A stretch of 64,000 nt of DNA, taken from NCBI RefSeq assembly GCF_004151275.2, contig NZ_CP130821.1:2046001-2110000 (forward strand), read 5' to 3'. Below the pieces are notes generated by a model. That model was not told the origin of the DNA, did not search any database, and worked only from the letters and a program-made list of their open reading frames with translations. Positions within the stretch are counted from its first letter, which is position 1, and every line of letters starts with the position of its first letter. Positions 1 to 64,000 of the stretch are shown here, piece after piece. A program made the position numbers and the translations under genes. The stretch comes from Flavobacterium dauae. Its GTDB lineage: Bacteria; Bacteroidota; Bacteroidia; Flavobacteriales; Flavobacteriaceae.

Positions 1-2530
1 CTTCTATACGCACCCAAATCGTTTGCGGGTTACTTGTATTTTGAAACTGCGTCGGATCTGCTATCCAATTGGTATTACTGTCGGCTAATGTCTTACTGGT
101 AAAATAACGGATCTGATAGGTACTTTGCGTCGTTTGAGCTGCTATCAATAAGCTATCCTGACTTGTTAAATCAAACAACGTTGATTCATCCTGGGTATTA
201 CCTAAAACATCGCACTCTACAATTTTTGGTAAGGTTGACGGTAATTTTGGTGGTACTACCAACTGGAAGGTAATCGGGTAAACAGCATAACATTCTGTTG
301 ATGGATCCTCTACTCTGATCCAGACCGTAGGGTTAGTTGGATCTAGGTTGTTGTATGCTACCTGATTGGTAATACTATTAACATCGTTTTCTGCATCTGA
401 TTGGGTTTCATAGAATTTAAAGCTATAATTAATACCCGTAGCATCTACTAAATCTTTACCATATAAATATAGGTTAATGGTACCAAAGCCTGTATCGCTA
501 CAGATTACATAAGGTGTTGTTGGCACATTAAGTACCGGGTTGGCTTTAACTTCTAATTTTAACGTGGTTACCACAAAACATCCCGTACTTGCGTTTGAAA
601 CACGTACATAAATCGTTTGAACGTTTGGTGATACGTTTTGATATTGGTTTGCTAGTGGATTAATCCCTGCCTGTGCATCGGAATTGGTATAGTGGAACGT
701 TACATCCAATCCTTGCTGCGTTCCTACTATCGATGCTTTTTGGCTGGCTAAATCAAATACCTCAAAGCCATTGCTGTTAGCGTCACATAATGTATAAACA
801 GGTAGTGGATTTGCGACAACAGGCATAGCTACTAACTCTAACTCTATCTTTGTTACTACAAAACAACCCGTGGTGTTATCTGTTACCCGAGCATAAACCG
901 TTGTTGCTGTATTGGTGGAAAAACTTGTAGGGTTGCCTATTACTCCGGTTCCTGACATAGCCGCACTTGAGCTTATATGGTATGTTACCGTATAATTCGC
1001 CGCATTTAAACCTGCCAACATCGTGGTTTCGTTGCTGCGTAAATTAACGGTCTCTACTCCGTCGTTACCCGTATCGCATACTTTTAAGCTACGGATTGGT
1101 GTGATAGCCGGGGATTTATTTACTATTAATACTAAAGGAACTGTATTATAACAGCTTGAGTTGGTAAATCCTACACGTACATAAATAGTTTGCTGATCTT
1201 TTACTTTATTTATATAGGCTCCGGTATTGACTATCGCATTCACATTGGCATCTGCATCGTTTTGCGTTTCGTGGAACGTTACCACAGAATTAGCAGGTAA
1301 GGGATTGCCGGCTATCAAAACTCTGGTTACATCTAAATTGAATTCCCCGAAACCGTCATTATTTAAGTCACAATACGTTAATGGTGCTATGCTGTTGGCT
1401 AAAGGCGTGTTGATGATCTGCAACTGTAAAGGCACTACTTTAAAACAGTCGCCAGATAAATTGCGTACCCGTACATAAATTGTTCCTGCTGAGCCCGTAT
1501 AATTTGCAGGTAACATTAAAGCGGTATTACCTACCTGGGCATCTTGCTGGGTACTGTAAAACTCTAATGAAACTCCTACCGGGGTTACAGGAATGGTATG
1601 ATAAGCTAAGTTTAAATCAAAATCGGCTAATCCGCTTGACCCTTTTTCACAGGCTGTGATAGGTAAAACAGGTGATTGCGTTAAGGGCAATAAATATCTA
1701 TATAAATAGAACGAGCCGACTCCGTAAGACAACGGATTGCTGTCATTAGTAACACGTACCCAGATACGTTCGCCGTTGGCTCCGTTATAGGTTGCCAAAC
1801 TACCTGTAGGTATTGCGTTTTGACCTGATGTTGCATCGGCATTATTCAAGTGGTACGTAACTGTGTAACCTACGGCATTATTGTAAACCAAAGGCGTTTG
1901 AACTGTTAAATCAAATGTCTGAACGCTGTCGCCTTCACAAAGGGTTAAATCTGACAAGGGGTTTAATGAAAGAACACAGTTCATAAAATCCAATGTGAAC
2001 GAACTTATATAAGGACACGGATTGTTCAACTCATAAGCGCGTACCCAAATTGTAACAGGTACCTGTGCATTGTTTGACAACATATACACACTAGGAATAG
2101 AGTTAACATCATCCTCTGCATCTTGCTGACTGGTATAAAATTTAAACAAAATATCAGGATTGCTCGTAACATTTGAAACGGCATCAGTCAAATCAAATCG
2201 TGTCTCTGCTCCAGCATTAGGACATACCGTTAAATTCTGAGGTGGACTGATTGTTACGTAATCGTGAAACTCAATACGCACGGGATCTGACACAAAATCG
2301 CAAGCTACACCTGGAACAAAAGCCTTTACGTAATAATCCCCTGTTTCGGTTACCGTAAGCGTCGCTCCGGTCTGACCGGGAATCTTAACTCCGTCTTTAT
2401 ACCACTCAAAGGTAAATAACAAAGGATCTAACCCTGCCTCTAAAGTATAACTGTCACCTACACACAAACCTTCGCCGTTTTCTATCAATACAGGATTTCC
2501 TAAATCTAAATTACCTATATTAAAACTGCC
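1..2530. repeat. Long direct repeat, unit 1 (adhesin repeat region)
   Basis: This stretch matches 5563-8095 at an offset of 5562 bases. From 1 to about 2290 I see no difference in the lines I compared. A block at about 2291-2340 is clearly divergent and shifts the offset to 5565, after which similarity resumes with scattered substitutions to about 2530. The left limit is the window edge, so the repeat may be longer. Confidence 0.9.
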
Positions 2531-3391
2531 TCCTTCAATAAAAACAGCTGAATCTAATGATGCGTCTCCTCTATCTTGAATTACCATTTTAATATGGTAT
2601 TTAGTAAACGGTGTTACAGTAGATTCGGCAACCATTTTTACCGTTTGCCCATTAAAGTTAATTGCATTTGTAGTACTTCCTGCATTATAGCTATCAAAAT
2701 AAGTTTCATTCATTGAAGCCGGATTTCCATCATCACAGACACCATTATTACCATTATTATAAGCTGCATCTCTAATGGTTGTTACAGAAATAGGTAGCGT
2801 TGTATTTGGGACTAATGCTAAATTTGTAGTAGTACCAGAAACTGTATTAGTTAAGAAAAATGCAAACGCATCAGAATAATTACATTGATAAGTACCATAT
2901 TCTTCAGATGCAAATATGAAATTAAAACTCATACCACTAGTAAAAGGGACAAAGTCAAACTCTAAAATGGTTGCATTATGATAGTCATCCGTATTACCTA
3001 ATACATTATGCATATAGGTAGTTAACTCTAGGTCATCAGGCCAATCATCCTGTGTACCATCACTTGATCCTCCATTTACACCTCGAGGTCCTACTGTATT
3101 AATCGCTTTTCCACTACTTAAAACAATCCCATCCGCCATATCAAGACTAGAGTTAGAATTTTGAAAATATCCAATTCCATTCGATTTATCTCCTGTAGGG
3201 AAACTACTTCCTGTTATCCACTGTACATTAGTTATCTGTGCACAGGGCGTTTTAATTAGGACTTCTTTTACCAACTGTTCTGGTGTATATGCTGTAGTAC
3301 TTACAGTTATTGGCTGTGAAAAACCAACAAAACACGAAAACAAAAAGAGAATCAATAAATTATTTTTCTGTAGATTCATTCTTTTTTTCAT
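1..3391 (-). CDS. Giant T9SS-type adhesin with choice-of-anchor L domain, copy 1 (partial, 3' end outside window)
   Basis: The reading frame opens at an ATG at 3391 and runs without a stop to the window edge, so the C-terminus is missing. The N-terminus is a signal peptide (Lys/Arg start, a Leu/Phe-rich core, ending near FVGFSQ). It is followed by about 270 residues resembling the choice-of-anchor L domain found at the start of many Bacteroidota surface proteins, then an Ig-like segment and a series of roughly 85-95 residue repeats with the pattern C(D/E)...G...FDL...DA...IWVRV/IYVRV...C. The next gene has the same architecture and ends in a type B sorting domain, so secretion through type IX and attachment at the cell surface are inferred here too. 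The repeat region is nearly identical to that gene at DNA level, while the N-terminal domain has diverged. The ligand cannot be told from sequence. Confidence 0.85.
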   Translation of the reverse strand, partial: MKKRMNLQKNNLLILFLFSCFVGFSQPITVSTTAYTPEQLVKEVLIKTPCAQITNVQWITGSSFPTGDKSNGIGYFQNSNSSLDMADGIVLSSGKAINTVGPRGVNGGSSDGTQDDWPDDLELTTYMHNVLGNTDDYHNATILEFDFVPFTSGMSFNFIFASEEYGTYQCNYSDAFAFFLTNTVSGTTTNLALVPNTTLPISVTTIRDAAYNNGNNGVCDDGNPASMNETYFDSYNAGSTTNAINFNGQTVKMVAESTVTPFTKYHIKMVIQDRGDASLDSAVFIEGGSFNIGNLDLGNPVLIENGEGLCVGDSYTLEAGLDPLLFTFEWYKDGVKIPGQTGATLTVTETGDYYVKAFVPGVACDFVSDPVRIEFHDYVTISPPQNLTVCPNAGAETRFDLTDAVSNVTSNPDILFKFYTSQQDAEDDVNSIPSVYMLSNNAQVPVTIWVRAYELNNPCPYISSFTLDFMNCVLSLNPLSDLTLCEGDSVQTFDLTVQTPLVYNNAVGYTVTYHLNNADATSGQNAIPTGSLATYNGANGERIWVRVTNDSNPLSYGVGSFYLYRYLLPLTQSPVLPITACEKGSSGLADFDLNLAYHTIPVTPVGVSLEFYSTQQDAQVGNTALMLPANYTGSAGTIYVRVRNLSGDCFKVVPLQLQIINTPLANSIAPLTYCDLNNDGFGEFNLDVTRVLIAGNPLPANSVVTFHETQNDADANVNAIVNTGAYINKVKDQQTIYVRVGFTNSSCYNTVPLVLIVNKSPAITPIRSLKVCDTGNDGVETVNLRSNETTMLAGLNAANYTVTYHISSSAAMSGTGVIGNPTSFSTNTATTVYARVTDNTTGCFVVTKIELELVAMPVVANPLPVYTLCDANSNGFEVFDLASQKASIVGTQQGLDVTFHYTNSDAQAGINPLANQYQNVSPNVQTIYVRVSNASTGCFVVTTLKLEVKANPVLNVPTTPYVICSDTGFGTINLYLYGKDLVDATGINYSFKFYETQSDAENDVNSITNQVAYNNLDPTNPTVWIRVEDPSTECYAVYPITFQLVVPPKLPSTLPKIVECDVLGNTQDESTLFDLTSQDSLLIAAQTTQSTYQIRYFTSKTLADSNTNWIADPTQFQNTSNPQTIWVRIE

Positions 3392-3518
3392 ATTATAAAA
3401 ATATTTGCTGCAAAATAATATTTTTTTGACACATATGCTAACTTTTTAAACAAAGTTATTTATCATAAAATTAACATTCTTCTAAAACATTCAAAATCAT
3501 TTTATATTCTTTTTTTAT

Positions 3519-3552
3519 AAAAAAACAGGAAGCAAATTGCTTCCTGTTTTTT
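3519..3552 (-). terminator. Rho-independent terminator of the complete adhesin gene
   Basis: A 10-bp perfect stem (ACAGGAAGCA paired with TGCTTCCTGT) is flanked by A and T runs on both sides, so it could act in both directions. It lies directly after the stop of the minus-strand adhesin at 3563. Confidence 0.8.
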
Positions 3553-3562
3553 GTTTAGTTAA

Positions 3563-6500
3563 TTATCGTTTTAACGAGAAGTGTCCTGTTACTTCTTTGC
3601 TTAATCCTGTTTTTGGATCTAAGTATTCTGCTTTGAACCAGTAGTCGGTTGATGGCAGTGGTTTACCGTTAAAGGTCCCGTCCCATCCTTCGCCTGCCGG
3701 GCTTAACTGTTTGATTAGTTTTCCAAAGCGGTCAAAGATATAAATCTTAGAGTCGGGCTGGTTTTTCAACGACCAAATGTTCCACGTATCGTTGTATCCA
3801 TCGTTATTCGGGGTAAAGTATTTTGGATAATCCATTACCGTAACTACTTTACTTGCTATACATGGTTCGTTCTCTATTCGTACATAAACGGTGTGTTCGC
3901 CAGGTGTTACATCTAAGAAAACATTGGATTCTTGCCAATTACCTTCATCTAATTTATATTCTAGCAACACGCCTGCTCCTGCATAAGCTATTACTTCAAT
4001 GGCATTGGTATCGCCAAAGCTATCGGTTAGCTTAACTTCGTCAATCGTTATGCTTGGGGCTTCATCTACTGTTGCTGTACGGGTGGTTGTACATCCGTTA
4101 GGTCCTGTTACAACTACTCTGTAAGAACCGCCGCGTTTAGCAAATAATCTACTACCGCCGTCTAATACCTCTGCCACATCTGGTGTTAGAGGCTGACCGT
4201 TTCTTGTCCAATCAAACGTATAGCCGCTATCGGTTACTCCCGTATCAAGGTAATGTCCGCTGGTTATTGACCACGCATCACGGTATTCATAACAAACCAC
4301 CCCGTCTTCTAATGGTTTTACGATAGGGGCATCTTTTAGATGTACCGTAAAAGTTATCTCACTAGAGCATAATAAATCAGGATTTACATTATGAACGATA
4401 GCACGCAAGACTTCTCCGTTATAAACCTGTACACTGGTTGGATCTTGTATTGTACTTCTATCCCAACGCGCGTAATCTACTTCCAAATCAGGCGTTAACG
4501 GTTGATCTCCTATAATCTCTACATCTAAAATCGTTAAATCAATTAATGAAATGCCGTCATTTACATAATCTGTCTCACAGAATTCCAACAAATTAGCACT
4601 TGGTTGGTAAGCATACACTGCCTGTTCTATCTGTATCCAGAAACTTGCGATATTAAAACAGCCGGTTTCTTTGTTTTCTACCCGTACCCAAATCTCCTGA
4701 CGATCCGGATCCGTGTTTTCAAAGGTATAGGGTAACGGACTTACATTGTCTGTCGCATTTTCTTCACTTGCAAAATATCTTACGATATAGTCTTCCGGAT
4801 CTGCTCCTGCCAAGGCTTGTTCGTCTTTATCGTGTAAATTGAATTTGGTAGATGTAGTTGGCTCATCCATACACGCAGGCAAATTGGTCATCGGTCCCAC
4901 TTTCGGCCATGGATTTACTTTTAATTCCAATGGTACAACTACATAACACCTTTCGTTTGTGTTTGTAAAACTGTTTTCTACTCTAACATAAACAATAGAA
5001 CTTCCGCTCAAAACTCCATCCGGGGCTCCTATATAACTAGGATCCGTTGGGCCTACATGAGCTCCCGTTTCTGAAAAGTAATAGGTATAAGTATAAGTTC
5101 CAAAATTACTTAAATTGCTTTCTGCCTGGGTTAAATCAAAATTTGCTACACCTGAACCAAAGTTATCTTCACATAATTCTAACGGATCAGGTGTCATATT
5201 AGGATCCGGTAAAGGCAATACGCGTACCGTGAGTGAAGTAATGCTTCTACATCCGTATTGGTTAACTACAGAAATATAGATTGTCTGCGGATTTACCTGA
5301 TTTGTAAATTTCTTTGGATTAGTTATGCTTACAAATCCGTTTTCTGCATCCTGTAAGGTTAAATGATAATTAATAACCGCTCCAAATGGTGGCTGACCAT
5401 TAAACAGTTCATACTCTTTAGTGGTTAAGTCAAATTGTGATTTCCCGTCACCCGGTGCCTCATCACATACAATCATTGGTGTAGGCTGACTCAGCACGAA
5501 CGGAGATACCACTTCTATTACAAAACTCATCACACGGGCACAGCTTCCCGGTTTTTCAGTATCTTCTATACGCACCCAAATCGTTTGCGGGTTACTTGTA
5601 TTTTGAAACTGCGTCGGATCTGCTATCCAATTGGTATTACTGTCGGCTAATGTCTTACTGGTAAAATAACGGATCTGATAGGTACTTTGCGTCGTTTGAG
5701 CTGCTATCAATAAGCTATCCTGACTTGTTAAATCAAACAACGTTGATTCATCCTGGGTATTACCTAAAACATCGCACTCTACAATTTTTGGTAAGGTTGA
5801 CGGTAATTTTGGTGGTACTACCAACTGGAAGGTAATCGGGTAAACAGCATAACATTCTGTTGATGGATCCTCTACTCTGATCCAGACCGTAGGGTTAGTT
5901 GGATCTAGGTTGTTGTATGCTACCTGATTGGTAATACTATTAACATCGTTTTCTGCATCTGATTGGGTTTCATAGAATTTAAAGCTATAATTAATACCCG
6001 TAGCATCTACTAAATCTTTACCATATAAATATAGGTTAATGGTACCAAAGCCTGTATCGCTACAGATTACATAAGGTGTTGTTGGCACATTAAGTACCGG
6101 GTTGGCTTTAACTTCTAATTTTAACGTGGTTACCACAAAACATCCCGTACTTGCGTTTGAAACACGTACATAAATCGTTTGAACGTTTGGTGATACGTTT
6201 TGATATTGGTTTGCTAGTGGATTAATCCCTGCCTGTGCATCGGAATTGGTATAGTGGAACGTTACATCCAATCCTTGCTGCGTTCCTACTATCGATGCTT
6301 TTTGGCTGGCTAAATCAAATACCTCAAAGCCATTGCTGTTAGCGTCACATAATGTATAAACAGGTAGTGGATTTGCGACAACAGGCATAGCTACTAACTC
6401 TAACTCTATCTTTGTTACTACAAAACAACCCGTGGTGTTATCTGTTACCCGAGCATAAACCGTTGTTGCTGTATTGGTGGAAAAACTTGTAGGGTTGCCT

Positions 6501-8953
6501 ATTACTCCGGTTCCTGACATAGCCGCACTTGAGCTTATATGGTATGTTACCGTATAATTCGCCGCATTTAAACCTGCCAACATCGTGGTTTCGTTGCTGC
6601 GTAAATTAACGGTCTCTACTCCGTCGTTACCCGTATCGCATACTTTTAAGCTACGGATTGGTGTGATAGCCGGGGATTTATTTACTATTAATACTAAAGG
6701 AACTGTATTATAACAGCTTGAGTTGGTAAATCCTACACGTACATAAATAGTTTGCTGATCTTTTACTTTATTTATATAGGCTCCGGTATTGACTATCGCA
6801 TTCACATTGGCATCTGCATCGTTTTGCGTTTCGTGGAACGTTACCACAGAATTAGCAGGTAAGGGATTGCCGGCTATCAAAACTCTGGTTACATCTAAAT
6901 TGAATTCCCCGAAACCGTCATTATTTAAGTCACAATACGTTAATGGTGCTATGCTGTTGGCTAAAGGCGTGTTGATGATCTGCAACTGTAAAGGCACTAC
7001 TTTAAAACAGTCGCCAGATAAATTGCGTACCCGTACATAAATTGTTCCTGCTGAGCCCGTATAATTTGCAGGTAACATTAAAGCGGTATTACCTACCTGG
7101 GCATCTTGCTGGGTACTGTAAAACTCTAATGAAACTCCTACCGGGGTTACAGGAATGGTATGATAAGCTAAGTTTAAATCAAAATCGGCTAATCCGCTTG
7201 ACCCTTTTTCACAGGCTGTGATAGGTAAAACAGGTGATTGCGTTAAGGGCAATAAATATCTATATAAATAGAACGAGCCGACTCCGTAAGACAACGGATT
7301 GCTGTCATTAGTAACACGTACCCAGATACGTTCGCCGTTGGCTCCGTTATAGGTTGCCAAACTACCTGTAGGTATTGCGTTTTGACCTGATGTTGCATCG
7401 GCATTATTCAAGTGGTACGTAACTGTGTAACCTACGGCATTATTGTAAACCAAAGGCGTTTGAACTGTTAAATCAAATGTCTGAACGCTGTCGCCTTCAC
7501 AAAGGGTTAAATCTGACAAGGGGTTTAATGAAAGAACACAGTTCATAAAATCCAATGTGAACGAACTTATATAAGGACACGGATTGTTCAACTCATAAGC
7601 GCGTACCCAAATTGTAACAGGTACCTGTGCATTGTTTGACAACATATACACACTAGGAATAGAGTTAACATCATCCTCTGCATCTTGCTGACTGGTATAA
7701 AATTTAAACAAAATATCAGGATTGCTCGTAACATTTGAAACGGCATCAGTCAAATCAAATCGTGTCTCTGCTCCAGCATTAGGACATACCGTTAAATTCT
7801 GAGGTGGACTGATTGTTACGTAATCGTGAAACTCAATACGCACGGGATCTGATTCCATCACACACCCTGTTACACTTGGTATAAATCCTTTTACATAATA
7901 ATCACCTGTTTCGGTTACCGTAAGCGTCGCTCCGGTCTGACCGGGAATCTTAACTCCGTCTTTATACCACTCAAAGGTGAATAACAAAGGATCTAACCCT
8001 GCCTCTAAAGTATAACTGTCGCCTACACACAAACCTTCGCCGTTTTCTATCAATACAGGATTTCCTAAATCTAAATTACCTAAATCAAAACTGCCGGATT
8101 TGAAAAATACGGCACTGGTGTGTACGTAGTTTGTACAAAAATCGACAATAGCTAATTTAATCTTATACTTACGACCTACAACTACATTTGCGGTCAATGA
8201 CTGCATTGGAACAGTCACTCCTCCTAAATCAACTGGTGCTGCTAATGCGGGCAAGCTCGCCCCACCAGCACCATAAGCATTATCAAAATATTGAGGATTT
8301 GGATTGGTAGGACATGCTAATCCTGTTTTTGCATTATCGCGTAAAGTATTGATAGAAATAGGATCTGTTGTTCCGGGTATTAAAGCTAAATTTTGTCCCA
8401 CACCAGTTGTTAAATCAATCAGCCAAGCTCCAAACATAGCTCCATTTCCACAATTATATGTGCAGCCATGATAACTATTACTTCCAAACACATATTCAAA
8501 AGTAATGGTATTTTGTACCGGAATAAAATCAAAATCTATAAATGCCGAACGCATATCTTTTTCGGGCGGCCATCCTCCTGCAGCGTTAATCAAATCGTTC
8601 ATATCCTGATCTCCTGTCCAACGAAATTGATTAACATTAGTCATTTTTCCACCAACATATGGACCAGGTACATAACTAGATTTTTCAGTAGAAATAACAA
8701 TACCATCATCAAAAGGAAAAGTACTTCCGTTTCTGTTAAAATAACCCGCTGCCATAATAGCATTAGAACCAGGTGTACCATCCCCATATTGATACCTTAC
8801 ATTGGAAACCAAGTCACACGCTGAATTAACCAAAACCTCTTTTATAAGCTGTTCCGGTGTATAGGTATCATCAACAGTTACATAGTTGTATTGTTGGCTA
8901 AAACCTAAAAAGCTGGTTATTAAAAACAGTATTAATAAATATTTGTTTCTCAT
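3563..8953 (-). CDS. Giant T9SS type B sorting-domain adhesin with choice-of-anchor L domain, copy 2 (1796 aa)
   Basis: A complete secreted protein of 1796 residues. Residues 1-19 form a signal peptide ending in FLGFSQ. Residues of about 35-290 resemble the choice-of-anchor L domain. An Ig-like segment follows at about 300-375. From about 380 to 1560 there are about twelve repeats, each opening with a Cys-Asp type motif and FDL and closing with IWVRV or IYVRV and a Cys. A PKD/Ig-like stretch follows. Residues of about 1709-1796 are a gliding-motility-type C-terminal (type B) sorting domain with FTPNNDGYND, FDRFGK and GWDG motifs. Such domains direct export through the type IX system and anchoring at the surface. 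An adhesin or matrix role is inferred. It lies directly downstream of nothing co-transcribed and has its own terminator. A TAnnTTTG box (9012-9019, minus strand) precedes it without a matching -33 element. Confidence 0.92.
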   Translation of the reverse strand: MRNKYLLILFLITSFLGFSQQYNYVTVDDTYTPEQLIKEVLVNSACDLVSNVRYQYGDGTPGSNAIMAAGYFNRNGSTFPFDDGIVISTEKSSYVPGPYVGGKMTNVNQFRWTGDQDMNDLINAAGGWPPEKDMRSAFIDFDFIPVQNTITFEYVFGSNSYHGCTYNCGNGAMFGAWLIDLTTGVGQNLALIPGTTDPISINTLRDNAKTGLACPTNPNPQYFDNAYGAGGASLPALAAPVDLGGVTVPMQSLTANVVVGRKYKIKLAIVDFCTNYVHTSAVFFKSGSFDLGNLDLGNPVLIENGEGLCVGDSYTLEAGLDPLLFTFEWYKDGVKIPGQTGATLTVTETGDYYVKGFIPSVTGCVMESDPVRIEFHDYVTISPPQNLTVCPNAGAETRFDLTDAVSNVTSNPDILFKFYTSQQDAEDDVNSIPSVYMLSNNAQVPVTIWVRAYELNNPCPYISSFTLDFMNCVLSLNPLSDLTLCEGDSVQTFDLTVQTPLVYNNAVGYTVTYHLNNADATSGQNAIPTGSLATYNGANGERIWVRVTNDSNPLSYGVGSFYLYRYLLPLTQSPVLPITACEKGSSGLADFDLNLAYHTIPVTPVGVSLEFYSTQQDAQVGNTALMLPANYTGSAGTIYVRVRNLSGDCFKVVPLQLQIINTPLANSIAPLTYCDLNNDGFGEFNLDVTRVLIAGNPLPANSVVTFHETQNDADANVNAIVNTGAYINKVKDQQTIYVRVGFTNSSCYNTVPLVLIVNKSPAITPIRSLKVCDTGNDGVETVNLRSNETTMLAGLNAANYTVTYHISSSAAMSGTGVIGNPTSFSTNTATTVYARVTDNTTGCFVVTKIELELVAMPVVANPLPVYTLCDANSNGFEVFDLASQKASIVGTQQGLDVTFHYTNSDAQAGINPLANQYQNVSPNVQTIYVRVSNASTGCFVVTTLKLEVKANPVLNVPTTPYVICSDTGFGTINLYLYGKDLVDATGINYSFKFYETQSDAENDVNSITNQVAYNNLDPTNPTVWIRVEDPSTECYAVYPITFQLVVPPKLPSTLPKIVECDVLGNTQDESTLFDLTSQDSLLIAAQTTQSTYQIRYFTSKTLADSNTNWIADPTQFQNTSNPQTIWVRIEDTEKPGSCARVMSFVIEVVSPFVLSQPTPMIVCDEAPGDGKSQFDLTTKEYELFNGQPPFGAVINYHLTLQDAENGFVSITNPKKFTNQVNPQTIYISVVNQYGCRSITSLTVRVLPLPDPNMTPDPLELCEDNFGSGVANFDLTQAESNLSNFGTYTYTYYFSETGAHVGPTDPSYIGAPDGVLSGSSIVYVRVENSFTNTNERCYVVVPLELKVNPWPKVGPMTNLPACMDEPTTSTKFNLHDKDEQALAGADPEDYIVRYFASEENATDNVSPLPYTFENTDPDRQEIWVRVENKETGCFNIASFWIQIEQAVYAYQPSANLLEFCETDYVNDGISLIDLTILDVEIIGDQPLTPDLEVDYARWDRSTIQDPTSVQVYNGEVLRAIVHNVNPDLLCSSEITFTVHLKDAPIVKPLEDGVVCYEYRDAWSITSGHYLDTGVTDSGYTFDWTRNGQPLTPDVAEVLDGGSRLFAKRGGSYRVVVTGPNGCTTTRTATVDEAPSITIDEVKLTDSFGDTNAIEVIAYAGAGVLLEYKLDEGNWQESNVFLDVTPGEHTVYVRIENEPCIASKVVTVMDYPKYFTPNNDGYNDTWNIWSLKNQPDSKIYIFDRFGKLIKQLSPAGEGWDGTFNGKPLPSTDYWFKAEYLDPKTGLSKEVTGHFSLKR
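5563..8095. repeat. Long direct repeat, unit 2 (adhesin repeat region)
   Basis: Second copy of the 2.5 kb direct repeat starting at position 1. It lies inside the complete adhesin gene and encodes its Ig-like segment and roughly the first eight repeats. The similarity ends just inside the N-terminal anchor domain, where the two genes become different. Confidence 0.9.
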
Positions 8954-9193
8954 AGTTATTCTTAAGAATTATGTATATGCGTTAATCTGTATAAAAAAAT
9001 TGAAATTTACACAAATTTAAGAAACTATTAAGTTTTTTTTGGAAAAAATTTTAAACAAAGCAAACTTTAACAATTTCTCAAACTAGCTTTACCTTCTTTT
9101 ATATCGATAATTTCTTATCATATTATTAATAAAAAATGTTTTCTTATTGCAATTCACTATATTTGCACTCTATTAAAATTAAATGAATATACT

Positions 9194-9865
9194 ATGTGTA
9201 AATCTGATGCCTTGCACGATGAAATTGGCAACAACCACATTGGCACAAGCGATTATACGCCTTTAAAAGCAAGCGCTTTTGATATAAGTGACGACGAAAA
9301 AATTGAATTGATTAAAAAAGATGTTGAAAATATACTGAACACTTTAGGAATGGATTTAACCGACGACAGTTTAAAAGGTACTCCAAACCGCGTGGCTAAA
9401 ATGTTTGTTAAAGAAATTTTTGGCGGCTTAAATCCTGCTAAAAAACCCTCTTCGTCAACTTTTGACAATAAATATAAGTATGGTGAAATGCTGGTTGAAA
9501 AAAACATTGTAGTTTATTCTACCTGCGAACATCACTTATTACCTATTGTTGGCCGTGCACACGTGGCATACATTTCAAACGGAAAAGTGGTTGGCTTGTC
9601 AAAAATGAACCGCATTGTTGATTATTATGCAAAACGTCCGCAGGTACAAGAGCGTTTAACCATTCAAATTGTTGAAGAGTTAAAACGTGTATTAAATACT
9701 GAAGATGTTGCTTGTGTAATAGATGCTAAACACCTTTGTGTAAATTCACGTGGTATCCGCGATATTGAAAGTTCAACTGTTACTGCAGAATACAGTGGTG
9801 CATTTAAAAACGAAAATACTCGTAAAGAATTCCTAAATTATATTCAGTTAGAAACAAAATTTTGA
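9194..9865 (+). CDS. folE: GTP cyclohydrolase I
   Basis: Converts GTP to 7,8-dihydroneopterin triphosphate, the first step of folate and pterin synthesis. The 223-residue length fits the family. The zinc ligands are recognisable: Cys111 and His114 in CEHHLLP and Cys182 in HLCVNSRG. The signature GLSKMNRIVDYYAKRPQVQE is intact. The N-terminal 35 residues are a variable extension. Translation from the ATG at 9194 is chosen because an extended -7 box of the Bacteroidota type (TATATTTG, 9158-9165) lies about 30 bases upstream. I find no TTG at the right distance for a -33 element. The gene stands before a four-helix bundle gene and cysS on the same strand. Confidence 0.97.
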   Translation: MCKSDALHDEIGNNHIGTSDYTPLKASAFDISDDEKIELIKKDVENILNTLGMDLTDDSLKGTPNRVAKMFVKEIFGGLNPAKKPSSSTFDNKYKYGEMLVEKNIVVYSTCEHHLLPIVGRAHVAYISNGKVVGLSKMNRIVDYYAKRPQVQERLTIQIVEELKRVLNTEDVACVIDAKHLCVNSRGIRDIESSTVTAEYSGAFKNENTRKEFLNYIQLETKF

Positions 9866-9903
9866 TTATTTGTTTAATTGTTAATTTGTAAAATCGTTCA
9901 AAA

Positions 9904-10275
9904 ATGGGATATGTTTTTTCATTTGAAAAATTAGAAGTTTGGAAAAACGCTAAAAATTTCATTTTGGATATTTATGAATTAGTAAAGAAATACCCTAAAG
10001 AAGAAATATACGGATTGAGTTCTCAAATAAAAAGAAGTTCGTCTTCTATTGCAACAAATATTGCTGAAGGTACTTCGAGAAATACTAAAAAAGACAAAGC
10101 TCATTTTTTAACGATCGCTTATTCTTCTGCAATGGAGATAATAAATCACTTAATAATTAGCAGAGAATTAAACTATATTTCAGAAATAGAATATTGTATT
10201 TTGAGGGAACAAATAGAGAAAATTTGTAATCAAATCAACAGCCTAAGAAAATACGTATTATCACAAAACGACTAA
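9904..10275 (+). CDS. Four-helix bundle protein (S23/23S rRNA intervening-sequence family)
   Basis: A 123-residue protein with the features of the four-helix bundle family first found inside 23S rRNA intervening sequences: [13 protein letters not shown] near the start, [19 protein letters not shown] in the second helix, and a long helical C-terminal half. Function is unknown; homologues form pentameric helical bundles. Here it is not in an rRNA but sits alone between folE (38 bases upstream) and cysS (11 bases downstream). The bases before its start and before the cysS start resemble each other (AATCGTTCAAAAATG and AACGATTCAACAATG), which may be a trace of insertion. Confidence 0.9.
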
Positions 10276-10286
10276 ACGATTCAACA

Positions 10287-11753
10287 ATGAAACAAAATCT
10301 AAAAATTTACAATTCCATTTCTGGAAAAAAAGAAGATTTTACTCCTATTCATACCGGAAAAGTGGGTATGTACGTTTGTGGACCAACGGTTTACAACTTT
10401 GTGCATTTAGGAAATTGTAGAACATTTATTTCATTTGATTTAGTTTTTAGATACTTGAAACATTTAGGTTTTCAAGTTCGTTACGTTCGCAACATTACCG
10501 ATGTGGGGCATATTGTGGACGATGCAGATGCCGGTGAAGATAAAATTGCACAAAAAGCTCGTTTAGAACAAATTGAACCTATGGAAGTTGCTCAAAAATA
10601 TACCGTGAATTTCCATCAGATTTTAAAGCAATTCAACAATTTAGAACCAAGCATTGAGCCTACGGCAACAGGCCACATTATTGAACAAATTCAGGTAATT
10701 CAAAAAATTATCGATAACGGATATGGTTACGAAGTAAACGGATCGGTTTATTTTGATATTGAAAAATTTGACCAAACCTATGATTACGGCGTTTTATCTG
10801 GCAGAAACATCGAAGATATGATTGCCAATACCCGCGAATTAGACGGTCAGTCAGACAAACGAAACCCGTTAGATTTTGCACTTTGGAAAAAAGCCGAAGC
10901 AGAACATATTATGCGTTGGCCTTCACCTTGGGGCGATGGTTTCCCCGGCTGGCATTTAGAATGTACCGCAATGAGTACCAAATATTTAGGAGATCATTTT
11001 GACATACACGGAGGCGGAATGGATTTAAAATTCCCACATCACGAATGTGAAATTGCCCAAAACGAAGCCTCGTGCGGAAACACACCGGTTAATTACTGGA
11101 TGCACGCCAATATGTTAACGTTAAACGGAAAAAAAATGTCTAAATCAACAGGAAACAACATTCTTCCGCAAGAATTATTTTCTGGTGAAAACACCATTTT
11201 AAGCAAAGCTTATCATCCGGCTGTGGTGCGTTTTTTTATTTTACAGGCACATTACCGCAGCATTTTAGATTTTTCTGACGACGCCATTCAGGCATCCGAA
11301 AAAGGATTTCAACGTTTAATGGATGCTATTGAAAATGCCGCAAACCTTCCTGTTTCTTCTCATTCTAATTTCAACGTTCAACAATGGAAACAGAAATGTT
11401 ATGACGCAATGAACGACGATTTTAACAGTCCTATTTTAATTGCTCATTTGTTTGATGCCGTAAAAGCCATAAATTTGATACAAGACAGCAAAGAAAGTAT
11501 CACTCAAAATGACAAAGAGGTATTAACAGCTACATTAAACGCCTTTGTTTTTGATGTTTTAGGATTGTTTAATGAAGATGCTATTTCAGGCAACAATGAT
11601 AAATTAGAAGATGTAGTAAATATTCTAATAAATATGCGTAACGAAGCTCGTGCCAATAAAAATTTTGCCCAGTCTGATTTAATTCGAAACCAATTGGCAG
11701 CAATTGGCATTGAGTTAAAAGACGGAAAAGAAGGTACCACTTTTACTTTATAA
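10287..11753 (+). CDS. cysS: Cysteine--tRNA ligase
   Basis: Charges tRNA-Cys with cysteine in the cytoplasm. The 488-residue protein shows the class I signatures: [13 protein letters not shown] (zinc Cys31 and a HIGH-type HLGN at about 40-43), the second zinc-site region with [27 protein letters not shown], and KMSKS at about 282-286. Its C-terminal anticodon-binding part ends in the usual helical region. The start ATG at 10287 is the only sensible one. A strong hairpin terminator follows the stop. Confidence 0.98.
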
Positions 11754-11761
11754 TATTTTCT

Positions 11762-11793
11762 AAAAAAAGCTACTGAATCAAGTAGCTTTTTTT
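11762..11793 (+). terminator. Rho-independent terminator after cysS
   Basis: AAAAAGCTACT pairs with AGTAGCTTTTT around the loop GAATCA and ends in seven T. Confidence 0.85.
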
Positions 11794-11806
11794 ATCTTTG
11801 AAACTT

Positions 11807-12037
11807 ATGGAACTCATCAAGAAAATCTTAATTTTCCCCTTTGTTTTTCTCATCCGGTTTTATCAGGTTTGTATATCGCCTTTCACTCCGGCAAGTTGTC
11901 GTTTTTCGCCAACCTGCTCGCATTATACTCTAGAAGCCTTAAAAAAACACGGATTGATCAAAGGCAGTTGGCTGGGCATTAAACGCATTTCAAAATGCCA
12001 CCCCTGGGGAAAATCAGGTTACGATCCTGTTCCGTAA
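11807..12037 (+). CDS. yidD: Membrane protein insertion efficiency factor YidD
   Basis: A 76-residue YidD family protein, thought to assist YidC-dependent insertion of inner-membrane proteins. It has a hydrophobic N-terminal helix, then the family signature [19 protein letters not shown] and a C-terminal [15 protein letters not shown] place the start at the ATG at 11807, not the in-frame TTG at 11798, because the latter leaves only five bases after the cysS terminator T-run. A TATCTTTG sequence at 11793-11800 could be a -7 box, which would give an almost leaderless mRNA; I see no -33 match. lgt follows after 19 bases. Confidence 0.95.
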
Positions 12038-12056
12038 ATAACATAAACCATTTACT

Positions 12057-12980
12057 ATGATCTGGAATCCATCAGAAGGAATCACAATTGCAGGTTTTAC
12101 CCTTCATTTTTACAGCTTAATGTTTGTTGTAGCTTTTTCGTTAGGCTACTTCATCATGAAAAAAATTTATGAACGCGAAAACCGTTCGCAAGACGAATTA
12201 GACAAACTTTTTTTCTACACGTTTATTGCTACATTATTAGGTGCACGTTTAGGCGATGTTTTCTTTTATAGTTGGGATTATTACCAACACCATTTAAAAG
12301 AAATATTATTACCTTTTAAGTTTGAACCCGAATTTGAATTCACTGGTTTTAGAGGATTAGCAAGCCACGGTGCTGCAATCGCTATTATTTTGGCAATGAT
12401 TGTTTATAGCCGAATTATTAAAAAACCATTGTTATGGATTTTAGACCGCGTGGTTTTATCAATAACAATTGGCGGTGTTTTTGTACGGTTTGGCAACTTT
12501 TTTAATTCGGAAATTTACGGACACATTGTTGATAAATCATTCCCTTTTGGTATTAAATTTATTCGTGAAGATGAATTTTGGAAAGGAAAAAACATTTTTA
12601 ACATCACCCAAACAAATGATTTAAACCAAGCTTATAAATTGATTGAAACCGACCCAAGATTTTCATCTGTTTTAGAAGCCATTCCGTTTCGTCATCCTAC
12701 GCAATTATATGAAGCATTTGGGTACGCAATTCTTTTCATCATCTTATTTTTTATGTACTGGAAAACCGATGCACGAAATTATTTAGGAAAGATATTTGGC
12801 GTTTTCCTTGTTTTCTTATGGACGATTCGATTCATAGTAGAATACGTAAAAGAAAGTCAGGGTGGTTTTGAATCATCTTTAGGTTTATTATCAACCGGTC
12901 AATGGTTAAGTATTCCGTTTATCATCGTAGGAATTTACATTTGGGCAACCGCAAAAAAACGCCTTTACCAAACAGCTTAA
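12057..12980 (+). CDS. lgt: Prolipoprotein diacylglyceryl transferase
   Basis: Transfers diacylglycerol from phosphatidylglycerol to the lipobox cysteine of prolipoproteins in the inner membrane. The 307-residue protein has about seven membrane segments and the conserved motifs GARLGDVFFY, GLASHGAAI (His104, matching the essential His of the family) and RFGNFFNSEIYG (Arg144 and Glu152), plus HPTQLYEA near the end. The window contains several lipoproteins that would be its substrates. It shares a short operon with yidD and ends at a hairpin. Confidence 0.96.
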   Translation: MIWNPSEGITIAGFTLHFYSLMFVVAFSLGYFIMKKIYERENRSQDELDKLFFYTFIATLLGARLGDVFFYSWDYYQHHLKEILLPFKFEPEFEFTGFRGLASHGAAIAIILAMIVYSRIIKKPLLWILDRVVLSITIGGVFVRFGNFFNSEIYGHIVDKSFPFGIKFIREDEFWKGKNIFNITQTNDLNQAYKLIETDPRFSSVLEAIPFRHPTQLYEAFGYAILFIILFFMYWKTDARNYLGKIFGVFLVFLWTIRFIVEYVKESQGGFESSLGLLSTGQWLSIPFIIVGIYIWATAKKRLYQTA

Positions 12981-12987
12981 AATCTTA

Positions 12988-13014
12988 AACACTCGTTAAT
13001 TCGGGTGTTTTTTT
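12988..13014 (+). terminator. Rho-independent terminator after lgt
   Basis: AACACTCG pairs with CGGGTGTT (one G-T pair) around TTAATT and is followed by a T-run. Confidence 0.75.
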
Positions 13015-13056
13015 ATTTTATTTCTTATCTTTATACTTAAATTAAAAAATTAAATT

Positions 13057-13905
13057 ATGAGAAAAAGAATTTTAATCCCCGTAATTCTTTTAGGAACCAT
13101 TAGCTTAACAAGCTGTGTTTCTAAAAAAAAGTACGCCCAGCTGGAGTCTAATTACTCAACGTTGCAAGGCAATTACAATCGTGCCCAAGTTGATTTAAGT
13201 GCTTGCAACACCCGTGTTCAAAGTTTAGAAGATATGTTATCTCAGGAACGTGCTTCTAACGAGAGTCTGAAAAAAGCTTTGGCATCGTTACAAGGATCTT
13301 TAGATAACAGCATCACTCAAGGAAATGTAAATATTTCTAAATTGGTTGATGAAATCAATGCCAGCAACAAATACATTCAGCATTTGGTAAACACCAAAAA
13401 CAAAAGCGATTCTTTAAATGTGGTTTTAACCAATAATTTAACACGCTCTTTAAGTCGCGAAGAATTAAAAGATGTTGATGTACAAGTGCTAAAAGGTGTG
13501 GTTTATATTTCGTTAGCCGACAATATGCTTTACAAATCAGGTAGTTATGAAATATCAGACCGTGCCGGCGAAACATTAAGCAAAGTAGCTAAAATTATTA
13601 ATGATTATAAAGATTACGACGTGTTAGTTGAGGGAAACACAGACAATGTGCCTATTTCTCGTGAAAACATTCGTAATAACTGGGATTTAAGTACTTTACG
13701 TGCTTCATCAGTTGTTCAGGCATTACAAAACCAATACGGTGTAAACCCTAAACGTTTAACAGCAGGTGGTCGTGGTGAATACAACCCTATTGCCGACAAT
13801 ACAAGCGAAACAGGGAAAACCAAAAACCGTAGAACACAGATTATCATCACTCCTAAATTAGACGAATTTATGGAATTGATTGATCAAGCTCCGGCGGAAA
13901 AATAA
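13057..13905 (+). CDS. OmpA-family lipoprotein with coiled coil
   Basis: A 282-residue lipoprotein. The signal peptide ends in a lipobox (LTSC, Cys20). Residues of about 25-130 are a predicted coiled coil rich in Gln, Ser, Leu and Asn. Residues of about 145-270 are an OmpA C-terminal peptidoglycan-binding domain (VEGNTDNVPI, NWDLSTLRASSV, GRGEYNPIADN, NRRTQIII). It probably bridges the outer membrane and peptidoglycan. MotB-like annotations for such proteins reflect only the shared OmpA domain. It is monocistronic with terminators on both sides. Confidence 0.93.
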   Translation: MRKRILIPVILLGTISLTSCVSKKKYAQLESNYSTLQGNYNRAQVDLSACNTRVQSLEDMLSQERASNESLKKALASLQGSLDNSITQGNVNISKLVDEINASNKYIQHLVNTKNKSDSLNVVLTNNLTRSLSREELKDVDVQVLKGVVYISLADNMLYKSGSYEISDRAGETLSKVAKIINDYKDYDVLVEGNTDNVPISRENIRNNWDLSTLRASSVVQALQNQYGVNPKRLTAGGRGEYNPIADNTSETGKTKNRRTQIIITPKLDEFMELIDQAPAEK

Positions 13906-13919
13906 AAAATTAAAAACCT

Positions 13920-13950
13920 AAAAGTCAAGTTTAACCGCTTGACTTTTTAT
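13920..13950 (+). terminator. Rho-independent terminator after OmpA lipoprotein
   Basis: AAAGTCAAG (13921-13929) pairs with CTTGACTTT (13938-13946), followed by TTATTTTT. Confidence 0.8.
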
Positions 13951-13995
13951 TTTTATTTTAACTTATCTTCAAATTTAATTTTCGACCTTCGCTTC

Positions 13996-15117
13996 ATGAA
14001 AATTAAACGAAAAAAAGCAATGTTTTTTATTCTTATCATCATTGGCATTTTAATCGTAGGAACAGCCTTGTTCTTACAACACCCGTTATTTGGCAAACAA
14101 CCATCTGGTGAACGATTACAGCGTATCCAACAATCAAAAAATTATAAAAACGGACAATTTCACAACCTCTCTCCCACTCCCGCATTGGCAGAAGGTGTAT
14201 CCTATTTTTCGGCAATAAAAGAAATGCTGTTTCCCAAAACACAGCACACAAAACCTACCGACAGCATTCCGTACGTTAAAACAAGTTTGCTCAATTTAAA
14301 AATAGAAGACGATTTCTTGATATGGTTTGGACATTCGTCTTATTATATGAAAATTGACGGAACTTCTTTTTTAATTGATCCAGTTTTAACCAAAAATGCG
14401 TCACCTTTATATGGTACAAACAATTCGTTTAAAGGTGCCGATATTTACACGTACGATTCCATTCCTAAAGTTGACGTTTTGATTTTAACCCACGATCATT
14501 ACGATCATTTAGATTATACTACTTTTAAGAAGATTAAAGACAAAGTAACAAAAATCATTTGTCCGTTAGGCGTTGGTGCACATTTAGAATATTGGGGATT
14601 TCCAAAAGAAAACATTACCGAATTAGATTGGCACGAAAACTTTTCATTAGTTGATTCTATAAAGATAACCGCAACCCCTGCCCGACATTTCTCAGGGCGA
14701 AGTTTTAAACGCAACACTACTTTATGGGCATCGTACGTTTTACAAACCAAAAATCTAAAATTATATTTGGGCGGCGATAGCGGTTACGATACACATTTTA
14801 AAGAAATTGGAGAAAAATTTGGTCCGTTTGATTTAGCTGTTTTAGAAAACGGACAATACGACCACAAATGGAAATACATTCATATGTTGCCAGATGAAGT
14901 AATTAAAGCAAGTTTAGATTTAAACGCAAAAAGATTTTTTCCTGTACACAGTTCAAAATTCAAATTGGCAAATCATCCGTGGAAAGAACCGTTAGAAAAA
15001 GTCAGCAAATTTAGTAAAGAACAAAACATTCAAATGATTTCTCCAAAAATTGGCGAGATTGTTTATTTAAATCAGCCCAATCAAAGTTTTGAAAAATGGT
15101 GGGAAAATGTGAATTAA
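13996..15117 (+). CDS. Membrane-anchored MBL-fold metallo-hydrolase (NAPE-PLD/UlaG-like)
   Basis: A protein of 373 residues with one N-terminal membrane helix and a metallo-beta-lactamase fold. Visible motifs are FGHSSYYMKIDG, IDPV, the metal-binding LTHDHYDHLDY, the third-ligand stretch ATPARHFSGR and GGDSGYD with the later ENGQYD. This set is typical of the Lactamase_B_2 group that includes N-acyl-phosphatidylethanolamine phospholipase D and UlaG. The substrate is unknown; a lipid or phosphodiester is a guess from the family. The start is the ATG at 13996. The longer frame from a TTG at 13939 begins inside the preceding terminator and is unlikely. Confidence 0.9.
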   Translation: MKIKRKKAMFFILIIIGILIVGTALFLQHPLFGKQPSGERLQRIQQSKNYKNGQFHNLSPTPALAEGVSYFSAIKEMLFPKTQHTKPTDSIPYVKTSLLNLKIEDDFLIWFGHSSYYMKIDGTSFLIDPVLTKNASPLYGTNNSFKGADIYTYDSIPKVDVLILTHDHYDHLDYTTFKKIKDKVTKIICPLGVGAHLEYWGFPKENITELDWHENFSLVDSIKITATPARHFSGRSFKRNTTLWASYVLQTKNLKLYLGGDSGYDTHFKEIGEKFGPFDLAVLENGQYDHKWKYIHMLPDEVIKASLDLNAKRFFPVHSSKFKLANHPWKEPLEKVSKFSKEQNIQMISPKIGEIVYLNQPNQSFEKWWENVN

Positions 15118-15136
15118 AATTAAACAACTAATTATC

Positions 15137-15182
15137 AAACAAAAACTCCGACAAAGTTTAAATTTTGCCGGAGTTTTTGTTT
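15137..15182. terminator. Bidirectional terminator between convergent genes
   Basis: AAACAAAAACTCCG pairs with CGGAGTTTTTGTTT. The A and T runs on both arms serve the plus-strand hydrolase and the minus-strand META lipoprotein. Confidence 0.85.
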
Positions 15183-15190
15183 AGCATTTA

Positions 15191-15946
15191 TTATTCATAC
15201 TGTTGCACCATTTCCATTATTTTTTTGTCTTTTTCTAACAAAATCAACCGGGTACCTTCTAATTTATAATGCGTAACTTTTTCTAAAGCATTAATAAAAA
15301 CTTTTTCATTTACATCTTTACAAAACATCTCAGTTGTTAAAATATGATTAAATTTCATGGTGTTTTGAAACATTAACAATTGACCATTTAAAGCATTACA
15401 AGCCGTATTACCAGTAAAAGTAGGCTTATTAATATCTATTTTAATAAACGGTTTTTTATAAGGATACAAATCTGCTGCTTTAATTTTTCCGACATAAATT
15501 TTATCCAGATACCAGTTTCCGTTTAAAGACACTTTATGAAATTTCAGTGAATCGTTTTCTGATTTTAATATTAAAACATTGTTCTTTAATTCATAATTTG
15601 TCGATGCCAATAAAGCTTGTTTGTAATCGCTGTCTTTTACTTTGTTACACGCCATCATTGTAGAAATAAATTCTTGTGGAAAGCTAATGCCGTTATTTTT
15701 ACTTAAAGCTGCTCTTCCATTAATTCTATTGCAGCCGTCGTATCCGTAAACCGATAAATTTTCAGAACTATCAAAGGTTAATGTGGGTAATCCTTCTTTA
15801 AAATCTTTCGATAAATCTTTACTAAAACTTGCCGTAGCTAATTCCCAGGTTCCATTTAATAGTGTTTGATCTTCTTTAATGTCTTTTTTTGTTGCACAAG
15901 CGGTCAGTAAAATACCTGTTAAACAACATAAAATGATTTTTTTCAT
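15191..15946 (-). CDS. Lipoprotein with two META domains
   Basis: A 251-residue lipoprotein with lipobox LTAC. Two consecutive META (DUF306, HslJ-like) domains are visible. The first spans about residues 32-140 (NGTWEL ... GYDGCNRINGRA ... TMMAC). The second spans about 145-250 (LNGNWYLDKI ... FTGNTACNALNGQ ... TTEMFC). The paired Cys residues in the NxxxG and TxMxC positions are kept in both. META proteins are linked to stress and motility in a few bacteria, but no biochemical role is established here. It follows the ferredoxin gene on the same strand, with a hairpin between them. Confidence 0.9.
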   Translation of the reverse strand: MKKIILCCLTGILLTACATKKDIKEDQTLLNGTWELATASFSKDLSKDFKEGLPTLTFDSSENLSVYGYDGCNRINGRAALSKNNGISFPQEFISTMMACNKVKDSDYKQALLASTNYELKNNVLILKSENDSLKFHKVSLNGNWYLDKIYVGKIKAADLYPYKKPFIKIDINKPTFTGNTACNALNGQLLMFQNTMKFNHILTTEMFCKDVNEKVFINALEKVTHYKLEGTRLILLEKDKKIMEMVQQYE

Positions 15947-15971
15947 TATTCAATTTTTTATAAAAATATAG

Positions 15972-15996
15972 AAAGCTTCGCAAACCGCGAAGCTTT
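15972..15996 (-). terminator. Hairpin after ferredoxin gene
   Basis: AAAGCTTCGC pairs perfectly with GCGAAGCTTT around AAACC. On the minus strand the tract after it is A/T-rich (CTATATTTTTA) rather than a clean T-run, so termination may be partial. Confidence 0.65.
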
Positions 15997-15999
15997 TAA

Positions 16000-16350
16000 C
16001 TATTCGTTATGTAAAAACGCCTGTCTTTCTAATAAAAGTTCTTCACTTTCTACCCGATCGTCATCGGGTACGCAACAATCAACCGGACAAACAGCGGCAC
16101 ATTGCGGTTCTTCGTGAAACCCTTTACATTCGGTACATTTTCCCGGAACAATGTAATAAATATCGTCTGAAATAGGCGTTTGCGCATCTTCGGCATCAAC
16201 TTCCGTTCCATCGGGTAAAATTACTTTTCCGCTTAATTTGGTACCGTCTTTCCAGCGCCAATCGTCGGCTCCTTCGTATATAGCAGTGTTTGGACATTCG
16301 GGCTCGCACGCACCACAGTTAATACAATCATCGGTTATTATAATTGCCAT
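16000..16350 (-). CDS. 4Fe-4S dicluster ferredoxin
   Basis: A 116-residue cytoplasmic electron carrier. Two cluster-binding motifs are present: [13 protein letters not shown] near the N-terminus and CTECKGF...[10 protein letters not shown] near residues 73-93. The insert of about 50 residues between them and the acidic tail match the long ferredoxins of Flavobacteria. It is divergent from the acyl-CoA reductase at 16422, with 71 bases between the starts. I recall this pair as a conserved neighbourhood in Flavobacteria, but its redox partner is not known to me. Confidence 0.94.
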
Positions 16351-16421
16351 AGCAAGGATTTTATTTAATTAGTGTAACTTTGTACAAAAATACTGCATAA
16401 AGAATTTACAAACAAATCTAT

Positions 16422-17480
16422 ATGATTTTAGAAGATAAAAAAAAGGCATTTATACAATTGGGCTTGTTTTTAGGTCAATTTTCTGCTCAACCCTACCAAC
16501 AAAATAAAACGGTTTTATTTAACGGTGTTTTCTTTGAAAGAATGCAAAGTTTAATAAATCAATTGCACGAAAGCAACAGTTGGTTTAAACGCCCACAATT
16601 AGAATTTGCTTTTAAATCGTGGAGCAATGCTTTAACCCAAGACAATTTAGATAAATGGTTGAAATTTTATGATTTAAGTAACGAAAAATTAAAAACCATT
16701 GGTTTGATCTTAGCCGGAAATATCCCTATGGTTGGCTTTCACGATGTGCTTTCGGTTTTAATTTCAGGCAATAAAGCATTGATAAAATTGTCGTCAAACG
16801 ATGAATTGTTGATTCCGTTAATTCTTGATTACCTTGTAACGATTGAACCTGAATTTAAAAATCGTTACAAAATCACTAAGGAAAAACTGGAAAATTTTGA
16901 TGCCGTAATTGCAACAGGAAGCGATAACACCGCCCGTTATTTTGATTATTACTTTGGCAAATACCCTAACATTATCCGTAAAAACCGCAATTCTGTTGCC
17001 ATTTTAAACGGTAATGAATCTAAAGAAGATCTTTTTGCTTTGGGCGAAGATATTTTTAGATATTATGGTTTGGGATGCAGAAATGTTTCTAAATTATTTG
17101 TACCGAAAGGATATAATTTTGATGCTTTTTTTGAAAGTATGTTTGCTTTTAAGGATTTGATAAATGACGAAAAATACACTAATAATTACGATTATAATAA
17201 AGCAGTGTATTTAATGAGTAATTTTAATATTTTAGACAACGGTTTTTTTACCATTAAAGAAGACACTTCCTACGCATCGCCCATTTCATCGGTTTTTTAC
17301 GAATATTATGAAGATTTAGATGCGTTAAAAAGCAAAATCAATTTAGATAATGAAAAAATCCAATGTGTTGTTTCTAATCGGTTAATTGAAAATAGTGTTT
17401 CATTTGGTTCTACTCAAAATCCTGCATTATGGGATTATGCCGATGATGTGGATACAATGAAATTTTTAGTATCTTTATAA
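16422..17480 (+). CDS. Acyl-CoA reductase, LuxC-like
   Basis: A 352-residue protein related to LuxC-type acyl-CoA reductases, which reduce acyl-CoA to aldehyde through a thioester on Cys. The likely catalytic Cys is Cys219 in YYGLGCRNVSKLFVPKG. The nucleotide-binding part contains GLILAGNIPMVGFHD and the ATGSDNTARYFDYYF stretch. The real substrate in Bacteroidota is unproven. A TAACTTTG -7 box at 16375-16382 lies 40 bases upstream. In relatives I recall serC following this gene; here a DUF937-like gene follows instead, after 14 bases. Confidence 0.85.
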   Translation: MILEDKKKAFIQLGLFLGQFSAQPYQQNKTVLFNGVFFERMQSLINQLHESNSWFKRPQLEFAFKSWSNALTQDNLDKWLKFYDLSNEKLKTIGLILAGNIPMVGFHDVLSVLISGNKALIKLSSNDELLIPLILDYLVTIEPEFKNRYKITKEKLENFDAVIATGSDNTARYFDYYFGKYPNIIRKNRNSVAILNGNESKEDLFALGEDIFRYYGLGCRNVSKLFVPKGYNFDAFFESMFAFKDLINDEKYTNNYDYNKAVYLMSNFNILDNGFFTIKEDTSYASPISSVFYEYYEDLDALKSKINLDNEKIQCVVSNRLIENSVSFGSTQNPALWDYADDVDTMKFLVSL

Positions 17481-17494
17481 AAAATAAAGAAAAA

Positions 17495-18004
17495 ATGAAC
17501 GATCAAATTCAACAAATTGTAAGTCAGTTGACTGAAAAAGAAGTAGATACCAATGCAAACATTTCAAACGAATTAGCAGGTAACGTTGCCAAAGAAACAG
17601 GAAATTCTTTAATGGAAGGATTGCAAAATGCTGTTTCCGGCGGAAACATGAGTGAACTAATGAATCTGTTTAGCGGAAGTGACGTTAATTCATTGACATC
17701 AAATCCTGTGGTTAAAAATATTATTGAATCCTTAACTTCTAAATTAGGAACAAATGTAGGTTTAGATGCCGGAACATCAGGAAGTTTTGCCAGTACCATC
17801 ATACCGCAAATTTTAAGTATGGTTATGGGTAAAGCTAAAAGTGGCGATTTTAACGTTAGCGATATTTTAGGCTCATTAACCGGCGGTAACGCTACGTCAA
17901 TGCTTGACCAAAACAACGATGGAAAATTAGGAATTGACGACGCGATTAGTGCCGTAAAAAACGGAAATTTAGGCGATATGCTTGGCGGCTTGTTTAAAAA
18001 ATAA
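17495..18004 (+). CDS. DUF937-like protein with EF-hand/dockerin-type loop
   Basis: A 169-residue protein without a signal peptide. It is rich in Ser, Gly, Asn and Leu and has several short helices (NVAKETGNSLMEGLQ, LMNLFSG, SFASTIIPQILSMVMGK) like the DUF937 family. Near the C-terminus the loop DQNNDGKLGIDD fits a calcium-binding EF-hand or dockerin loop. Function is unknown. It follows the acyl-CoA reductase by 14 bases and is closed by a 16-bp perfect hairpin. Confidence 0.7.
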   Translation: MNDQIQQIVSQLTEKEVDTNANISNELAGNVAKETGNSLMEGLQNAVSGGNMSELMNLFSGSDVNSLTSNPVVKNIIESLTSKLGTNVGLDAGTSGSFASTIIPQILSMVMGKAKSGDFNVSDILGSLTGGNATSMLDQNNDGKLGIDDAISAVKNGNLGDMLGGLFKK

Positions 18005-18016
18005 CCGCAATTAATT

Positions 18017-18052
18017 ACAACAAAACGAAATCTAACGATTTCGTTTTGTTGT
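18017..18052 (+). terminator. Rho-independent terminator
   Basis: A 16-bp perfect stem (ACAACAAAACGAAATC with GATTTCGTTTTGTTGT) with loop TAAC, one of the longest perfect stems in the window. Confidence 0.8.
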
Positions 18053-18068
18053 TTATAAAAAAATAAAG

Positions 18069-18686
18069 ATGAAACAGTTATTCTTATTTTGTTGTATGCT
18101 TTTACAATATACAATGAATGCACAAACATATTACGATGTAGATAATACTGAAATTAGTCAATCTGCCTTTCAAAAATTACTTCTTGAAACAAATCTTTAT
18201 AGTGTTAAGAACGATTCGCTAAAAACCTATAAATTAATGAACAGAAATCAAAGAGGCGAATTTGGTTCTTTGGGAGATTCTGAAAATTTATTTAAAGAGT
18301 TGAACGAAAAACTCAATTTAAAACTCGATTCCAGCAAACCATTAATTATTTATTATTATCCGGGAAAAGATCCTTGTAATTCCAGTGGCGTGGGAGCAAA
18401 AAGAAAAGAGCAGTTAAAATGGGATAAAGAATTAGATAGAGAAGTAAAAAAAGTTGCTGATGTAAATGTTTTAAGAATTTACAAAAACAAGGAAGGTATT
18501 ATAACGTTGGAAGATCACGATTGGAGAAAAGATCCAAATGGTTTAATAGAGAATTTATTTTTTAATTATCATTATAGTTGCGGTAGCTTTGTAATCATTA
18601 ACAAAGATAAATATGCTGCCGGTTTTGGAGAATATGGTTGGAAGCAAGTGACAGAAAATTTAAAAGAAATCTTGTCAAAACAATAA
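18069..18686 (+). CDS. Secreted protein of unknown function
   Basis: I do not recognise this 205-residue protein. It starts with a signal peptide (MKQLFLFCCMLLQYTMNAQ) and so is exported. The mature part has a central strand LIIYYYPGKDPCN, a Lys/Glu-rich helix and a C-terminal FVIINKDKYAAGFGEYG, a pattern that could belong to an alpha/beta fold. Two Cys (in DPCNSS and YSCGSF) could form a disulfide. It is separated by a single base from the next gene, so the two are surely co-transcribed. Confidence 0.75.
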   Translation: MKQLFLFCCMLLQYTMNAQTYYDVDNTEISQSAFQKLLLETNLYSVKNDSLKTYKLMNRNQRGEFGSLGDSENLFKELNEKLNLKLDSSKPLIIYYYPGKDPCNSSGVGAKRKEQLKWDKELDREVKKVADVNVLRIYKNKEGIITLEDHDWRKDPNGLIENLFFNYHYSCGSFVIINKDKYAAGFGEYGWKQVTENLKEILSKQ

Positions 18687-18687
18687 A

Positions 18688-19200
18688 ATGAAGAGCATAA
18701 TCATATTCTTGCTTTTGATACACGTAAGTTGTTTCGCTCAAGAAAAAACTCAGTTGGACAGAAAGTACTTAACTGCTTTAGTTTATTTGAAAACAAATAA
18801 AGAAATTAAAGATAAAATCATAAAATTTCAAAAGCATTGGACAAAAGATAAAAGAAAAGAAATTAAAACTGATGGAAATTTCAATCTTTCAAAATATATA
18901 GTTTATTTGCCAATACCCACAATTGGTCAAAGCGATATCAAACTTTTGGAAAATAACTATTTTGATCCAATAGAATTAAAAGAGATTGATAAACTAATAC
19001 CCATTAATAATTCAAAATTTTATCTTTTCTATTCTAAACCTATTGATAATTATTTGGTAGCAGAACTGTTATTAATTACATCAGAAAATGAAATGGATGC
19101 GTTATCAAATAAACAAGGGCCAGCAATGAATATTTTGTTTGTTTTCGATGAAGATGATATTGTTGAGAACGCCTATATTTCTCAATCATACTACAATTAA
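18688..19200 (+). CDS. Small secreted protein of unknown function
   Basis: An unrecognised 170-residue protein with signal peptide MKSIIIFLLLIHVSCFAQ. The Cys at position 15 is followed by Phe-Ala-Gln, so a standard signal peptidase I site is more likely than a lipobox. The remainder is charged, with alternating strands. It follows the previous secreted protein by one base and may act with it. The pair ends at a hairpin shared with the convergent sodA. Confidence 0.72.
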   Translation: MKSIIIFLLLIHVSCFAQEKTQLDRKYLTALVYLKTNKEIKDKIIKFQKHWTKDKRKEIKTDGNFNLSKYIVYLPIPTIGQSDIKLLENNYFDPIELKEIDKLIPINNSKFYLFYSKPIDNYLVAELLLITSENEMDALSNKQGPAMNILFVFDEDDIVENAYISQSYYN

Positions 19201-19204
19201 ATAA

Positions 19205-19232
19205 AAAAATCGCCTTTAAAAGGCGATTTTTA
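19205..19232. terminator. Bidirectional terminator
   Basis: AAAAATCGCCTT pairs with AAGGCGATTTTT around TAA, between convergent genes. Confidence 0.85.
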
Positions 19233-19249
19233 ATAAAACACTAATTTAA

Positions 19250-19855
19250 CTATTTAGCGTCTGCATATTTTTTAGCAACAGCATCCCAGTTAACCACATT
19301 AAAAAATGCGTTAATATAATCAGGTCTGCGGTTTTGGTAGTTTAAGTAATAAGCGTGTTCCCAGACATCTAAGCCTAAAATTGGCGTTCCTTCGCAACCA
19401 ATTCCTTTCATTAAAGGGTTATCTTGGTTTGCAGTAGCACAAACTTCTAACTTACCGTTTTTAACACATAACCAAGCCCAGCCCGATCCAAATTGTGTAG
19501 CACCTGCTTTAGCAAAAGCATCTTTAAAAGCATCAAAACTTCCAAAAGCATCGTTAATTGCAGCTGCTAAATCACCAGTTGGCTCGCCACCTGCGTTTGG
19601 TGCCATAACTTCCCAAAATAAATTGTGGTTATAAAAACCTCCTCCATTGTTGCGAACAGCTTTGTTGTTTAAGTCTAAAGAAGTTAAAATATCTTCGATT
19701 GATTTTCCTGCCAAATCAGTCCCTTCAATTGCAGCATTTAAATTTGTAGTATATGCCTGGTGGTGTTTAGAATGGTGGATTTCCATTGTTCTTGCGTCAA
19801 TATGAGGCTCTAAAGCATCATAAGCATAGGGTAATTTCGGTAATTCGAAAGCCAT
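19250..19855 (-). CDS. sodA: Superoxide dismutase, Mn/Fe family (Mn-like signature)
   Basis: Converts superoxide to hydrogen peroxide and oxygen. The 201-residue protein keeps all four metal ligands: His27, His77 (in [11 protein letters not shown]), Asp163 and His167 (in DVWEHAYY). The second-sphere Gln in TANQDNPLM and the GG before the NH motif are typical of Mn-type enzymes, though cambialistic use of Fe is common in this phylum. No signal peptide is seen, so it is cytoplasmic. A TAAATTTG box (19893-19900, minus strand) about 40 bases upstream is the likely -7 element. Confidence 0.96.
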
Positions 19856-19989
19856 AATTATATTTTTTTTAAAGATTAGTATTATTTTCTTTCAAATTTA
19901 CGCAAAATAGCAATAGGATAAAAATGAAATGATTTAAACTTTTTGTAATTAAAACAAACAACTTGTAATCTATTGAAAAATAAATTTCT

Positions 19990-20128
19990 AACCACATAAG
20001 TTCATAGAAAATATAGGTTTTAAGAGGTCGCATAAATACGCATAGTTTTTTAAGCATCGCTTAAAAATTATGTGTGCCTAAAACGGCTTTTGTAAATTAA
20101 GTTATAAATACTATGTTTCTATGTGGTT
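19990..20128. repeat. Short interspersed palindromic repeat, copy A
   Basis: A 139-bp element bounded by inverted ends (AACCACATA and TATGTGGTT). Inside are TTCATAGAAAATATA near the left end, a central hairpin TTTTAAGCATCGCTTAAAA and ACTATGTTTCTATGTGG at the right. The same order of blocks occurs at 31027-31152. It lies in the divergent region between sodA and the AddA-like gene. The rest of that 400-base gap holds only A/T-rich promoter sequence; a 62-codon frame there is not credible. Confidence 0.75.
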
Positions 20129-20266
20129 TGTTAATTGTTTTTTGATTTTCAGTCAAATAAGTTTAAACAACTTCAATTATTAAATACTAAACTTTATCAA
20201 CATTTTGTAAAATTTTTTTTCATAATAAATCATCTTAAACATTCCGGTTTTTTAAATTGAATTTCG

Positions 20267-23200
20267 TTGAAAAAAGTATATCTTGTATCAAAAATCAGAA
20301 AAGTAATTTTGGAAAAAACAGCTTTTACCATTTATAATGCTTCGGCAGGTGCCGGCAAAACACACACGCTTGTAAAAGAATATCTTAAAATTTTATTGGG
20401 TTATTCTAACAAAGACGACGCCTACCGAAATGTATTGGCAATTACCTTTACAAACAAGGCGGTTAACGAAATGAAATCGCGCATTGTTTCGTGTATTTAT
20501 GCTTTTACATTGACCGATATTCCAAAAAAAGAATACCAGTTATTAGAACAAATAATAGCCGAAACCAATTTTACCGAAGCTTATATCCGCGAAAAATCTA
20601 AAAAGATTTTAAAGAATATTATTCACAATTATGCCGGTTTTGATATTTCTACCATCGATAAATTCACGCATAAAGTAATTCGTTCGTTTGCTTTTGATTT
20701 GAATTTGCCTTTTCATTTTGAAGTTTCTCTGGATACCGAAGCACTCTTGCAGGAAGCCGTTGATGCCATTATTTCAAAAGCCGGAGTTGATGAGGAGTTA
20801 ACAAAATTATTGGTCGATTTTTCAATCAGTAAAGCCGATGACGATAAAAGTTGGGATGTTACCAACGAATTAATGGAAATTGGTCGATTGTTGTTGAACG
20901 AAAACAACAAACAAGAATTGGAAGCCTTTGAAAACATTGAAATGCAAACGTTTTTGTCGTTACAAAGTTGGTTGCACGATCAAATCAATCAGTTAAAAAC
21001 CAAAACGGTTGCGTTGGCTCAAAATGCGTTGCAATTATTGGAAACAAATGGTATCGACAATAAATCGTTCAGCGGTGGATATTTTCCCAAACATTTAATA
21101 GGTATTGTTGATGGAAACTACAACAACGCCAACAAAAAATATTACGAGTTTGATGATATTAAAATTAATAAAACTGCCAAAGACAAAGACGCAATAGAAC
21201 AATTAATTCCCGATTTGTTAACGATTACCAAAAAAATTTATCCGCTGTTTGGAAAAATCTATTTTTATGAAGCTTTTTTGAAAAATCTGGTACCGCTTTC
21301 GTTGTTAAATTCTATAAGCACCGAAATTAAACGTATACAAAATGAACAGCAGATTCTTTCTATATCGCAGTTCAATAAAATTATTTACGAAGAATTAAAA
21401 AATCAGCCGGCGCCGTTTATTTATGAACGATTGGGCGAAAAATACCGGCATTTTTTTATTGATGAATTTCAGGATACGTCAGAAATGCAATGGCAAAATC
21501 TAGTGCCTTTAATAGACAATGCGTTGTCTGGGCAGGATGATTATGGCAAACAAGGTTCATTGATGATTGTGGGCGACCCTAAACAGGCAATTTACCGTTG
21601 GCGTGGCGGAAAAGCCGAGCAGTTTATGGAATTGAGTTTTGATAAAAATCCGTTTTCTAATCCATCAAAAACCACAATTAGTTTAGATACCAATTATAGA
21701 AGTTTTTCGGAAGTAATTGAATTTAACAACGGAATTTTTAAGTTTTTGGCAAATAAATTTGATAATGAAACTTATCAGAATTTATATAAAAATCATTCAC
21801 ATCAACACACTAATTCTAAAAAAGGTGGTTTCGTAAATATTTCGTTTTTAAACAACGATTTATTGGTTGATGATGAGATTACAAAAGACGATTTATATCT
21901 AAACGAAGTTTTAAAAACGATTGAAAATGTACAAAATCAAGGTTTTTCTTTGGGCGATATTGTGGTTTTAACCCGCAAAAGTAAAGACGGCGTTAAGGTT
22001 GCCAATCATTTAACAAAAAACGGAATTCGTATTTTGTCGTCAGAAACTTTGTTGATCAATAATGCTACCGAAGTTCAGTTGTTGCTGAATTTATTGCGCT
22101 TTTTAAAAAACAACCACGATAAAGAAGCAAAAACGCTGGTTTTATATTATGTAGGTAGATATGTTGCAAAAAACCAAGCGGTACACGATGTGATTTATAA
22201 AGGCATTGAAATAAATACCGAAGGTTATTTTCAGGATTATTTAAAGAATTTCGGAATTACAGTCGATTTTAAAGAACTCAGAAAAAACAATTTGTACGTT
22301 GCCGTTGAATTACTGGTTTCTGCTTTTATCCCGACAAAAAAAACAGAGGCTTACGTACAGTATTTTCTTGATTTGGTTTTAGAACGTACCGTAAAAAACC
22401 AATCAACTATTGCCGATTTTTTAAATTACTGGGAACAAAATTATCACAAATTAAGTATTCCATCGCCCGAAAATGAAGATGCTGTGCGGTTAATGACTGT
22501 TCATAAATCGAAAGGATTGGAATTTCCGGTAGTCATTTATCCGTTTGCCGATGATGATTTCTCCAAATCACGCGATAAAATGTGGGTTGATTTAGAAGAA
22601 AACGATCAATTAACCATTCCCAAAGCATTGGTCGATCTAAAAAACGATGTAAAAATGTACGGCGAAACCGCCCAGTGTTTGTACGAACAAAAAAAACAAG
22701 AAGAACTGTTAGATAATTTAAATGTTTTATACGTGGCGTTAACGCGTGCCGAAGAACAGTTGTACATTATCAGTAATTACAAACGTGCAAAAAACGGAAC
22801 ATTACCTAATACGCTGGCAACTTTTTTTGTCGATTATTTAGAAGATTTAGGTGTGTTTTCTGAAAGTGAATTGAATTATGATTTTGGCGATGCAATTAAA
22901 GTATCGGAAGAAAAAACCGATGAGCTTTTAAAACCAATCCTAATAAAATCAGTAAAAAAACCAATTGATCAATCCGTAATAAAAATTGCCAAACGCGAAG
23001 CCTTAATGTGGGATACCAAACAGCAAAAAGCCATTGAAAAGGGGAATTTAATCCATCAATTATTAGCTGAAATCATTACAGCAGAAGACATTGATTTTGT
23101 TGTAAAAAATGCCGTTTCAAAAGGATTGTTATCTTCAGAGCAAGAAACGGAAATCAAAGAAAAAATTACCGAAATTGTTCATCACGCAGAATTACAACCG

Positions 23201-23452
23201 TTCTTCGCAAAAGAACACATTGTTTACAACGAACGGACTATTTTACATAAATCGTTTCAGAACATAAAACCCGACCGGGTGGCTTTAAACGGAAATAAAG
23301 CGTATATTATTGATTATAAAACCGGAGAAGAACAAGCTAAATACATTAAACAAATCAATGATTATGCGCTTGCAATTGAAGAAATGGGTTTTGAAGTTGC
23401 AAAAAAGACTCTGTTATATATTCAAGACGATTTAAAAATGATACATTTGTAA
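20267..23452 (+). CDS. UvrD/RecB-type helicase-nuclease, AddA-like
   Basis: A 1061-residue superfamily 1A helicase with a C-terminal RecB-type nuclease domain. Visible motifs are Walker A ASAGAGKT (about 25-32), DEFQDTSEMQW (from Asp399), GDPKQAIYRWRGG, NYRS, LMTVHKSKGLEFPVV and NVLYVALTRAEEQLY. The nuclease core IIDYKTGEEQ lies near the end. It should unwind and resect double-strand breaks with the AddB-like partner at 26275. The start is uncertain: 20267 is a TTG, and a second TTG at 20309 gives EKTAFTIYNASAG, closer to the usual start of relatives. kbl follows after 33 bases. Confidence 0.92.
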   Translation: MKKVYLVSKIRKVILEKTAFTIYNASAGAGKTHTLVKEYLKILLGYSNKDDAYRNVLAITFTNKAVNEMKSRIVSCIYAFTLTDIPKKEYQLLEQIIAETNFTEAYIREKSKKILKNIIHNYAGFDISTIDKFTHKVIRSFAFDLNLPFHFEVSLDTEALLQEAVDAIISKAGVDEELTKLLVDFSISKADDDKSWDVTNELMEIGRLLLNENNKQELEAFENIEMQTFLSLQSWLHDQINQLKTKTVALAQNALQLLETNGIDNKSFSGGYFPKHLIGIVDGNYNNANKKYYEFDDIKINKTAKDKDAIEQLIPDLLTITKKIYPLFGKIYFYEAFLKNLVPLSLLNSISTEIKRIQNEQQILSISQFNKIIYEELKNQPAPFIYERLGEKYRHFFIDEFQDTSEMQWQNLVPLIDNALSGQDDYGKQGSLMIVGDPKQAIYRWRGGKAEQFMELSFDKNPFSNPSKTTISLDTNYRSFSEVIEFNNGIFKFLANKFDNETYQNLYKNHSHQHTNSKKGGFVNISFLNNDLLVDDEITKDDLYLNEVLKTIENVQNQGFSLGDIVVLTRKSKDGVKVANHLTKNGIRILSSETLLINNATEVQLLLNLLRFLKNNHDKEAKTLVLYYVGRYVAKNQAVHDVIYKGIEINTEGYFQDYLKNFGITVDFKELRKNNLYVAVELLVSAFIPTKKTEAYVQYFLDLVLERTVKNQSTIADFLNYWEQNYHKLSIPSPENEDAVRLMTVHKSKGLEFPVVIYPFADDDFSKSRDKMWVDLEENDQLTIPKALVDLKNDVKMYGETAQCLYEQKKQEELLDNLNVLYVALTRAEEQLYIISNYKRAKNGTLPNTLATFFVDYLEDLGVFSESELNYDFGDAIKVSEEKTDELLKPILIKSVKKPIDQSVIKIAKREALMWDTKQQKAIEKGNLIHQLLAEIITAEDIDFVVKNAVSKGLLSSEQETEIKEKITEIVHHAELQPFFAKEHIVYNERTILHKSFQNIKPDRVALNGNKAYIIDYKTGEEQAKYIKQINDYALAIEEMGFEVAKKTLLYIQDDLKMIHL

Positions 23453-23485
23453 AAATCAATAATAGAAAAAACTAAACATACAATT

Positions 23486-24679
23486 ATGTACGGAGCAATT
23501 AAAGATTTCCTGCAAAATGAAATCGACACCATTAAAGACAATGGTCTGTATAAAAAAGAACGTATTATCACATCACCGCAAGGTGCCGAAATTACCATTA
23601 GCACAGGTGAAACGGTTTTAAACTTTTGTGCAAATAATTATTTAGGCTTGTCATCGCACCCCGAAGTGGTCCAGGCAGCTAAAGACGCATTAGATTCGCA
23701 CGGATTTGGAATGTCTTCTGTCCGTTTCATCTGCGGAACTCAAGATATTCACAAGCAATTAGAACAAGAAATTGCTGATTTTTACGGAACCGAAGATACT
23801 ATTTTATATGCCGCAGCATTTGATGCAAATGGCGGTGTTTTTGAGCCGTTGTTAGGAGCCGAAGATTGTATTATTTCTGATAGTTTAAACCACGCATCGA
23901 TTATCGATGGAGTTCGTTTGTGTAAAGCAGCGCGTTACCGTTACGAAAATAACGATATGACCGATTTAGAAAAACAATTGCAACAAGCCGTTGCCGATGG
24001 TCGCAGATTTAAATTAATTGTAACCGATGGTGTTTTTTCGATGGACGGATTAGTTGCCCCGCTTGATAAAATTTGCGATTTGGCCGATAAGTACGATGCT
24101 ATGGTTATGGTTGATGAATGCCACGCCGCCGGATTTATTGGTGCTACCGGTAAAGGAACTTTAGAAGCTAAAAACGTAATGGGTCGTGTGGATATCATCA
24201 CCGGAACATTAGGTAAAGCCTTAGGTGGTGCTATGGGAGGATATACTACGGCTAAAAAAGAAATCATTGATATTTTACGTCAGCGTTCTCGTCCGTATTT
24301 GTTCTCAAATTCATTATCTCCGGCAATTGTTGGGGCATCTTTAAAAGTTTTCGAATTATTAAAGAAAGACACCAAGTTAAGAGATCAGTTAGAATGGAAT
24401 ACCAATTACTTTAAAAAAGGACTAAGAGAAGCTGGGTTAGATTTTATAGATGGTGATTCTGCAATTGTTCCGGTAATGCTATACGACGCCAAGTTGTCGC
24501 AAATAATGGCAGATAAATTGTTAGAAAAAGGTATTTATGTTATAGGATTTTTCTTTCCGGTGGTTCCAAAAGACAAAGCACGTATCCGTGTACAATTATC
24601 GGCGGCTCATACCCAACAACATTTAGACAAAGCCATACAAGCTTTTACCGAAGTGGGTAAAGAATTAGGCATTATATAA
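23486..24679 (+). CDS. kbl: Glycine C-acetyltransferase (2-amino-3-ketobutyrate CoA ligase)
   Basis: A PLP enzyme of the alpha-oxoamine synthase family that cleaves 2-amino-3-ketobutyrate with CoA to glycine and acetyl-CoA, in threonine breakdown. The 397-residue length fits the family. The PLP Lys is Lys244 in [39 protein letters not shown] and SVRFICGTQ are also typical and favour Kbl over the biotin or heme homologues. Threonine dehydrogenase is not in this window. It is probably transcribed with the helicase gene upstream. Confidence 0.95.
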
Positions 24680-24719
24680 AAAAATCTTATAAAAATGTTA
24701 AAGGTTTCAAGAAAATATT

Positions 24720-24749
24720 TTGTATATTCGTTGAAACAAATTATTTTTG
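24720..24749 (+). promoter_or_regulatory. Bacteroidota-type promoter of the OmpA porin gene
   Basis: TTG at 24720-24722, a 19-base spacer and TATTTTTG at 24742-24749 match the TTG-N19-TAnnTTTG consensus of the primary sigma factor in this phylum. Transcription would begin about 27 bases before the ATG. Confidence 0.75.
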
Positions 24750-24782
24750 TCAAAATTACGTAAAGTAGAAAATTGAATAGTT

Positions 24783-26213
24783 ATGAAACAATTAAAAGTA
24801 TTTGCAGCTGCTTTGTTATTAGCCGGTACAGCTACACAAGCACAAAATGCTGATCAACCATGGGCTATTACCGTGGGGGTTAATGCTTTGGACGGTGGTC
24901 GTTCAAGTGTTGCAACAGATTTCGCAGATCGTTTTGGTCAATATTTCCAAACTGATAACTGGAGTATCTTACCGTCTGCTTCTGTGTTAAATGTATCTCG
25001 TTATTTAGGTGCTAATGTTTCATTTGGTGTTACAGGATCTGTAAACAAAATGAAAAAAGTTGTTATGGACGCTAACCCTAAAAATAACTTAATCGGTTCA
25101 GATTTTAGCGGGCAAAGAACATTAGAAAGTGCTGATTTAATGTACTACGGTATTGACGGTCAGTTCAAATACAGCATCGGTGGATTAATCGGTTCTAAAT
25201 GGTTCGATCCTTCAATTCACGTTGGTGGTGGATACGCTTTCTTAGGTAAAGCATCTTCTGGAAACGTTAACGGAGGTATTGGAGTTACTTTCTGGTTCTC
25301 TGAAAATATTGGTTTAAACCTTTCTTCTACATACAAACATCAATTGGAAGATGATGATGTATTAAGAGCACAAGATGTTTCTGTTCCAACACATTTACAA
25401 CACGTAGCCGGAGTTACTTTCCGTTTTGGTGGAAAAGATACTGATGGTGATGGTATTTTAGATAAATACGACGAGTGCCTTGAATTATTTGGTTTAAAAG
25501 AATTCAACGGTTGCCCTGATTCTGATGAAGATGGTATCCCTGATCATTTAGACCAATGTCCGTTCGAAGCAGGTGATGCAGCTATGCAAGGTTGTCCTGA
25601 TTCTGACGGTGATGGTATTCCTAATCACGTAGATGCTTGTCCGGAAGAACCAGGATTAAAAGAATTCAATGGATGTCCTGATACAGACGGTGATGGAATC
25701 GCTGATAAAGATGATGAATGTCCGGAAGAAGCAGGTCCAAAAGAAAACAACGGTTGTCCTTGGCCAGATACTGATGGTGACGGAGTTTTCGATAAAGATG
25801 ATGAGTGTGTAGATGTTGCAGGTCCTGCATCTAACAAAGGATGTCCTGAAGTGAAAGAAGAGCATATCAAACAATTGAATGAGTACGGAAAAACAATCTT
25901 ATTCAACACTGGTAAATCAACTTTCCAAGAACAATCATTCGCGGTATTAGACAATATGGCTAAAGTAATGAACCAGTTCCCTAATGCTAAATTTGCAATC
26001 GAAGGTCACACAGATTCAACAGGTTCTGATAAAATTAACAACCCTCTATCAAACGACCGTGCAAACGCAGTAAGAGATTACTTGATTTCTAAAGGAATTT
26101 CTGCTAGCCGCTTAACTGCTGAAGGTTTTGGTTCTAAAAATCCAATAGACGACAACAAAACTGCTGCAGGACGCGCTAACAACCGTCGTACAGAAATTAA
26201 ATTAATCAAATAA
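24783..26213 (+). CDS. Major OmpA/OprF-like outer membrane protein with thrombospondin type 3 repeats
   Basis: A 476-residue outer membrane protein. It has a signal peptide ending near TQAQ, an N-terminal eight-stranded beta-barrel (about 22-215, with Gly/Phe-rich strands), about five Asp-rich calcium-binding thrombospondin type 3 repeats (about 219-358, pattern DxDGDGixDxxDxCP) and an OmpA peptidoglycan-binding domain (about 365-476, EGHTDSTGS and NRRTEI). It anchors the outer membrane to the cell wall. The strong promoter and a terminator mean it is a single highly expressed unit between two repair genes. Confidence 0.95.
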
Positions 26214-26233
26214 TTTGATTAAAATATCACAAG

Positions 26234-26264
26234 AAAACGTCCCAAAATTCGGGACGTTTTTTTA
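26234..26264 (+). terminator. Rho-independent terminator after ompA-like gene
   Basis: AAAACGTCCC pairs with GGGACGTTTT around AAAATTC, followed by a T-run. Confidence 0.85.
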
Positions 26265-26274
26265 TTTTTATACA

Positions 26275-29025
26275 ATGGAAACCATTACTTTTTTAGATAA
26301 GCTTGCACTACAAATTGTAACAAATCACAATTTTGATTTTTCATCAATTACTATTATTTTACCCAATAAACGTGCTCGTTTGTTTTTATTGGAATCATTT
26401 AAAAAGATTTCCGACAAAACATTCTTTGCTCCTGAAATTATTAGTATTGAAGACTTAATAACATCTATTTCAAAAGTAAACGTCTTAACAAACATAGAAT
26501 TGCTTTTTGAATTTTATGAAGTTTATAAAAAAATCACCCCAAAAACAGAACAGCAAGATTTTGAACAATTTAGCAATTGGGCAAAAATGTTGTTGCAAGA
26601 TTTTAATGAGATTGATCGTTACCTATTAAAACCTCAACACGTTTTTAATTATCTAAAAGATATCGATGACATTAACCATTGGTCTGTAAAAACCGAAGAT
26701 CGCAGTACTTTGATAGAAAATTATATTACCTTTTGGAATCAATTACCTGTTTATTACAACCAACTAACCAAACATTTAACTGCAAATGGCACGGGCTATC
26801 AAGGAATGGCTTATCGAAAAGCAGTGGAACAATTAGATGTTTTTATTGATTTAAACCACGATAAATTATATTATTTTGCAGGTTTCAACGCATTAAATCA
26901 GGCAGAAGAACAAATTATACAAAAATTACTAAAAAATAATCAGGCAAAAATTTTCTGGGATACCGATGACGTTTTTTTAAACGATACAGATCACGGTGCG
27001 GGTTATTTTGCTAGAAAAATCAAGCAAAACTGGTCGTATTACAAAACGCATCCTTATGAATGGATTGTTGATGAATTTAAACAATCAAAAAATATCAACA
27101 TTATTAGCACGCCAAAATCAATTGGCCAGGCAAAAATTGTAGGAACGGTTATTGAAGAATTGCAACATACAAATAAAAATCTTCAACAAACAGCTATTGT
27201 TTTATCCGAAGAAAACTTGTTAATTCCGGTATTGTACGCGTTGCCAAATACCGTTTCGTCGTTAAATGTAACAATGAATTACGACAGCACATCAAATCCG
27301 GTGCAGTTATTTTTTGCAAAATGGTTTAAAATGCACGCAAATGCTTTAAACCGTGGAAAAAGCAAAGCGGTATTCTACCATAAGGAGGTACTGGATGTTT
27401 TATCGCATCCGTTAATTGAAAATCTGGCTCAAACAAAAGAAATTGTATCTGAAATCAATAAAAGGAATTTATCTTTTTTTAGCCTTGAAAAGTTAGACTT
27501 TTTTACGTTAAAAAATGAGTTTTTAAGGTTGATTACCGAATCATGGGATAGTGATGTGCTAAAAATTATTGAAAGAATAGAGCAAATCACTTTCTTAATT
27601 CGGGATAGTCTTCGTGAAAACAACGATGCTGTTTCACTGACTTTTTTATATACTTTCCACCAGGTAATGAATCAGATTAAGAACTATCAATTAAAATATA
27701 ATGTGATTGATACTGTTCAACAATTACAAATAATTTATAAACAGGTTGCCGATATTGCCGAGGTTTCGTTTGAAGGTGAACCATTAGAAGGGTTACAGGT
27801 TATGGGTGTTTTAGAAAGTAGGGTGTTAGATTTTGACAATGTTATTGTAACGTCGTTAAACGAAGGAAAGTTTCCTGCCGGAAAGTCTAACAACTCGTTC
27901 ATTCCTTACGATGTTAAATTAGAATTAGGATTACCCACTTTTAAAGAAAAAGATGCAATTTACACCTACCACTTCTATCATTTATTATTGCGTGCCAAAA
28001 ATATTTATTTGCTGTACAATTCAGATTCAGAAGGATTAGATGCTGGCGAAAAAAGCAGATTTATCACGCAGTTGATATTAGATCCGCAAATTCATCATAA
28101 CATAAAAGTGAATAATTATTTTGCAAAATCGCCCGAAATGATAAATGAACCACTTGTCATTGAAAAATCAGCATTGTTACAAAACCGCTTAAAAGAAATT
28201 GCTTCAGATAAAGGTTTTTCTCCGTCGGCAATTGGCAATTATATGCGTAATCCAATTCAATTCTACATGCAGCGTATTTTGGGTATTCGCGAAGTTGAAG
28301 AAGTAGAAGAAAACATTGCCTTAAACACTTTAGGAACCATTATTCACGGTGCTTTAGAACATTTGTACACTCCTTTTATCGGTCAAAAATTAACTATAGA
28401 AATGATTGACGAAATGTTGCAAAAATACGAACATACTATTGCCCAGCAGTTTCATTTAAATTATTCTGATAACGCCGATAAACAAGGCAAAAATCTTTTG
28501 GCGTTTGAAGTTGCTAAACGCAATATTCATCTTTTCTTAGTATTAGAAAAAGAATTGTTACAAGCCGGTGATGTTGTTGAAATTATTGGCTTGGAACAAA
28601 ATTTAGAAACCGTTTTAAGCGACAATAGGTTGCCTTATTCTGTAAAATTATCAGGTATTGCCGATAGAATTGAGATACGAAACGGCATATTGAGAATTAT
28701 TGATTACAAAACCGGAAAAGTTGATTTAAATCAGGTACAAATAAAAGAAATTAACCACATAACAACCGATTTAAAGTTTGAAAAAGCCATTCAGCTTTTA
28801 CTATACGGATTAATGTATCAAAAGGAAACCAACTTACCCATACAAGCTGGAATTTATTCGTTTAAAAACCGGAAATCAGGTTATTTAATTTTTGGTTTGA
28901 AAGAAGATAAAACTGTGCAGGAATTTATTACGAACGAACTTTTGCTTGATTTTAAAACAGAATTGATTTACTTATTAAACGAAATTTTAAATCCGGCAAT
29001 TGCGTTTGAAGAGAAAATCGATTAA
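26275..29025 (+). CDS. PD-(D/E)XK nuclease family protein, AddB-like
   Basis: A 916-residue protein that appears to be the partner of the AddA-like helicase. The N-terminal two thirds look like an inactivated superfamily 1 helicase (IILPNKRARLFLLESF, VMGVLESRVLDFDNVIVTSLNEGKFP). The C-terminal third is a RecB-type nuclease (SPSAIGNYMRNPIQFYMQ, LGTIIHGALEHLY, IIDYKTGKVDLNQ). I see no four-Cys iron-sulfur cage like that of Bacillus AddB. The start is the ATG at 26275; an in-frame TTG at 26215 lies before the preceding terminator. The stop overlaps the convergent hydrolase gene by four bases. Confidence 0.88.
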   Translation: METITFLDKLALQIVTNHNFDFSSITIILPNKRARLFLLESFKKISDKTFFAPEIISIEDLITSISKVNVLTNIELLFEFYEVYKKITPKTEQQDFEQFSNWAKMLLQDFNEIDRYLLKPQHVFNYLKDIDDINHWSVKTEDRSTLIENYITFWNQLPVYYNQLTKHLTANGTGYQGMAYRKAVEQLDVFIDLNHDKLYYFAGFNALNQAEEQIIQKLLKNNQAKIFWDTDDVFLNDTDHGAGYFARKIKQNWSYYKTHPYEWIVDEFKQSKNINIISTPKSIGQAKIVGTVIEELQHTNKNLQQTAIVLSEENLLIPVLYALPNTVSSLNVTMNYDSTSNPVQLFFAKWFKMHANALNRGKSKAVFYHKEVLDVLSHPLIENLAQTKEIVSEINKRNLSFFSLEKLDFFTLKNEFLRLITESWDSDVLKIIERIEQITFLIRDSLRENNDAVSLTFLYTFHQVMNQIKNYQLKYNVIDTVQQLQIIYKQVADIAEVSFEGEPLEGLQVMGVLESRVLDFDNVIVTSLNEGKFPAGKSNNSFIPYDVKLELGLPTFKEKDAIYTYHFYHLLLRAKNIYLLYNSDSEGLDAGEKSRFITQLILDPQIHHNIKVNNYFAKSPEMINEPLVIEKSALLQNRLKEIASDKGFSPSAIGNYMRNPIQFYMQRILGIREVEEVEENIALNTLGTIIHGALEHLYTPFIGQKLTIEMIDEMLQKYEHTIAQQFHLNYSDNADKQGKNLLAFEVAKRNIHLFLVLEKELLQAGDVVEIIGLEQNLETVLSDNRLPYSVKLSGIADRIEIRNGILRIIDYKTGKVDLNQVQIKEINHITTDLKFEKAIQLLLYGLMYQKETNLPIQAGIYSFKNRKSGYLIFGLKEDKTVQEFITNELLLDFKTELIYLLNEILNPAIAFEEKID

Positions 29026-29807
29026 CCGTTTTTCTTAAGAAAATTACGTATTATTAAAAGCACTTTTGATTCTTGTTCAATGGTAGAAACGTGTCCGCCC
29101 GGAATAATTTCTAAAGTAACTTCGGTACCTTCGGTTTGATTCTTAACATCTTCTAACGGAATAATTGTATCGCTTTCACTGGCAATCATTAATTTGGGGT
29201 ACGGACTAAAATGCAATAATGCTTCGCGATCAATTCTAATTTTCATACCTTCTAACGCGGCAATAATTCCTTGTACCGGCGTTTGCAATGCTTGTTGTGT
29301 TAAAGCTTCAATTTGTTTAGGAAATAATTGATGAGCTTCTGAGTTGAACAAATTCTGAGTCGCCATTCTAACAAACGCGGGACTGTTTTTTTTAACAACT
29401 TCAATGGCACGGTCACGGTTTATCTTTCGTTCTTCAGAATCAGGTTGTGCAGAAGAATTCAACAAAATCAGTGAACGGATATGATCAGGATACAACTCGG
29501 CAAACGCCAATGCCACGTACCCACCCATAGAATGACCAATCAATGAAACTTTTCGCAACCTAAGATCCGCAATCAAAGCAAAAAGCATATCCGCCTGGTC
29601 TTCCATTGTATGCACATATCCGTAGCATTCGCTTTTTCCGTGTCCTAATAAATCAACAGCAATTACACGGTATCGTTTCTCTAAATGCAGTATCGCATTT
29701 TTCCACATAGTTGCATCCTCTAAAAAACCATGAAGTAGCAAAACTACATTACCTTTTCCCGAGTCGCTATAACTTATTTTGGTATTTTTATAAATAAACA
29801 AATTCAA
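29022..29807 (-). CDS. Alpha/beta hydrolase
   Basis: A soluble alpha/beta-hydrolase fold protein of about 261 residues. Visible elements are the oxyanion loop LLHGFLEDATMW, the nucleophile elbow GHSMGGY, a probable acid ASESDTIIP and the catalytic His in PGGHVSTIEQ. The substrate is unknown. No ATG is available. TTG codons at 29822, 29807 and 29801 are possible, and I choose 29807 because a TATTTTTG -7 box on the minus strand (29820-29827) would put the transcript start near 29814. Confidence 0.88.
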   Translation of the reverse strand: MNLFIYKNTKISYSDSGKGNVVLLLHGFLEDATMWKNAILHLEKRYRVIAVDLLGHGKSECYGYVHTMEDQADMLFALIADLRLRKVSLIGHSMGGYVALAFAELYPDHIRSLILLNSSAQPDSEERKINRDRAIEVVKKNSPAFVRMATQNLFNSEAHQLFPKQIEALTQQALQTPVQGIIAALEGMKIRIDREALLHFSPYPKLMIASESDTIIPLEDVKNQTEGTEVTLEIIPGGHVSTIEQESKVLLIIRNFLKKNG

Positions 29808-29904
29808 AGCTTTTAAAAGCAAAAATAATAAACAATTTTCAAAAAAAAAGAGTCTTTTTAAATTGCAAACAATATTGTATTTTTGCTGAAAATACTACGT
29901 ACTT

Positions 29905-30354
29905 ATGAAAACAAAACTTTTGTATTTAATTTTTGGATTGTTTGTTGCTTTTAATACAAACGCACAAGATTCTTTATCAAACAAGCGTACAATTATCCGC
30001 GAAATCCCTGTATATCGTGATGTGGACGTGATGGCTACGTATCGCGGCGGATATGAAGTGATTTTAAAACAGATTGAAACTGCCACAAAAAATTGCAGAC
30101 GTGGATCGTTTAAAGGAAAAGATGCCGTAATAGTGATTGATGTATTAATCACCGATAAAGGAAAAATTGCAAAAATAGAATTTGTAAAATCGCCGACAGA
30201 TTTGTGTAACGATGCTATTAAATCTACTATTGAAAACGCAACACAATGGATTCCTGGACGCATTAATAACAAACCCGTAAACTCTTATTTACAGCTAACT
30301 GTTAATCTTAAAAACACACGCAATAGCAACAGCAATGCGATCAATCGTTTGTAA
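29905..30354 (+). CDS. Periplasmic orphan TonB C-terminal-domain protein
   Basis: A 149-residue exported protein (signal peptide ending in NTNAQ) whose mature part resembles the TonB C-terminal fold: VIVIDVLITDKGKIAKIEFVKSP, then AIKSTIENATQWIPGRINNKPV and a final strand LQLTVNL. It lacks the membrane anchor and Pro-rich linker of a true TonB, so energy transduction is unlikely. Similar proteins occur at 36447, 44676 and 45560. A TATTTTTG box at 29878-29885 is its likely -7 element. Confidence 0.72.
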   Translation: MKTKLLYLIFGLFVAFNTNAQDSLSNKRTIIREIPVYRDVDVMATYRGGYEVILKQIETATKNCRRGSFKGKDAVIVIDVLITDKGKIAKIEFVKSPTDLCNDAIKSTIENATQWIPGRINNKPVNSYLQLTVNLKNTRNSNSNAINRL

Positions 30355-30453
30355 CAAAAAACAGGCGATTACATTAAAATATTAATAAAATTAAACTTAT
30401 ATTTTTATTTAAAATAAATATAAATAGCGTATTTTTGTAACAAATTTTTTAAA

Positions 30454-30987
30454 ATGAGTACACACAACACACAACAATCAAACAAAGAAGCTAAACCTAT
30501 TGCTCCAAAAGTTAAAGAATTGGTTACAAATTCTAAATCGGTTATTTTAGGAACGATTGATGCCGAAGGTAATCCAAATTCAAGCTACGCTCCTTTTGTA
30601 AATATTGACAATAAGTTCTACATTTTGGTTTCTTTTATGGCACGCCATACAAAAAATTTAAGAGATCAGAAAAAAGCATCAATGATGTTTATTGCAGATG
30701 AAAGTAATTCTAAACAAATCTATGCTCGCGAACGTTTAACTTTTGATGTTACTACAACGCAAATTGAAAGAGATTCTGACCAATGGAATACCGTTGTTGA
30801 AAAATTAAAAGAAACACACGGAAAAGTGGTTGAAGTAATTGTTCCTATGGAAGATTTTATCCTAATTGCTTTAAACCCGGTAAAAGGTTCGTATGTAAAC
30901 GGTTTTGGTAGCGCTTATTTTGTTAACGAAAACTTAGATGTTTTAGAACACAGAAACGATATTAATCACGGTCAAAAACAAGATTAA
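30454..30987 (+). CDS. Pyridoxamine 5'-phosphate oxidase-fold protein, HugZ-like
   Basis: A 177-residue split-barrel flavin- or heme-binding protein. The region VILGTIDAEGNPNSSYAPFV and FMARHTKNLRDQKKASMMF is typical of the PNPOx-like fold. The C-terminal KGSYVNGFGSAYFV resembles the HugZ heme-utilisation group, whose members bind and open heme. Heme use is only inferred; no heme transport gene is adjacent. A TATTTTTG box lies at 30430-30437, 16 bases before the start. Confidence 0.82.
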   Translation: MSTHNTQQSNKEAKPIAPKVKELVTNSKSVILGTIDAEGNPNSSYAPFVNIDNKFYILVSFMARHTKNLRDQKKASMMFIADESNSKQIYARERLTFDVTTTQIERDSDQWNTVVEKLKETHGKVVEVIVPMEDFILIALNPVKGSYVNGFGSAYFVNENLDVLEHRNDINHGQKQD

Positions 30988-30995
30988 TTACATAT

Positions 30996-31026
30996 AAAAC
31001 TCCTTCAAACTGAAGGAGTTTTTTTA
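30996..31026 (+). terminator. Rho-independent terminator
   Basis: AAAACTCCTTCA pairs with TGAAGGAGTTTT around AAC, followed by more T. Confidence 0.85.
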
Positions 31027-31152
31027 AACAACATAAATTCATAGAAAATATAAATTTGGGAGATACATAAATTTTAAGCTGCACTTAAAAGCTATGCGTT
31101 CCTAAAAACTTATCAGCAATTAAATCACAAAAACTATGTTTCTATGTGGTTT
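31027..31152. repeat. Short interspersed palindromic repeat, copy B
   Basis: A 126-bp relative of the element at 19990-20128. Shared blocks are ATTCATAGAAAATATA at the left, TTTTAAG...CTTAAAA in the middle, a CCTAAAA motif and AACTATGTTTCTATGTGG at the right. The left end is partly decayed (AACAACATA instead of AACCACATA). It fills the gap between convergent genes. Confidence 0.75.
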
Positions 31153-31155
31153 AAC

Positions 31156-31929
31156 TTAAACGTATTCTACTTTATAAATTACGGGTTTGCTTGGCGACGC
31201 ATCATTTTCAAACGAAGCTATTTGCAGGTTTAAAATGTACAATCCGTCTGCAATTTCACTATCAATAAAAACCAGTTCGGTAATGGTGCAATTAAAACGT
31301 GCGTCGGCATTTACTTCGTTTACATTTTTTACATTCCAAAAGGCTTTGTGCGATACTAATTTTCCTTCGTCAACTTCTTTATCAACACTTGGCAAATCAA
31401 TCAATAAATGTTCAATACCAATTTCTCTTATAAAAACAGTCGCTTCTTCAGATAAATAAGCCGGATTGGTGTTAGAATAATTCTTATGTTTTTTTTCGGT
31501 TGAATTTGGAAGCGTTCTTATGATTAAAGCTTCGGGATTTGATCCATTTAAAGTTTTTTCAATCTGATTTTTTGTGATGACCAAATCATCATCAATTAGT
31601 TCTGGTTCGATCGAAATTAGTTCCGCCGTAAAAAAGAAGGTTTTAAGTGTTTGATTGATCGAATAAAAATTTTTTGTAATATGTCCCAAACATTCGGTAT
31701 GTGTTCCGTGTCCGTGCGGATTGAACAAAATATTATTAAAGTTTGTAGATGATTTTCCAGATGCCACACTGCCCACAAAATCGCCCATTACCACCGGATT
31801 AATTTCAGGTTGATCTAAATACCACGCAATGGGATTTTGCTCGTTATTTTGAATGGGTAAAGAAATATCGATTGGTTTTGATAAATCGATATTGTATGAT
31901 TTGTTGTTATGTTGTATGGTTGTTTTCAT
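31156..31929 (-). CDS. Cyclase-family (kynurenine formamidase-like) hydrolase
   Basis: A 257-residue protein of the cyclase family, which includes kynurenine formamidase. The expected metal-binding motif HxGTHxD appears here as HGHGTHTECLGH, with Glu-Cys in place of the usual Asp-x-Pro. The IDLPSVDKE stretch is a second conserved region. The substrate is not known. No tryptophan-degradation gene is near. It ends against repeat copy B. Confidence 0.87.
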   Translation of the reverse strand: MKTTIQHNNKSYNIDLSKPIDISLPIQNNEQNPIAWYLDQPEINPVVMGDFVGSVASGKSSTNFNNILFNPHGHGTHTECLGHITKNFYSINQTLKTFFFTAELISIEPELIDDDLVITKNQIEKTLNGSNPEALIIRTLPNSTEKKHKNYSNTNPAYLSEEATVFIREIGIEHLLIDLPSVDKEVDEGKLVSHKAFWNVKNVNEVNADARFNCTITELVFIDSEIADGLYILNLQIASFENDASPSKPVIYKVEYV

Positions 31930-31939
31930 AGTTTTTATA

Positions 31940-32575
31940 CTAATTCGTTAGTACTTTTATTATTGGCACTCTATATTCCTCATCTTTTTCGTGTAGCTCA
32001 ATTTCTTTAGTTTCTGTATTTATATTCAAATAAAGTTCACAATACAAATCTTCATTATCTTCTTCAAAGAAAAGTTTAAGTTTATAGTAATCATTTTTGG
32101 CAAAATTTACCTTTTTCTCATTTAGTGAAAATACGGTTGCAGAAATAGTTTGTTTTGTAAAACCCTTTTTCATTGGGACTTCATACAATTCAGCTAATGC
32201 ATTAACTAATTCATCGCTTTCTTTTCCTATTGATTTAAAACTAACTCCCTTTAAAACAAAACCATTCTTACTATCTATTTCATCTCCTATAAATCCTGCA
32301 TTTATTTTAGAACTTATTTCTATTTGAAGGCCAACAACCTCTTCTTTATAAAGTCCTTTTGCGATATAAATATGTGAAGTATCAGTTCTTTTATCTTCAA
32401 TAATTTTAAGAAAAATATCTTTCCAACCTTCTTCAACATCTATTCGAGATGTAATTTCTTCAAGGTTACTACTCTCAATATTACTCTTTTGTACGTTTTG
32501 ATTGTTATTATTCTTACAACCAAATAAAAATGAAAAAAATCCCCTAAAAAATATTAAAGTTATTTGTTTAGTCAT
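31940..32575 (-). CDS. Lipoprotein of unknown function
   Basis: I do not recognise this 211-residue protein. It has a short hydrophobic N-terminus ending in a probable lipobox (LFGC) followed by an Asn-rich linker, so it is likely a lipoprotein. The mature part is acidic with alternating strands. Its stop lies ten bases before the start of the cyclase gene, so the two are probably co-transcribed. Confidence 0.7.
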   Translation of the reverse strand: MTKQITLIFFRGFFSFLFGCKNNNNQNVQKSNIESSNLEEITSRIDVEEGWKDIFLKIIEDKRTDTSHIYIAKGLYKEEVVGLQIEISSKINAGFIGDEIDSKNGFVLKGVSFKSIGKESDELVNALAELYEVPMKKGFTKQTISATVFSLNEKKVNFAKNDYYKLKLFFEEDNEDLYCELYLNINTETKEIELHEKDEEYRVPIIKVLTN

Positions 32576-32629
32576 GTTTTGTATTGCTCTTGTGCTTCTT
32601 TAAACAGTCAATTACTTAATTTATTTGCT

Positions 32630-32701
32630 GGTGCGAGCATCTTGCTCGTACCTTAAAATTCCACAAACTTTTCACGAGCGTGACGCTCGCGAGAGCGTTG
32701 C
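32630..32701. repeat. REP-like pair of GC-rich palindromes
   Basis: Two palindromes stand out in an A/T-rich gap. GGTGCGAGCATCTTGCTCG(TACC) at 32630-32652 is a near-perfect hairpin. CGAGCGTGACGCTCG at 32675-32689 is a 7-bp stem with a one-base centre, followed by CGAGAGCG. They resemble REP elements that are spread by RAYT transposases in many bacteria. No transposase is in the window. Confidence 0.65.
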
Positions 32702-32746
32702 ATGGATAATAATTAAATAATCACCTGGGCTTCTGTGGAAATTTCA

Positions 32747-33889
32747 TCAATCAATCCAAAACAATTCGCTTGCTATACCATCGCAAAAGAATTTACCTTT
32801 TAAAGTTGTTTTTAAAATAGTATTTTCAATAATCAGCTTTTCATTTGTAAGGAATACCTCAGCGTTTTTCAATAAATAAGCTAAATAATCGCTGCCGAAA
32901 TCGTCCTTAATTTTTTCTAAAGACACGCCCCAAACGGTTCGTAAGCCGGTCATTACATATTCGTTGTATCGATCTTTTATTGATAACGTTTCAACTTCGC
33001 TAGGTAATTTATCTTGTTGAATAGCATTTATGTACAATGAATTATTAGCGATGTTCCACGATCGGTTTTCGCCATTAAAACTATGCGCAGACGGACCAAT
33101 TCCTAAATACTTTTTTCCCAACCAATAAGCCGAATTGTTTTTAGAGAAATAATCGGGCTTACCAAAATTAGACAATTCGTAATGAATAAACCCTGATTTT
33201 TCTAATAGTTCAATCAATAACAAAAAATGTTCATGTGCAACGCCGTCATCAGGTGTTGGAATTTTTCCGTTTTTAATTAAGGTTGCCAACGCCGTTTTTG
33301 GTTCAACTGTTAAGGCATAACTTGATATGTGCGGAATATTCAAATCTAAAGCTTTTTGTACGTTTTGCTGCCAGCGATCTAAAGTCATTTCAGGAATTCC
33401 GTAAATTAGATCAATCGAAATATTATCAAAATACTTTTTAGCTTCCTGTAACGAATTCCAAGCTTCGGTAGCATTATGTGCACGATTCATCATTTTTAAA
33501 TCTTCATCAAAAAACGATTGAATTCCGATACTTAAACGGTTGATTTTAGATTCTGATAATTGTTTCACCCTATCTGCCGATAAATCATCAGGGTTGGATT
33601 CTAAAGTGATTTCTGGATTCTCAACAACATCAAACAACTGATAAATCTCGTCAATTAGCATATTAATTTCTTTGTTCGATAAAACGCTCGGCGTTCCGCC
33701 TCCAAAATAAATGGTTTCAATTTGGTTCTCGACTCCGCTCGAACTGACGAATTCATCCTTCCGTAAGAAAAGCTCACGACGCAAAGCCGAAATCATTTCT
33801 TCTTTCTTTTTTAACGAAGTAGAAAAATGAAAATCGCAATAATGACACGCCTGTTTGCAAAACGGAATATGTAAGTAAATACCTGCCAT
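32747..33889 (-). CDS. hemW: Radical SAM heme chaperone HemW
   Basis: A 380-residue radical SAM protein. The cluster motif CKQACHYCDF (Cys11, Cys15, Cys18, with Phe20 in HF) near the N-terminus, GGGTPSVLS, ESNPDDL and the C-terminal HemW region (YNEYVMTGLRT) identify it as HemW, which inserts heme into acceptor proteins and is not a coproporphyrinogen dehydrogenase despite the similarity. Its ATG shares one base with the stop of ruvC, indicating translational coupling. Confidence 0.92.
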   Translation of the reverse strand: MAGIYLHIPFCKQACHYCDFHFSTSLKKKEEMISALRRELFLRKDEFVSSSGVENQIETIYFGGGTPSVLSNKEINMLIDEIYQLFDVVENPEITLESNPDDLSADRVKQLSESKINRLSIGIQSFFDEDLKMMNRAHNATEAWNSLQEAKKYFDNISIDLIYGIPEMTLDRWQQNVQKALDLNIPHISSYALTVEPKTALATLIKNGKIPTPDDGVAHEHFLLLIELLEKSGFIHYELSNFGKPDYFSKNNSAYWLGKKYLGIGPSAHSFNGENRSWNIANNSLYINAIQQDKLPSEVETLSIKDRYNEYVMTGLRTVWGVSLEKIKDDFGSDYLAYLLKNAEVFLTNEKLIIENTILKTTLKGKFFCDGIASELFWID

Positions 33890-34446
33890 TATTTTTTGGT
33901 TATGCGGTCTGCATTTTGACTAACGAAGGCATCCCAACCCGAATAACTTTTGCCAACAACGGTTTTGCCCGAATTAAAAAAATGACACACGGCTGCTGCC
34001 AAACCATCGGTTGAATCCAGGTTTTTAGGCAGTTCTTTTAAACCCAACAATTGTTGTAACATTTTCGCAACTTGTTCTTTACTAGCGTTGCCGTTGCCGG
34101 TAATTGCCATTTTTATTTTCTTGGGTTCGTATTCTGTAACGGGAATTTGACGCGATAATCCGGCTGCCATAGCAACACCTTGTGCCCTACCTAACTTTAA
34201 CATTGACTGGACATTTTTTCCAAAAAACGGAGCTTCAATCGCAATTTCATCGGGATGATGCGTGTCAATCAATTCGATAGTTCGTTCAAAAATACGTTGT
34301 AATTTTAAGTACGGATCGCTCATTTTGGCAAGATTCAGTTCGTTAAGCTGTATAAATTCCATAGAATTTTTTACAACCTTAATTAAACCAAAACCCATAA
34401 TTGTAGTTCCGGGATCAATGCCTAATATAATTCGTTCTTCAGCCAA
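33889..34446 (-). CDS. ruvC: Crossover junction endodeoxyribonuclease RuvC
   Basis: Resolves Holliday junctions together with RuvAB. The 185-residue protein keeps the acidic catalytic residues: Asp11 (ILGIDPGTT), Glu71 (IAIEAPFFGKN), and Asp144 and Asp147 (LDSTDGLAAA). The start codon appears to be a TTG at 34446; I find no in-frame ATG upstream before the family start. The gene is the first of a ruvC-hemW unit, and its start lies 60 bases from the divergent membrane protein gene. Confidence 0.96.
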   Translation of the reverse strand: MAEERIILGIDPGTTIMGFGLIKVVKNSMEFIQLNELNLAKMSDPYLKLQRIFERTIELIDTHHPDEIAIEAPFFGKNVQSMLKLGRAQGVAMAAGLSRQIPVTEYEPKKIKMAITGNGNASKEQVAKMLQQLLGLKELPKNLDSTDGLAAAVCHFFNSGKTVVGKSYSGWDAFVSQNADRITKK

Positions 34447-34506
34447 AATGCTTAATATTCGTTAATTTAGTATGCGTTTGCTTAAAAAAAATCATTCCTT
34501 TGCAGA

Positions 34507-35475
34507 ATGAAATTTCTGTCTCCCAAAATTAAACAATTCTTATTACTTCTGCTTAAATTAATTGTAGTTGGTGGTGCTTTTTACTTCATCAACAATCAGC
34601 TTACCGAAAAAGATTTTAATTGGGATATTATTTCGCAAACGTTACAAAAAACAAATGCGTGGATTTTAGTATTGATACTTTTACTGTTAACGTTTTTAAA
34701 CCGTTTTTTAGAGATTTTAAAATGGCAAAATTTAGCCCAAATTGTAAAACCTATAAGCATTTGGGAAAGCACCAAACAGGTTTTAATTGGTATTACATTT
34801 GGCATTGTTACACCAAACGGCATTGGCGAATACGCAGGAAAAGCCTGGTTTTACAATAAAAAACACGCTGTTAAAATTGTTTTTTTAAACGCCGTGTGCA
34901 ACGGTATTCAAGTGCTTTTTTCCGTTGCTTTTGGATTAATTGGTACGCTTTACATAAATTCTTTACACCAATTTATTGACGCTAAATATATTTTACTGTT
35001 TTTCGGGATTTTAATCGTCGTAATTTTAGTGATCTTTTCGATAAAAAACATTCGGATTAAAGGTTATTCGCTTCAAACATTGTTTAAAAATTTAAACGAA
35101 ATTCCTAAAAAAATCCACAGAAAAAACATTGTTCTGGCTTGGTTTAGGCACTTGGTTTTAATACATCAGTACTTTATTTTGTACACGCTTTTTAGTGTTG
35201 AAATTCCGTATTTTGTGTTATTATCGGTGGTTGCGAGTATTTATTTGTTGGCATCGAGCTTACCGAATTTTCAGGCGGTAGATTTTGCGTTGAAAGGAAG
35301 TGTAGCTATTTATTTATTTGGCTTTTTTGGAGTTGATGGATGGATTGTAACCCTTGTTGCGGCTTTAATTTGGTTGTTGAATTTGGTAATTCCCATTTCG
35401 ATTGGGAGTATTTTTCTGTTGCTTTTTAATCCGAAGAAGGATCGATCTTTACATTTAGTACAAACTGAGTTGTAA
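34507..35475 (+). CDS. Flippase-like/lysylphosphatidylglycerol synthase TM-domain membrane protein
   Basis: A 322-residue integral membrane protein with about eight hydrophobic helices. The segment WESTKQVLIGITFGIVTPNGIGEYAGKAWF matches the conserved region of the UPF0104/YbhN family (lysylphosphatidylglycerol synthase transmembrane region, often called flippase-like). There is no synthase domain, so a transport role for a lipid-linked substrate is only a family guess. Its last 50 bases overlap the convergent lipoprotein gene. Confidence 0.87.
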   Translation: MKFLSPKIKQFLLLLLKLIVVGGAFYFINNQLTEKDFNWDIISQTLQKTNAWILVLILLLLTFLNRFLEILKWQNLAQIVKPISIWESTKQVLIGITFGIVTPNGIGEYAGKAWFYNKKHAVKIVFLNAVCNGIQVLFSVAFGLIGTLYINSLHQFIDAKYILLFFGILIVVILVIFSIKNIRIKGYSLQTLFKNLNEIPKKIHRKNIVLAWFRHLVLIHQYFILYTLFSVEIPYFVLLSVVASIYLLASSLPNFQAVDFALKGSVAIYLFGFFGVDGWIVTLVAALIWLLNLVIPISIGSIFLLLFNPKKDRSLHLVQTEL

Positions 35476-35905
35476 CGGGAATTCCGCGTTTTGTTGCCGG
35501 CTGAATTTTAGAAAATTTCTTTGTTTGTTGTTCCATAATACTATCTAACATAAACTTTGGCAATAATTTTTCGTTAACTTGTTCGGTTTTAAAGTTTAAT
35601 TCGCTTTTAGACGATAAGCTTACTAAAAACTGCACAGAATCTATTGTTGATAATTTTACTAATGAATCGGTTTGCAGTACGTTTACAACTTCAAAATTTA
35701 AACGATCAAAAAAACACTGTTTATTTTCTTCGGCATTGGTAAATTTTTCGCACGAATCATACGTGGGATAGGTATCCACCCTGCCCCAATCAATGGTGTG
35801 CAATTCTCTACGCAATAATTCTTGCGAATCTGGTAGTTCTTTCTGCACAAAATTGCACGATGTCAGCAAAAATGAACAAAAAACAAATGCCCAATAATTT
35901 TTCAT
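35426..35905 (-). CDS. Lipoprotein with TonB C-terminal-like end
   Basis: A 159-residue lipoprotein (lipobox LTSC). Four Cys, two of them in YDSCEKFTNAEENKQCFF, suggest a disulfide. The end (RGIPVTTQFVLNVKI) resembles the last strands of TonB C-terminal domains. Function is unknown. The 3' end overlaps the plus-strand membrane protein gene by 50 bases, an unusually long convergent overlap for this compact region. Confidence 0.75.
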   Translation of the reverse strand: MKNYWAFVFCSFLLTSCNFVQKELPDSQELLRRELHTIDWGRVDTYPTYDSCEKFTNAEENKQCFFDRLNFEVVNVLQTDSLVKLSTIDSVQFLVSLSSKSELNFKTEQVNEKLLPKFMLDSIMEQQTKKFSKIQPATKRGIPVTTQFVLNVKIDPSSD

Positions 35906-35949
35906 AAAAATTAAATCGTAAATTTAAAAGCAAAAATACAAAAATAAGT

Positions 35950-36450
35950 ATGGAATTCTTAATACTAATTGTAAGTTTATTGTTTGTACTTGTGGGAATT
36001 GCAGGAAGCGTGCTGCCCGCTTTGCCCGGACCGCCTTTAAGTTGGATTGGTTTACTGATATTGTACACCACGCCAAGCATTAAATTTGATTACTGGACAT
36101 TGGGAGTTACGTTTGTTTTTACGTTGATTATTGTGATTTTAGATTACGTGATTCCGGCACAGGGAACCAAACGTTTTGGCGGCAGCAAGTACGGAATTTG
36201 GGGAACAAACATTGGATTGATTGTAGGAATCTTTGTACCTATTCCTTTAGGGTTTATTATTGGTCCATTTTTGGGGGCTTTTATCGGCGAACTGATTTAC
36301 GACCAAAACGATTCTAAACGCGCATTGAAAGCTGCAACCGGATCATTTATTGGTTTTTTGGCATCGGCTTTTATAAAATTTGTTTTTTGTATGATTTTAT
36401 TAGGGATTTATATTCACACTGTTTGGAAGTATTGGAGTGTTTGGTTTTAA
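35950..36450 (+). CDS. DUF456 domain-containing membrane protein
   Basis: A 166-residue integral membrane protein with the DUF456 pattern: a first helix followed by GSVLPALPGPPLSWIGLL, then DYVIPAQGTKRFGGSKYG and a Gly-rich helix FIIGPFLGAFIGE. The function of the family is unknown. The stop overlaps the convergent neighbour by four bases. Confidence 0.9.
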   Translation: MEFLILIVSLLFVLVGIAGSVLPALPGPPLSWIGLLILYTTPSIKFDYWTLGVTFVFTLIIVILDYVIPAQGTKRFGGSKYGIWGTNIGLIVGIFVPIPLGFIIGPFLGAFIGELIYDQNDSKRALKAATGSFIGFLASAFIKFVFCMILLGIYIHTVWKYWSVWF

Positions 36451-36914
36451 TCGAGCTTTATTTTTATTGGTAAGGTAAAATACATTCGTACAATTTTATT
36501 TTCAAGTTCAGCTGGTTCCCATTTAGATTTCTCTTTTATAATTTGAAATACATCATTTGCTAAATCAAATTTATCTTCTATAATTGTCATGTTAGTTAAA
36601 GAACCATCTTTTTCAACAACAAATCTAATTTTAATTTTAATGTACTTTAAAGTTGACGAACGTTTGACTTTATCTCCTAATTCCTCTTTAATATTAATAT
36701 TTAGATTTTTGAAAAACACATCAAAACCTTCTTTAGGTTGTGCTTTCTTTTGAACAAGTTTATAAATATAATTTTCATCTTTAATTAAATCTTCTTTTTT
36801 AGCTTGATAATTATATGAAGGATCACCACATGCTTGAATAATTACACCTTTTTCTTGTGCAAACACTTGTAATCCTGCAAAAAGGGTTAGGATAATTAAT
36901 AAAATATTTTTCAT
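36447..36914 (-). CDS. Periplasmic orphan TonB C-terminal-domain protein
   Basis: A 155-residue exported protein with signal peptide MKNILLIILTLFAGLQVFAQ. The motif KKAQPKEGFDVFFKNLN is shared with the two proteins at 44676 and 45560 (KAYPKEGL...F). The following KIKIRFVVEKDGSLTNMTIIEDKFDLANDV and the final YFTLPIKIKL match the TonB C-terminal fold. There is no membrane anchor. I prefer the ATG at 36914 to the upstream TTG at 36935 because it gives a standard signal peptide. Confidence 0.77.
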   Translation of the reverse strand: MKNILLIILTLFAGLQVFAQEKGVIIQACGDPSYNYQAKKEDLIKDENYIYKLVQKKAQPKEGFDVFFKNLNINIKEELGDKVKRSSTLKYIKIKIRFVVEKDGSLTNMTIIEDKFDLANDVFQIIKEKSKWEPAELENKIVRMYFTLPIKIKLD

Positions 36915-36999
36915 TTGATTAAATTTATTTTTCAATACCTCATCGTAAATATATAAATTTATGTTTATAAAAATATGATACTTTTTATTATACCTGATG

Positions 37000-39303
37000 T
37001 TAATAATTTATTGATAATCCTGCTCCAAATCCCATATCGCTGTCATAGTGTGCCCTGATTCCAATATGTCTTGTGATAATGTATCGCAGGTCTGCCATAT
37101 ATTCCAAATCGGTATTAACCATAAAGCCAGCTCTTAATCTTCTGGAAACGGGAATATCTTCCCGCATTAACGAAAGTCTAAAAATACCATCGTGATACAC
37201 TTCTGCTTGTACATTTACTAACATTGGCAAGGTGTACATTACTCCTAAACTAACGGCTGCCCGGTTGTCTTTTTTATTTACTTGTCCAAACAGGTTTTTC
37301 TCGTGCTCGTCCATTCCCATTTTACGGTAACGCCAGTCAAAACCAATAAAAGGCATTAGCCATTGCATTTTACCAATGTATCTGCCCAAATGGGTTTCTA
37401 CTTCATAGCCGTGCATATCGTTGTAGCCCAAACGCCATTCTGTACCCAAACTGTAGCGTGCGTTCATCAGCATTGCTTCGCCATCGATACCATTAGTTGC
37501 AAAATCGCTCTGCGCCATTAAATGCGGCATATTGCTTTCGCGTTGCAACATTTTATAGGCTTTTTCTTTGTTTGGCAAATAAGGATTTTGATAATCATCT
37601 ACCGTAAAAACCCGATTCATTCCTGCCATCATATGATAAAGAATATGGCAGTGAAAAAACCAATCACCTTCTTGGTTCGCCAAAAACTCTATGGTGTCGG
37701 TTTCCATTGGCATAATATCGATGATGTTTTTTAGCGGAGCATTATTGCCGTGTTCATTTAATACCCTGAAATCAAACCCGTGCAGGTGTATTGGATGCCG
37801 CATCATTGAGTTGTTGTAAATGGTAATCCGTAATATTTCGCCTTTTTTTACGGGTATTTTGTCGCTTTCTGAAAGTACCTGATTATCCATACTCCACACG
37901 TAGCGATTCATATTTCCTGTTAGGGTGAATTTAATTTCTTTAACCGGGGCATCAGCCGGAAGCGTAGTGTTATGGGGCGATTTAAGCATAGAATAATTCA
38001 GTGTTTTTATATCACCCAACGCATTGGCATTATAACGATTTGGTGCTTCGTCCATATTCATATCGTGGTTATGATGCTCGTGTTCCGAATGGTTTTCCTG
38101 CGTTTCCTTTTTACCTTTTTTCTTTTCTTCGCCTGTAATTTCAGGATACATCACTACATTCATATCCATTTGGTTTAAACTCATGCTCATTCCCATATCG
38201 TCCAAATCGCCATTCATTTTCATCATATCGTTCATCATCTTCATCCCTTCAAAATATTTCAAGCGGGGCATTTCGCCAACATATTGCCTGGTTCCGTTAC
38301 CTATGAAATAGCTTGCAGATTGGGTACGATCTTCGGTAGTTGCCATCAATTCAAAAGCTTTGTCGTTTTCGGGAATGGTAACAACTACATCATACGTTTC
38401 TGATACGGCAATAATCAGCCTGTCCACCTCAACAGGTTCTACATCGTTACCATCACTTGCAACAACGGTTATTTTTCCACCGGCATAACGAAGCCAAAAA
38501 TAAGACGATGCACCACCGTTTGATATGCGTAACCTTACTTTGTCACCTGCTTTCAAAGGTTGTCCGTCAATACTTTTTAAATCTGTTAAATGACTTCCAT
38601 TCATCAAAACCTTGTCATAATAAACATCGCTAACGTCCATTGCCATCATTCGTTTCCATTCATTTTTTAATTTTGTTTTAAAATTTCCACTTTGGATGGC
38701 TTCGGCGTAGCTTTGGGTTGCCCCCTTTTTTATAGCCGCCCAATCATTGGCATTTGCCAACATACGATGTATATTTTCTGGTTTCAGATTCGTCCATTCG
38801 CTTAGGATAATCGGAATTTCCGGCAAATCGTCAATTCCTTTTCTGAATGTTTTATCATCAGACCGTTTGTGCATTATAAAACTGCCATACATACCTATTT
38901 GCTCTTGCAAACCGGAATGTGAGTGATACCAGTGTGTTCCGTTTTGGATAATTGGAAATTGGTACGTAAAAGTTGTGCCCGGCTTAATAGGCATTTGGGT
39001 TAAAAAAGGTACGCCGTCTTCTTTATTGGGCAAAAACAAACCGTGCCAATGTAATGAAGTATCTTCTTTTAACTGGTTATGTACTACAATTTCTGCTATG
39101 TCGCCCTCTGTAAATTCAAGTGTTGGCATTGGTATTTGTCCGTTTACGGCAATAGCCCTTTTTTCTTTGCCCGCATAATTTACAATAGTATCTTTTACAT
39201 ATAAATCGTAATGCACTATTTTTTGTGCAAAAGAAGTTGACATTGCCATTAACAAAACCATTAACGTTAACAGCTTTTTACGAAAAATTTCTTGATTATC
39301 CAT
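37000..39303 (-). CDS. Multicopper oxidase with C-terminal CopB/PcoB-like outer membrane domain
   Basis: A 767-residue exported copper-resistance oxidase (signal peptide ending in STSFAQ). Copper ligands lie in HWHGLF (85-87), THWYHSHSG (124-129), HPIHLHGFDF and HCHILYHMMAG. A Met-rich stretch and a His-rich stretch (about residues 350-420; EHEHHNHDMNM) lie between the cupredoxin domains, as in CopA/PcoA. After the oxidase, about residues 610-767 look like outer-membrane beta strands (ETHLGRYIG, VQAEVYHDGIFRLSL, GIRAHYDSDMGFGAGLSI), resembling CopB/PcoB. The single chain would thus join two normally separate copper proteins. It is the last gene of the copper island. Confidence 0.9.
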   Translation of the reverse strand: MDNQEIFRKKLLTLMVLLMAMSTSFAQKIVHYDLYVKDTIVNYAGKEKRAIAVNGQIPMPTLEFTEGDIAEIVVHNQLKEDTSLHWHGLFLPNKEDGVPFLTQMPIKPGTTFTYQFPIIQNGTHWYHSHSGLQEQIGMYGSFIMHKRSDDKTFRKGIDDLPEIPIILSEWTNLKPENIHRMLANANDWAAIKKGATQSYAEAIQSGNFKTKLKNEWKRMMAMDVSDVYYDKVLMNGSHLTDLKSIDGQPLKAGDKVRLRISNGGASSYFWLRYAGGKITVVASDGNDVEPVEVDRLIIAVSETYDVVVTIPENDKAFELMATTEDRTQSASYFIGNGTRQYVGEMPRLKYFEGMKMMNDMMKMNGDLDDMGMSMSLNQMDMNVVMYPEITGEEKKKGKKETQENHSEHEHHNHDMNMDEAPNRYNANALGDIKTLNYSMLKSPHNTTLPADAPVKEIKFTLTGNMNRYVWSMDNQVLSESDKIPVKKGEILRITIYNNSMMRHPIHLHGFDFRVLNEHGNNAPLKNIIDIMPMETDTIEFLANQEGDWFFHCHILYHMMAGMNRVFTVDDYQNPYLPNKEKAYKMLQRESNMPHLMAQSDFATNGIDGEAMLMNARYSLGTEWRLGYNDMHGYEVETHLGRYIGKMQWLMPFIGFDWRYRKMGMDEHEKNLFGQVNKKDNRAAVSLGVMYTLPMLVNVQAEVYHDGIFRLSLMREDIPVSRRLRAGFMVNTDLEYMADLRYIITRHIGIRAHYDSDMGFGAGLSINY

Positions 39304-39346
39304 TTTAAAACAGTATTACGTACATTACTTATTGGTAATGAACTAA

Positions 39347-39787
39347 TTATTTTTTGGTTTCTGCAACTTTTCCACAGCTAAGCATAGATGAGCCGTAATA
39401 AGGGTTTTTAATATCTTTTTCTTTGCTTAACCAATATGCTTTTTTCATTGGACAGTATTGATAATAAACCGCCTGGTTTACTTTATTAGATGTTTTTACA
39501 AGCTTCCACATTTGGGTAGAAACTTCATTGAATGAATCTCTTTGTTTTTCGAGATTATTGGCTTTATTTAATTTTTCGATAGCTTTTAGCAATTCTTCCT
39601 TTTGTGCAAAAGCAGCTTCGTTTTTCACGGCTTCGTTTAAAGCTGCAATTGCAGTTCCTGCCGCTTTGCTATCGCTTTTTACCAATGCGTTTTTTACGCT
39701 GATGTACTTATCGAACAAATTGTTAGTGTTTTGGGAAAATGCCGATAAACCAAACAGCATAATTCCCATAAAGATTAATTTTTTCAT
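39347..39787 (-). CDS. DUF3347 domain-containing exported protein
   Basis: A 146-residue exported protein (signal peptide ending in SAFSQ) with the DUF3347 pattern: a helical region (DKYISVKNALVKSDSKAAG) and a C-terminal YQYCPMKKAYWLSKE...NPYYGSSMLSCGK motif. In Bacteroidota these domains accompany copper efflux proteins and the Cys/Met residues may bind copper. It lies 43 bases from the multicopper oxidase and 17 from the metal chaperone. Confidence 0.9.
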   Translation of the reverse strand: MKKLIFMGIMLFGLSAFSQNTNNLFDKYISVKNALVKSDSKAAGTAIAALNEAVKNEAAFAQKEELLKAIEKLNKANNLEKQRDSFNEVSTQMWKLVKTSNKVNQAVYYQYCPMKKAYWLSKEKDIKNPYYGSSMLSCGKVAETKK

Positions 39788-39804
39788 TGTTATATTTTTT
39801 TAAA

Positions 39805-40026
39805 TTAAACGTTTAAAGGTTCTATTTTGAAGCCTTTGCTTTTAACAATAGCAACTACTTCATCTTCTGTAATTCCTTTTGAGCTTACGGTAAGAATTTT
39901 ATCTGCTTTTTCTGTATCTACATTCCAATGGCAGATTCCTTCTGCATTATCTAAATCGGTCTGAACTTTTGATACACAACCTCCGCAATTAAGGTTTGTT
40001 TTAAATTGAAATTCTTTATTTTCCAT
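39805..40026 (-). CDS. Heavy-metal-associated (HMA) domain chaperone, CopZ-like
   Basis: A 73-residue single-domain HMA protein with the ferredoxin-like fold. The metal site is LNCGGCVSKV (CxxC with Gly-Gly between the Cys). It probably delivers Cu(I) to the CopA ATPase encoded just upstream (100 bases). No signal peptide, so cytoplasmic. Confidence 0.9.
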   Translation of the reverse strand: MENKEFQFKTNLNCGGCVSKVQTDLDNAEGICHWNVDTEKADKILTVSSKGITEDEVVAIVKSKGFKIEPLNV

Positions 40027-40126
40027 TGTTTTTAAAATTTAATTGTTAATTGATATTGTAAATTTCGGCACAATATTACTCGGTACTGTTATAAAATTTC
40101 TTTTTTAATTTGTGAGATTTACAGAT

Positions 40127-42559
40127 TTATCTCTTCCACTTTAACCTTAAACTATTACTTACCACGCTTACACTGCTTAACGCCATTGCGGCTCCGGCAA
40201 TCATTGGGTTTAATAAAAATCCGTTGATTGGGTACAGAATACCGGCAGCAATCGGGATACCGATTAGGTTGTAGATAAACGCCCAAAAAAGGTTTTGTTT
40301 AATGGTGGCTACGGTTTGTTTTGACAGTTTGATTGCTTGTGGAATTTTAGTCAAGTCTGATGAAATGATGGTCATTTTTGCCACATCCATTGCAATGTCT
40401 GAACCTTTACCCATTGCGATACTTACATCGGCTGTTGCCAACGCGGTACTGTCATTGATACCATCGCCCACCATTGCTACAACTTTACCTTGTGCTTGCA
40501 GTTCTTTCACAAAATCGGCTTTATGCTGTGGCAATACTTCGGCTTTATAATGTTTAATACCTGTTTGCTCTGCTATGGCTTTTGCTGTAGCTTCGTTATC
40601 GCCTGTAAGCATATACAAATCAATACCCATATTTTGCATTTCTTTGATTGCTTGTACTGATGTTTCTTTGATTTTATCGGAGATAGCAATTACAGAAAGT
40701 GCTTGTGTACTATTGGCAAACCAAATAACTGTTTTTGATTCTTTGCCCCATTCATCAACCTGTTGTTGTAATTGATCAGGAATTTTGATGTTGTTTTCTA
40801 TCAATAATTTTTTATTCCCTACAAAATAAGTTTCGTTATTGTAATTGGCTTTTGCTCCTTTGCCTGTGATGCTGTCGAAATTTTCAACTTCCAACTTTGC
40901 CAAAGTTCCAAACTTTGGCAAAGTTAAGTTATTAACAACCGCTTCGGCTAATGGATGTTCTGATTGTTTTTCGATACTTAAAAGAATGTCTTTTGCGGTA
41001 TCATCATTATTCAACCATTCAATTCCTGTAACCTGCGGTTTCCCTTCTGTAATTGTTCCTGTTTTGTCTAATATAATTGCATTAACTTTTTTGGCTAATT
41101 CAAGGCTTTCGGCATCTTTTATTAAAATACCTTTTTCGGCACCTTTACCAACACCTACCATAATTGCCGTAGGTGTAGCCAACCCCAACGCACACGGACA
41201 CGCAATAACCAACACGGTAACAGCTGCTAACAATCCCTGAACTACGCCGTTTTCTCCTCCTAAAACAAGCCATAAAATGAATGTCAAAACAGCAATTCCC
41301 ATCACCACAGGAACGAAAATCCCTGCGATTTTGTCCACTAATTTCTGAACAGGAGCTTTACTACCTTGTGCGTCCTGCACCATTCGGATAATTTGTGCAA
41401 GCATTGTTTCCTTTCCGACCTTAACGGCTTTAAACTGAAAGCTGCCTTTTTGGTTGATTGTACCTGCAAAAACTTTTTCGTTTTCTTTTTTCAGTACCGG
41501 TACAGGTTCGCCACTCAACATACTTTCATCAACATACGAATTGCCCGAAATGACCATTCCGTCCACGGCAATTTTTTCACCGGGCTTTACAAGGATGATA
41601 TCGCCTGTGCTCACATCTTCAATAGCGGTCTGTTTTTCTGTTCCATCTACCTGTATTACACTAACTGTTTTGGGTTGTAGTCCCATTAGTTTTTTTATGG
41701 CTGATGAAGTATTGCCTTTGGCTTTTTCTTCTAATAATTTACCCAACAAAATGAAAGCTATAATAACGGCGGCAGCTTCAAAATAAACGTGGGCGTGCAA
41801 ACCTCGCTGATGCCAAAAGTTGGCAAACAACATATTAAATACACTAAAAATGTATGCAATACCCGTACTTAATGCCACCAATGTATCCATATTTGCAGAA
41901 CGGTGTTGCGTTTGTTTCCACGCATTTATGAAAAAATCCCGCCCCAACCACAACACAACAGGGGTAGAAAATGCCCACATAATCAGGTTAGCATAAGGCA
42001 TATCCATAAAGAACATTCCTATTACCACAACGGGCAACGATAGTACAACTGCCCATAAGGTTTTATTCTTTAATTGTTTAAATTTCTTTTCGTGGATAGC
42101 TTCAAGGGTTTCTTGCTGTGTGGTTTCATTTTCTATCAATAAATCATAACCGACAGACTGAACCGCCTTTTGTAGCTTGGTAGCATTGGTGATATTTGGT
42201 AAATATTCAACGGTAAGATTGCCTGTTGCGAAGTTTACCGAAGAGCTTACAACGCCTTGTTGATATTTCACAATGCTTTCGGCACTGCTGGCACAAGAAG
42301 CACAGGTCATTCCTAAAACAGGAAAGGTATTTTTTACAGTAGAAACACCATACCCTAAATCTTTAATAGTTTTAACAGCTTCGCCTATTGCTTCGGTATT
42401 TTCTACCGTAATAGCTGCTCTGCGGTTGTTTAATTCTACTTTGTGGGTTTCTAATCCTTTAACTTGTGCTAATCCTTTTTCAACGATTAACGCACAGTGC
42501 TCGCTTTCAACATTTTCTAACGGAAGATAAATGATTTCTTTACTATTATTTGTTGCCAT
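40127..42559 (-). CDS. copA: Copper-translocating P-type ATPase
   Basis: An 810-residue P1B-type ATPase exporting Cu(I). It has two N-terminal HMA domains. The second has the metal motif GMTCASCA (Cys86, Cys89). The first keeps the fold but has only one Cys (ESEHCALI) and is probably unable to bind metal. The membrane motif CPC (about residue 454), the phosphorylation motif DKTGTITEGKP, TGDN and GDGINDSTAL are intact. It probably works with the small HMA protein and the multicopper oxidase downstream. Confidence 0.95.
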   Translation of the reverse strand: MATNNSKEIIYLPLENVESEHCALIVEKGLAQVKGLETHKVELNNRRAAITVENTEAIGEAVKTIKDLGYGVSTVKNTFPVLGMTCASCASSAESIVKYQQGVVSSSVNFATGNLTVEYLPNITNATKLQKAVQSVGYDLLIENETTQQETLEAIHEKKFKQLKNKTLWAVVLSLPVVVIGMFFMDMPYANLIMWAFSTPVVLWLGRDFFINAWKQTQHRSANMDTLVALSTGIAYIFSVFNMLFANFWHQRGLHAHVYFEAAAVIIAFILLGKLLEEKAKGNTSSAIKKLMGLQPKTVSVIQVDGTEKQTAIEDVSTGDIILVKPGEKIAVDGMVISGNSYVDESMLSGEPVPVLKKENEKVFAGTINQKGSFQFKAVKVGKETMLAQIIRMVQDAQGSKAPVQKLVDKIAGIFVPVVMGIAVLTFILWLVLGGENGVVQGLLAAVTVLVIACPCALGLATPTAIMVGVGKGAEKGILIKDAESLELAKKVNAIILDKTGTITEGKPQVTGIEWLNNDDTAKDILLSIEKQSEHPLAEAVVNNLTLPKFGTLAKLEVENFDSITGKGAKANYNNETYFVGNKKLLIENNIKIPDQLQQQVDEWGKESKTVIWFANSTQALSVIAISDKIKETSVQAIKEMQNMGIDLYMLTGDNEATAKAIAEQTGIKHYKAEVLPQHKADFVKELQAQGKVVAMVGDGINDSTALATADVSIAMGKGSDIAMDVAKMTIISSDLTKIPQAIKLSKQTVATIKQNLFWAFIYNLIGIPIAAGILYPINGFLLNPMIAGAAMALSSVSVVSNSLRLKWKR

Positions 42560-42746
42560 TTTGCGATTGTTTTAATTAACATTACAAAGTTGGCAATAAT
42601 AAAAGGGATAATTGTTGTGGAATTTTAGAAATAGTTTGTAAGATTTTGTGCTTTTTAAACCATTTAAGAAGTTAAGTTCTTAATATCATTCATCAAAAAA
42701 AGTCTTAAAATACTTACATAGTCTCCAAATAACTATTTCTGTTCAT

Positions 42747-44003
42747 TTAAAGCATTTTTTCTTTCTGTAGTTCTCTGAATTTATCTCTAAAAATAGCATA
42801 TTCGATGATTCTACCAATTATTTTTTGTAAATCAAGACTTTTCCAACTCAGCCACTTATTATTTTTGAAACTACCCAATTCTATCCAATATTTTCCCTTT
42901 TCATCAGTATAAAGCCACGATATATTACTCTTCTTTAGATACTCGAAAAACAGCACATTGTTTGCACTCCCCCTATTACCTATACTTGGAGCCCGATTAT
43001 GACGACAGTGCAAATAACCATTATCATCAACGGCAAAACATTTCTCTGTATCTAACTGCAATGCATTATGACTATCACGTTCATACGCCTTATATGTAGC
43101 TAAATTAACGATAAAACTAAGCTTTGTACCACCTTGTTTAAACCAAGGCATAAGCTGTAATCCAACACGATAATTTTCCTTTTTATACTTTATTTGTAAA
43201 CTACGCATTAGACTTGCATCATTCCAACCACTAGCATTGCCCATACGAATTGACTGTATCCCATAATCACGTATAATTTCAATATGAGTCCCCTCTATTT
43301 TACCTTCCCAAACATTTCGTTGTGTAACATTCAAGGCTCGATATAAATTAAGCACTGCCTTCTTCCACAAGATTGGCAGCTCTTGCATATCCGTTGTATC
43401 AAGTTGTTTAGCATGCTTACGTATAGGATTTTGTTCATAGATCTCATTCCATTTAAGATAACGGAGTGGATGGGGTTTTGGTGCTATTTTTCTGAATTTA
43501 CCCTTAAGTTCTTTTAAATTCAATGGAGTTGCAACCGGTTCCGACTGTTTCGTTTTTTCGTTAAAACAATATGTTTCGATTTCTAGTCCATTTGTAATTG
43601 AAATATATTTGGATATCAAAAAGTCATCGTAACGTTCTACTTGTTTTAATATGTCTGTTGAAAGAGGAATTCCCTCATGTTTACATTCAAAAATCCATAT
43701 AACATTATTATTTTTATCTCTAACCACAAGGTCAGCTCTTCCCTTTGCTTCTCCAACATGCTCTTCAATAGTTATATAGTCTTGATGAATACCTATTTTT
43801 TCATTAAGCCAACGAAACACTTTTTGCCTAACTTGTTCTTCTTTATTATTACTAAATCCTGTATTGTTTTTTAAGTTAAGAATTTGTTTATAATCATTTC
43901 GAATTACCTGCAAACGTTTAAAAGGTGCTGGGATCCTATGCATTTTATTTGAAAAAAAATGGTTAGTTATTTTTAATTGATACATATTACAGTTTACAGA
44001 CAT
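42747..44003 (-). CDS. HsdR N-terminal (PD-(D/E)XK) domain protein of unknown role
   Basis: A 418-residue cytoplasmic protein. Residues of about 45-150 match the type I restriction R-subunit N-terminal nuclease domain: VRQKVFRWLNEK, GRADLVVRDKNN (the Asp) and WIFECKHEG (the ExK). There is no helicase part, so it is not a full HsdR. The C-terminal 250 residues are not recognised; they contain several aromatic stretches and CRHNRAPSIGNRGSAN. The start is probably the ATG at 44003, or the one at 43985. It lies 21 bases after the AraC regulator stop, inside the copper island. A defensive or DNA-processing role is possible but unproven. Confidence 0.75.
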   Translation of the reverse strand: MSVNCNMYQLKITNHFFSNKMHRIPAPFKRLQVIRNDYKQILNLKNNTGFSNNKEEQVRQKVFRWLNEKIGIHQDYITIEEHVGEAKGRADLVVRDKNNNVIWIFECKHEGIPLSTDILKQVERYDDFLISKYISITNGLEIETYCFNEKTKQSEPVATPLNLKELKGKFRKIAPKPHPLRYLKWNEIYEQNPIRKHAKQLDTTDMQELPILWKKAVLNLYRALNVTQRNVWEGKIEGTHIEIIRDYGIQSIRMGNASGWNDASLMRSLQIKYKKENYRVGLQLMPWFKQGGTKLSFIVNLATYKAYERDSHNALQLDTEKCFAVDDNGYLHCRHNRAPSIGNRGSANNVLFFEYLKKSNISWLYTDEKGKYWIELGSFKNNKWLSWKSLDLQKIIGRIIEYAIFRDKFRELQKEKML

Positions 44004-44024
44004 CTTCAATTTGCTGTTAAAATT

Positions 44025-44588
44025 TCAAACCTCATCTAAAGGTTTTCTTTTTTCTTCACGGATTTGCTTGAAATGGCTTGGGGAAAATCCCGTTACTTTT
44101 TTAAATTGATTGCTTAGATAAGCCACACTTGAATAATTTAAACGAAAAGCAATTTCGCTTAAAGACAATTCATCATACACCAATAGCTCTTTTACTTTTT
44201 CTATTTTTTGGGCAATAATGTATTTTTCAATGGTTGTACCTTCAACTTCTGAAAAAAGGTTGGATAGATAATTATAATCGTGGTGTAGTTTATTGCTTAA
44301 TATATCTGAAAGATTGGTTTTACTATCGTTGTCTTGATGATGCACCAGATCAATAATTACATTTTTTATCTGTTCAATGACACGACTTTTTTTATCGTCA
44401 ATGATTTCAAAACCTAATTGATTTAATGTATTTGCTAATTGATTTCTTTTAATAGGAGTAAGCTCTTTTTTAAGCACAACCTCTCCCAGTTTCATGTGTT
44501 TTACATCTAAACCTAATTTATCCAATTCATTTTGCACCACCATAATACAACGGTTGCAAACCATGTTTTTAATAAAAAGTGTAGTCAT
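44025..44588 (-). CDS. HMA-AraC fusion transcriptional regulator
   Basis: A 187-residue protein in two parts. Residues 1-75 form an HMA-like fold with the metal motif MVCNRC. Residues of about 85-187 form an AraC-type helix-turn-helix (LSLSEIAFRLNYSSVAYLSNQFKKVTG, FSPSHFKQIR). This architecture occurs in heavy-metal operons of Bacteroidota, and a copper-sensing role here is inferred from the genes it precedes. It lies upstream of the HsdR_N-type gene and copA on the same strand. Confidence 0.88.
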   Translation of the reverse strand: MTTLFIKNMVCNRCIMVVQNELDKLGLDVKHMKLGEVVLKKELTPIKRNQLANTLNQLGFEIIDDKKSRVIEQIKNVIIDLVHHQDNDSKTNLSDILSNKLHHDYNYLSNLFSEVEGTTIEKYIIAQKIEKVKELLVYDELSLSEIAFRLNYSSVAYLSNQFKKVTGFSPSHFKQIREEKRKPLDEV

Positions 44589-44675
44589 AATTAATTCCGA
44601 CTCAAGATTACAAACAAAAATACAATTTAAGTTTAAACAAGCTTTCTGATAAATAATTAATTAGCGAATTTTTAT

Positions 44676-45524
44676 CTAAATTTTAAATACAAAATGTTCT
44701 TTTAAATGCTCAAATAATAAATCGGCAATTTGTTTTTTGTAAGATACAATACTTATTGCAACCAGATAATTGTTTTTGTAAAGAAAAAGCGTACGGTAGT
44801 GGTTTACATAATTGCCATCGGGCATAGAAAAGGTAACTTCGGTTGTTTTGGTTTCATTAAAATCAATGGTTCTTACAATGGCATTTTGTTTTTCTGCGTC
44901 GTTTTCAATTGTCTGTAGCTCTGCTTTTGCCTGTTCCTCGTCAATTTTTCTAAAAACCACATTGTAATATGCTGTTTCATCTTTTGCCTGTATCATAAAC
45001 TCTTCGGTTTGCAACTGTTGGTTTGTAGAGCTTTTGGCAAGGACACAATTACAGGTTAAATCAAAATATTCGGTATCTACCAATAAATTGTTCAACGAGT
45101 CTTTAAATTCGTTTCTCTGTTTCCGATTAGAAAAAACAGGTGGCTCCGGATCCTTTACTTTTATTTTTATAGGTAGTGTAAAAGCCGATCGTACATTTTT
45201 TCCTTCATGTATCGCAGGTTCCCAAGCAGGCATTTGTCCTAAAACCCGAACAGCTTCTTTCTGTATCCCTATTTTATCGTCTATAACCTGAATATCTGAA
45301 AAGCTGCCGTCTTTTTCAACAATGAATTTTAATCGAACATTAATTTCATAAACTCCTTTTGGTGCATCAGGCACTTTTAATTCTTTAATAAAATTCTCAT
45401 AAAAAGCTTGCAATCCTTCTTTTGGATATGCTTTTTGCTGAACAACGTTTTGAATGTTATCTTGTGCCACCACAGAAAAACTATGAACGAACAGCATAAA
45501 AAGTAAAGAAAGTATTTTTTTCAT
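44676..45524 (-). CDS. Exported two-domain protein with TonB C-terminal domain, paralogue 1
   Basis: A 282-residue exported protein. The signal peptide ends near SVVAQ. Residues of about 30-125 form a TonB C-terminal-like domain (KAYPKEGLQAFYENF, RLKFIVEKDGSFSDIQVIDD, FTLPIKIKV). Residues of about 130-282 form a second domain that I do not recognise; it contains FDLTCNCVLAKSS and ends in a helix before FVFKI. It has neither anchor nor Pro-rich region. It is a tandem paralogue of the next gene upstream, 35 bases apart. Confidence 0.75.
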   Translation of the reverse strand: MKKILSLLFMLFVHSFSVVAQDNIQNVVQQKAYPKEGLQAFYENFIKELKVPDAPKGVYEINVRLKFIVEKDGSFSDIQVIDDKIGIQKEAVRVLGQMPAWEPAIHEGKNVRSAFTLPIKIKVKDPEPPVFSNRKQRNEFKDSLNNLLVDTEYFDLTCNCVLAKSSTNQQLQTEEFMIQAKDETAYYNVVFRKIDEEQAKAELQTIENDAEKQNAIVRTIDFNETKTTEVTFSMPDGNYVNHYRTLFLYKNNYLVAISIVSYKKQIADLLFEHLKEHFVFKI

Positions 45525-45559
45525 AACAAAGAAACTTTAATTTTCAATAATATCAATTC

Positions 45560-46399
45560 CTATTTTTTTAATTTAAAATTCTCTAATAAATCTTCATAAG
45601 TTAAATTCATTACTTGTTTATTAAAGGAAATTACATTTAAGCCAATTAAATAATCGCCTTCAATAAAAAAAATGGTCCGGTAATAATACGTGTAACTATT
45701 GTCAGAAATATTGAGTTCAGTTTCTATAGCTTTCCGATTTTTATATTGAATTTCTTTGTAAGTTCCATTGTACATTTCTGGTTTTTCTTTAATAAAATCA
45801 ATATAATAACTTATATCTTTTGACACTGCTGATCCAATACCAATGGAGTAAAACGCATAATTATCTGGTGTTACAAAAGTAAATTCTTCTATTTCATAAA
45901 TTTTACCTGAAGAAGTTTTAGTAAGAACACAATTACAATTAAATTCAAAATTTTCGAGTTCTATTTTATTTGTTTTTAAAATCTTCTTGTAATTGGTAAT
46001 TTCTTCTTCTGTTTTAAAAAAATTTTCTTCTGATGATTTACTATGAAGCCTAATCGTGATTGGTAATGTGAACGACGCCCTTACAGGTTTACCTTCAAAA
46101 ACGGCTGCCTGCCAAAAAGGCATTTCATTAAAAACGCGTACCACATCATTTTGAAAATTAAAATCGTCATCAACTACTTCAATTTCGCTAAAACTCCCAT
46201 CACTTTCAACATTAAATTTTACTTTAAATTTTATTTCGGAAATAGATTTTGGAAAATCATCTGGCTTTTTATAATCGAATTTTTTAATAAATTCTTCCAT
46301 AAAGCTAGTCAATCCTTCTTTTGGATATGCTTTCGATGTTTGTGCTAAAGAAGAAAAGCTTATTAAAAAAGCAACAAGAAAGGGTAGTATTTTTTTCAT
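45560..46399 (-). CDS. Exported two-domain protein with TonB C-terminal domain, paralogue 2
   Basis: A 279-residue paralogue of the protein at 44676, with signal peptide ending in SSLAQ. It shares the KAYPKEGLTSF motif, the KFNVESDGSFSEIEVVDDD block, FTLPITIRL, and the second-domain motif FEFNCNCVLTKTSSG. Function is unknown. An outer-membrane or peptidoglycan contact is possible because TonB C-terminal domains bind such partners. Confidence 0.75.
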   Translation of the reverse strand: MKKILPFLVAFLISFSSLAQTSKAYPKEGLTSFMEEFIKKFDYKKPDDFPKSISEIKFKVKFNVESDGSFSEIEVVDDDFNFQNDVVRVFNEMPFWQAAVFEGKPVRASFTLPITIRLHSKSSEENFFKTEEEITNYKKILKTNKIELENFEFNCNCVLTKTSSGKIYEIEEFTFVTPDNYAFYSIGIGSAVSKDISYYIDFIKEKPEMYNGTYKEIQYKNRKAIETELNISDNSYTYYYRTIFFIEGDYLIGLNVISFNKQVMNLTYEDLLENFKLKK

Positions 46400-46455
46400 A
46401 TTTAATAATAGTTATTAAACACAAAACTATGCTTTTATTATGAAAGTGAAAAATG

Positions 46456-46496
46456 AAAAAACTTTGTCAAAATTTACAATCCGGACAAAGTTTTTG
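46456..46496 (-). terminator. Terminator-like hairpin
   Basis: AAAACTTTGTC pairs with GACAAAGTTTT around a 15-base loop. On the minus strand the T-run follows, after the gene at 46510. Confidence 0.65.
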
Positions 46497-46509
46497 TATT
46501 AAAAAATTA

Positions 46510-46995
46510 TTAATTCTGCCAAAAAACGTCTTTCCATTCTTCGGTTATGCGGTTTTTATGATAAACCTTTTCAATTTGTATCAACTGTTCTAATGTGGCA
46601 CACTTTTTTATTTCGTTTAAAATACCTTTTTCGTTAATACGGATCAATCGTTCCAGTTCTTCTTCAATTCTACTTAACGATTTTTCAATTTGTTCATTTT
46701 CTTCAAAAAGTCGTTTTAACCGCCTTTGTTTAGCTAATGTTTTTATAATCAATTCGTTATCATCTCCTAAAATAGGAAAAATATATTCACTTTCTTTTTT
46801 TAAATGCAATGCCAACCGGCTGTTGTAGTACCAATCGGTATAATTTTTAATTCGTTGCAACGGAATATTTAAACGAATACCTTCGCGAATAATACGGCAT
46901 AATTGCAAAGCTGCATTATATTCTTTTCCAAGTAATTCGGTTACTTGTTCTAAATGGCATTCATAATCTGCTTTATCTGTATCATTATTATTCAT
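46510..46995 (-). CDS. Hemerythrin-like helical protein, probably without full metal site
   Basis: A 161-residue all-helical protein. The blocks RIKNYTDWYY...LALHLKKESEYIFPILGDDNELIIKTLAKQRRLKRLFEEN and EKSLSRIEEELERLIRINEKGILNEI resemble hemerythrin-domain proteins that I recall from Flavobacteria. The expected N-terminal HHH-type metal motif is replaced by LGKEYNAALQLC, and the later HFEIEE-type region is only partly kept, so the di-iron site is probably incomplete. It lies just downstream of the efflux operon on the same strand. Confidence 0.65.
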   Translation of the reverse strand: MNNNDTDKADYECHLEQVTELLGKEYNAALQLCRIIREGIRLNIPLQRIKNYTDWYYNSRLALHLKKESEYIFPILGDDNELIIKTLAKQRRLKRLFEENEQIEKSLSRIEEELERLIRINEKGILNEIKKCATLEQLIQIEKVYHKNRITEEWKDVFWQN

Positions 46996-47046
46996 TGGCT
47001 CAAATTTACTTATTTTTTATTTTTATACCATTGATTTCGACAATTT

Positions 47047-48636
47047 TTAAAAAGGTGACGGTTGTTTTTTAGAGAGTTTTAACACCGTACGGTTTAAATA
47101 CGGAAAAAAGGCTACCAACAAAATTGTAGCAATTAGCATTACACTAATAATTTCGTAATAATCAATACCGTAACGAATGTGATTTTGTGCATTTATTGCG
47201 TTTATCAACATTTTGTTTGATGCTTTGGTTGCATATTCATTTGTGGCTCCGTGGTTTAACAGTGCCTGTTTAAAATTTGCTATCTTTTGTAAAGCCACCG
47301 GATTTTGAACCGAAACCTGGTACTGAAATGTATTAAAGTGTTTGCTCTTTGAGAATAATTCAAAATAATTCATTAAACCGATACTGACATAAAAACCGAA
47401 ACATCTCATAAACAAGCACATTCCTGCCGAAGTTACGCTTAAACGTTCGGGTACCGAGGCAACCATAAAGATAATAGACGGTGTCATTAAGGTACCTACT
47501 CCCAATCCTTGGATAAGCAATGGCAGATAAAAGCGGTTTTCGTTTGCTTGCGTGGTAAATAAAAAAACCATCCAAATGTGGAACACAAGCAATAAGATAA
47601 ATCCGTAAATCCACAATAAACGAATGGGACGTTTTTGCAGCACGAAAACTCCCGAAACAATTACGCCAATAATGATTCCCAAAATATTAATCAACGTGAT
47701 GTAACCAATGTGAATGGGATCTAACTTTAAAACTGTTTGAAAATAAGTTGTGGTAATTGAAAAAGCAAACCGGCAAATATAAAATATCAAGATAATTAAT
47801 GCGCCTATTTTAAAATTGCGGTATTTAAAAACTTCTAAATCAAAATAAGGTCGTTTTAAAGCCTTTTGTCTGACTAAAAACAGAAATCCGGAAACTAAAA
47901 TGGCAATAAAACTACATTGTATCCTAAGGTCGTCAAGCCAATAATATTCTTGTCCGTACACCATTACATAACCAATTAAACAAAGACAAATTGCGTATAA
48001 TGAAAAACTTGCCCAATCTAACTGATATAACGGAAATTTCACATCGAGTCTAACATCGTTCATAAAAAGATACAAAAACAACAAACTTGGCAAGTAAGAA
48101 AACATAGCACATTTATAAACCACGTTAAAATTAAACGCATCGATAATATGAGCTGTTGCAAAATTGTTAAACGGAATCATACAAACCAACATTCCAAAGA
48201 AAATGGAATAGCCAATAACCCTTGCCCGTTGCGACCGCAACCTACTAAAAATTAAAGCCAGCGAAAGGTTTACCGTCATTGTAAATGCCATTCCTTGTAT
48301 AAAACGACAAATAAACAGCACACTGACTTCCTTTGTGGCATAACAGATGTACGATGTAATAATTTGAATGATGGTAATAACAATAAAATACTCTTTTGCT
48401 GCCAAGAATTTAAAGAACCGCCGTTCTAAAGAAAAAAAGCTGACATAACCTGCATAAAATAAAACTACTGAAAAAATAACATCGTAGGTTTCAATGCCTG
48501 TGTTACCTGCTGCGGCATTAATATTTGTCATAGGTAGAAAAAACAACACCAAACTGGGAAGTAACACAATAAAAAGCGTTATTTTTTCGAGCCATTCGGG
48601 TACCCACGATCTGAATAAGAAAATTTTCTTTGGCAT
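47047..48636 (-). CDS. MFS transporter, EmrB/DHA2-like
   Basis: A 529-residue inner-membrane transporter with about 14 hydrophobic segments, matching the DHA2 drug:proton antiporter group. It forms the third gene of a TolC-HlyD-MFS set with gaps of only 2 bases, so it probably drives a tripartite efflux pump across both membranes. The helix with RFIQGMAFTMTVNLSLALIFSR is the conserved motif region. Substrates cannot be inferred. Confidence 0.92.
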   Translation of the reverse strand: MPKKIFLFRSWVPEWLEKITLFIVLLPSLVLFFLPMTNINAAAGNTGIETYDVIFSVVLFYAGYVSFFSLERRFFKFLAAKEYFIVITIIQIITSYICYATKEVSVLFICRFIQGMAFTMTVNLSLALIFSRLRSQRARVIGYSIFFGMLVCMIPFNNFATAHIIDAFNFNVVYKCAMFSYLPSLLFLYLFMNDVRLDVKFPLYQLDWASFSLYAICLCLIGYVMVYGQEYYWLDDLRIQCSFIAILVSGFLFLVRQKALKRPYFDLEVFKYRNFKIGALIILIFYICRFAFSITTTYFQTVLKLDPIHIGYITLINILGIIIGVIVSGVFVLQKRPIRLLWIYGFILLLVFHIWMVFLFTTQANENRFYLPLLIQGLGVGTLMTPSIIFMVASVPERLSVTSAGMCLFMRCFGFYVSIGLMNYFELFSKSKHFNTFQYQVSVQNPVALQKIANFKQALLNHGATNEYATKASNKMLINAINAQNHIRYGIDYYEIISVMLIATILLVAFFPYLNRTVLKLSKKQPSPF

Positions 48637-48638
48637 TT

Positions 48639-49703
48639 TTAGTTCTGTTCTTTTGCTATTGAAACATTTACGTTCATTCCTGCTTTTAACAAATCTATTT
48701 TATCTTTTGGCTCGGTTACACGTATTCTTACAGGCACACGTTGAACAATTTTTACATAATTTCCTGTTGAATTATCGGGTGGTAATAATGAAAAACTAGA
48801 GCCGGTAGCGGCAGAAAACGATATAATTTCTCCTTTAAAGCTAATATCCGGATACGCATCGGCGGTAAACTCAGCCATATCTCCCAGTTTCATAGTTTCA
48901 ATCTGTGTTTCTTTATAATTGGCAACCACCCATTTATCGGTTTCGCCGTTTACAATATACGCCAATACCTGCCCAACATCAATCATTTGCCCTTTTTCTA
49001 CAATTCTTCGTCCCATCACACCGTTGTAAGGAGCGGTAATAATGGTATAAGAAACATCTAATTTATGTCGATCTAACAAAGCTTCCAACCGAGCAATTTC
49101 TGCTTGTGCCGCAACTTCTTGTGCCATTGCATCTTCAATTTCTGACAGCGATGCCTGATAATTATCTTTTGCGGCTTGTGTTTCTGCCAAAGCTATACTG
49201 TGGTTGGCTTCTACTTTTTCTAATTTTTGAGTGGTTGCCGATTCGGTTTTAACCAATTCTTTATATCGGGCATAATCTAAATTTTCTTTTTGCAGATTGG
49301 CTTTAGCAACATTAATTTTTGATTGATTTACCTGAGCTGTTTTACTTAATGTTTGCACTTTTGTTTGCCATACCATTAATTGGGCTTTTGCGTTTAACAA
49401 AGCGGCTTCGGTTTGTTTTTGCTGAATAGTATATTCTCGCTGGTCAATAATAAGCAAGGTATCGCCTTTTTTTACGGGTTGGTTTTCATCATATCTTATT
49501 TCTGTGATAAATCCGCCGGCGCGCGAAATTACCGGATTAATATATTCCTGAACCTGGGCATCGTTTGTTTTTTCATTTCTTGAAACATCAATTAAGGTTA
49601 TAATTCCCCAAATAATTAATATTACAGACACAATGCCTGCAATCCACGCGGTAATTTTGGTAATTAATTTATCGGTTACGGTGTAAGTTTTTTTTGCTGT
49701 CAT
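48639..49703 (-). CDS. HlyD/EmrA-family periplasmic adaptor
   Basis: A 354-residue membrane fusion protein: one N-terminal membrane helix (WIAGIVSVILIIWGIITL), a lipoyl half-motif (AGGFITEIRYDENQPVKKGDTLL), a long coiled-coil hairpin (about 85-200) and the second lipoyl/beta-barrel part (APYNGVMGRRIVEKGQMID). It links the MFS transporter to the TolC channel. It is separated by two bases from each neighbour. Confidence 0.93.
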   Translation of the reverse strand: MTAKKTYTVTDKLITKITAWIAGIVSVILIIWGIITLIDVSRNEKTNDAQVQEYINPVISRAGGFITEIRYDENQPVKKGDTLLIIDQREYTIQQKQTEAALLNAKAQLMVWQTKVQTLSKTAQVNQSKINVAKANLQKENLDYARYKELVKTESATTQKLEKVEANHSIALAETQAAKDNYQASLSEIEDAMAQEVAAQAEIARLEALLDRHKLDVSYTIITAPYNGVMGRRIVEKGQMIDVGQVLAYIVNGETDKWVVANYKETQIETMKLGDMAEFTADAYPDISFKGEIISFSAATGSSFSLLPPDNSTGNYVKIVQRVPVRIRVTEPKDKIDLLKAGMNVNVSIAKEQN

Positions 49704-49705
49704 TT

Positions 49706-51049
49706 TTAAAGAATTCCTAAAACGTTTTGAAGTTGATAATATTGAATTTGAGCGGTAACTTTTGCCGTAACAAAATTGAAACGACTTTGTAATAACTGCA
49801 CGTCGGCGTCTAACAAATCGGTTATTAATGCTGTTTGATTAAGATAATTGTGATGAACGATCCGCTGATTTTCTTCTGCCTGATCTATATCTGCCTTTGC
49901 TACATCAATCTTTATCAATGCTTCTTTAAATCGCAGAAAATTTTCATAAACTTTTTCACGGACTTTATCGTCGATATGGTGGTGCTCTAATTCTTCTTTT
50001 TCTAAATTAAGTTTCGCCACACGCTCTTTGGGTTTGTTAACAAAAAGTTCTGAAAGCGGCAACGAAGCCTTTACGCCAAAAATGCCCAATGTATAGTTGC
50101 TTGGCGAATAAGGATACAGGAAAATTTGCGGATTTGCCAGATAAAATTCACCGTACAACCCAATTTTGGGCTTTACATTTGCACGAACGTTTTTGACTTC
50201 TATTTTTTGTAGCTCTACTCTTTTTTCAGAGATACGGTAATCGTAAGAGTTTCTTTCGGCAATTGCCAGATAATCATCGTAAGGCAAAAGCGTGAACAAA
50301 ACCGGATCCAAATCTTCGTACGGATTTACTTTATCGTGATCGGGCAAGCCAATAACAATGTTCAATTTTTGGTTGGCAATGGCAATATCGTTTTCTATTT
50401 TTACCAGCATCATTTTTTGGTTCGAAAGTTTCAGTTCTACCCGTAACACATCGCTTTTTAAAATAACACCGTGCTTGTACAGCTCTTTAATCTCGTGTAA
50501 TTGTTTTTCCTGATTGGCAATATCCTGAAGAACCAGCTCTTTAAAAACAAGGTAAGCCTGTAAATTAAGGTAATAAACAGCCGATTGTAATTTAATTTCA
50601 GAAGTGGTTAATTCTTTTTGAACCTGTGCAATATCTGCTAATGCCTTTTTTTTATCAATTTGTAAATTCAGCTTATTTCCGTTGTAAATATTAAAATAAA
50701 AATCGGTGCTTACCTTGTACAATAAGTGTATTACTTCGTGTTGTGTTGGCGGTTTTAATAAACCGTCTTCGTACACCGGAATATTGGTTGCGTATTCGTA
50801 ATTTCCATTGAGGCTAATTTCCGGAAAACGCTCGTACTTACTTTCTCTAATTTCTTCGGTACTTACATCGGCTTCCAAAGTGCTTAAATTGATTTTTTTA
50901 CTCGATTTCACTGCCATATCCCACGTTTGACTGATAGAAAGTGGAAGAACCTCGCCCGAAGGTTCAGAAGAATGATTCTGTGAAAAAAGCAAAGTAGCAT
51001 TCTGAAGAATTAAGCAAAGCATCAGATGCTTTTTGATATTGCAAAACAT
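49706..51049 (-). CDS. TolC-family outer membrane efflux protein
   Basis: A 447-residue outer membrane channel with a signal peptide (ending near LLFSQ) and the two tandem helical repeats of the TolC family (LSISQTWDMAVKSSKKINLS and the long C-terminal helices ending in TAQIQYYQLQNVLGIL). It is the first gene of the efflux operon and is divergent from an AraC regulator. A TAAATTTG sequence on the minus strand (51072-51079) is a possible -7 box. Confidence 0.92.
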   Translation of the reverse strand: MFCNIKKHLMLCLILQNATLLFSQNHSSEPSGEVLPLSISQTWDMAVKSSKKINLSTLEADVSTEEIRESKYERFPEISLNGNYEYATNIPVYEDGLLKPPTQHEVIHLLYKVSTDFYFNIYNGNKLNLQIDKKKALADIAQVQKELTTSEIKLQSAVYYLNLQAYLVFKELVLQDIANQEKQLHEIKELYKHGVILKSDVLRVELKLSNQKMMLVKIENDIAIANQKLNIVIGLPDHDKVNPYEDLDPVLFTLLPYDDYLAIAERNSYDYRISEKRVELQKIEVKNVRANVKPKIGLYGEFYLANPQIFLYPYSPSNYTLGIFGVKASLPLSELFVNKPKERVAKLNLEKEELEHHHIDDKVREKVYENFLRFKEALIKIDVAKADIDQAEENQRIVHHNYLNQTALITDLLDADVQLLQSRFNFVTAKVTAQIQYYQLQNVLGIL

Positions 51050-51142
51050 TTTAGTTAATTTTAAAACGCTGCAAATTTATATGCAGAAACCTTTCTTTTA
51101 TTTATGCAAAATAGACGAATATTTAATTATTCTAGCCATTTT

Positions 51143-51174
51143 TTGCTTATATCATTCCCGTCTATTTACCTTTG
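51143..51174 (+). promoter_or_regulatory. Probable promoter of the AraC regulator
   Basis: TTG at 51143-51145, a 21-base spacer and TACCTTTG at 51167-51174. It supports a translation start at 51204 rather than further upstream. Confidence 0.6.
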
Positions 51175-51203
51175 CAAATATTTCATCTTTTAATAGTTTG
51201 CTT

Positions 51204-51989
51204 ATGGGTTTAATTGCTTCTTTATCGAATATCGACCGATTCTCCGATTCTGTATTTGTGATGCACGAAAGATCTGAAAAACTTATTCCTTTTCACAGTC
51301 ATTTAAAAGGGCAATTGTCGTACGTAGAAGGCGGCTTGGCTTATTTACAAGTCAATGAAAAGCATTATGTTATTCCGGCACGTCATTATTTCTGGATTCC
51401 GCAAGGATTAACACACATTCTAAAAATAGGGCATTCGGGAACCGTATTACGGTCATTATTTTTTTATACGTACGATGATGATAAAAATCTGTTTTATTCT
51501 GAAGTAGGAATTTATCCTATTAACGGATTGTTAATGGAAATGATTAAATACACCGAAAGTTGGGACGATCACATTCTGCCTAATGAAAACAACTACAAAT
51601 TTCTTTCGGTTATCAAAGATATTTTACCTGAAATCAGCAAAAAAAAACTCCCTATTGCCTTGCCTTTCACAGACAATGAACGAATGGTTCCAATACTTGA
51701 CTATTTAGAAAAGAACATTGCCGATAACCATTGTTTAAAAAGTATTAGTAAAAAGTTTAATATCAGCGAACGCAGTTTGTCACGGTTGTTTCAGTTTACA
51801 TTAAACACTTCTTTTTTACAATATATTAAACTGTTGCGTATTGTAAGATCGATTGAATTAATGTTACAAACAGACTGGTCTATAAGCGAAATTGCCTTCT
51901 CTGTAGGATACGGAAGCCTGCCTGCTTTTAGCAATACATTTTATCAATTAACAAATTTTAGACCATCTGATTTTAAACGGAATTTTTAA
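51204..51989 (+). CDS. AraC-family transcriptional regulator of the efflux operon
   Basis: A protein of about 261 residues: an N-terminal cupin-like sensor (FHSHLKGQLSYVEGGLAYLQ, HYFWIPQGLTH) and a C-terminal AraC helix-turn-helix (LKSISKKFNISERSLSRLFQ, WSISEIAFSVGYGSLPAFSNTFYQLTNFRPSDFKR). It is divergent from the TolC-HlyD-MFS operon and is its most likely regulator. The frame is open from 51033, but the ATG at 51204 is chosen because the sensor domain begins there and a promoter precedes it. Confidence 0.9.
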   Translation: MGLIASLSNIDRFSDSVFVMHERSEKLIPFHSHLKGQLSYVEGGLAYLQVNEKHYVIPARHYFWIPQGLTHILKIGHSGTVLRSLFFYTYDDDKNLFYSEVGIYPINGLLMEMIKYTESWDDHILPNENNYKFLSVIKDILPEISKKKLPIALPFTDNERMVPILDYLEKNIADNHCLKSISKKFNISERSLSRLFQFTLNTSFLQYIKLLRIVRSIELMLQTDWSISEIAFSVGYGSLPAFSNTFYQLTNFRPSDFKRNF

Positions 51990-52108
51990 TAGGGGGTAAA
52001 ATCAAAAAAGCCCTCCGATTTGGAAAGCTTTTCATTGGTCTAACTACTAAACCAGGTACTTGCGTACCTAAACAACACAACTAAGTTTAAATTCTTTCGC
52101 GAATTTCG

Positions 52109-52182
52109 CGGTCTGGACGGGACTCGAACCCGCGACCCCATGCGTGACAGGCATGTATTCTAACCAACTGAACTACCAAACC
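52109..52182 (-). tRNA. tRNA-Asp (anticodon GTC), copy 1
   Basis: A 74-base cloverleaf with acceptor stem GGTTTGG/CCAGACC, anticodon loop CTGTCAC (GTC), T-loop GGTTCGAGTCC and discriminator G. CCA is not encoded. Identical to the two other copies. Confidence 0.95.
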
Positions 52183-52199
52183 AAAACATTTTAGGGCAC

Positions 52200-52224
52200 A
52201 AAAGCCCCTCGTAACCGAAGGGCT
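52200..52224 (-). terminator. Hairpin between tRNA-Asp copies
   Basis: AGCCCCTCG pairs with CGAAGGGCT (one mismatch) around TAAC. On the minus strand it is followed by TTTT, so it may end or process the tRNA-Asp transcript. Confidence 0.5.
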
Positions 52225-52236
52225 ATTGTATCTTGG

Positions 52237-52310
52237 CGGTCTGGACGGGACTCGAACCCGCGACCCCATGCGTGACAGGCATGTATTCTAACCAACTGAA
52301 CTACCAAACC
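52237..52310 (-). tRNA. tRNA-Asp (anticodon GTC), copy 2
   Basis: Identical in its 74 bases to copies 1 and 3. By chance or design it is followed by CCA on the coding strand. Confidence 0.95.
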
Positions 52311-52350
52311 AAGATAATGTTTTATGTCAAAGAAAAATTTTACGCTTGTA

Positions 52351-52378
52351 AAATAAAAAGAACTTTAGTTCTTTTTTA
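52351..52378 (-). terminator. Hairpin after tRNA-Asp copy 3
   Basis: AAAAAGAAC pairs with GTTCTTTTT around TTTA, immediately next to the 3' end of copy 3, with a T-rich tract on the minus strand. Confidence 0.6.
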
Positions 52379-52379
52379 G

Positions 52380-52453
52380 CGGTCTGGACGGGACTCGAAC
52401 CCGCGACCCCATGCGTGACAGGCATGTATTCTAACCAACTGAACTACCAAACC
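52380..52453 (-). tRNA. tRNA-Asp (anticodon GTC), copy 3
   Basis: The third identical tRNA-Asp. The transcription order is copy 3, then 2, then 1. The spacers between copies are different in length and sequence. Confidence 0.95.
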
Positions 52454-52598
52454 GTTTTTGTTAACTTAATGTCAGCGATGCTTTATTAATTCAACGGTGC
52501 AAATATACAACCATTTACCAACGGTGCAAACATTTTTAAAAAAAATTTACCCAATGTTTTTAAAGTTTTTTTCAGTTGGCTTTTGTTCAGTTGTTTAT

Positions 52599-52626
52599 AA
52601 AAAAATACCGGAATAAATTCCGGTAT
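52599..52626 (-). terminator. Rho-independent terminator after trxA
   Basis: ATACCGGAA pairs with TTCCGGTAT around TAAA, with a T-run on the minus strand. Confidence 0.85.
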
Positions 52627-52650
52627 CAGTTTGTTTTTTAATTGTTATTC

Positions 52651-52968
52651 TTATAACAATTTGGCAAGTTGGTCAACATACGTTTGTTTTGGTGCTACCC
52701 CTACCTGACGTCCTACTACTTCTCCGTTCTGGAAAATTAATACCGTTGGTATGTTTCGCACGCCATATTGTGAAGCAAAATCTTGGTTTGCATCTACATC
52801 TACTTTTCCTACTACTACTTTTCCATCAAAATCACCTGCCAATTCTTCAATAGTTGGTCCTAACATTTTACAAGGTCCACACCATTCTGCCCAAAAATCT
52901 ACTACTACCGGTTTGTCTGATTTTAATACTACTTCATCAAATGTAGCATCTGTTATTTCTAAAGCCAT
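52651..52968 (-). CDS. trxA: Thioredoxin
   Basis: A 105-residue cytoplasmic thioredoxin that reduces protein disulfides. The active site is WCGPCK in VDFWAEWCGPCKMLGP; the conserved cis-Pro lies in RNIPTVLIF. It has its own consensus promoter and terminator, so it forms a single-gene unit downstream of dnaE. Confidence 0.97.
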   Translation of the reverse strand: MALEITDATFDEVVLKSDKPVVVDFWAEWCGPCKMLGPTIEELAGDFDGKVVVGKVDVDANQDFASQYGVRNIPTVLIFQNGEVVGRQVGVAPKQTYVDQLAKLL

Positions 52969-52991
52969 ATTTTTTATTTTTAATGTATCTA

Positions 52992-53021
52992 CAAATTTAG
53001 TTATTTTTTTATTTGTACCAA
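52992..53021 (-). promoter_or_regulatory. Bacteroidota-type promoter of trxA
   Basis: On the minus strand TTG (53021-53019), a 19-base spacer and TAAATTTG (52999-52992) match the consensus exactly; transcription would begin about 17 bases before the ATG. Confidence 0.75.
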
Positions 53022-53062
53022 ATCTACTGTGATAAGTTCTGTCTATTATGATATAGGTTTTA

Positions 53063-56000
53063 TTAATTTAAACGAAACGGAATCTGCATTTTTTCCAATT
53101 CTTCTAATAAATCAGATGATATTTCAATACGCATATTCTTACTTGGCATTTCTACCATATTTTTTCGAACATACTGTGTTTCGGGAAGATTTATCTCTGG
53201 TTCGTTGACTTCCTCGCCTTCTTGAAGTTCTGTTTCGTCTTCCTCAACCAATAACTTCTGAACAGCTTCTGCCTGTAAGCGGTTTTGAACTTCTTCTAAT
53301 TCAAATATTTCAAACACCACCGATTTATTTCCCGGATTTTGTTCCATAATCAACCGTATTTTTTCTACCTGCATTTCTTTTAACTGGCGAACATCCATTT
53401 GAATAATTAATTTTTTTGCGAATGTTGGAATTACTTCGTTCAATAATTTTAATTCTACAAACTGTAATCGTGGTTCTGAGCGTTCATTCGTTTCTTTTTT
53501 TACCCAGCCTTCTTTCACATATACTTTAAAATAAACAAAGGTGTTGTTAAGTAAAAAGTGACGGTATTTCAGGTAATCTTCATTAAACATACGCATTTCA
53601 TAACTTTCGTCGTATCCTTCTACCGTAAACATAGCCCAGTCTTTTCCTTTTGCCGATGTTCTGAATTGTACATTTGAAATCATTCCACCAAAAGTTACGG
53701 TTCGTCCCACCAAAGATTCTAACTGTTTTAATTGCTCTAAACGAACATTGCAGAAATATTTCATTTCAAATTTAAAATCATCTAACGGATGCCCCGAAAT
53801 ATAAATCCCTACAACATCTTTTTCTTTTGCCAGTTTTTCCATCGTTGTCCATTCTTCGCAACTTGGAATTACAGGTTCAGGAATTTGCACTTCGCTACTT
53901 TCACCAAACAAACTAACTTGAGCGGAATTTTCGTTATCTTGATACTTTCCACCGTATTTCATAGCTTTTTCTAAAAAGGTAATTCCGTCGCCTTCGGTAT
54001 AAAAATATTGTGCACGATGCGTATCGGTAAAACAGTCGAAACCGCCTGCCAATGCCAAGTTTTCAAATGCTTTTTTATTGGCTGATCTTAAATCGATTCG
54101 TTTTGCCAGATCAAAAATCGATTTATAATTTCCGTCTTTTCTATGTTCAATAATGGTATTCACGGCACCCTCGCCCACTCCTTTTATCGCTCCCATTCCA
54201 AAGCGGATCTGATAATTCTCGTTCACCGCAAATTTATAGTGCGATTCGTTTACATCGGGACCCAAAACATCTAAGCCCATTCTACGGCATTCTTCCATAA
54301 AAAACGTAACCGACTTAATATCGTTCATGTTGTTTGAAAGCACCGCAGCCATATATTCTGCCGGATAATGCGCTTTTAAATAGGCGGTTTGATACGCCAC
54401 CCACGCATAACAGGTTGAGTGCGATTTGTTAAAGGCATACGAAGCAAAAGCTTCCCAGTCTTTCCAGATTTTTTCTAATGTTTTAGGTTCGTGCCCTTTT
54501 GCAGCCGCTTGCTCCACAAATTTAGGCTTCATTTTATCCAAAACATCTTTTTGCTTTTTACCCATTGCCTTACGCAAAACATCGGCTTCACCTTTGGTAA
54601 AACCAGCTAATTTTTGTGACAAAAGCATTACTTGCTCTTGATAAACGGTAATTCCGTAGGTTTCTTTTAAATATTCTTCGCACGCATCTAAATCGTACGT
54701 AATTTCTTCTTCGCCATTTTTTCTTCGAACGAACGATGGTATATATTCTAACGGTCCCGGGCGATACAAAGCATTCATAGCAATTAAATCGCCAAAAACC
54801 GTTGGTTTCAGCTCACGCATGTATTTCTGCATTCCGGGCGATTCGTATTGAAAAACTCCCACCGTTTCTCCGCGTTGGAATAATTCGTAGGTTTTAACAT
54901 CGTCAATAGGAATTTCTTCCGGATCGATCTCTAAACCAGTACGTTGTTTTATAATAGCAACAGTATCTTTTATTAGGGTAAGGGTTTTTAAGCCCAAGAA
55001 ATCCATTTTCAACAAACCGGCACTTTCAGCAACCGAGTTATCGAACTGGGTTACGTATAAATCGGAATCTTTTGCGGTTTGCACAGGAACGAAATTGGTA
55101 ATATCGTCTGGAGTAATAATTACTCCACACGCGTGAATTCCGGTGTTACGCATAGATCCTTCGATGATTTTTGCCTGTTGAATGGTTTCCGAAAGTAAAT
55201 CATTCTGATTAGCAACGCTGATTAATTCTTTAACCGCATCAAATTCTTCTGAACGTAAAACCTTCTTTATATCTTCTTCCGATTCTGATAAAAACCTTTG
55301 TAAATTCCACTTACTCGGCATCATTGTCGGAATCATTTTGGCGATTCGTTCCGATTCGTATAAAGGTAAATCCAACACACGCGCCGCATCTTTAATTGCC
55401 GATTTTGTTGCCATTTTACCGTACGTAATAATTTGTGCCACCTGATTTGCCCCGTATTTGTTAATTACGTAATCCATTACACGGCCACGACCTTCATCGT
55501 CGAAATCAATATCGATATCGGGCATCGATACACGATCGGGATTCAGGAAACGCTCAAAAAGCAAATCGTATTTTATAGGATCTAAATTGGTAATCCCCAA
55601 ACAATAAGCCACCGCAGATCCAGCAGCAGATCCACGCCCCGGACCAACCGATACGTTCATTTTACGAGCTTCGGCAATGAAATCCTGAACAATTAAGAAA
55701 TATCCCGGATAACCTGAATTTTCTACTGTTTTTAATTCAAAATCTAATCGTTCGGTAACAATATCATCAATTTCTTTGTATCGGCGTTTTGCACCTTCGT
55801 AAGTTAAATAGCGTAAATAAGCATTTTCGCCTCGTTTACCTCCATCTATATCATCTTCCGGATTAATAAATTCAGCAGGAATATCAAACTTTGGAAGCAA
55901 AATATCTCGATATAACGAATAAACTTCAATTTTATCCACAATTTCCTGAATATTGATAATAGCTTCGGGCAGATCCTTAAAAAGTGCCTTCATTTCGTCT

Positions 56001-57592
56001 TGAGTTTTAAAATAATACTCTTGATTTGGCAAGCCGTAACGATAGCCGCGTCCACGACCAATTGGTGTTGCCTGTTTTTCACCGTCTTTTACACACAGTA
56101 AAATATCGTGTGCGTTGGCATCGGTTTTTTCTAAATAATAGGTGTTGTTTGTTGCAATTAATTTTACGTTGTGCTTTTTAGAAAATGTGATCAATGTTTT
56201 ATTTACACGATCTTCATCTTCTTGATTATGGCGCATGATTTCCAGATAAAAATCATCTTTAAAATGTTCTTTCCACCATAAAAGGGCCTCTTCTGCCTGC
56301 TTTTCACCAATATTTAAAATCTTACTTGGTACTTCGCCATATAAATTTCCCGAAAGCACAATAATATCTTCTTTATATTGCAAAAGCACCTGTTTATCGA
56401 TACGCGGAACGTAGTAAAAACCGTTGATTGATGCTATGGACGATAGTTTTGCAAGGTTGTGGTATCCTTTTTTATTTTTTGCCAACAGAACAACCTGATA
56501 ACCGTTGTCTTTTTTTGATTTATCGGTATGATTTTCGCATACAAAAAACTCGCAACCAACAATAGGTTTTAGTTCGGTTTCTGTAGGATCTTCTCCATTT
56601 TCAATCGCAGCTTCGTTGGCTTTCTTTGCATTTTTGTTATGATCTAAAACGGCACTTACAAACTTAAAAGCCCCCATCATATTTCCGTGATCGGTCATTG
56701 CCAAAGCCGACATTTTTTCCTTTGCCGATTTTTTGATCATTGCACCAATATCGATAGTTGATTGCAAAACCGAAAACTGTGTATGATTGTGTAAATGTGC
56801 AAAAACCGCTTCGTTGTACGCTTTTTTTACATCGGCTGTAATGGTTGTTTTCTCAGCATCGTCTTTAATAACCCCCGCAGCTTCTAACTGCTTACGAATT
56901 TCTTCGGATGCTTTTTTAAGATTGATGTGTTTTAACCCAATTAATTGAAAAGGCTGCGAATTTACCTCTTTAAAATGCTGTAAATATCCGGCTGGTTGTT
57001 GTAATTCGTTTTCACTGAAAACATTTTTGCGGATCAATTCAAAAAAACAACGAGTTGTAGCTTCCACATCGGCAGTTGCGTTGTGTGCTTCGCCAAAAGG
57101 CACAGCAAACAAATATTCGTGCAGCTCAGTCAATGTAGGCAGTTTAAAACGCCCACCGCGACCACCGGGAAGTTTTAATAAACTCGCCGTAACTTCGGTA
57201 CACGTATCCAAAACCGCCATTGAATTTAAAGGTGTTGTTTTACCCGAACGGTGAAATTCGGCACCCATAATATTTAAATCAAAACCAACATTTTGCCCTA
57301 CAACAAATTTAGCCTTACCCAAAGCCGTATTAAACTTGTTTAGAACGGTATTAATATCAATACCTTTTTCGGTTGCCAATAAGGTAGAGATTCCGTGAAT
57401 TCGTTCAGAATCGTACGGAATATCAAAACCTTCGGGTCTTACCAAATAATCTTCATGTTCTACTAAATTTCCCATTTCGTCGTGTAACTGCCAAGCAATT
57501 TGTATGCAGCGTGGCCAGTTATCTACATCGGTAATAGGTGCATTCCAATCTTTAGGTAATCCAGTTGTTTCGGTATCAAAAATTATATACAT
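53063..57592 (-). CDS. dnaE: DNA polymerase III alpha subunit with N-terminal DnaQ-type exonuclease domain
   Basis: The 1509-residue replicative polymerase subunit. Residues of about 1-195 are a DEDD exonuclease like the epsilon subunit: FDTETTGLP (first two acidic residues), GQNVGFDLNIM and HNATADVEAT (His and Asp). A PHP domain follows (HLHNHTQFSVLQ, TDHGNMMG, about 270-480). The polymerase core has VGPGRGSAAGSAVAYC and PDIDIDFDDE (near 690), followed by helix-hairpin-helix, OB-fold and an acidic tail. Proofreading is thus in the same chain, an arrangement I recall as usual in Flavobacteria. Confidence 0.97.
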   Translation of the reverse strand: MYIIFDTETTGLPKDWNAPITDVDNWPRCIQIAWQLHDEMGNLVEHEDYLVRPEGFDIPYDSERIHGISTLLATEKGIDINTVLNKFNTALGKAKFVVGQNVGFDLNIMGAEFHRSGKTTPLNSMAVLDTCTEVTASLLKLPGGRGGRFKLPTLTELHEYLFAVPFGEAHNATADVEATTRCFFELIRKNVFSENELQQPAGYLQHFKEVNSQPFQLIGLKHINLKKASEEIRKQLEAAGVIKDDAEKTTITADVKKAYNEAVFAHLHNHTQFSVLQSTIDIGAMIKKSAKEKMSALAMTDHGNMMGAFKFVSAVLDHNKNAKKANEAAIENGEDPTETELKPIVGCEFFVCENHTDKSKKDNGYQVVLLAKNKKGYHNLAKLSSIASINGFYYVPRIDKQVLLQYKEDIIVLSGNLYGEVPSKILNIGEKQAEEALLWWKEHFKDDFYLEIMRHNQEDEDRVNKTLITFSKKHNVKLIATNNTYYLEKTDANAHDILLCVKDGEKQATPIGRGRGYRYGLPNQEYYFKTQDEMKALFKDLPEAIINIQEIVDKIEVYSLYRDILLPKFDIPAEFINPEDDIDGGKRGENAYLRYLTYEGAKRRYKEIDDIVTERLDFELKTVENSGYPGYFLIVQDFIAEARKMNVSVGPGRGSAAGSAVAYCLGITNLDPIKYDLLFERFLNPDRVSMPDIDIDFDDEGRGRVMDYVINKYGANQVAQIITYGKMATKSAIKDAARVLDLPLYESERIAKMIPTMMPSKWNLQRFLSESEEDIKKVLRSEEFDAVKELISVANQNDLLSETIQQAKIIEGSMRNTGIHACGVIITPDDITNFVPVQTAKDSDLYVTQFDNSVAESAGLLKMDFLGLKTLTLIKDTVAIIKQRTGLEIDPEEIPIDDVKTYELFQRGETVGVFQYESPGMQKYMRELKPTVFGDLIAMNALYRPGPLEYIPSFVRRKNGEEEITYDLDACEEYLKETYGITVYQEQVMLLSQKLAGFTKGEADVLRKAMGKKQKDVLDKMKPKFVEQAAAKGHEPKTLEKIWKDWEAFASYAFNKSHSTCYAWVAYQTAYLKAHYPAEYMAAVLSNNMNDIKSVTFFMEECRRMGLDVLGPDVNESHYKFAVNENYQIRFGMGAIKGVGEGAVNTIIEHRKDGNYKSIFDLAKRIDLRSANKKAFENLALAGGFDCFTDTHRAQYFYTEGDGITFLEKAMKYGGKYQDNENSAQVSLFGESSEVQIPEPVIPSCEEWTTMEKLAKEKDVVGIYISGHPLDDFKFEMKYFCNVRLEQLKQLESLVGRTVTFGGMISNVQFRTSAKGKDWAMFTVEGYDESYEMRMFNEDYLKYRHFLLNNTFVYFKVYVKEGWVKKETNERSEPRLQFVELKLLNEVIPTFAKKLIIQMDVRQLKEMQVEKIRLIMEQNPGNKSVVFEIFELEEVQNRLQAEAVQKLLVEEDETELQEGEEVNEPEINLPETQYVRKNMVEMPSKNMRIEISSDLLEELEKMQIPFRLN

Positions 57593-57631
57593 GGGGTAAT
57601 AATAAAGGGTGATTTCTTACAAAGTTACAAT

Positions 57632-57661
57632 AAAAAAAGTCGCTCTAAAAAAGAACGACTC
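57632..57661 (-). terminator. Terminator after the lipoprotein gene
   Basis: AGTCG..TCT pairs with AGA..CGACT around an A-rich loop, with seven T following on the minus strand. Confidence 0.65.
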
Positions 57662-57688
57662 AAGTATATGTGTTAAAGCATTTTTTGC

Positions 57689-58213
57689 TTATGGTTGCGG
57701 TGTTTCCGGATCTGGTGTTTCTGGTTGTGCTGGTGGATACACTAAAGGAATTCTAAAAAACACGCCTTTATTAAAATTTACAACCGGTGTTTCTGTTAAA
57801 ACCAAAGTAGGATCAACGGGTACCATTTCTGCATAAAATGTTCCAGAAATTGTTCCAGGTGTTTGATTTTCTACCGGTTCTAACTTAATATACCCTTTTC
57901 CTGTTGAAGACGAAGTGCTGTAATGATAAACCGTATCATTCTCTACTTTAGAATACGTTGCAACATTATAATTATCTGTTCCTAAGGTATATTCTTTACC
58001 TAATTCATAGTCCTCTATAAATAAAGTAACATTTTCCGAATCGTTTGCACCAATAATTACAAGATCTCCATTATTAAAATTTGCAGTTATTTTTGTAGCA
58101 CGCCAAAAGTCATAACTTTTCATGGCTTCAAATGTAGGAGTATTTGTAGTTAATTCTTCTTCGCAAGACACTAGTGAAACTGCCATTAATGCAAATAAAA
58201 AGTATTTTTTCAT
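57689..58213 (-). CDS. Lipoprotein of unknown function with Pro-rich tail
   Basis: A 174-residue lipoprotein (signal ending in LVSC, then EEE). The mature part is beta-rich (WRATKITANFNNGDLVIIGAND, ITLKYxx-like strands, GTISGTFYAEM) and resembles the DUF6252-type lipoproteins that I recall from Flavobacteria, but this is not certain. The last 20 residues are Pro/Glu/Thr-rich. A TATTTTTG box (58248-58255, minus strand) precedes it. Confidence 0.72.
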   Translation of the reverse strand: MKKYFLFALMAVSLVSCEEELTTNTPTFEAMKSYDFWRATKITANFNNGDLVIIGANDSENVTLFIEDYELGKEYTLGTDNYNVATYSKVENDTVYHYSTSSSTGKGYIKLEPVENQTPGTISGTFYAEMVPVDPTLVLTETPVVNFNKGVFFRIPLVYPPAQPETPDPETPQP

Positions 58214-58369
58214 ATTTTGTTTAAATTCTGAATTCCATTGTTAAAAACAAAAATAGAATTTTTTATTTATAGCTGTTCATTTTTTTTAATAATTATTTAA
58301 CTTTTTTAAAATTTAACACATTAAGGCACATTTTTACCTTCTAAAAACAATTCATATAAAAAAAAGAAG

Positions 58370-58377
58370 TACTTTTG
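58370..58377 (+). promoter_or_regulatory. Probable -7 box of the rpsP operon
   Basis: TACTTTTG fits TAnnTTTG. No TTG is seen at the right distance upstream. Transcription would begin near 58384, leaving a leader of about 50 bases. Confidence 0.5.
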
Positions 58378-58399
58378 CACCTCAATTAATAAATAATTA

Positions 58400-58432
58400 T
58401 GAGGTCGGGTACCTCACTTAAATCAATTTAAG
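58400..58432 (+). ncRNA. Two adjacent hairpins in the rpsP leader (candidate autoregulatory element)
   Basis: TGAGGT (58400-58405) pairs with ACCTCA (58411-58416) around CGGGT, and CTTAAAT (58417-58423) pairs directly after with ATTTAAG (58426-58432) around CA. The second stem ends three bases before the rpsP ATG. Two perfect abutting stems in front of a ribosomal-protein gene suggest control by S16 binding, but this is inference. Confidence 0.55.
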
Positions 58433-58435
58433 ATT

Positions 58436-58963
58436 ATGTCTGTAAAAATTAGATTACAAAGACACGGTAAAAAAGGAAAACCTTTTTACTGGGTAGTAGC
58501 TGCTGATGCACGCGCTAAAAGAGATGGTAAATTCTTAGAAAAATTAGGAACTTACAATCCAAACACTAACCCTGCAACAATTGACTTAAACGTTGATGCT
58601 GCTGCAAAATGGTTATTTAACGGTGCACAACCAACAGATACTGCACGTGCTATCTTATCTTACAAAGGTGCTTTATTAAAACACCACTTAAACGGAGGTG
58701 TACGTAAAGGAGCTTTAACTCAAGAACAAGCTGATGCTAAATTTGCTGCTTGGGTAGAAGAGAAAGCAAACAAAGTTGGTGCTAAAGTTTCTGGATTAGC
58801 TGACAATAAAGCTGCTGCAAGAGCCGCTGCATTACAAGCTGAAAAAGAAGTAAATGCAAAACGTATTGCTGCTGCACAAGAAGCTAAAGCTGCTGCTGAA
58901 GCTGCAAATGCAGAAGAAGCTACTCCAGAAGTAGAAGAAAATACAGAAGAAACAGAAGCTTAA
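58436..58963 (+). CDS. rpsP: 30S ribosomal protein S16 with Ala/Glu-rich C-terminal extension
   Basis: The first 80-85 residues are a normal S16 ([41 protein letters not shown]). The remaining 90 residues, rich in Ala, Lys and Glu, are an extension that makes the protein 175 residues long against about 82 in E. coli. Long S16 tails are common in this phylum. It is the first gene of rpsP-rimM-trmN6. Confidence 0.98.
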
Positions 58964-58980
58964 TTTTAAAGCGATTTTAA

Positions 58981-59505
58981 ATGCGTAAAAAAGATTGTTT
59001 TTATTTAGGTAAAATCGCAAAGAAATTTAGTTTCAAAGGCGAAGTCTTGATCTTTTTAGATACAGACGAGCCCGAATTGTACACAGAATTGGAATCGGTG
59101 TTCGTTGATATCAACGGACATTTGATTCCTTTTTTTATTGAAAAAACATCCCTTCACAAAGAAAAATTTCTACGTACACAGTTTGAAGATATGGATTCTG
59201 AAGAAGATGCAGACACCATTGTTGGAAAAGATGTTTATTTACCGCTTAGTATGCTTCCTAAATTAGAAGGAAACAAATTTTACTACCACGAAGTTGTTGG
59301 TTTAGATGCCATTGATCAGCGATTAGGCAATTTTGGGACTATTTTACGCATTGTAGATAACGGCGTACAAGCACTTTTTGAAGTACAAAAAGACGATGCC
59401 ATTATTTTAGTTCCTATGATTGATGAGTTTATCGTGGAAGTAAACCGCGAAAACAAATCAATTCTTTTCAATACTCCGGAAGGATTGATTGATTTGTATC
59501 TTTAA
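58981..59505 (+). CDS. rimM: Ribosome maturation factor RimM
   Basis: A 174-residue 16S rRNA-processing protein that helps assemble the 30S head and binds S19. The N-terminal domain has LGKIAKKFSFKGEVLIFLDTDEPE; the C-terminal PRC-barrel has EGNKFYYHEVVGLDA and VPMIDEFIVEVNRENKSILFNTPEGLIDLY. The pairing with rpsP 17 bases upstream is the conserved order. Confidence 0.96.
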   Translation: MRKKDCFYLGKIAKKFSFKGEVLIFLDTDEPELYTELESVFVDINGHLIPFFIEKTSLHKEKFLRTQFEDMDSEEDADTIVGKDVYLPLSMLPKLEGNKFYYHEVVGLDAIDQRLGNFGTILRIVDNGVQALFEVQKDDAIILVPMIDEFIVEVNRENKSILFNTPEGLIDLYL

Positions 59506-59556
59506 TTACACTTTATTTCCATTTAAAACAGTAATTTTGAAGTAAAATCTACTTCA

Positions 59557-60267
59557 ATGTTCCAATTTAAACAATTTACAATCAATCAAGATCGTTGTGC
59601 CATGAAAGTTGGAACCGACGGTGTTTTGTTAGGTGCTTGGACTCCTTTATACAACAATCCGTACCGCATTTTAGACATTGGTTCCGGCACCGGATTAATT
59701 GCCTTAATGCTGGTTCAGCGTTCTTTTGCCGAACAAATCGACGCCGTAGAAATTGACGAAGAAGCTTTTACACAATGTGTAGAAAACTTTGAAAACAGTC
59801 CTTGGGCTGACCGTTTGTATTGCTACAATGCCTCGTTAGAGGATTTTACGGAAGAATTTTTTGAAGAAACCACTTACGATTTAATTGTTTCGAATCCGCC
59901 TTTTTACTCTGAAAACTATTCCTCTGGCGATGAGAAAAGAGATCAAGCTCGATTTACAGAATCTTTACCTTTTGAGCAATTAATCGCTTGTACAGAAGGT
60001 TTACTAAGCGAAAACGGAATTTTATCTGTCATTATTCCTTATAAAGAAGAAGCAAATTTTATTAAACTAGCTGCTGAATACGGTTTGTATCCTTTTAAAA
60101 TTTGTCGTGTTCAAGGAACTCCAGAATCCGAAATAAAACGTTCTATGCTGGCTTTTACTCGAATTCCTGCTGAAATCGACCTTAAAAAATTGATTATCGA
60201 AACACAACGACATCAATATACCAATGAATACATCGATTTGACCAAAGATTTTTATTTAAAAATGTAA
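59557..60267 (+). CDS. trmN6: tRNA1(Val) adenine-37 N6-methyltransferase
   Basis: A 236-residue SAM-dependent methyltransferase that methylates A37 of tRNA-Val1. Visible motifs are ILDIGSGTGLIALML (SAM-binding motif I), AVEIDEEA, and the N6-adenine catalytic motif NPPFY. FKQFTINQDRCAMKVGTDGVLLGAW is the family start. It closes the rpsP operon and is followed by a terminator. Confidence 0.92.
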   Translation: MFQFKQFTINQDRCAMKVGTDGVLLGAWTPLYNNPYRILDIGSGTGLIALMLVQRSFAEQIDAVEIDEEAFTQCVENFENSPWADRLYCYNASLEDFTEEFFEETTYDLIVSNPPFYSENYSSGDEKRDQARFTESLPFEQLIACTEGLLSENGILSVIIPYKEEANFIKLAAEYGLYPFKICRVQGTPESEIKRSMLAFTRIPAEIDLKKLIIETQRHQYTNEYIDLTKDFYLKM

Positions 60268-60309
60268 TTTTTTTATTTCTACATCTTTCCAAAAATCTAA
60301 AAATATTTT

Positions 60310-60338
60310 AAGTCTATCTTTCTGATGGACTTTTTTTT
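60310..60338 (+). terminator. Rho-independent terminator after trmN6
   Basis: AAGTCTATC pairs with GATGGACTT (one G-T pair) around TTTCT, followed by T8. Confidence 0.8.
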
Positions 60339-60424
60339 ATTCTATTATTTTTATTTAAACAGAAAATTATTCCATTTTAAATATCAGAATAAATCAAATT
60401 ATAGAATATTTTTCTTAAAAAACC

Positions 60425-60454
60425 TTGTTTTTAGAAAACTGTTTCATACATTTG
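60425..60454 (+). promoter_or_regulatory. Bacteroidota-type promoter of the methionine operon
   Basis: TTG at 60425-60427, a 19-base spacer and TACATTTG at 60447-60454 match the consensus. Transcription would start near 60461, about 17 bases before the leader peptide. Confidence 0.8.
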
Positions 60455-60477
60455 TCGTCGAATCAGATTAAAAAGTA

Positions 60478-60540
60478 ATGAACAATATAGTTAAAAATCA
60501 ACAAATGGTAATGATGATGATGCACAAAGCGTCGCGATAG
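60478..60540 (+). CDS. Methionine-rich leader peptide
   Basis: A 20-codon frame, MNNIVKNQQMVMMMMHKASR, ends in TAG at 60538-60540. Five Met codons lie in a six-codon stretch (60505-60522, ATG GTA ATG ATG ATG ATG), against a Met frequency of about two per cent in ordinary genes. It sits between a consensus promoter and a hairpin pair that ends in a U-run. The peptide itself probably has no function: the ribosome stalling on the Met codons would sense charged tRNA-Met. Because the frame ends just before the antiterminator arm, it fits the classical attenuation layout. Confidence 0.85.
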   Translation: MNNIVKNQQMVMMMMHKASR

Positions 60541-60541
60541 T

Positions 60542-60600
60542 CTATACCTTAAAATTAAATATGATTGATCCTTTAGGTATAGCCTGAAGGATTTTTTTTT
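60542..60600 (+). promoter_or_regulatory. Transcription attenuator of the methionine operon (antiterminator and terminator)
   Basis: Antiterminator: CTATACCT (60542-60549) pairs perfectly with AGGTATAG (60575-60582). Terminator: ATCCTTTAGG (60568-60577) pairs with CCTGAAGGAT (60583-60592, one G-T pair) and is followed by nine T. The arms at 60575-60577 are shared, so the two structures exclude one another. A ribosome at the leader stop covers the first arm, allowing termination. A ribosome stalled on the upstream Met codons leaves it free, so the antiterminator forms and the operon is transcribed. Confidence 0.83.
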
Positions 60601-60622
60601 GAAATAAAATAGTAAAAAAATT

Positions 60623-61915
60623 ATGAGTACACCAAAATTTTCGACCCAAACTTTACACGCAGGTCACAATGTAAAAGAAACTTTAGGAACACGTGCGGTT
60701 CCAATTTATCAAACAACTTCTTATGTTTTTGAAGACGCAGACGATGCTGCCGAAAAATTCAATTTAACAAAACCGGGATATATTTATACTCGATTAAATA
60801 ATCCTACAAATCAAATCTTAGAAGAACGTTTAGCCGCAATCGAAGGCGGAATTGGTGCTGTGGTAACTTCTTCCGGAACTTCTGCTATTGCAACCACTTT
60901 GCTTACCTTATTAAAAAGCGGAGATCACATTGTAGCTTCAAGCAGTTTATATGGCGGAACCTACAATTTATTGCATGTTACCTTACCGCGTTTTGGAATT
61001 ACAACCACTTTTGTGGATCCGGATGATGTAACGAATTTCGAAAACGCCATTCAAGAAAACACGCGTGCTATTTTTGGAGAAAGTCTAGGAAATCCAAAAT
61101 TAGATGTTTTAGATATTGAAGGAATTGCCGCTATCTCGAAAAAACACCGCATTCCGTTTATTGTAGATAATACAGTGGCGACGCCATATTTATTAAATCC
61201 GATTGCGTACGGCGCCAATATCGTAATTCACTCTTTAACAAAGTATATCACAGGAAACGGAACATCTTTAGGTGGAGCTATTATTGATGGAGGAAACTTT
61301 GATTGGAGCAGTGGAAAATTCCCTGAATTTACAGAACCTTCTCTGGGATATCACGGATTAATTTATCACGAAGCATTAGGAAACGCTGCTTTTATCGCAA
61401 AAATAAGAATTGAAGGTTTACGTGATTTAGGAGCAGCTTTAAGTCCTTTTAATGCTTTTCAGATTATTCAAGGTTTAGAAACTTTAGATATCCGCATTCA
61501 AAAACACAGCAGTAATGCATTGTTGTTGGCTAAATGGTTACAAAATCAAGAAGAAGTTGCTTGGGTAAATTATCCGGGATTGACAGATCATAAAGATTAT
61601 GAAAAAGGGCAAAAGTATCTTTCTAAAGGTCAAAACGGATTGTTGACTTTCGGTTTAAAAGGCGGATTTGAAGCTGCAAAAACAGTTGTAAATAATTCCA
61701 AACTTTTTTCATTATTGGCGAATATCGGCGATACGAAATCATTAATTATTCATCCAGCTTCAACCACACACCAACAATTATCAAAAACCGAACAAATTGC
61801 AACAGGAGTTACTCCAGATTTAATTCGAGTTTCGGTAGGTTTAGAAGATATTTCGGATCTACAAAACGATTTAAAAGTTGCCTTTTCAAAATTAACAGCC
61901 AATATCAGTATATAA
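60623..61915 (+). CDS. metY: O-acetylhomoserine sulfhydrylase (aminocarboxypropyltransferase)
   Basis: A 430-residue PLP enzyme that makes homocysteine directly from O-acetylhomoserine and sulfide. The PLP Lys is Lys207 in HSLTKYITGNGTSLGG. The start FSTQTLHAGH, YTRLNNPT and the long C-terminal AGNxS-type insert (TEPSLGYHGLIYHEALG) favour MetY over MetB/MetC. It heads the operon behind the Met attenuator; the next gene starts two bases after its stop. Confidence 0.94.
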   Translation: MSTPKFSTQTLHAGHNVKETLGTRAVPIYQTTSYVFEDADDAAEKFNLTKPGYIYTRLNNPTNQILEERLAAIEGGIGAVVTSSGTSAIATTLLTLLKSGDHIVASSSLYGGTYNLLHVTLPRFGITTTFVDPDDVTNFENAIQENTRAIFGESLGNPKLDVLDIEGIAAISKKHRIPFIVDNTVATPYLLNPIAYGANIVIHSLTKYITGNGTSLGGAIIDGGNFDWSSGKFPEFTEPSLGYHGLIYHEALGNAAFIAKIRIEGLRDLGAALSPFNAFQIIQGLETLDIRIQKHSSNALLLAKWLQNQEEVAWVNYPGLTDHKDYEKGQKYLSKGQNGLLTFGLKGGFEAAKTVVNNSKLFSLLANIGDTKSLIIHPASTTHQQLSKTEQIATGVTPDLIRVSVGLEDISDLQNDLKVAFSKLTANISI

Positions 61916-61917
61916 TT

Positions 61918-62889
61918 ATGTGTTTGCAATCGATTGTAATTTCACCGTCCGAAATAGGCTTTAATTCGCCAAAAAACTTTAATCTCTCGTATCAAATTTT
62001 CGGAAAACCACTAGGCATTGCTCCTATTGTATTAGTGAATCATGCACTTACCGGAAATAGTTTGGTTTCAGGAACTTCGGGTTGGTGGAATCAATTGATT
62101 GGAAAAAACTTAACCATTAATACCGAACGTTTTACCATTCTTGCTTTTGATATTCCCGGAAATGGTTACGACAATAAAATCGAAAATCTAATTACAAATT
62201 ATAAGGATTTTAGCACTAAAATAATCGCACAATTGTTCTGGAAAGCCTTGGAGAAATTAAACATTTCAGAATTATTTGCCATTATTGGTGGAAGTTTAGG
62301 CGGAGCAATTGCTTGGGAAATGATCTTTCTTCAACCAAATAAAATCGAATTATTGATTCCGATTGCGTGTAATTATAAAGCCTCGGATTGGTTAATTGGT
62401 AATGTTTTAGTTCAGGATTCTATTTTAAATCATTCATCAAATCCTATTGAAGATGCTCGAATGCACGCAATGCTTTTGTACAGAACGCCCGAATCTTTTC
62501 AAGCAAAATTCCAAAATAAATACGATGATTCACACCAATCTTTTCAAGTAGAAAGCTGGTTAAATTATCACGGAAAAGCTTTAAAAGATCGATTCAAACT
62601 CGATTCATATAAATTAATGAATCATCTTTTAAAAACCATTGGTCAAGATATTTCGAAAGACGATTTCAACAATTTCCTTCAAAATACCAACACTAAAATT
62701 CAAATAATTTCGGTGAATTCAGATTATATGTTCACAGAAAAAGAACAAAATAGAACCTATCAATTTATAAAAAAACACTATCCAAATATACAATACAGCA
62801 TCATAGAATCGATTCACGGACACGATGCTTTTTTAATAGAATACGAACAATTAGATCAAATTTTAAAAAAACATTTTAAAAAAACATAA
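61918..62889 (+). CDS. metX: Homoserine O-acetyltransferase-like alpha/beta hydrolase (MetX)
   Basis: A 323-residue alpha/beta-hydrolase-fold enzyme that probably acetylates homoserine, giving the MetY substrate. The MetX hallmarks are NHALTGNS, the nucleophile elbow GGSLGGAIAWE, the acid SDYMF and the His in HGHDAFLIE. It is a little shorter than the classical enzymes. It lies between metY and thrA with gaps of one or two bases, so the three genes form one transcript. Confidence 0.9.
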   Translation: MCLQSIVISPSEIGFNSPKNFNLSYQIFGKPLGIAPIVLVNHALTGNSLVSGTSGWWNQLIGKNLTINTERFTILAFDIPGNGYDNKIENLITNYKDFSTKIIAQLFWKALEKLNISELFAIIGGSLGGAIAWEMIFLQPNKIELLIPIACNYKASDWLIGNVLVQDSILNHSSNPIEDARMHAMLLYRTPESFQAKFQNKYDDSHQSFQVESWLNYHGKALKDRFKLDSYKLMNHLLKTIGQDISKDDFNNFLQNTNTKIQIISVNSDYMFTEKEQNRTYQFIKKHYPNIQYSIIESIHGHDAFLIEYEQLDQILKKHFKKT

Positions 62890-62890
62890 C

Positions 62891-64000
62891 ATGAAAATTA
62901 TAAAGTTTGGCGGAAAATCATTGGCAACGCTGCACAAAAACGCCCATTTATTCCAAATCATAGAAAAAAACTTGAATTTATCGGCACTGATTATTGTGGT
63001 TTCGGCAATAGGAAACACAACCGATTTATTGTTAGAATTATTACAAAAAGCGAAAAATCAACTTCCTTATAATGATACGTTAGAAGAATTAAAGAGATTG
63101 AATTTTTATCCAAAAATTGATACCGAAGAGCATTTTAAGTTGATAGAAAACATTTTGCAAGGCGTTTCGCTTATTCAGGATTTTAGTCCAAAAGTACAAG
63201 ATTTGTTAGTTGCACAAGGCGAATTAATCAGTTCAAAAGTAGTAACTCAGCTTCTTTTAAATCAAAATTTACAGGCAACTTTCCTAAACAGTACACAGCT
63301 AATTAAAACCGATGCTTATTTTACAGCAGCAAACGTAAACGAAACATTGACCGAAATCGAAATTCAAGACTTTTTACAGAGATATTCAAACAACAAATTG
63401 ATTGTTTTAGGCGGATTTATTGGAAGTACGACAGAAAACGAAATCACAACTTTAGGAAGAAACGGAAGCAATCTTACCGCTGCATTATTCGCGAAATACG
63501 CAAATGCCGAAGAATTTTTAAACTTTACGCACGTTGACGGAATTTACACCGCAAATCCGGAATGGGTAGCTTCTGCCAAACGAATTGAACAATTAAATTA
63601 CAGCGAAGCTAACGAATTAGCAACTTTTGGAGCGTCAATTCTTCATGCAAAAACCATTGTTCCGTTAATTGAAAAGAAAATTCCTTTACGAATTTTAAAT
63701 ACCTTGAATCCTGAAAGCACGGGAACATTAATTTCTGCCGAACCAACGCCAAACGGAGTAAAATCGTTAACGGTTCTTCAAAATGTTGCCTTAATTAATT
63801 TTCATGGAAAGGGTTTGTTTGGAAAAGTAGGTGTCGATGCTCGAATTTTCAATGCGTTGGCAAAAAACAACATCAGCGTAAGCGTTATTTCTCAAGGTTC
63901 GTCTGAACGCGGATTGGGATTTGTTGTAAATGATACTGAAGCTACTGTTGCAAAAGAACTTTTAGAACAAGAATTTCAGCACGATTTTTATACAAAAGAT
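62891..64000 (+). CDS. thrA: Aspartate kinase, probably fused to homoserine dehydrogenase (partial, 3' end outside window)
   Basis: The frame starts at the ATG at 62891 and stays open to the window edge (370 codons). The kinase signature KFGGKSLA opens the protein; FTHVDGIYTANPE and FGASILHAKTIVPL are conserved kinase parts. The last 100 residues are an ACT-type regulatory domain (ALINFHGKGLFGKVG, VSVISQGSSERGLGF). In Flavobacteria this gene is usually a bifunctional aspartokinase/homoserine dehydrogenase; the second domain is outside the window. It supplies homoserine for MetX. Confidence 0.88.
   Translation, partial: MKIIKFGGKSLATLHKNAHLFQIIEKNLNLSALIIVVSAIGNTTDLLLELLQKAKNQLPYNDTLEELKRLNFYPKIDTEEHFKLIENILQGVSLIQDFSPKVQDLLVAQGELISSKVVTQLLLNQNLQATFLNSTQLIKTDAYFTAANVNETLTEIEIQDFLQRYSNNKLIVLGGFIGSTTENEITTLGRNGSNLTAALFAKYANAEEFLNFTHVDGIYTANPEWVASAKRIEQLNYSEANELATFGASILHAKTIVPLIEKKIPLRILNTLNPESTGTLISAEPTPNGVKSLTVLQNVALINFHGKGLFGKVGVDARIFNALAKNNISVSVISQGSSERGLGFVVNDTEATVAKELLEQEFQHDFYTKD

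Follow-up and report, generated by a model that had tools for sequence, protein, structure and literature searches.

A Met-codon leader and terminator ahead of the metY operon in Flavobacterium: a probable ribosome-mediated attenuator and its relatives

How could a cell signal a shortage of methionine through the Met codons of a leader peptide, when translation of that leader must itself start with methionine? This question is posed by the DNA ahead of metY in the window (the whole 64-kb stretch of the Flavobacterium chromosome analysed here), where a short Met-rich reading frame is followed by a terminator. Methionine genes are known mainly for control by SAM riboswitches, T-boxes and repressors, and leader attenuators are familiar from the trp, his, thr, ilv and leu operons of Proteobacteria. 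A sequence-only reading of this DNA had proposed a methionine attenuator, and the comparisons described below support that interpretation. We consider it highly probable that the leader is a classical ribosome-mediated transcription attenuator reading charged Met-tRNA; from the sequence we infer that the leader is translated, that ribosomes stall within it and that readthrough depends on methionine.

The preceding gene ends at 60267, upstream of the element, whose parts are collected in Table 1. The promoter TTG-N19-TACATTTG, which fits a Bacteroidetes-type consensus, was found base for base as the sequence-only reading had described it, and its account of the leader frame was likewise exact, with Met at codons 10, 12, 13, 14 and 15 (60505–60507 and 60511–60522) and hence five Met in six codons. 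It had also placed the stop codon one base before the antiterminator arm and a run of nine T at the close of the second hairpin, and both are there. A possible protector pairing, GGTA/TACC, would enclose the Met-codon region together with a small hairpin in the ViennaRNA fold. The claim of two mutually exclusive hairpins needs qualification: the 8-bp antiterminator does overlap the inner terminator stem and loop, but it takes only the inner AGGT of the terminator 5' arm, plus the loop and one base beyond, and not the whole arm. When each was folded alone, the terminator hairpin had an energy of −15.4 kcal/mol and the antiterminator hairpin −9.4 kcal/mol.

Table 1. Positions of the leader element and of the genes behind it (numbered from the first base of the window).
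Feature	Position	Strand	Details
Promoter, presumed Bacteroidetes-type, TTG-N19-TACATTTG	60425..60454	+	TTG 60425–60427, 19-nt spacer, TACATTTG 60447–60454
Leader peptide ORF MNNIVKNQQMVMMMMHKASR, 20 codons	60478..60540	+	ATG 60478, TAG 60538–60540
Regulatory Met block (M V M M M M), where a ribosome is predicted to stall	60505..60522	+	
Possible protector (1:2) pairing GGTA/TACC	60506..60548	+	inferred; ViennaRNA fold −11.5 kcal/mol
Antiterminator 5' arm CTATACCT	60542..60549	+	8 bp with 60575–60582
Antiterminator 3' arm AGGTATAG	60575..60582	+	common to inner terminator stem and loop
Intrinsic terminator	60567..60600	+	hairpin 60567–60593, nine-T tract 60592–60600
metY, O-acetylhomoserine sulfhydrylase, first gene controlled in the proposed model	60623..61915	+	TIGR01326, 636.5 bits (cut-off 495.1)
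metX-like homoserine O-acetyltransferase	61918..62889	+	top matches to MetX models, under equivalog cut-offs
thrA, bifunctional aspartate kinase/homoserine dehydrogenase	62891..64000, continues past window	+	PRK09436, 757 bits (cut-off 726)

The genes said to be under control, metY, metX and thrA (product of 800 aa in L253), do follow the leader, but the operon is larger than had been claimed. Past the window, and in the same direction, lie genes for a metZ-like sulfhydrylase, under the cut-off of its best model, and metH and metF, both above theirs. The gene order metY-metX-thrA-metZ-metH-metF is that of a six-gene methionine operon reaching beyond the window, and the sequence suggests that the transcript may extend to metF.

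How far could such an arrangement arise by chance? With both strands of the 64 kb counted, there is a single place, 60505–60522, that has at least five ATG in six codons. Among the 695 small ATG ORFs of the window (8–60 codons), 11 reach four or more Met/Cys in ten codons and one reaches five or more; there are 50 terminator-like sites, and the leader frame MNNIVKNQQMVMMMMHKASR is the only Met/Cys-rich small ORF within 60 nt before one of them. When the 50-nt region was shuffled, 54 of 5000 versions equalled the 8-bp arm match, as did 8 of 1275 other 50-nt windows; taken alone the match is only moderately unlikely, and the case therefore rests on comparative evidence. Folded as a whole, the 191-nt leader does not stand out (z −1.42). 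Matches to ATGATGATGATG number seven in the window's genome, at five places. None of the other four was counted as a leader: three lie within coding genes, one of them metH, and the fourth lies between two opposite-strand genes, the nearest terminator-like site being 92 nt further along.

We then compared 149 Flavobacterium metY upstream regions (a part of the metY places found; one genome gave two), counting Met and Cys codons in the small ORFs of the last 520 bases, with reverse strands and dinucleotide shuffles as controls. At least five Met in ten codons were present in 91/149 upstream regions, 0/149 reverse strands and 0/447 shuffles, and at least five Met or Cys in 124/149, 1/149 and 2/447 respectively. 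The next amino acids in the same test were Lys (15/149; shuffles 43/447), Asn (6/149; 2/447) and Cys alone (5/149; 0/447). In 141/149 regions an intrinsic terminator is preceded by an ORF rich in Met/Cys (four or more of ten codons), at a median distance from stop codon to terminator of 28 nt (5–95%, 21–35 nt), and the best arm ends between −14 and +10 of the stop codon (5–95%). Two leader elements stand in tandem in 47/149 regions; eight (L017, L135, L160, L161, L175, L178, L215 and L224) have no leader by the same rule. These counts are not independent because the genomes are related, and where several ORFs fitted in one region the most Met/Cys-rich one was chosen.

Of the codons after the start in 188 leaders, 19.7% are Met and 14.0% Cys; 12 of these leaders, including that of the window, are without Cys. 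In relatives, Cys codons would share the sensing role. The motif TAnnTTTG occurs within 90 nt ahead of 22/190 leaders, compared with 121/1900 shuffles, which gives no strong support for a common promoter motif. Beyond the main sample, a leader was found at 7/33 further metY loci: three in Flavobacterium, and one each in L021 (a different family of the order), L053 (Capnocytophaga), L046 (a Saprospiraceae MAG) and L054 (a Bacteroidetes MAG). L031, a contig listed under the name of a Bifidobacterium breve MAG, carries leaders identical to those of Flavobacterium L006 and is evidently misbinned or misnamed.

In the closest relative, Flavobacterium sp. xlx-214 (L028), whose metY is 97% identical, the leader MNNIVKNQMVMDMMMRKASR equals that of the window in length and has five Met codons after the start. 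The two leaders differ in a way most readily explained by the loss of one codon and the gain of another, both in frame. Identity is 59/60 from the stop codon to the T-run (60541–60600), 49/63 in the ORF and 105/131 upstream, where 26/30 bases of the promoter stretch are kept.

If the region around the stop codon serves as an antiterminator arm, it should pair with its own terminator. In 161/167 distinct elements it pairs with the terminator 5' side at −9 kcal/mol or better, as against 228/556 when terminators of another type are swapped in, 215/279 with terminators of the same type and 253/835 with shuffles; the corresponding mean energies are −12.1 (own), −8.4, −11.1 and −7.8. Similarly, the longest perfect arm run is at least 7 in 100/178 own pairings, 217/451 within-type swaps, 148/973 swaps with other types and 20/712 shuffles. 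Within-type swaps hardly differ from own pairings, since the arm is common to relatives of a type. Covariation was examined separately in types A and B.

Among 64 aligned type A elements, seven of the nine terminator pairs show double changes. The type A arm, GCAG, is read in two main frames, 33/60 and 25/60, so that it is the RNA rather than the peptide that seems to be kept. The MAFFT alignment A1 shifts the two arm registers by one base, and the type A arms were therefore counted as two subsets (60/64 rows; four with another arm were dropped). The observed antiterminator pairing of the PQ subset (n = 33) was equalled in 0/1000 dealings of the terminator arm, and that of the SAE subset (n = 27), which hardly varies, was not significant (189/1000). 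In type B (n = 79), 99.4% of the terminator is paired and six pairs are doubly changed (0/500 shuffles); 93.4% of antiterminator cells are paired, compared with 38–71% in slid versions, and the column pair 32–102 is GU in 58, AU in 12 and GC in 8 rows, with none broken. The type B antiterminator covariation score was equalled by 1/500 shuffles and its number of double-change pairs by 48/500. Inspected by eye, the stretch from stop codon to terminator in type B elements often retains additional small inverted repeats (alignment A2, columns 42–88; GAAAGAT/AATCTTT and TATAGTT/AACTATA), possibly pause or protector hairpins.

The sequence-only reading had staked its case on conservation of the Met codons and of both stems in relatives, and it withstood that check. 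The leaders are kept at 141 of the 149 metY regions and the antiterminator pairing is kept too; covariation is clear in the terminator, but the sequences point to only modest covariation in the antiterminator.

Leaders of this kind are not confined to metY. At E 0.01, and with weak matches counted, covariance models of types A and B match 101/121 and 108/121 Flavobacterium genomes. From the matches we picked 60 stretches, mostly away from metY, and applied a slightly less strict rule (three or more Met/Cys per ten codons, 8–50 nt before a terminator, pairing of −8 or better), by which 43/60 have a leader and 17/60, including L314 of the window's genome, have none; weak model matches are mostly without one. 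Taking as gene name the first BLAST match obtained for the three ORFs that follow, we found behind the leaders, besides metY, metX, cystathionine synthase/lyase, metH, cysH, cysD, cysE, a TonB-dependent receptor and osmC-like genes; two thrA names were set aside at only 27–28% identity.

The codons appear to follow the pathway. Cys makes up a median of 0.70 of Met plus Cys codons in leaders of cys genes (nine gene loci, range 0.43–0.88) and 0.33 in those of met genes (19 gene loci, range 0–0.67), a difference with a one-sided Mann–Whitney p of 0.0004 when relatedness is ignored and with leaders at metY, the TonB receptor, osmC, thrA and one unassigned gene excluded. The metY leaders are intermediate (0.42), and some metX leaders are as Cys-rich as those of cys genes. 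At L337, L338 and L342, cysE operons lie behind leaders, for example the Cys-rich MKFTCCNKCACMGIISAGVCCCI, and a cysteine synthase-like (PLP enzyme) gene is next in each. The window's genome holds a second element, L314:1404–1537 (G000:C1:2154403–2154536; type A model, E 3.9e-5), in which the ORF MQQFIKHTRNCKMWKFSRRGFVCTKL and a terminator precede an OsmC-like gene; it has too few Met/Cys codons for the leader rule and is perhaps decayed or differently tuned.

Do riboswitches account for any of this control? Between 58000 and 64000 no Rfam family, the T-box included, scores above its gathering threshold, and near 60400–60650 there are only two sRNA matches, far below threshold. No SAM aptamer model matches ahead of metY in the window, and Bacteroid-trp RNA (RF01692) has no match in 58000–64000 or in the window's genome. 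That genome was searched for SAM-I and SAM-II; with the stricter filters SAM-I was not found (0), and a SAM-II riboswitch lies at L374:1501–1559, ∼56 bases ahead of metK. If the attenuator model holds, SAM synthesis would be read by SAM and methionine synthesis by Met-tRNA. Unlike the leaders, SAM-I and SAM-II riboswitches sense SAM directly, but SAM-I, too, can precede metY: in other Flavobacteriaceae it does so at 5/15 loci scanned, none of the five having a leader, and the eight scanned loci with leaders have no SAM-I ahead of metY. By the stricter-filter search SAM-I is present in 42/60 relatives, so both systems coexist in the genus, and in L005 and L108 the two stand within one cluster.

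With the ribosome footprint used to place the covered and the free arm, we propose the following scheme. Transcription would start behind 60454 and a ribosome would translate the 20-codon leader. When methionine is ample, a ribosome at the stop codon at 60538 would cover the arm at 60542–60549, the terminator would form and transcription would end before metY. If charged elongator Met-tRNA became scarce, the ribosome would wait in the Met block, leaving the arm free to pair with 60575–60582 and open the inner terminator stem, so that polymerase could enter metY-metX-thrA-metZ-metH-metF. Equilibrium folding gave the terminator at all four modelled ribosome positions, the antiterminator being the weaker hairpin and blocking only part of the terminator stem; the switch must therefore rest on co-transcriptional kinetics, as in known attenuators.

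The scheme returns us to the initial question. Methionine starvation should also limit fMet initiation, and the leader could then stay untranslated, in which case the possible protector pairing would keep the operon off. We think it rather likely, although with less assurance than for the attenuator itself, that much of sulfur amino acid metabolism in Flavobacterium is under a regulon whose leader-peptide attenuators act in cis. What each operon senses would be set by its proportions of Met and Cys codons, often through two leaders in series; the attenuator at metY would stand where several neighbouring genera have SAM-I, and the window would hold a pure-Met form. Such a regulon would need to tolerate the effect of methionine shortage on initiation, which it might do, for instance, if elongator tRNA became partly uncharged, and the leaders responded, well before initiation failed.

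Other explanations need to be weighed against transcription attenuation. The leader might be translated and control exerted at translation of metY, through coupling or reinitiation, or the nascent peptide might arrest the ribosome in response to something besides charged Met-tRNA. Leader peptides can indeed act at translation, and cysteine genes of Mycobacterium smegmatis are described as being under translation attenuation in the portion available of one source (PMC13236596). Nevertheless we regard these readings as improbable, given the intrinsic terminator found between ORF and gene, at narrow spacing, in 141/149 metY regions; an arrest peptide fits poorly with the variability of residues other than Met and Cys and with a type A arm that is read in two frames.

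We give still less credence to the idea that the 5' region forms a riboswitch of unknown class, or an RNA bound by a protein, together with a terminator, and that the Met-rich frame is there by coincidence. The SAM-I riboswitches ahead of metY at five of the 15 Flavobacteriaceae loci provide a precedent, but no Rfam family passes threshold in 58000–64000, and the Met/Cys enrichment is codon- and strand-specific and tracks the pathway. It is equally doubtful that the ORF encodes a functional microprotein, for example one that binds metal, with a terminator that merely bounds its own short transcript. Met and Cys are metal ligands, and tandem short ORFs each with a terminator do resemble small independent genes; against this, the other residues vary, the conserved end switches frame, a complement of the terminator lies at the stop codon, and the assigned genes behind leaders are mostly sulfur amino acid genes.

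As an attenuator, the element resembles the trp, his, thr, ilv and leu leaders of Proteobacteria and that of mycobacterial ilvB1 in several features by which these are known: cognate codons clustered in a short ORF (five Met in six codons, conserved in relatives), an intrinsic, U-tract terminator between leader and first gene that covaries in relatives, an antiterminator exclusive with it (with modest covariation, one subset not being significant), an arm that by its position would lie under a ribosome at the stop codon and be free on stalling at the cognate codons, and a biosynthetic operon behind it (metY-metX-thrA-metZ-metH-metF) that makes the amino acid sensed. It differs in that the codon is Met, also the amino acid that starts proteins, and in that relatives mix Met with Cys and often stack two elements. 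A trp leader attenuator of the same phylum is Bacteroid-trp RNA. Cys-codon leader peptides, reportedly described by Canestrari in 2020, serve the sulfur amino acid pathway: those of Mycobacterium, Propionibacterium and Bifidobacterium cys/cbs operons also have a codon run in a short upstream ORF ahead of sulfur amino acid genes. In these leaders, however, the codon is Cys rather than Met, and the Flavobacterium leaders, by contrast, have intrinsic terminators.

As far as the available portions of the sources go, mycobacterial ilvB1 is a case of ribosome-mediated attenuation (PMC13236596); Cys leaders are reported in Actinobacteria with no methionine case among them, and no conserved terminator hairpins were found in the Mycobacterium Cys-leader regions (PMC1262725); Bacteroid-trp RNA (RF01692) is likely cis-regulatory (PMC2864571); and Bacteroides sORFs are reminiscent of leader peptides (PMC7366714). 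In Flavobacterium psychrophilum there are clues for leader peptide attenuation ahead of amino acid operons, in a paper whose main text, as available, does not contain the word methionine (PMC9723704). Among the matches listed, no title or abstract opening named a methionine leader attenuator. As far as searched, then, the class of mechanism is known, and methionine as the sensed amino acid, the mixed Met/Cys leaders and the tandem forms are new.

Flavobacterium offers a natural series, from pure-Met to Cys-rich and from single to tandem leaders, that makes the question of Met sensing directly testable, and the series suggests that, on one and the same gene, lineages trade sensing of a metabolite (SAM) for sensing of charged tRNA. 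Looking for Met/Cys leaders is also a simple way to find genes connected with sulfur, transporters of unknown substrate among them. In three genomes, a TonB-dependent receptor gene close to metY (L315:6363–9398, with counterparts in L325 and L353) has a Met/Cys leader attenuator of its own, making it a candidate importer of sulfur compounds.
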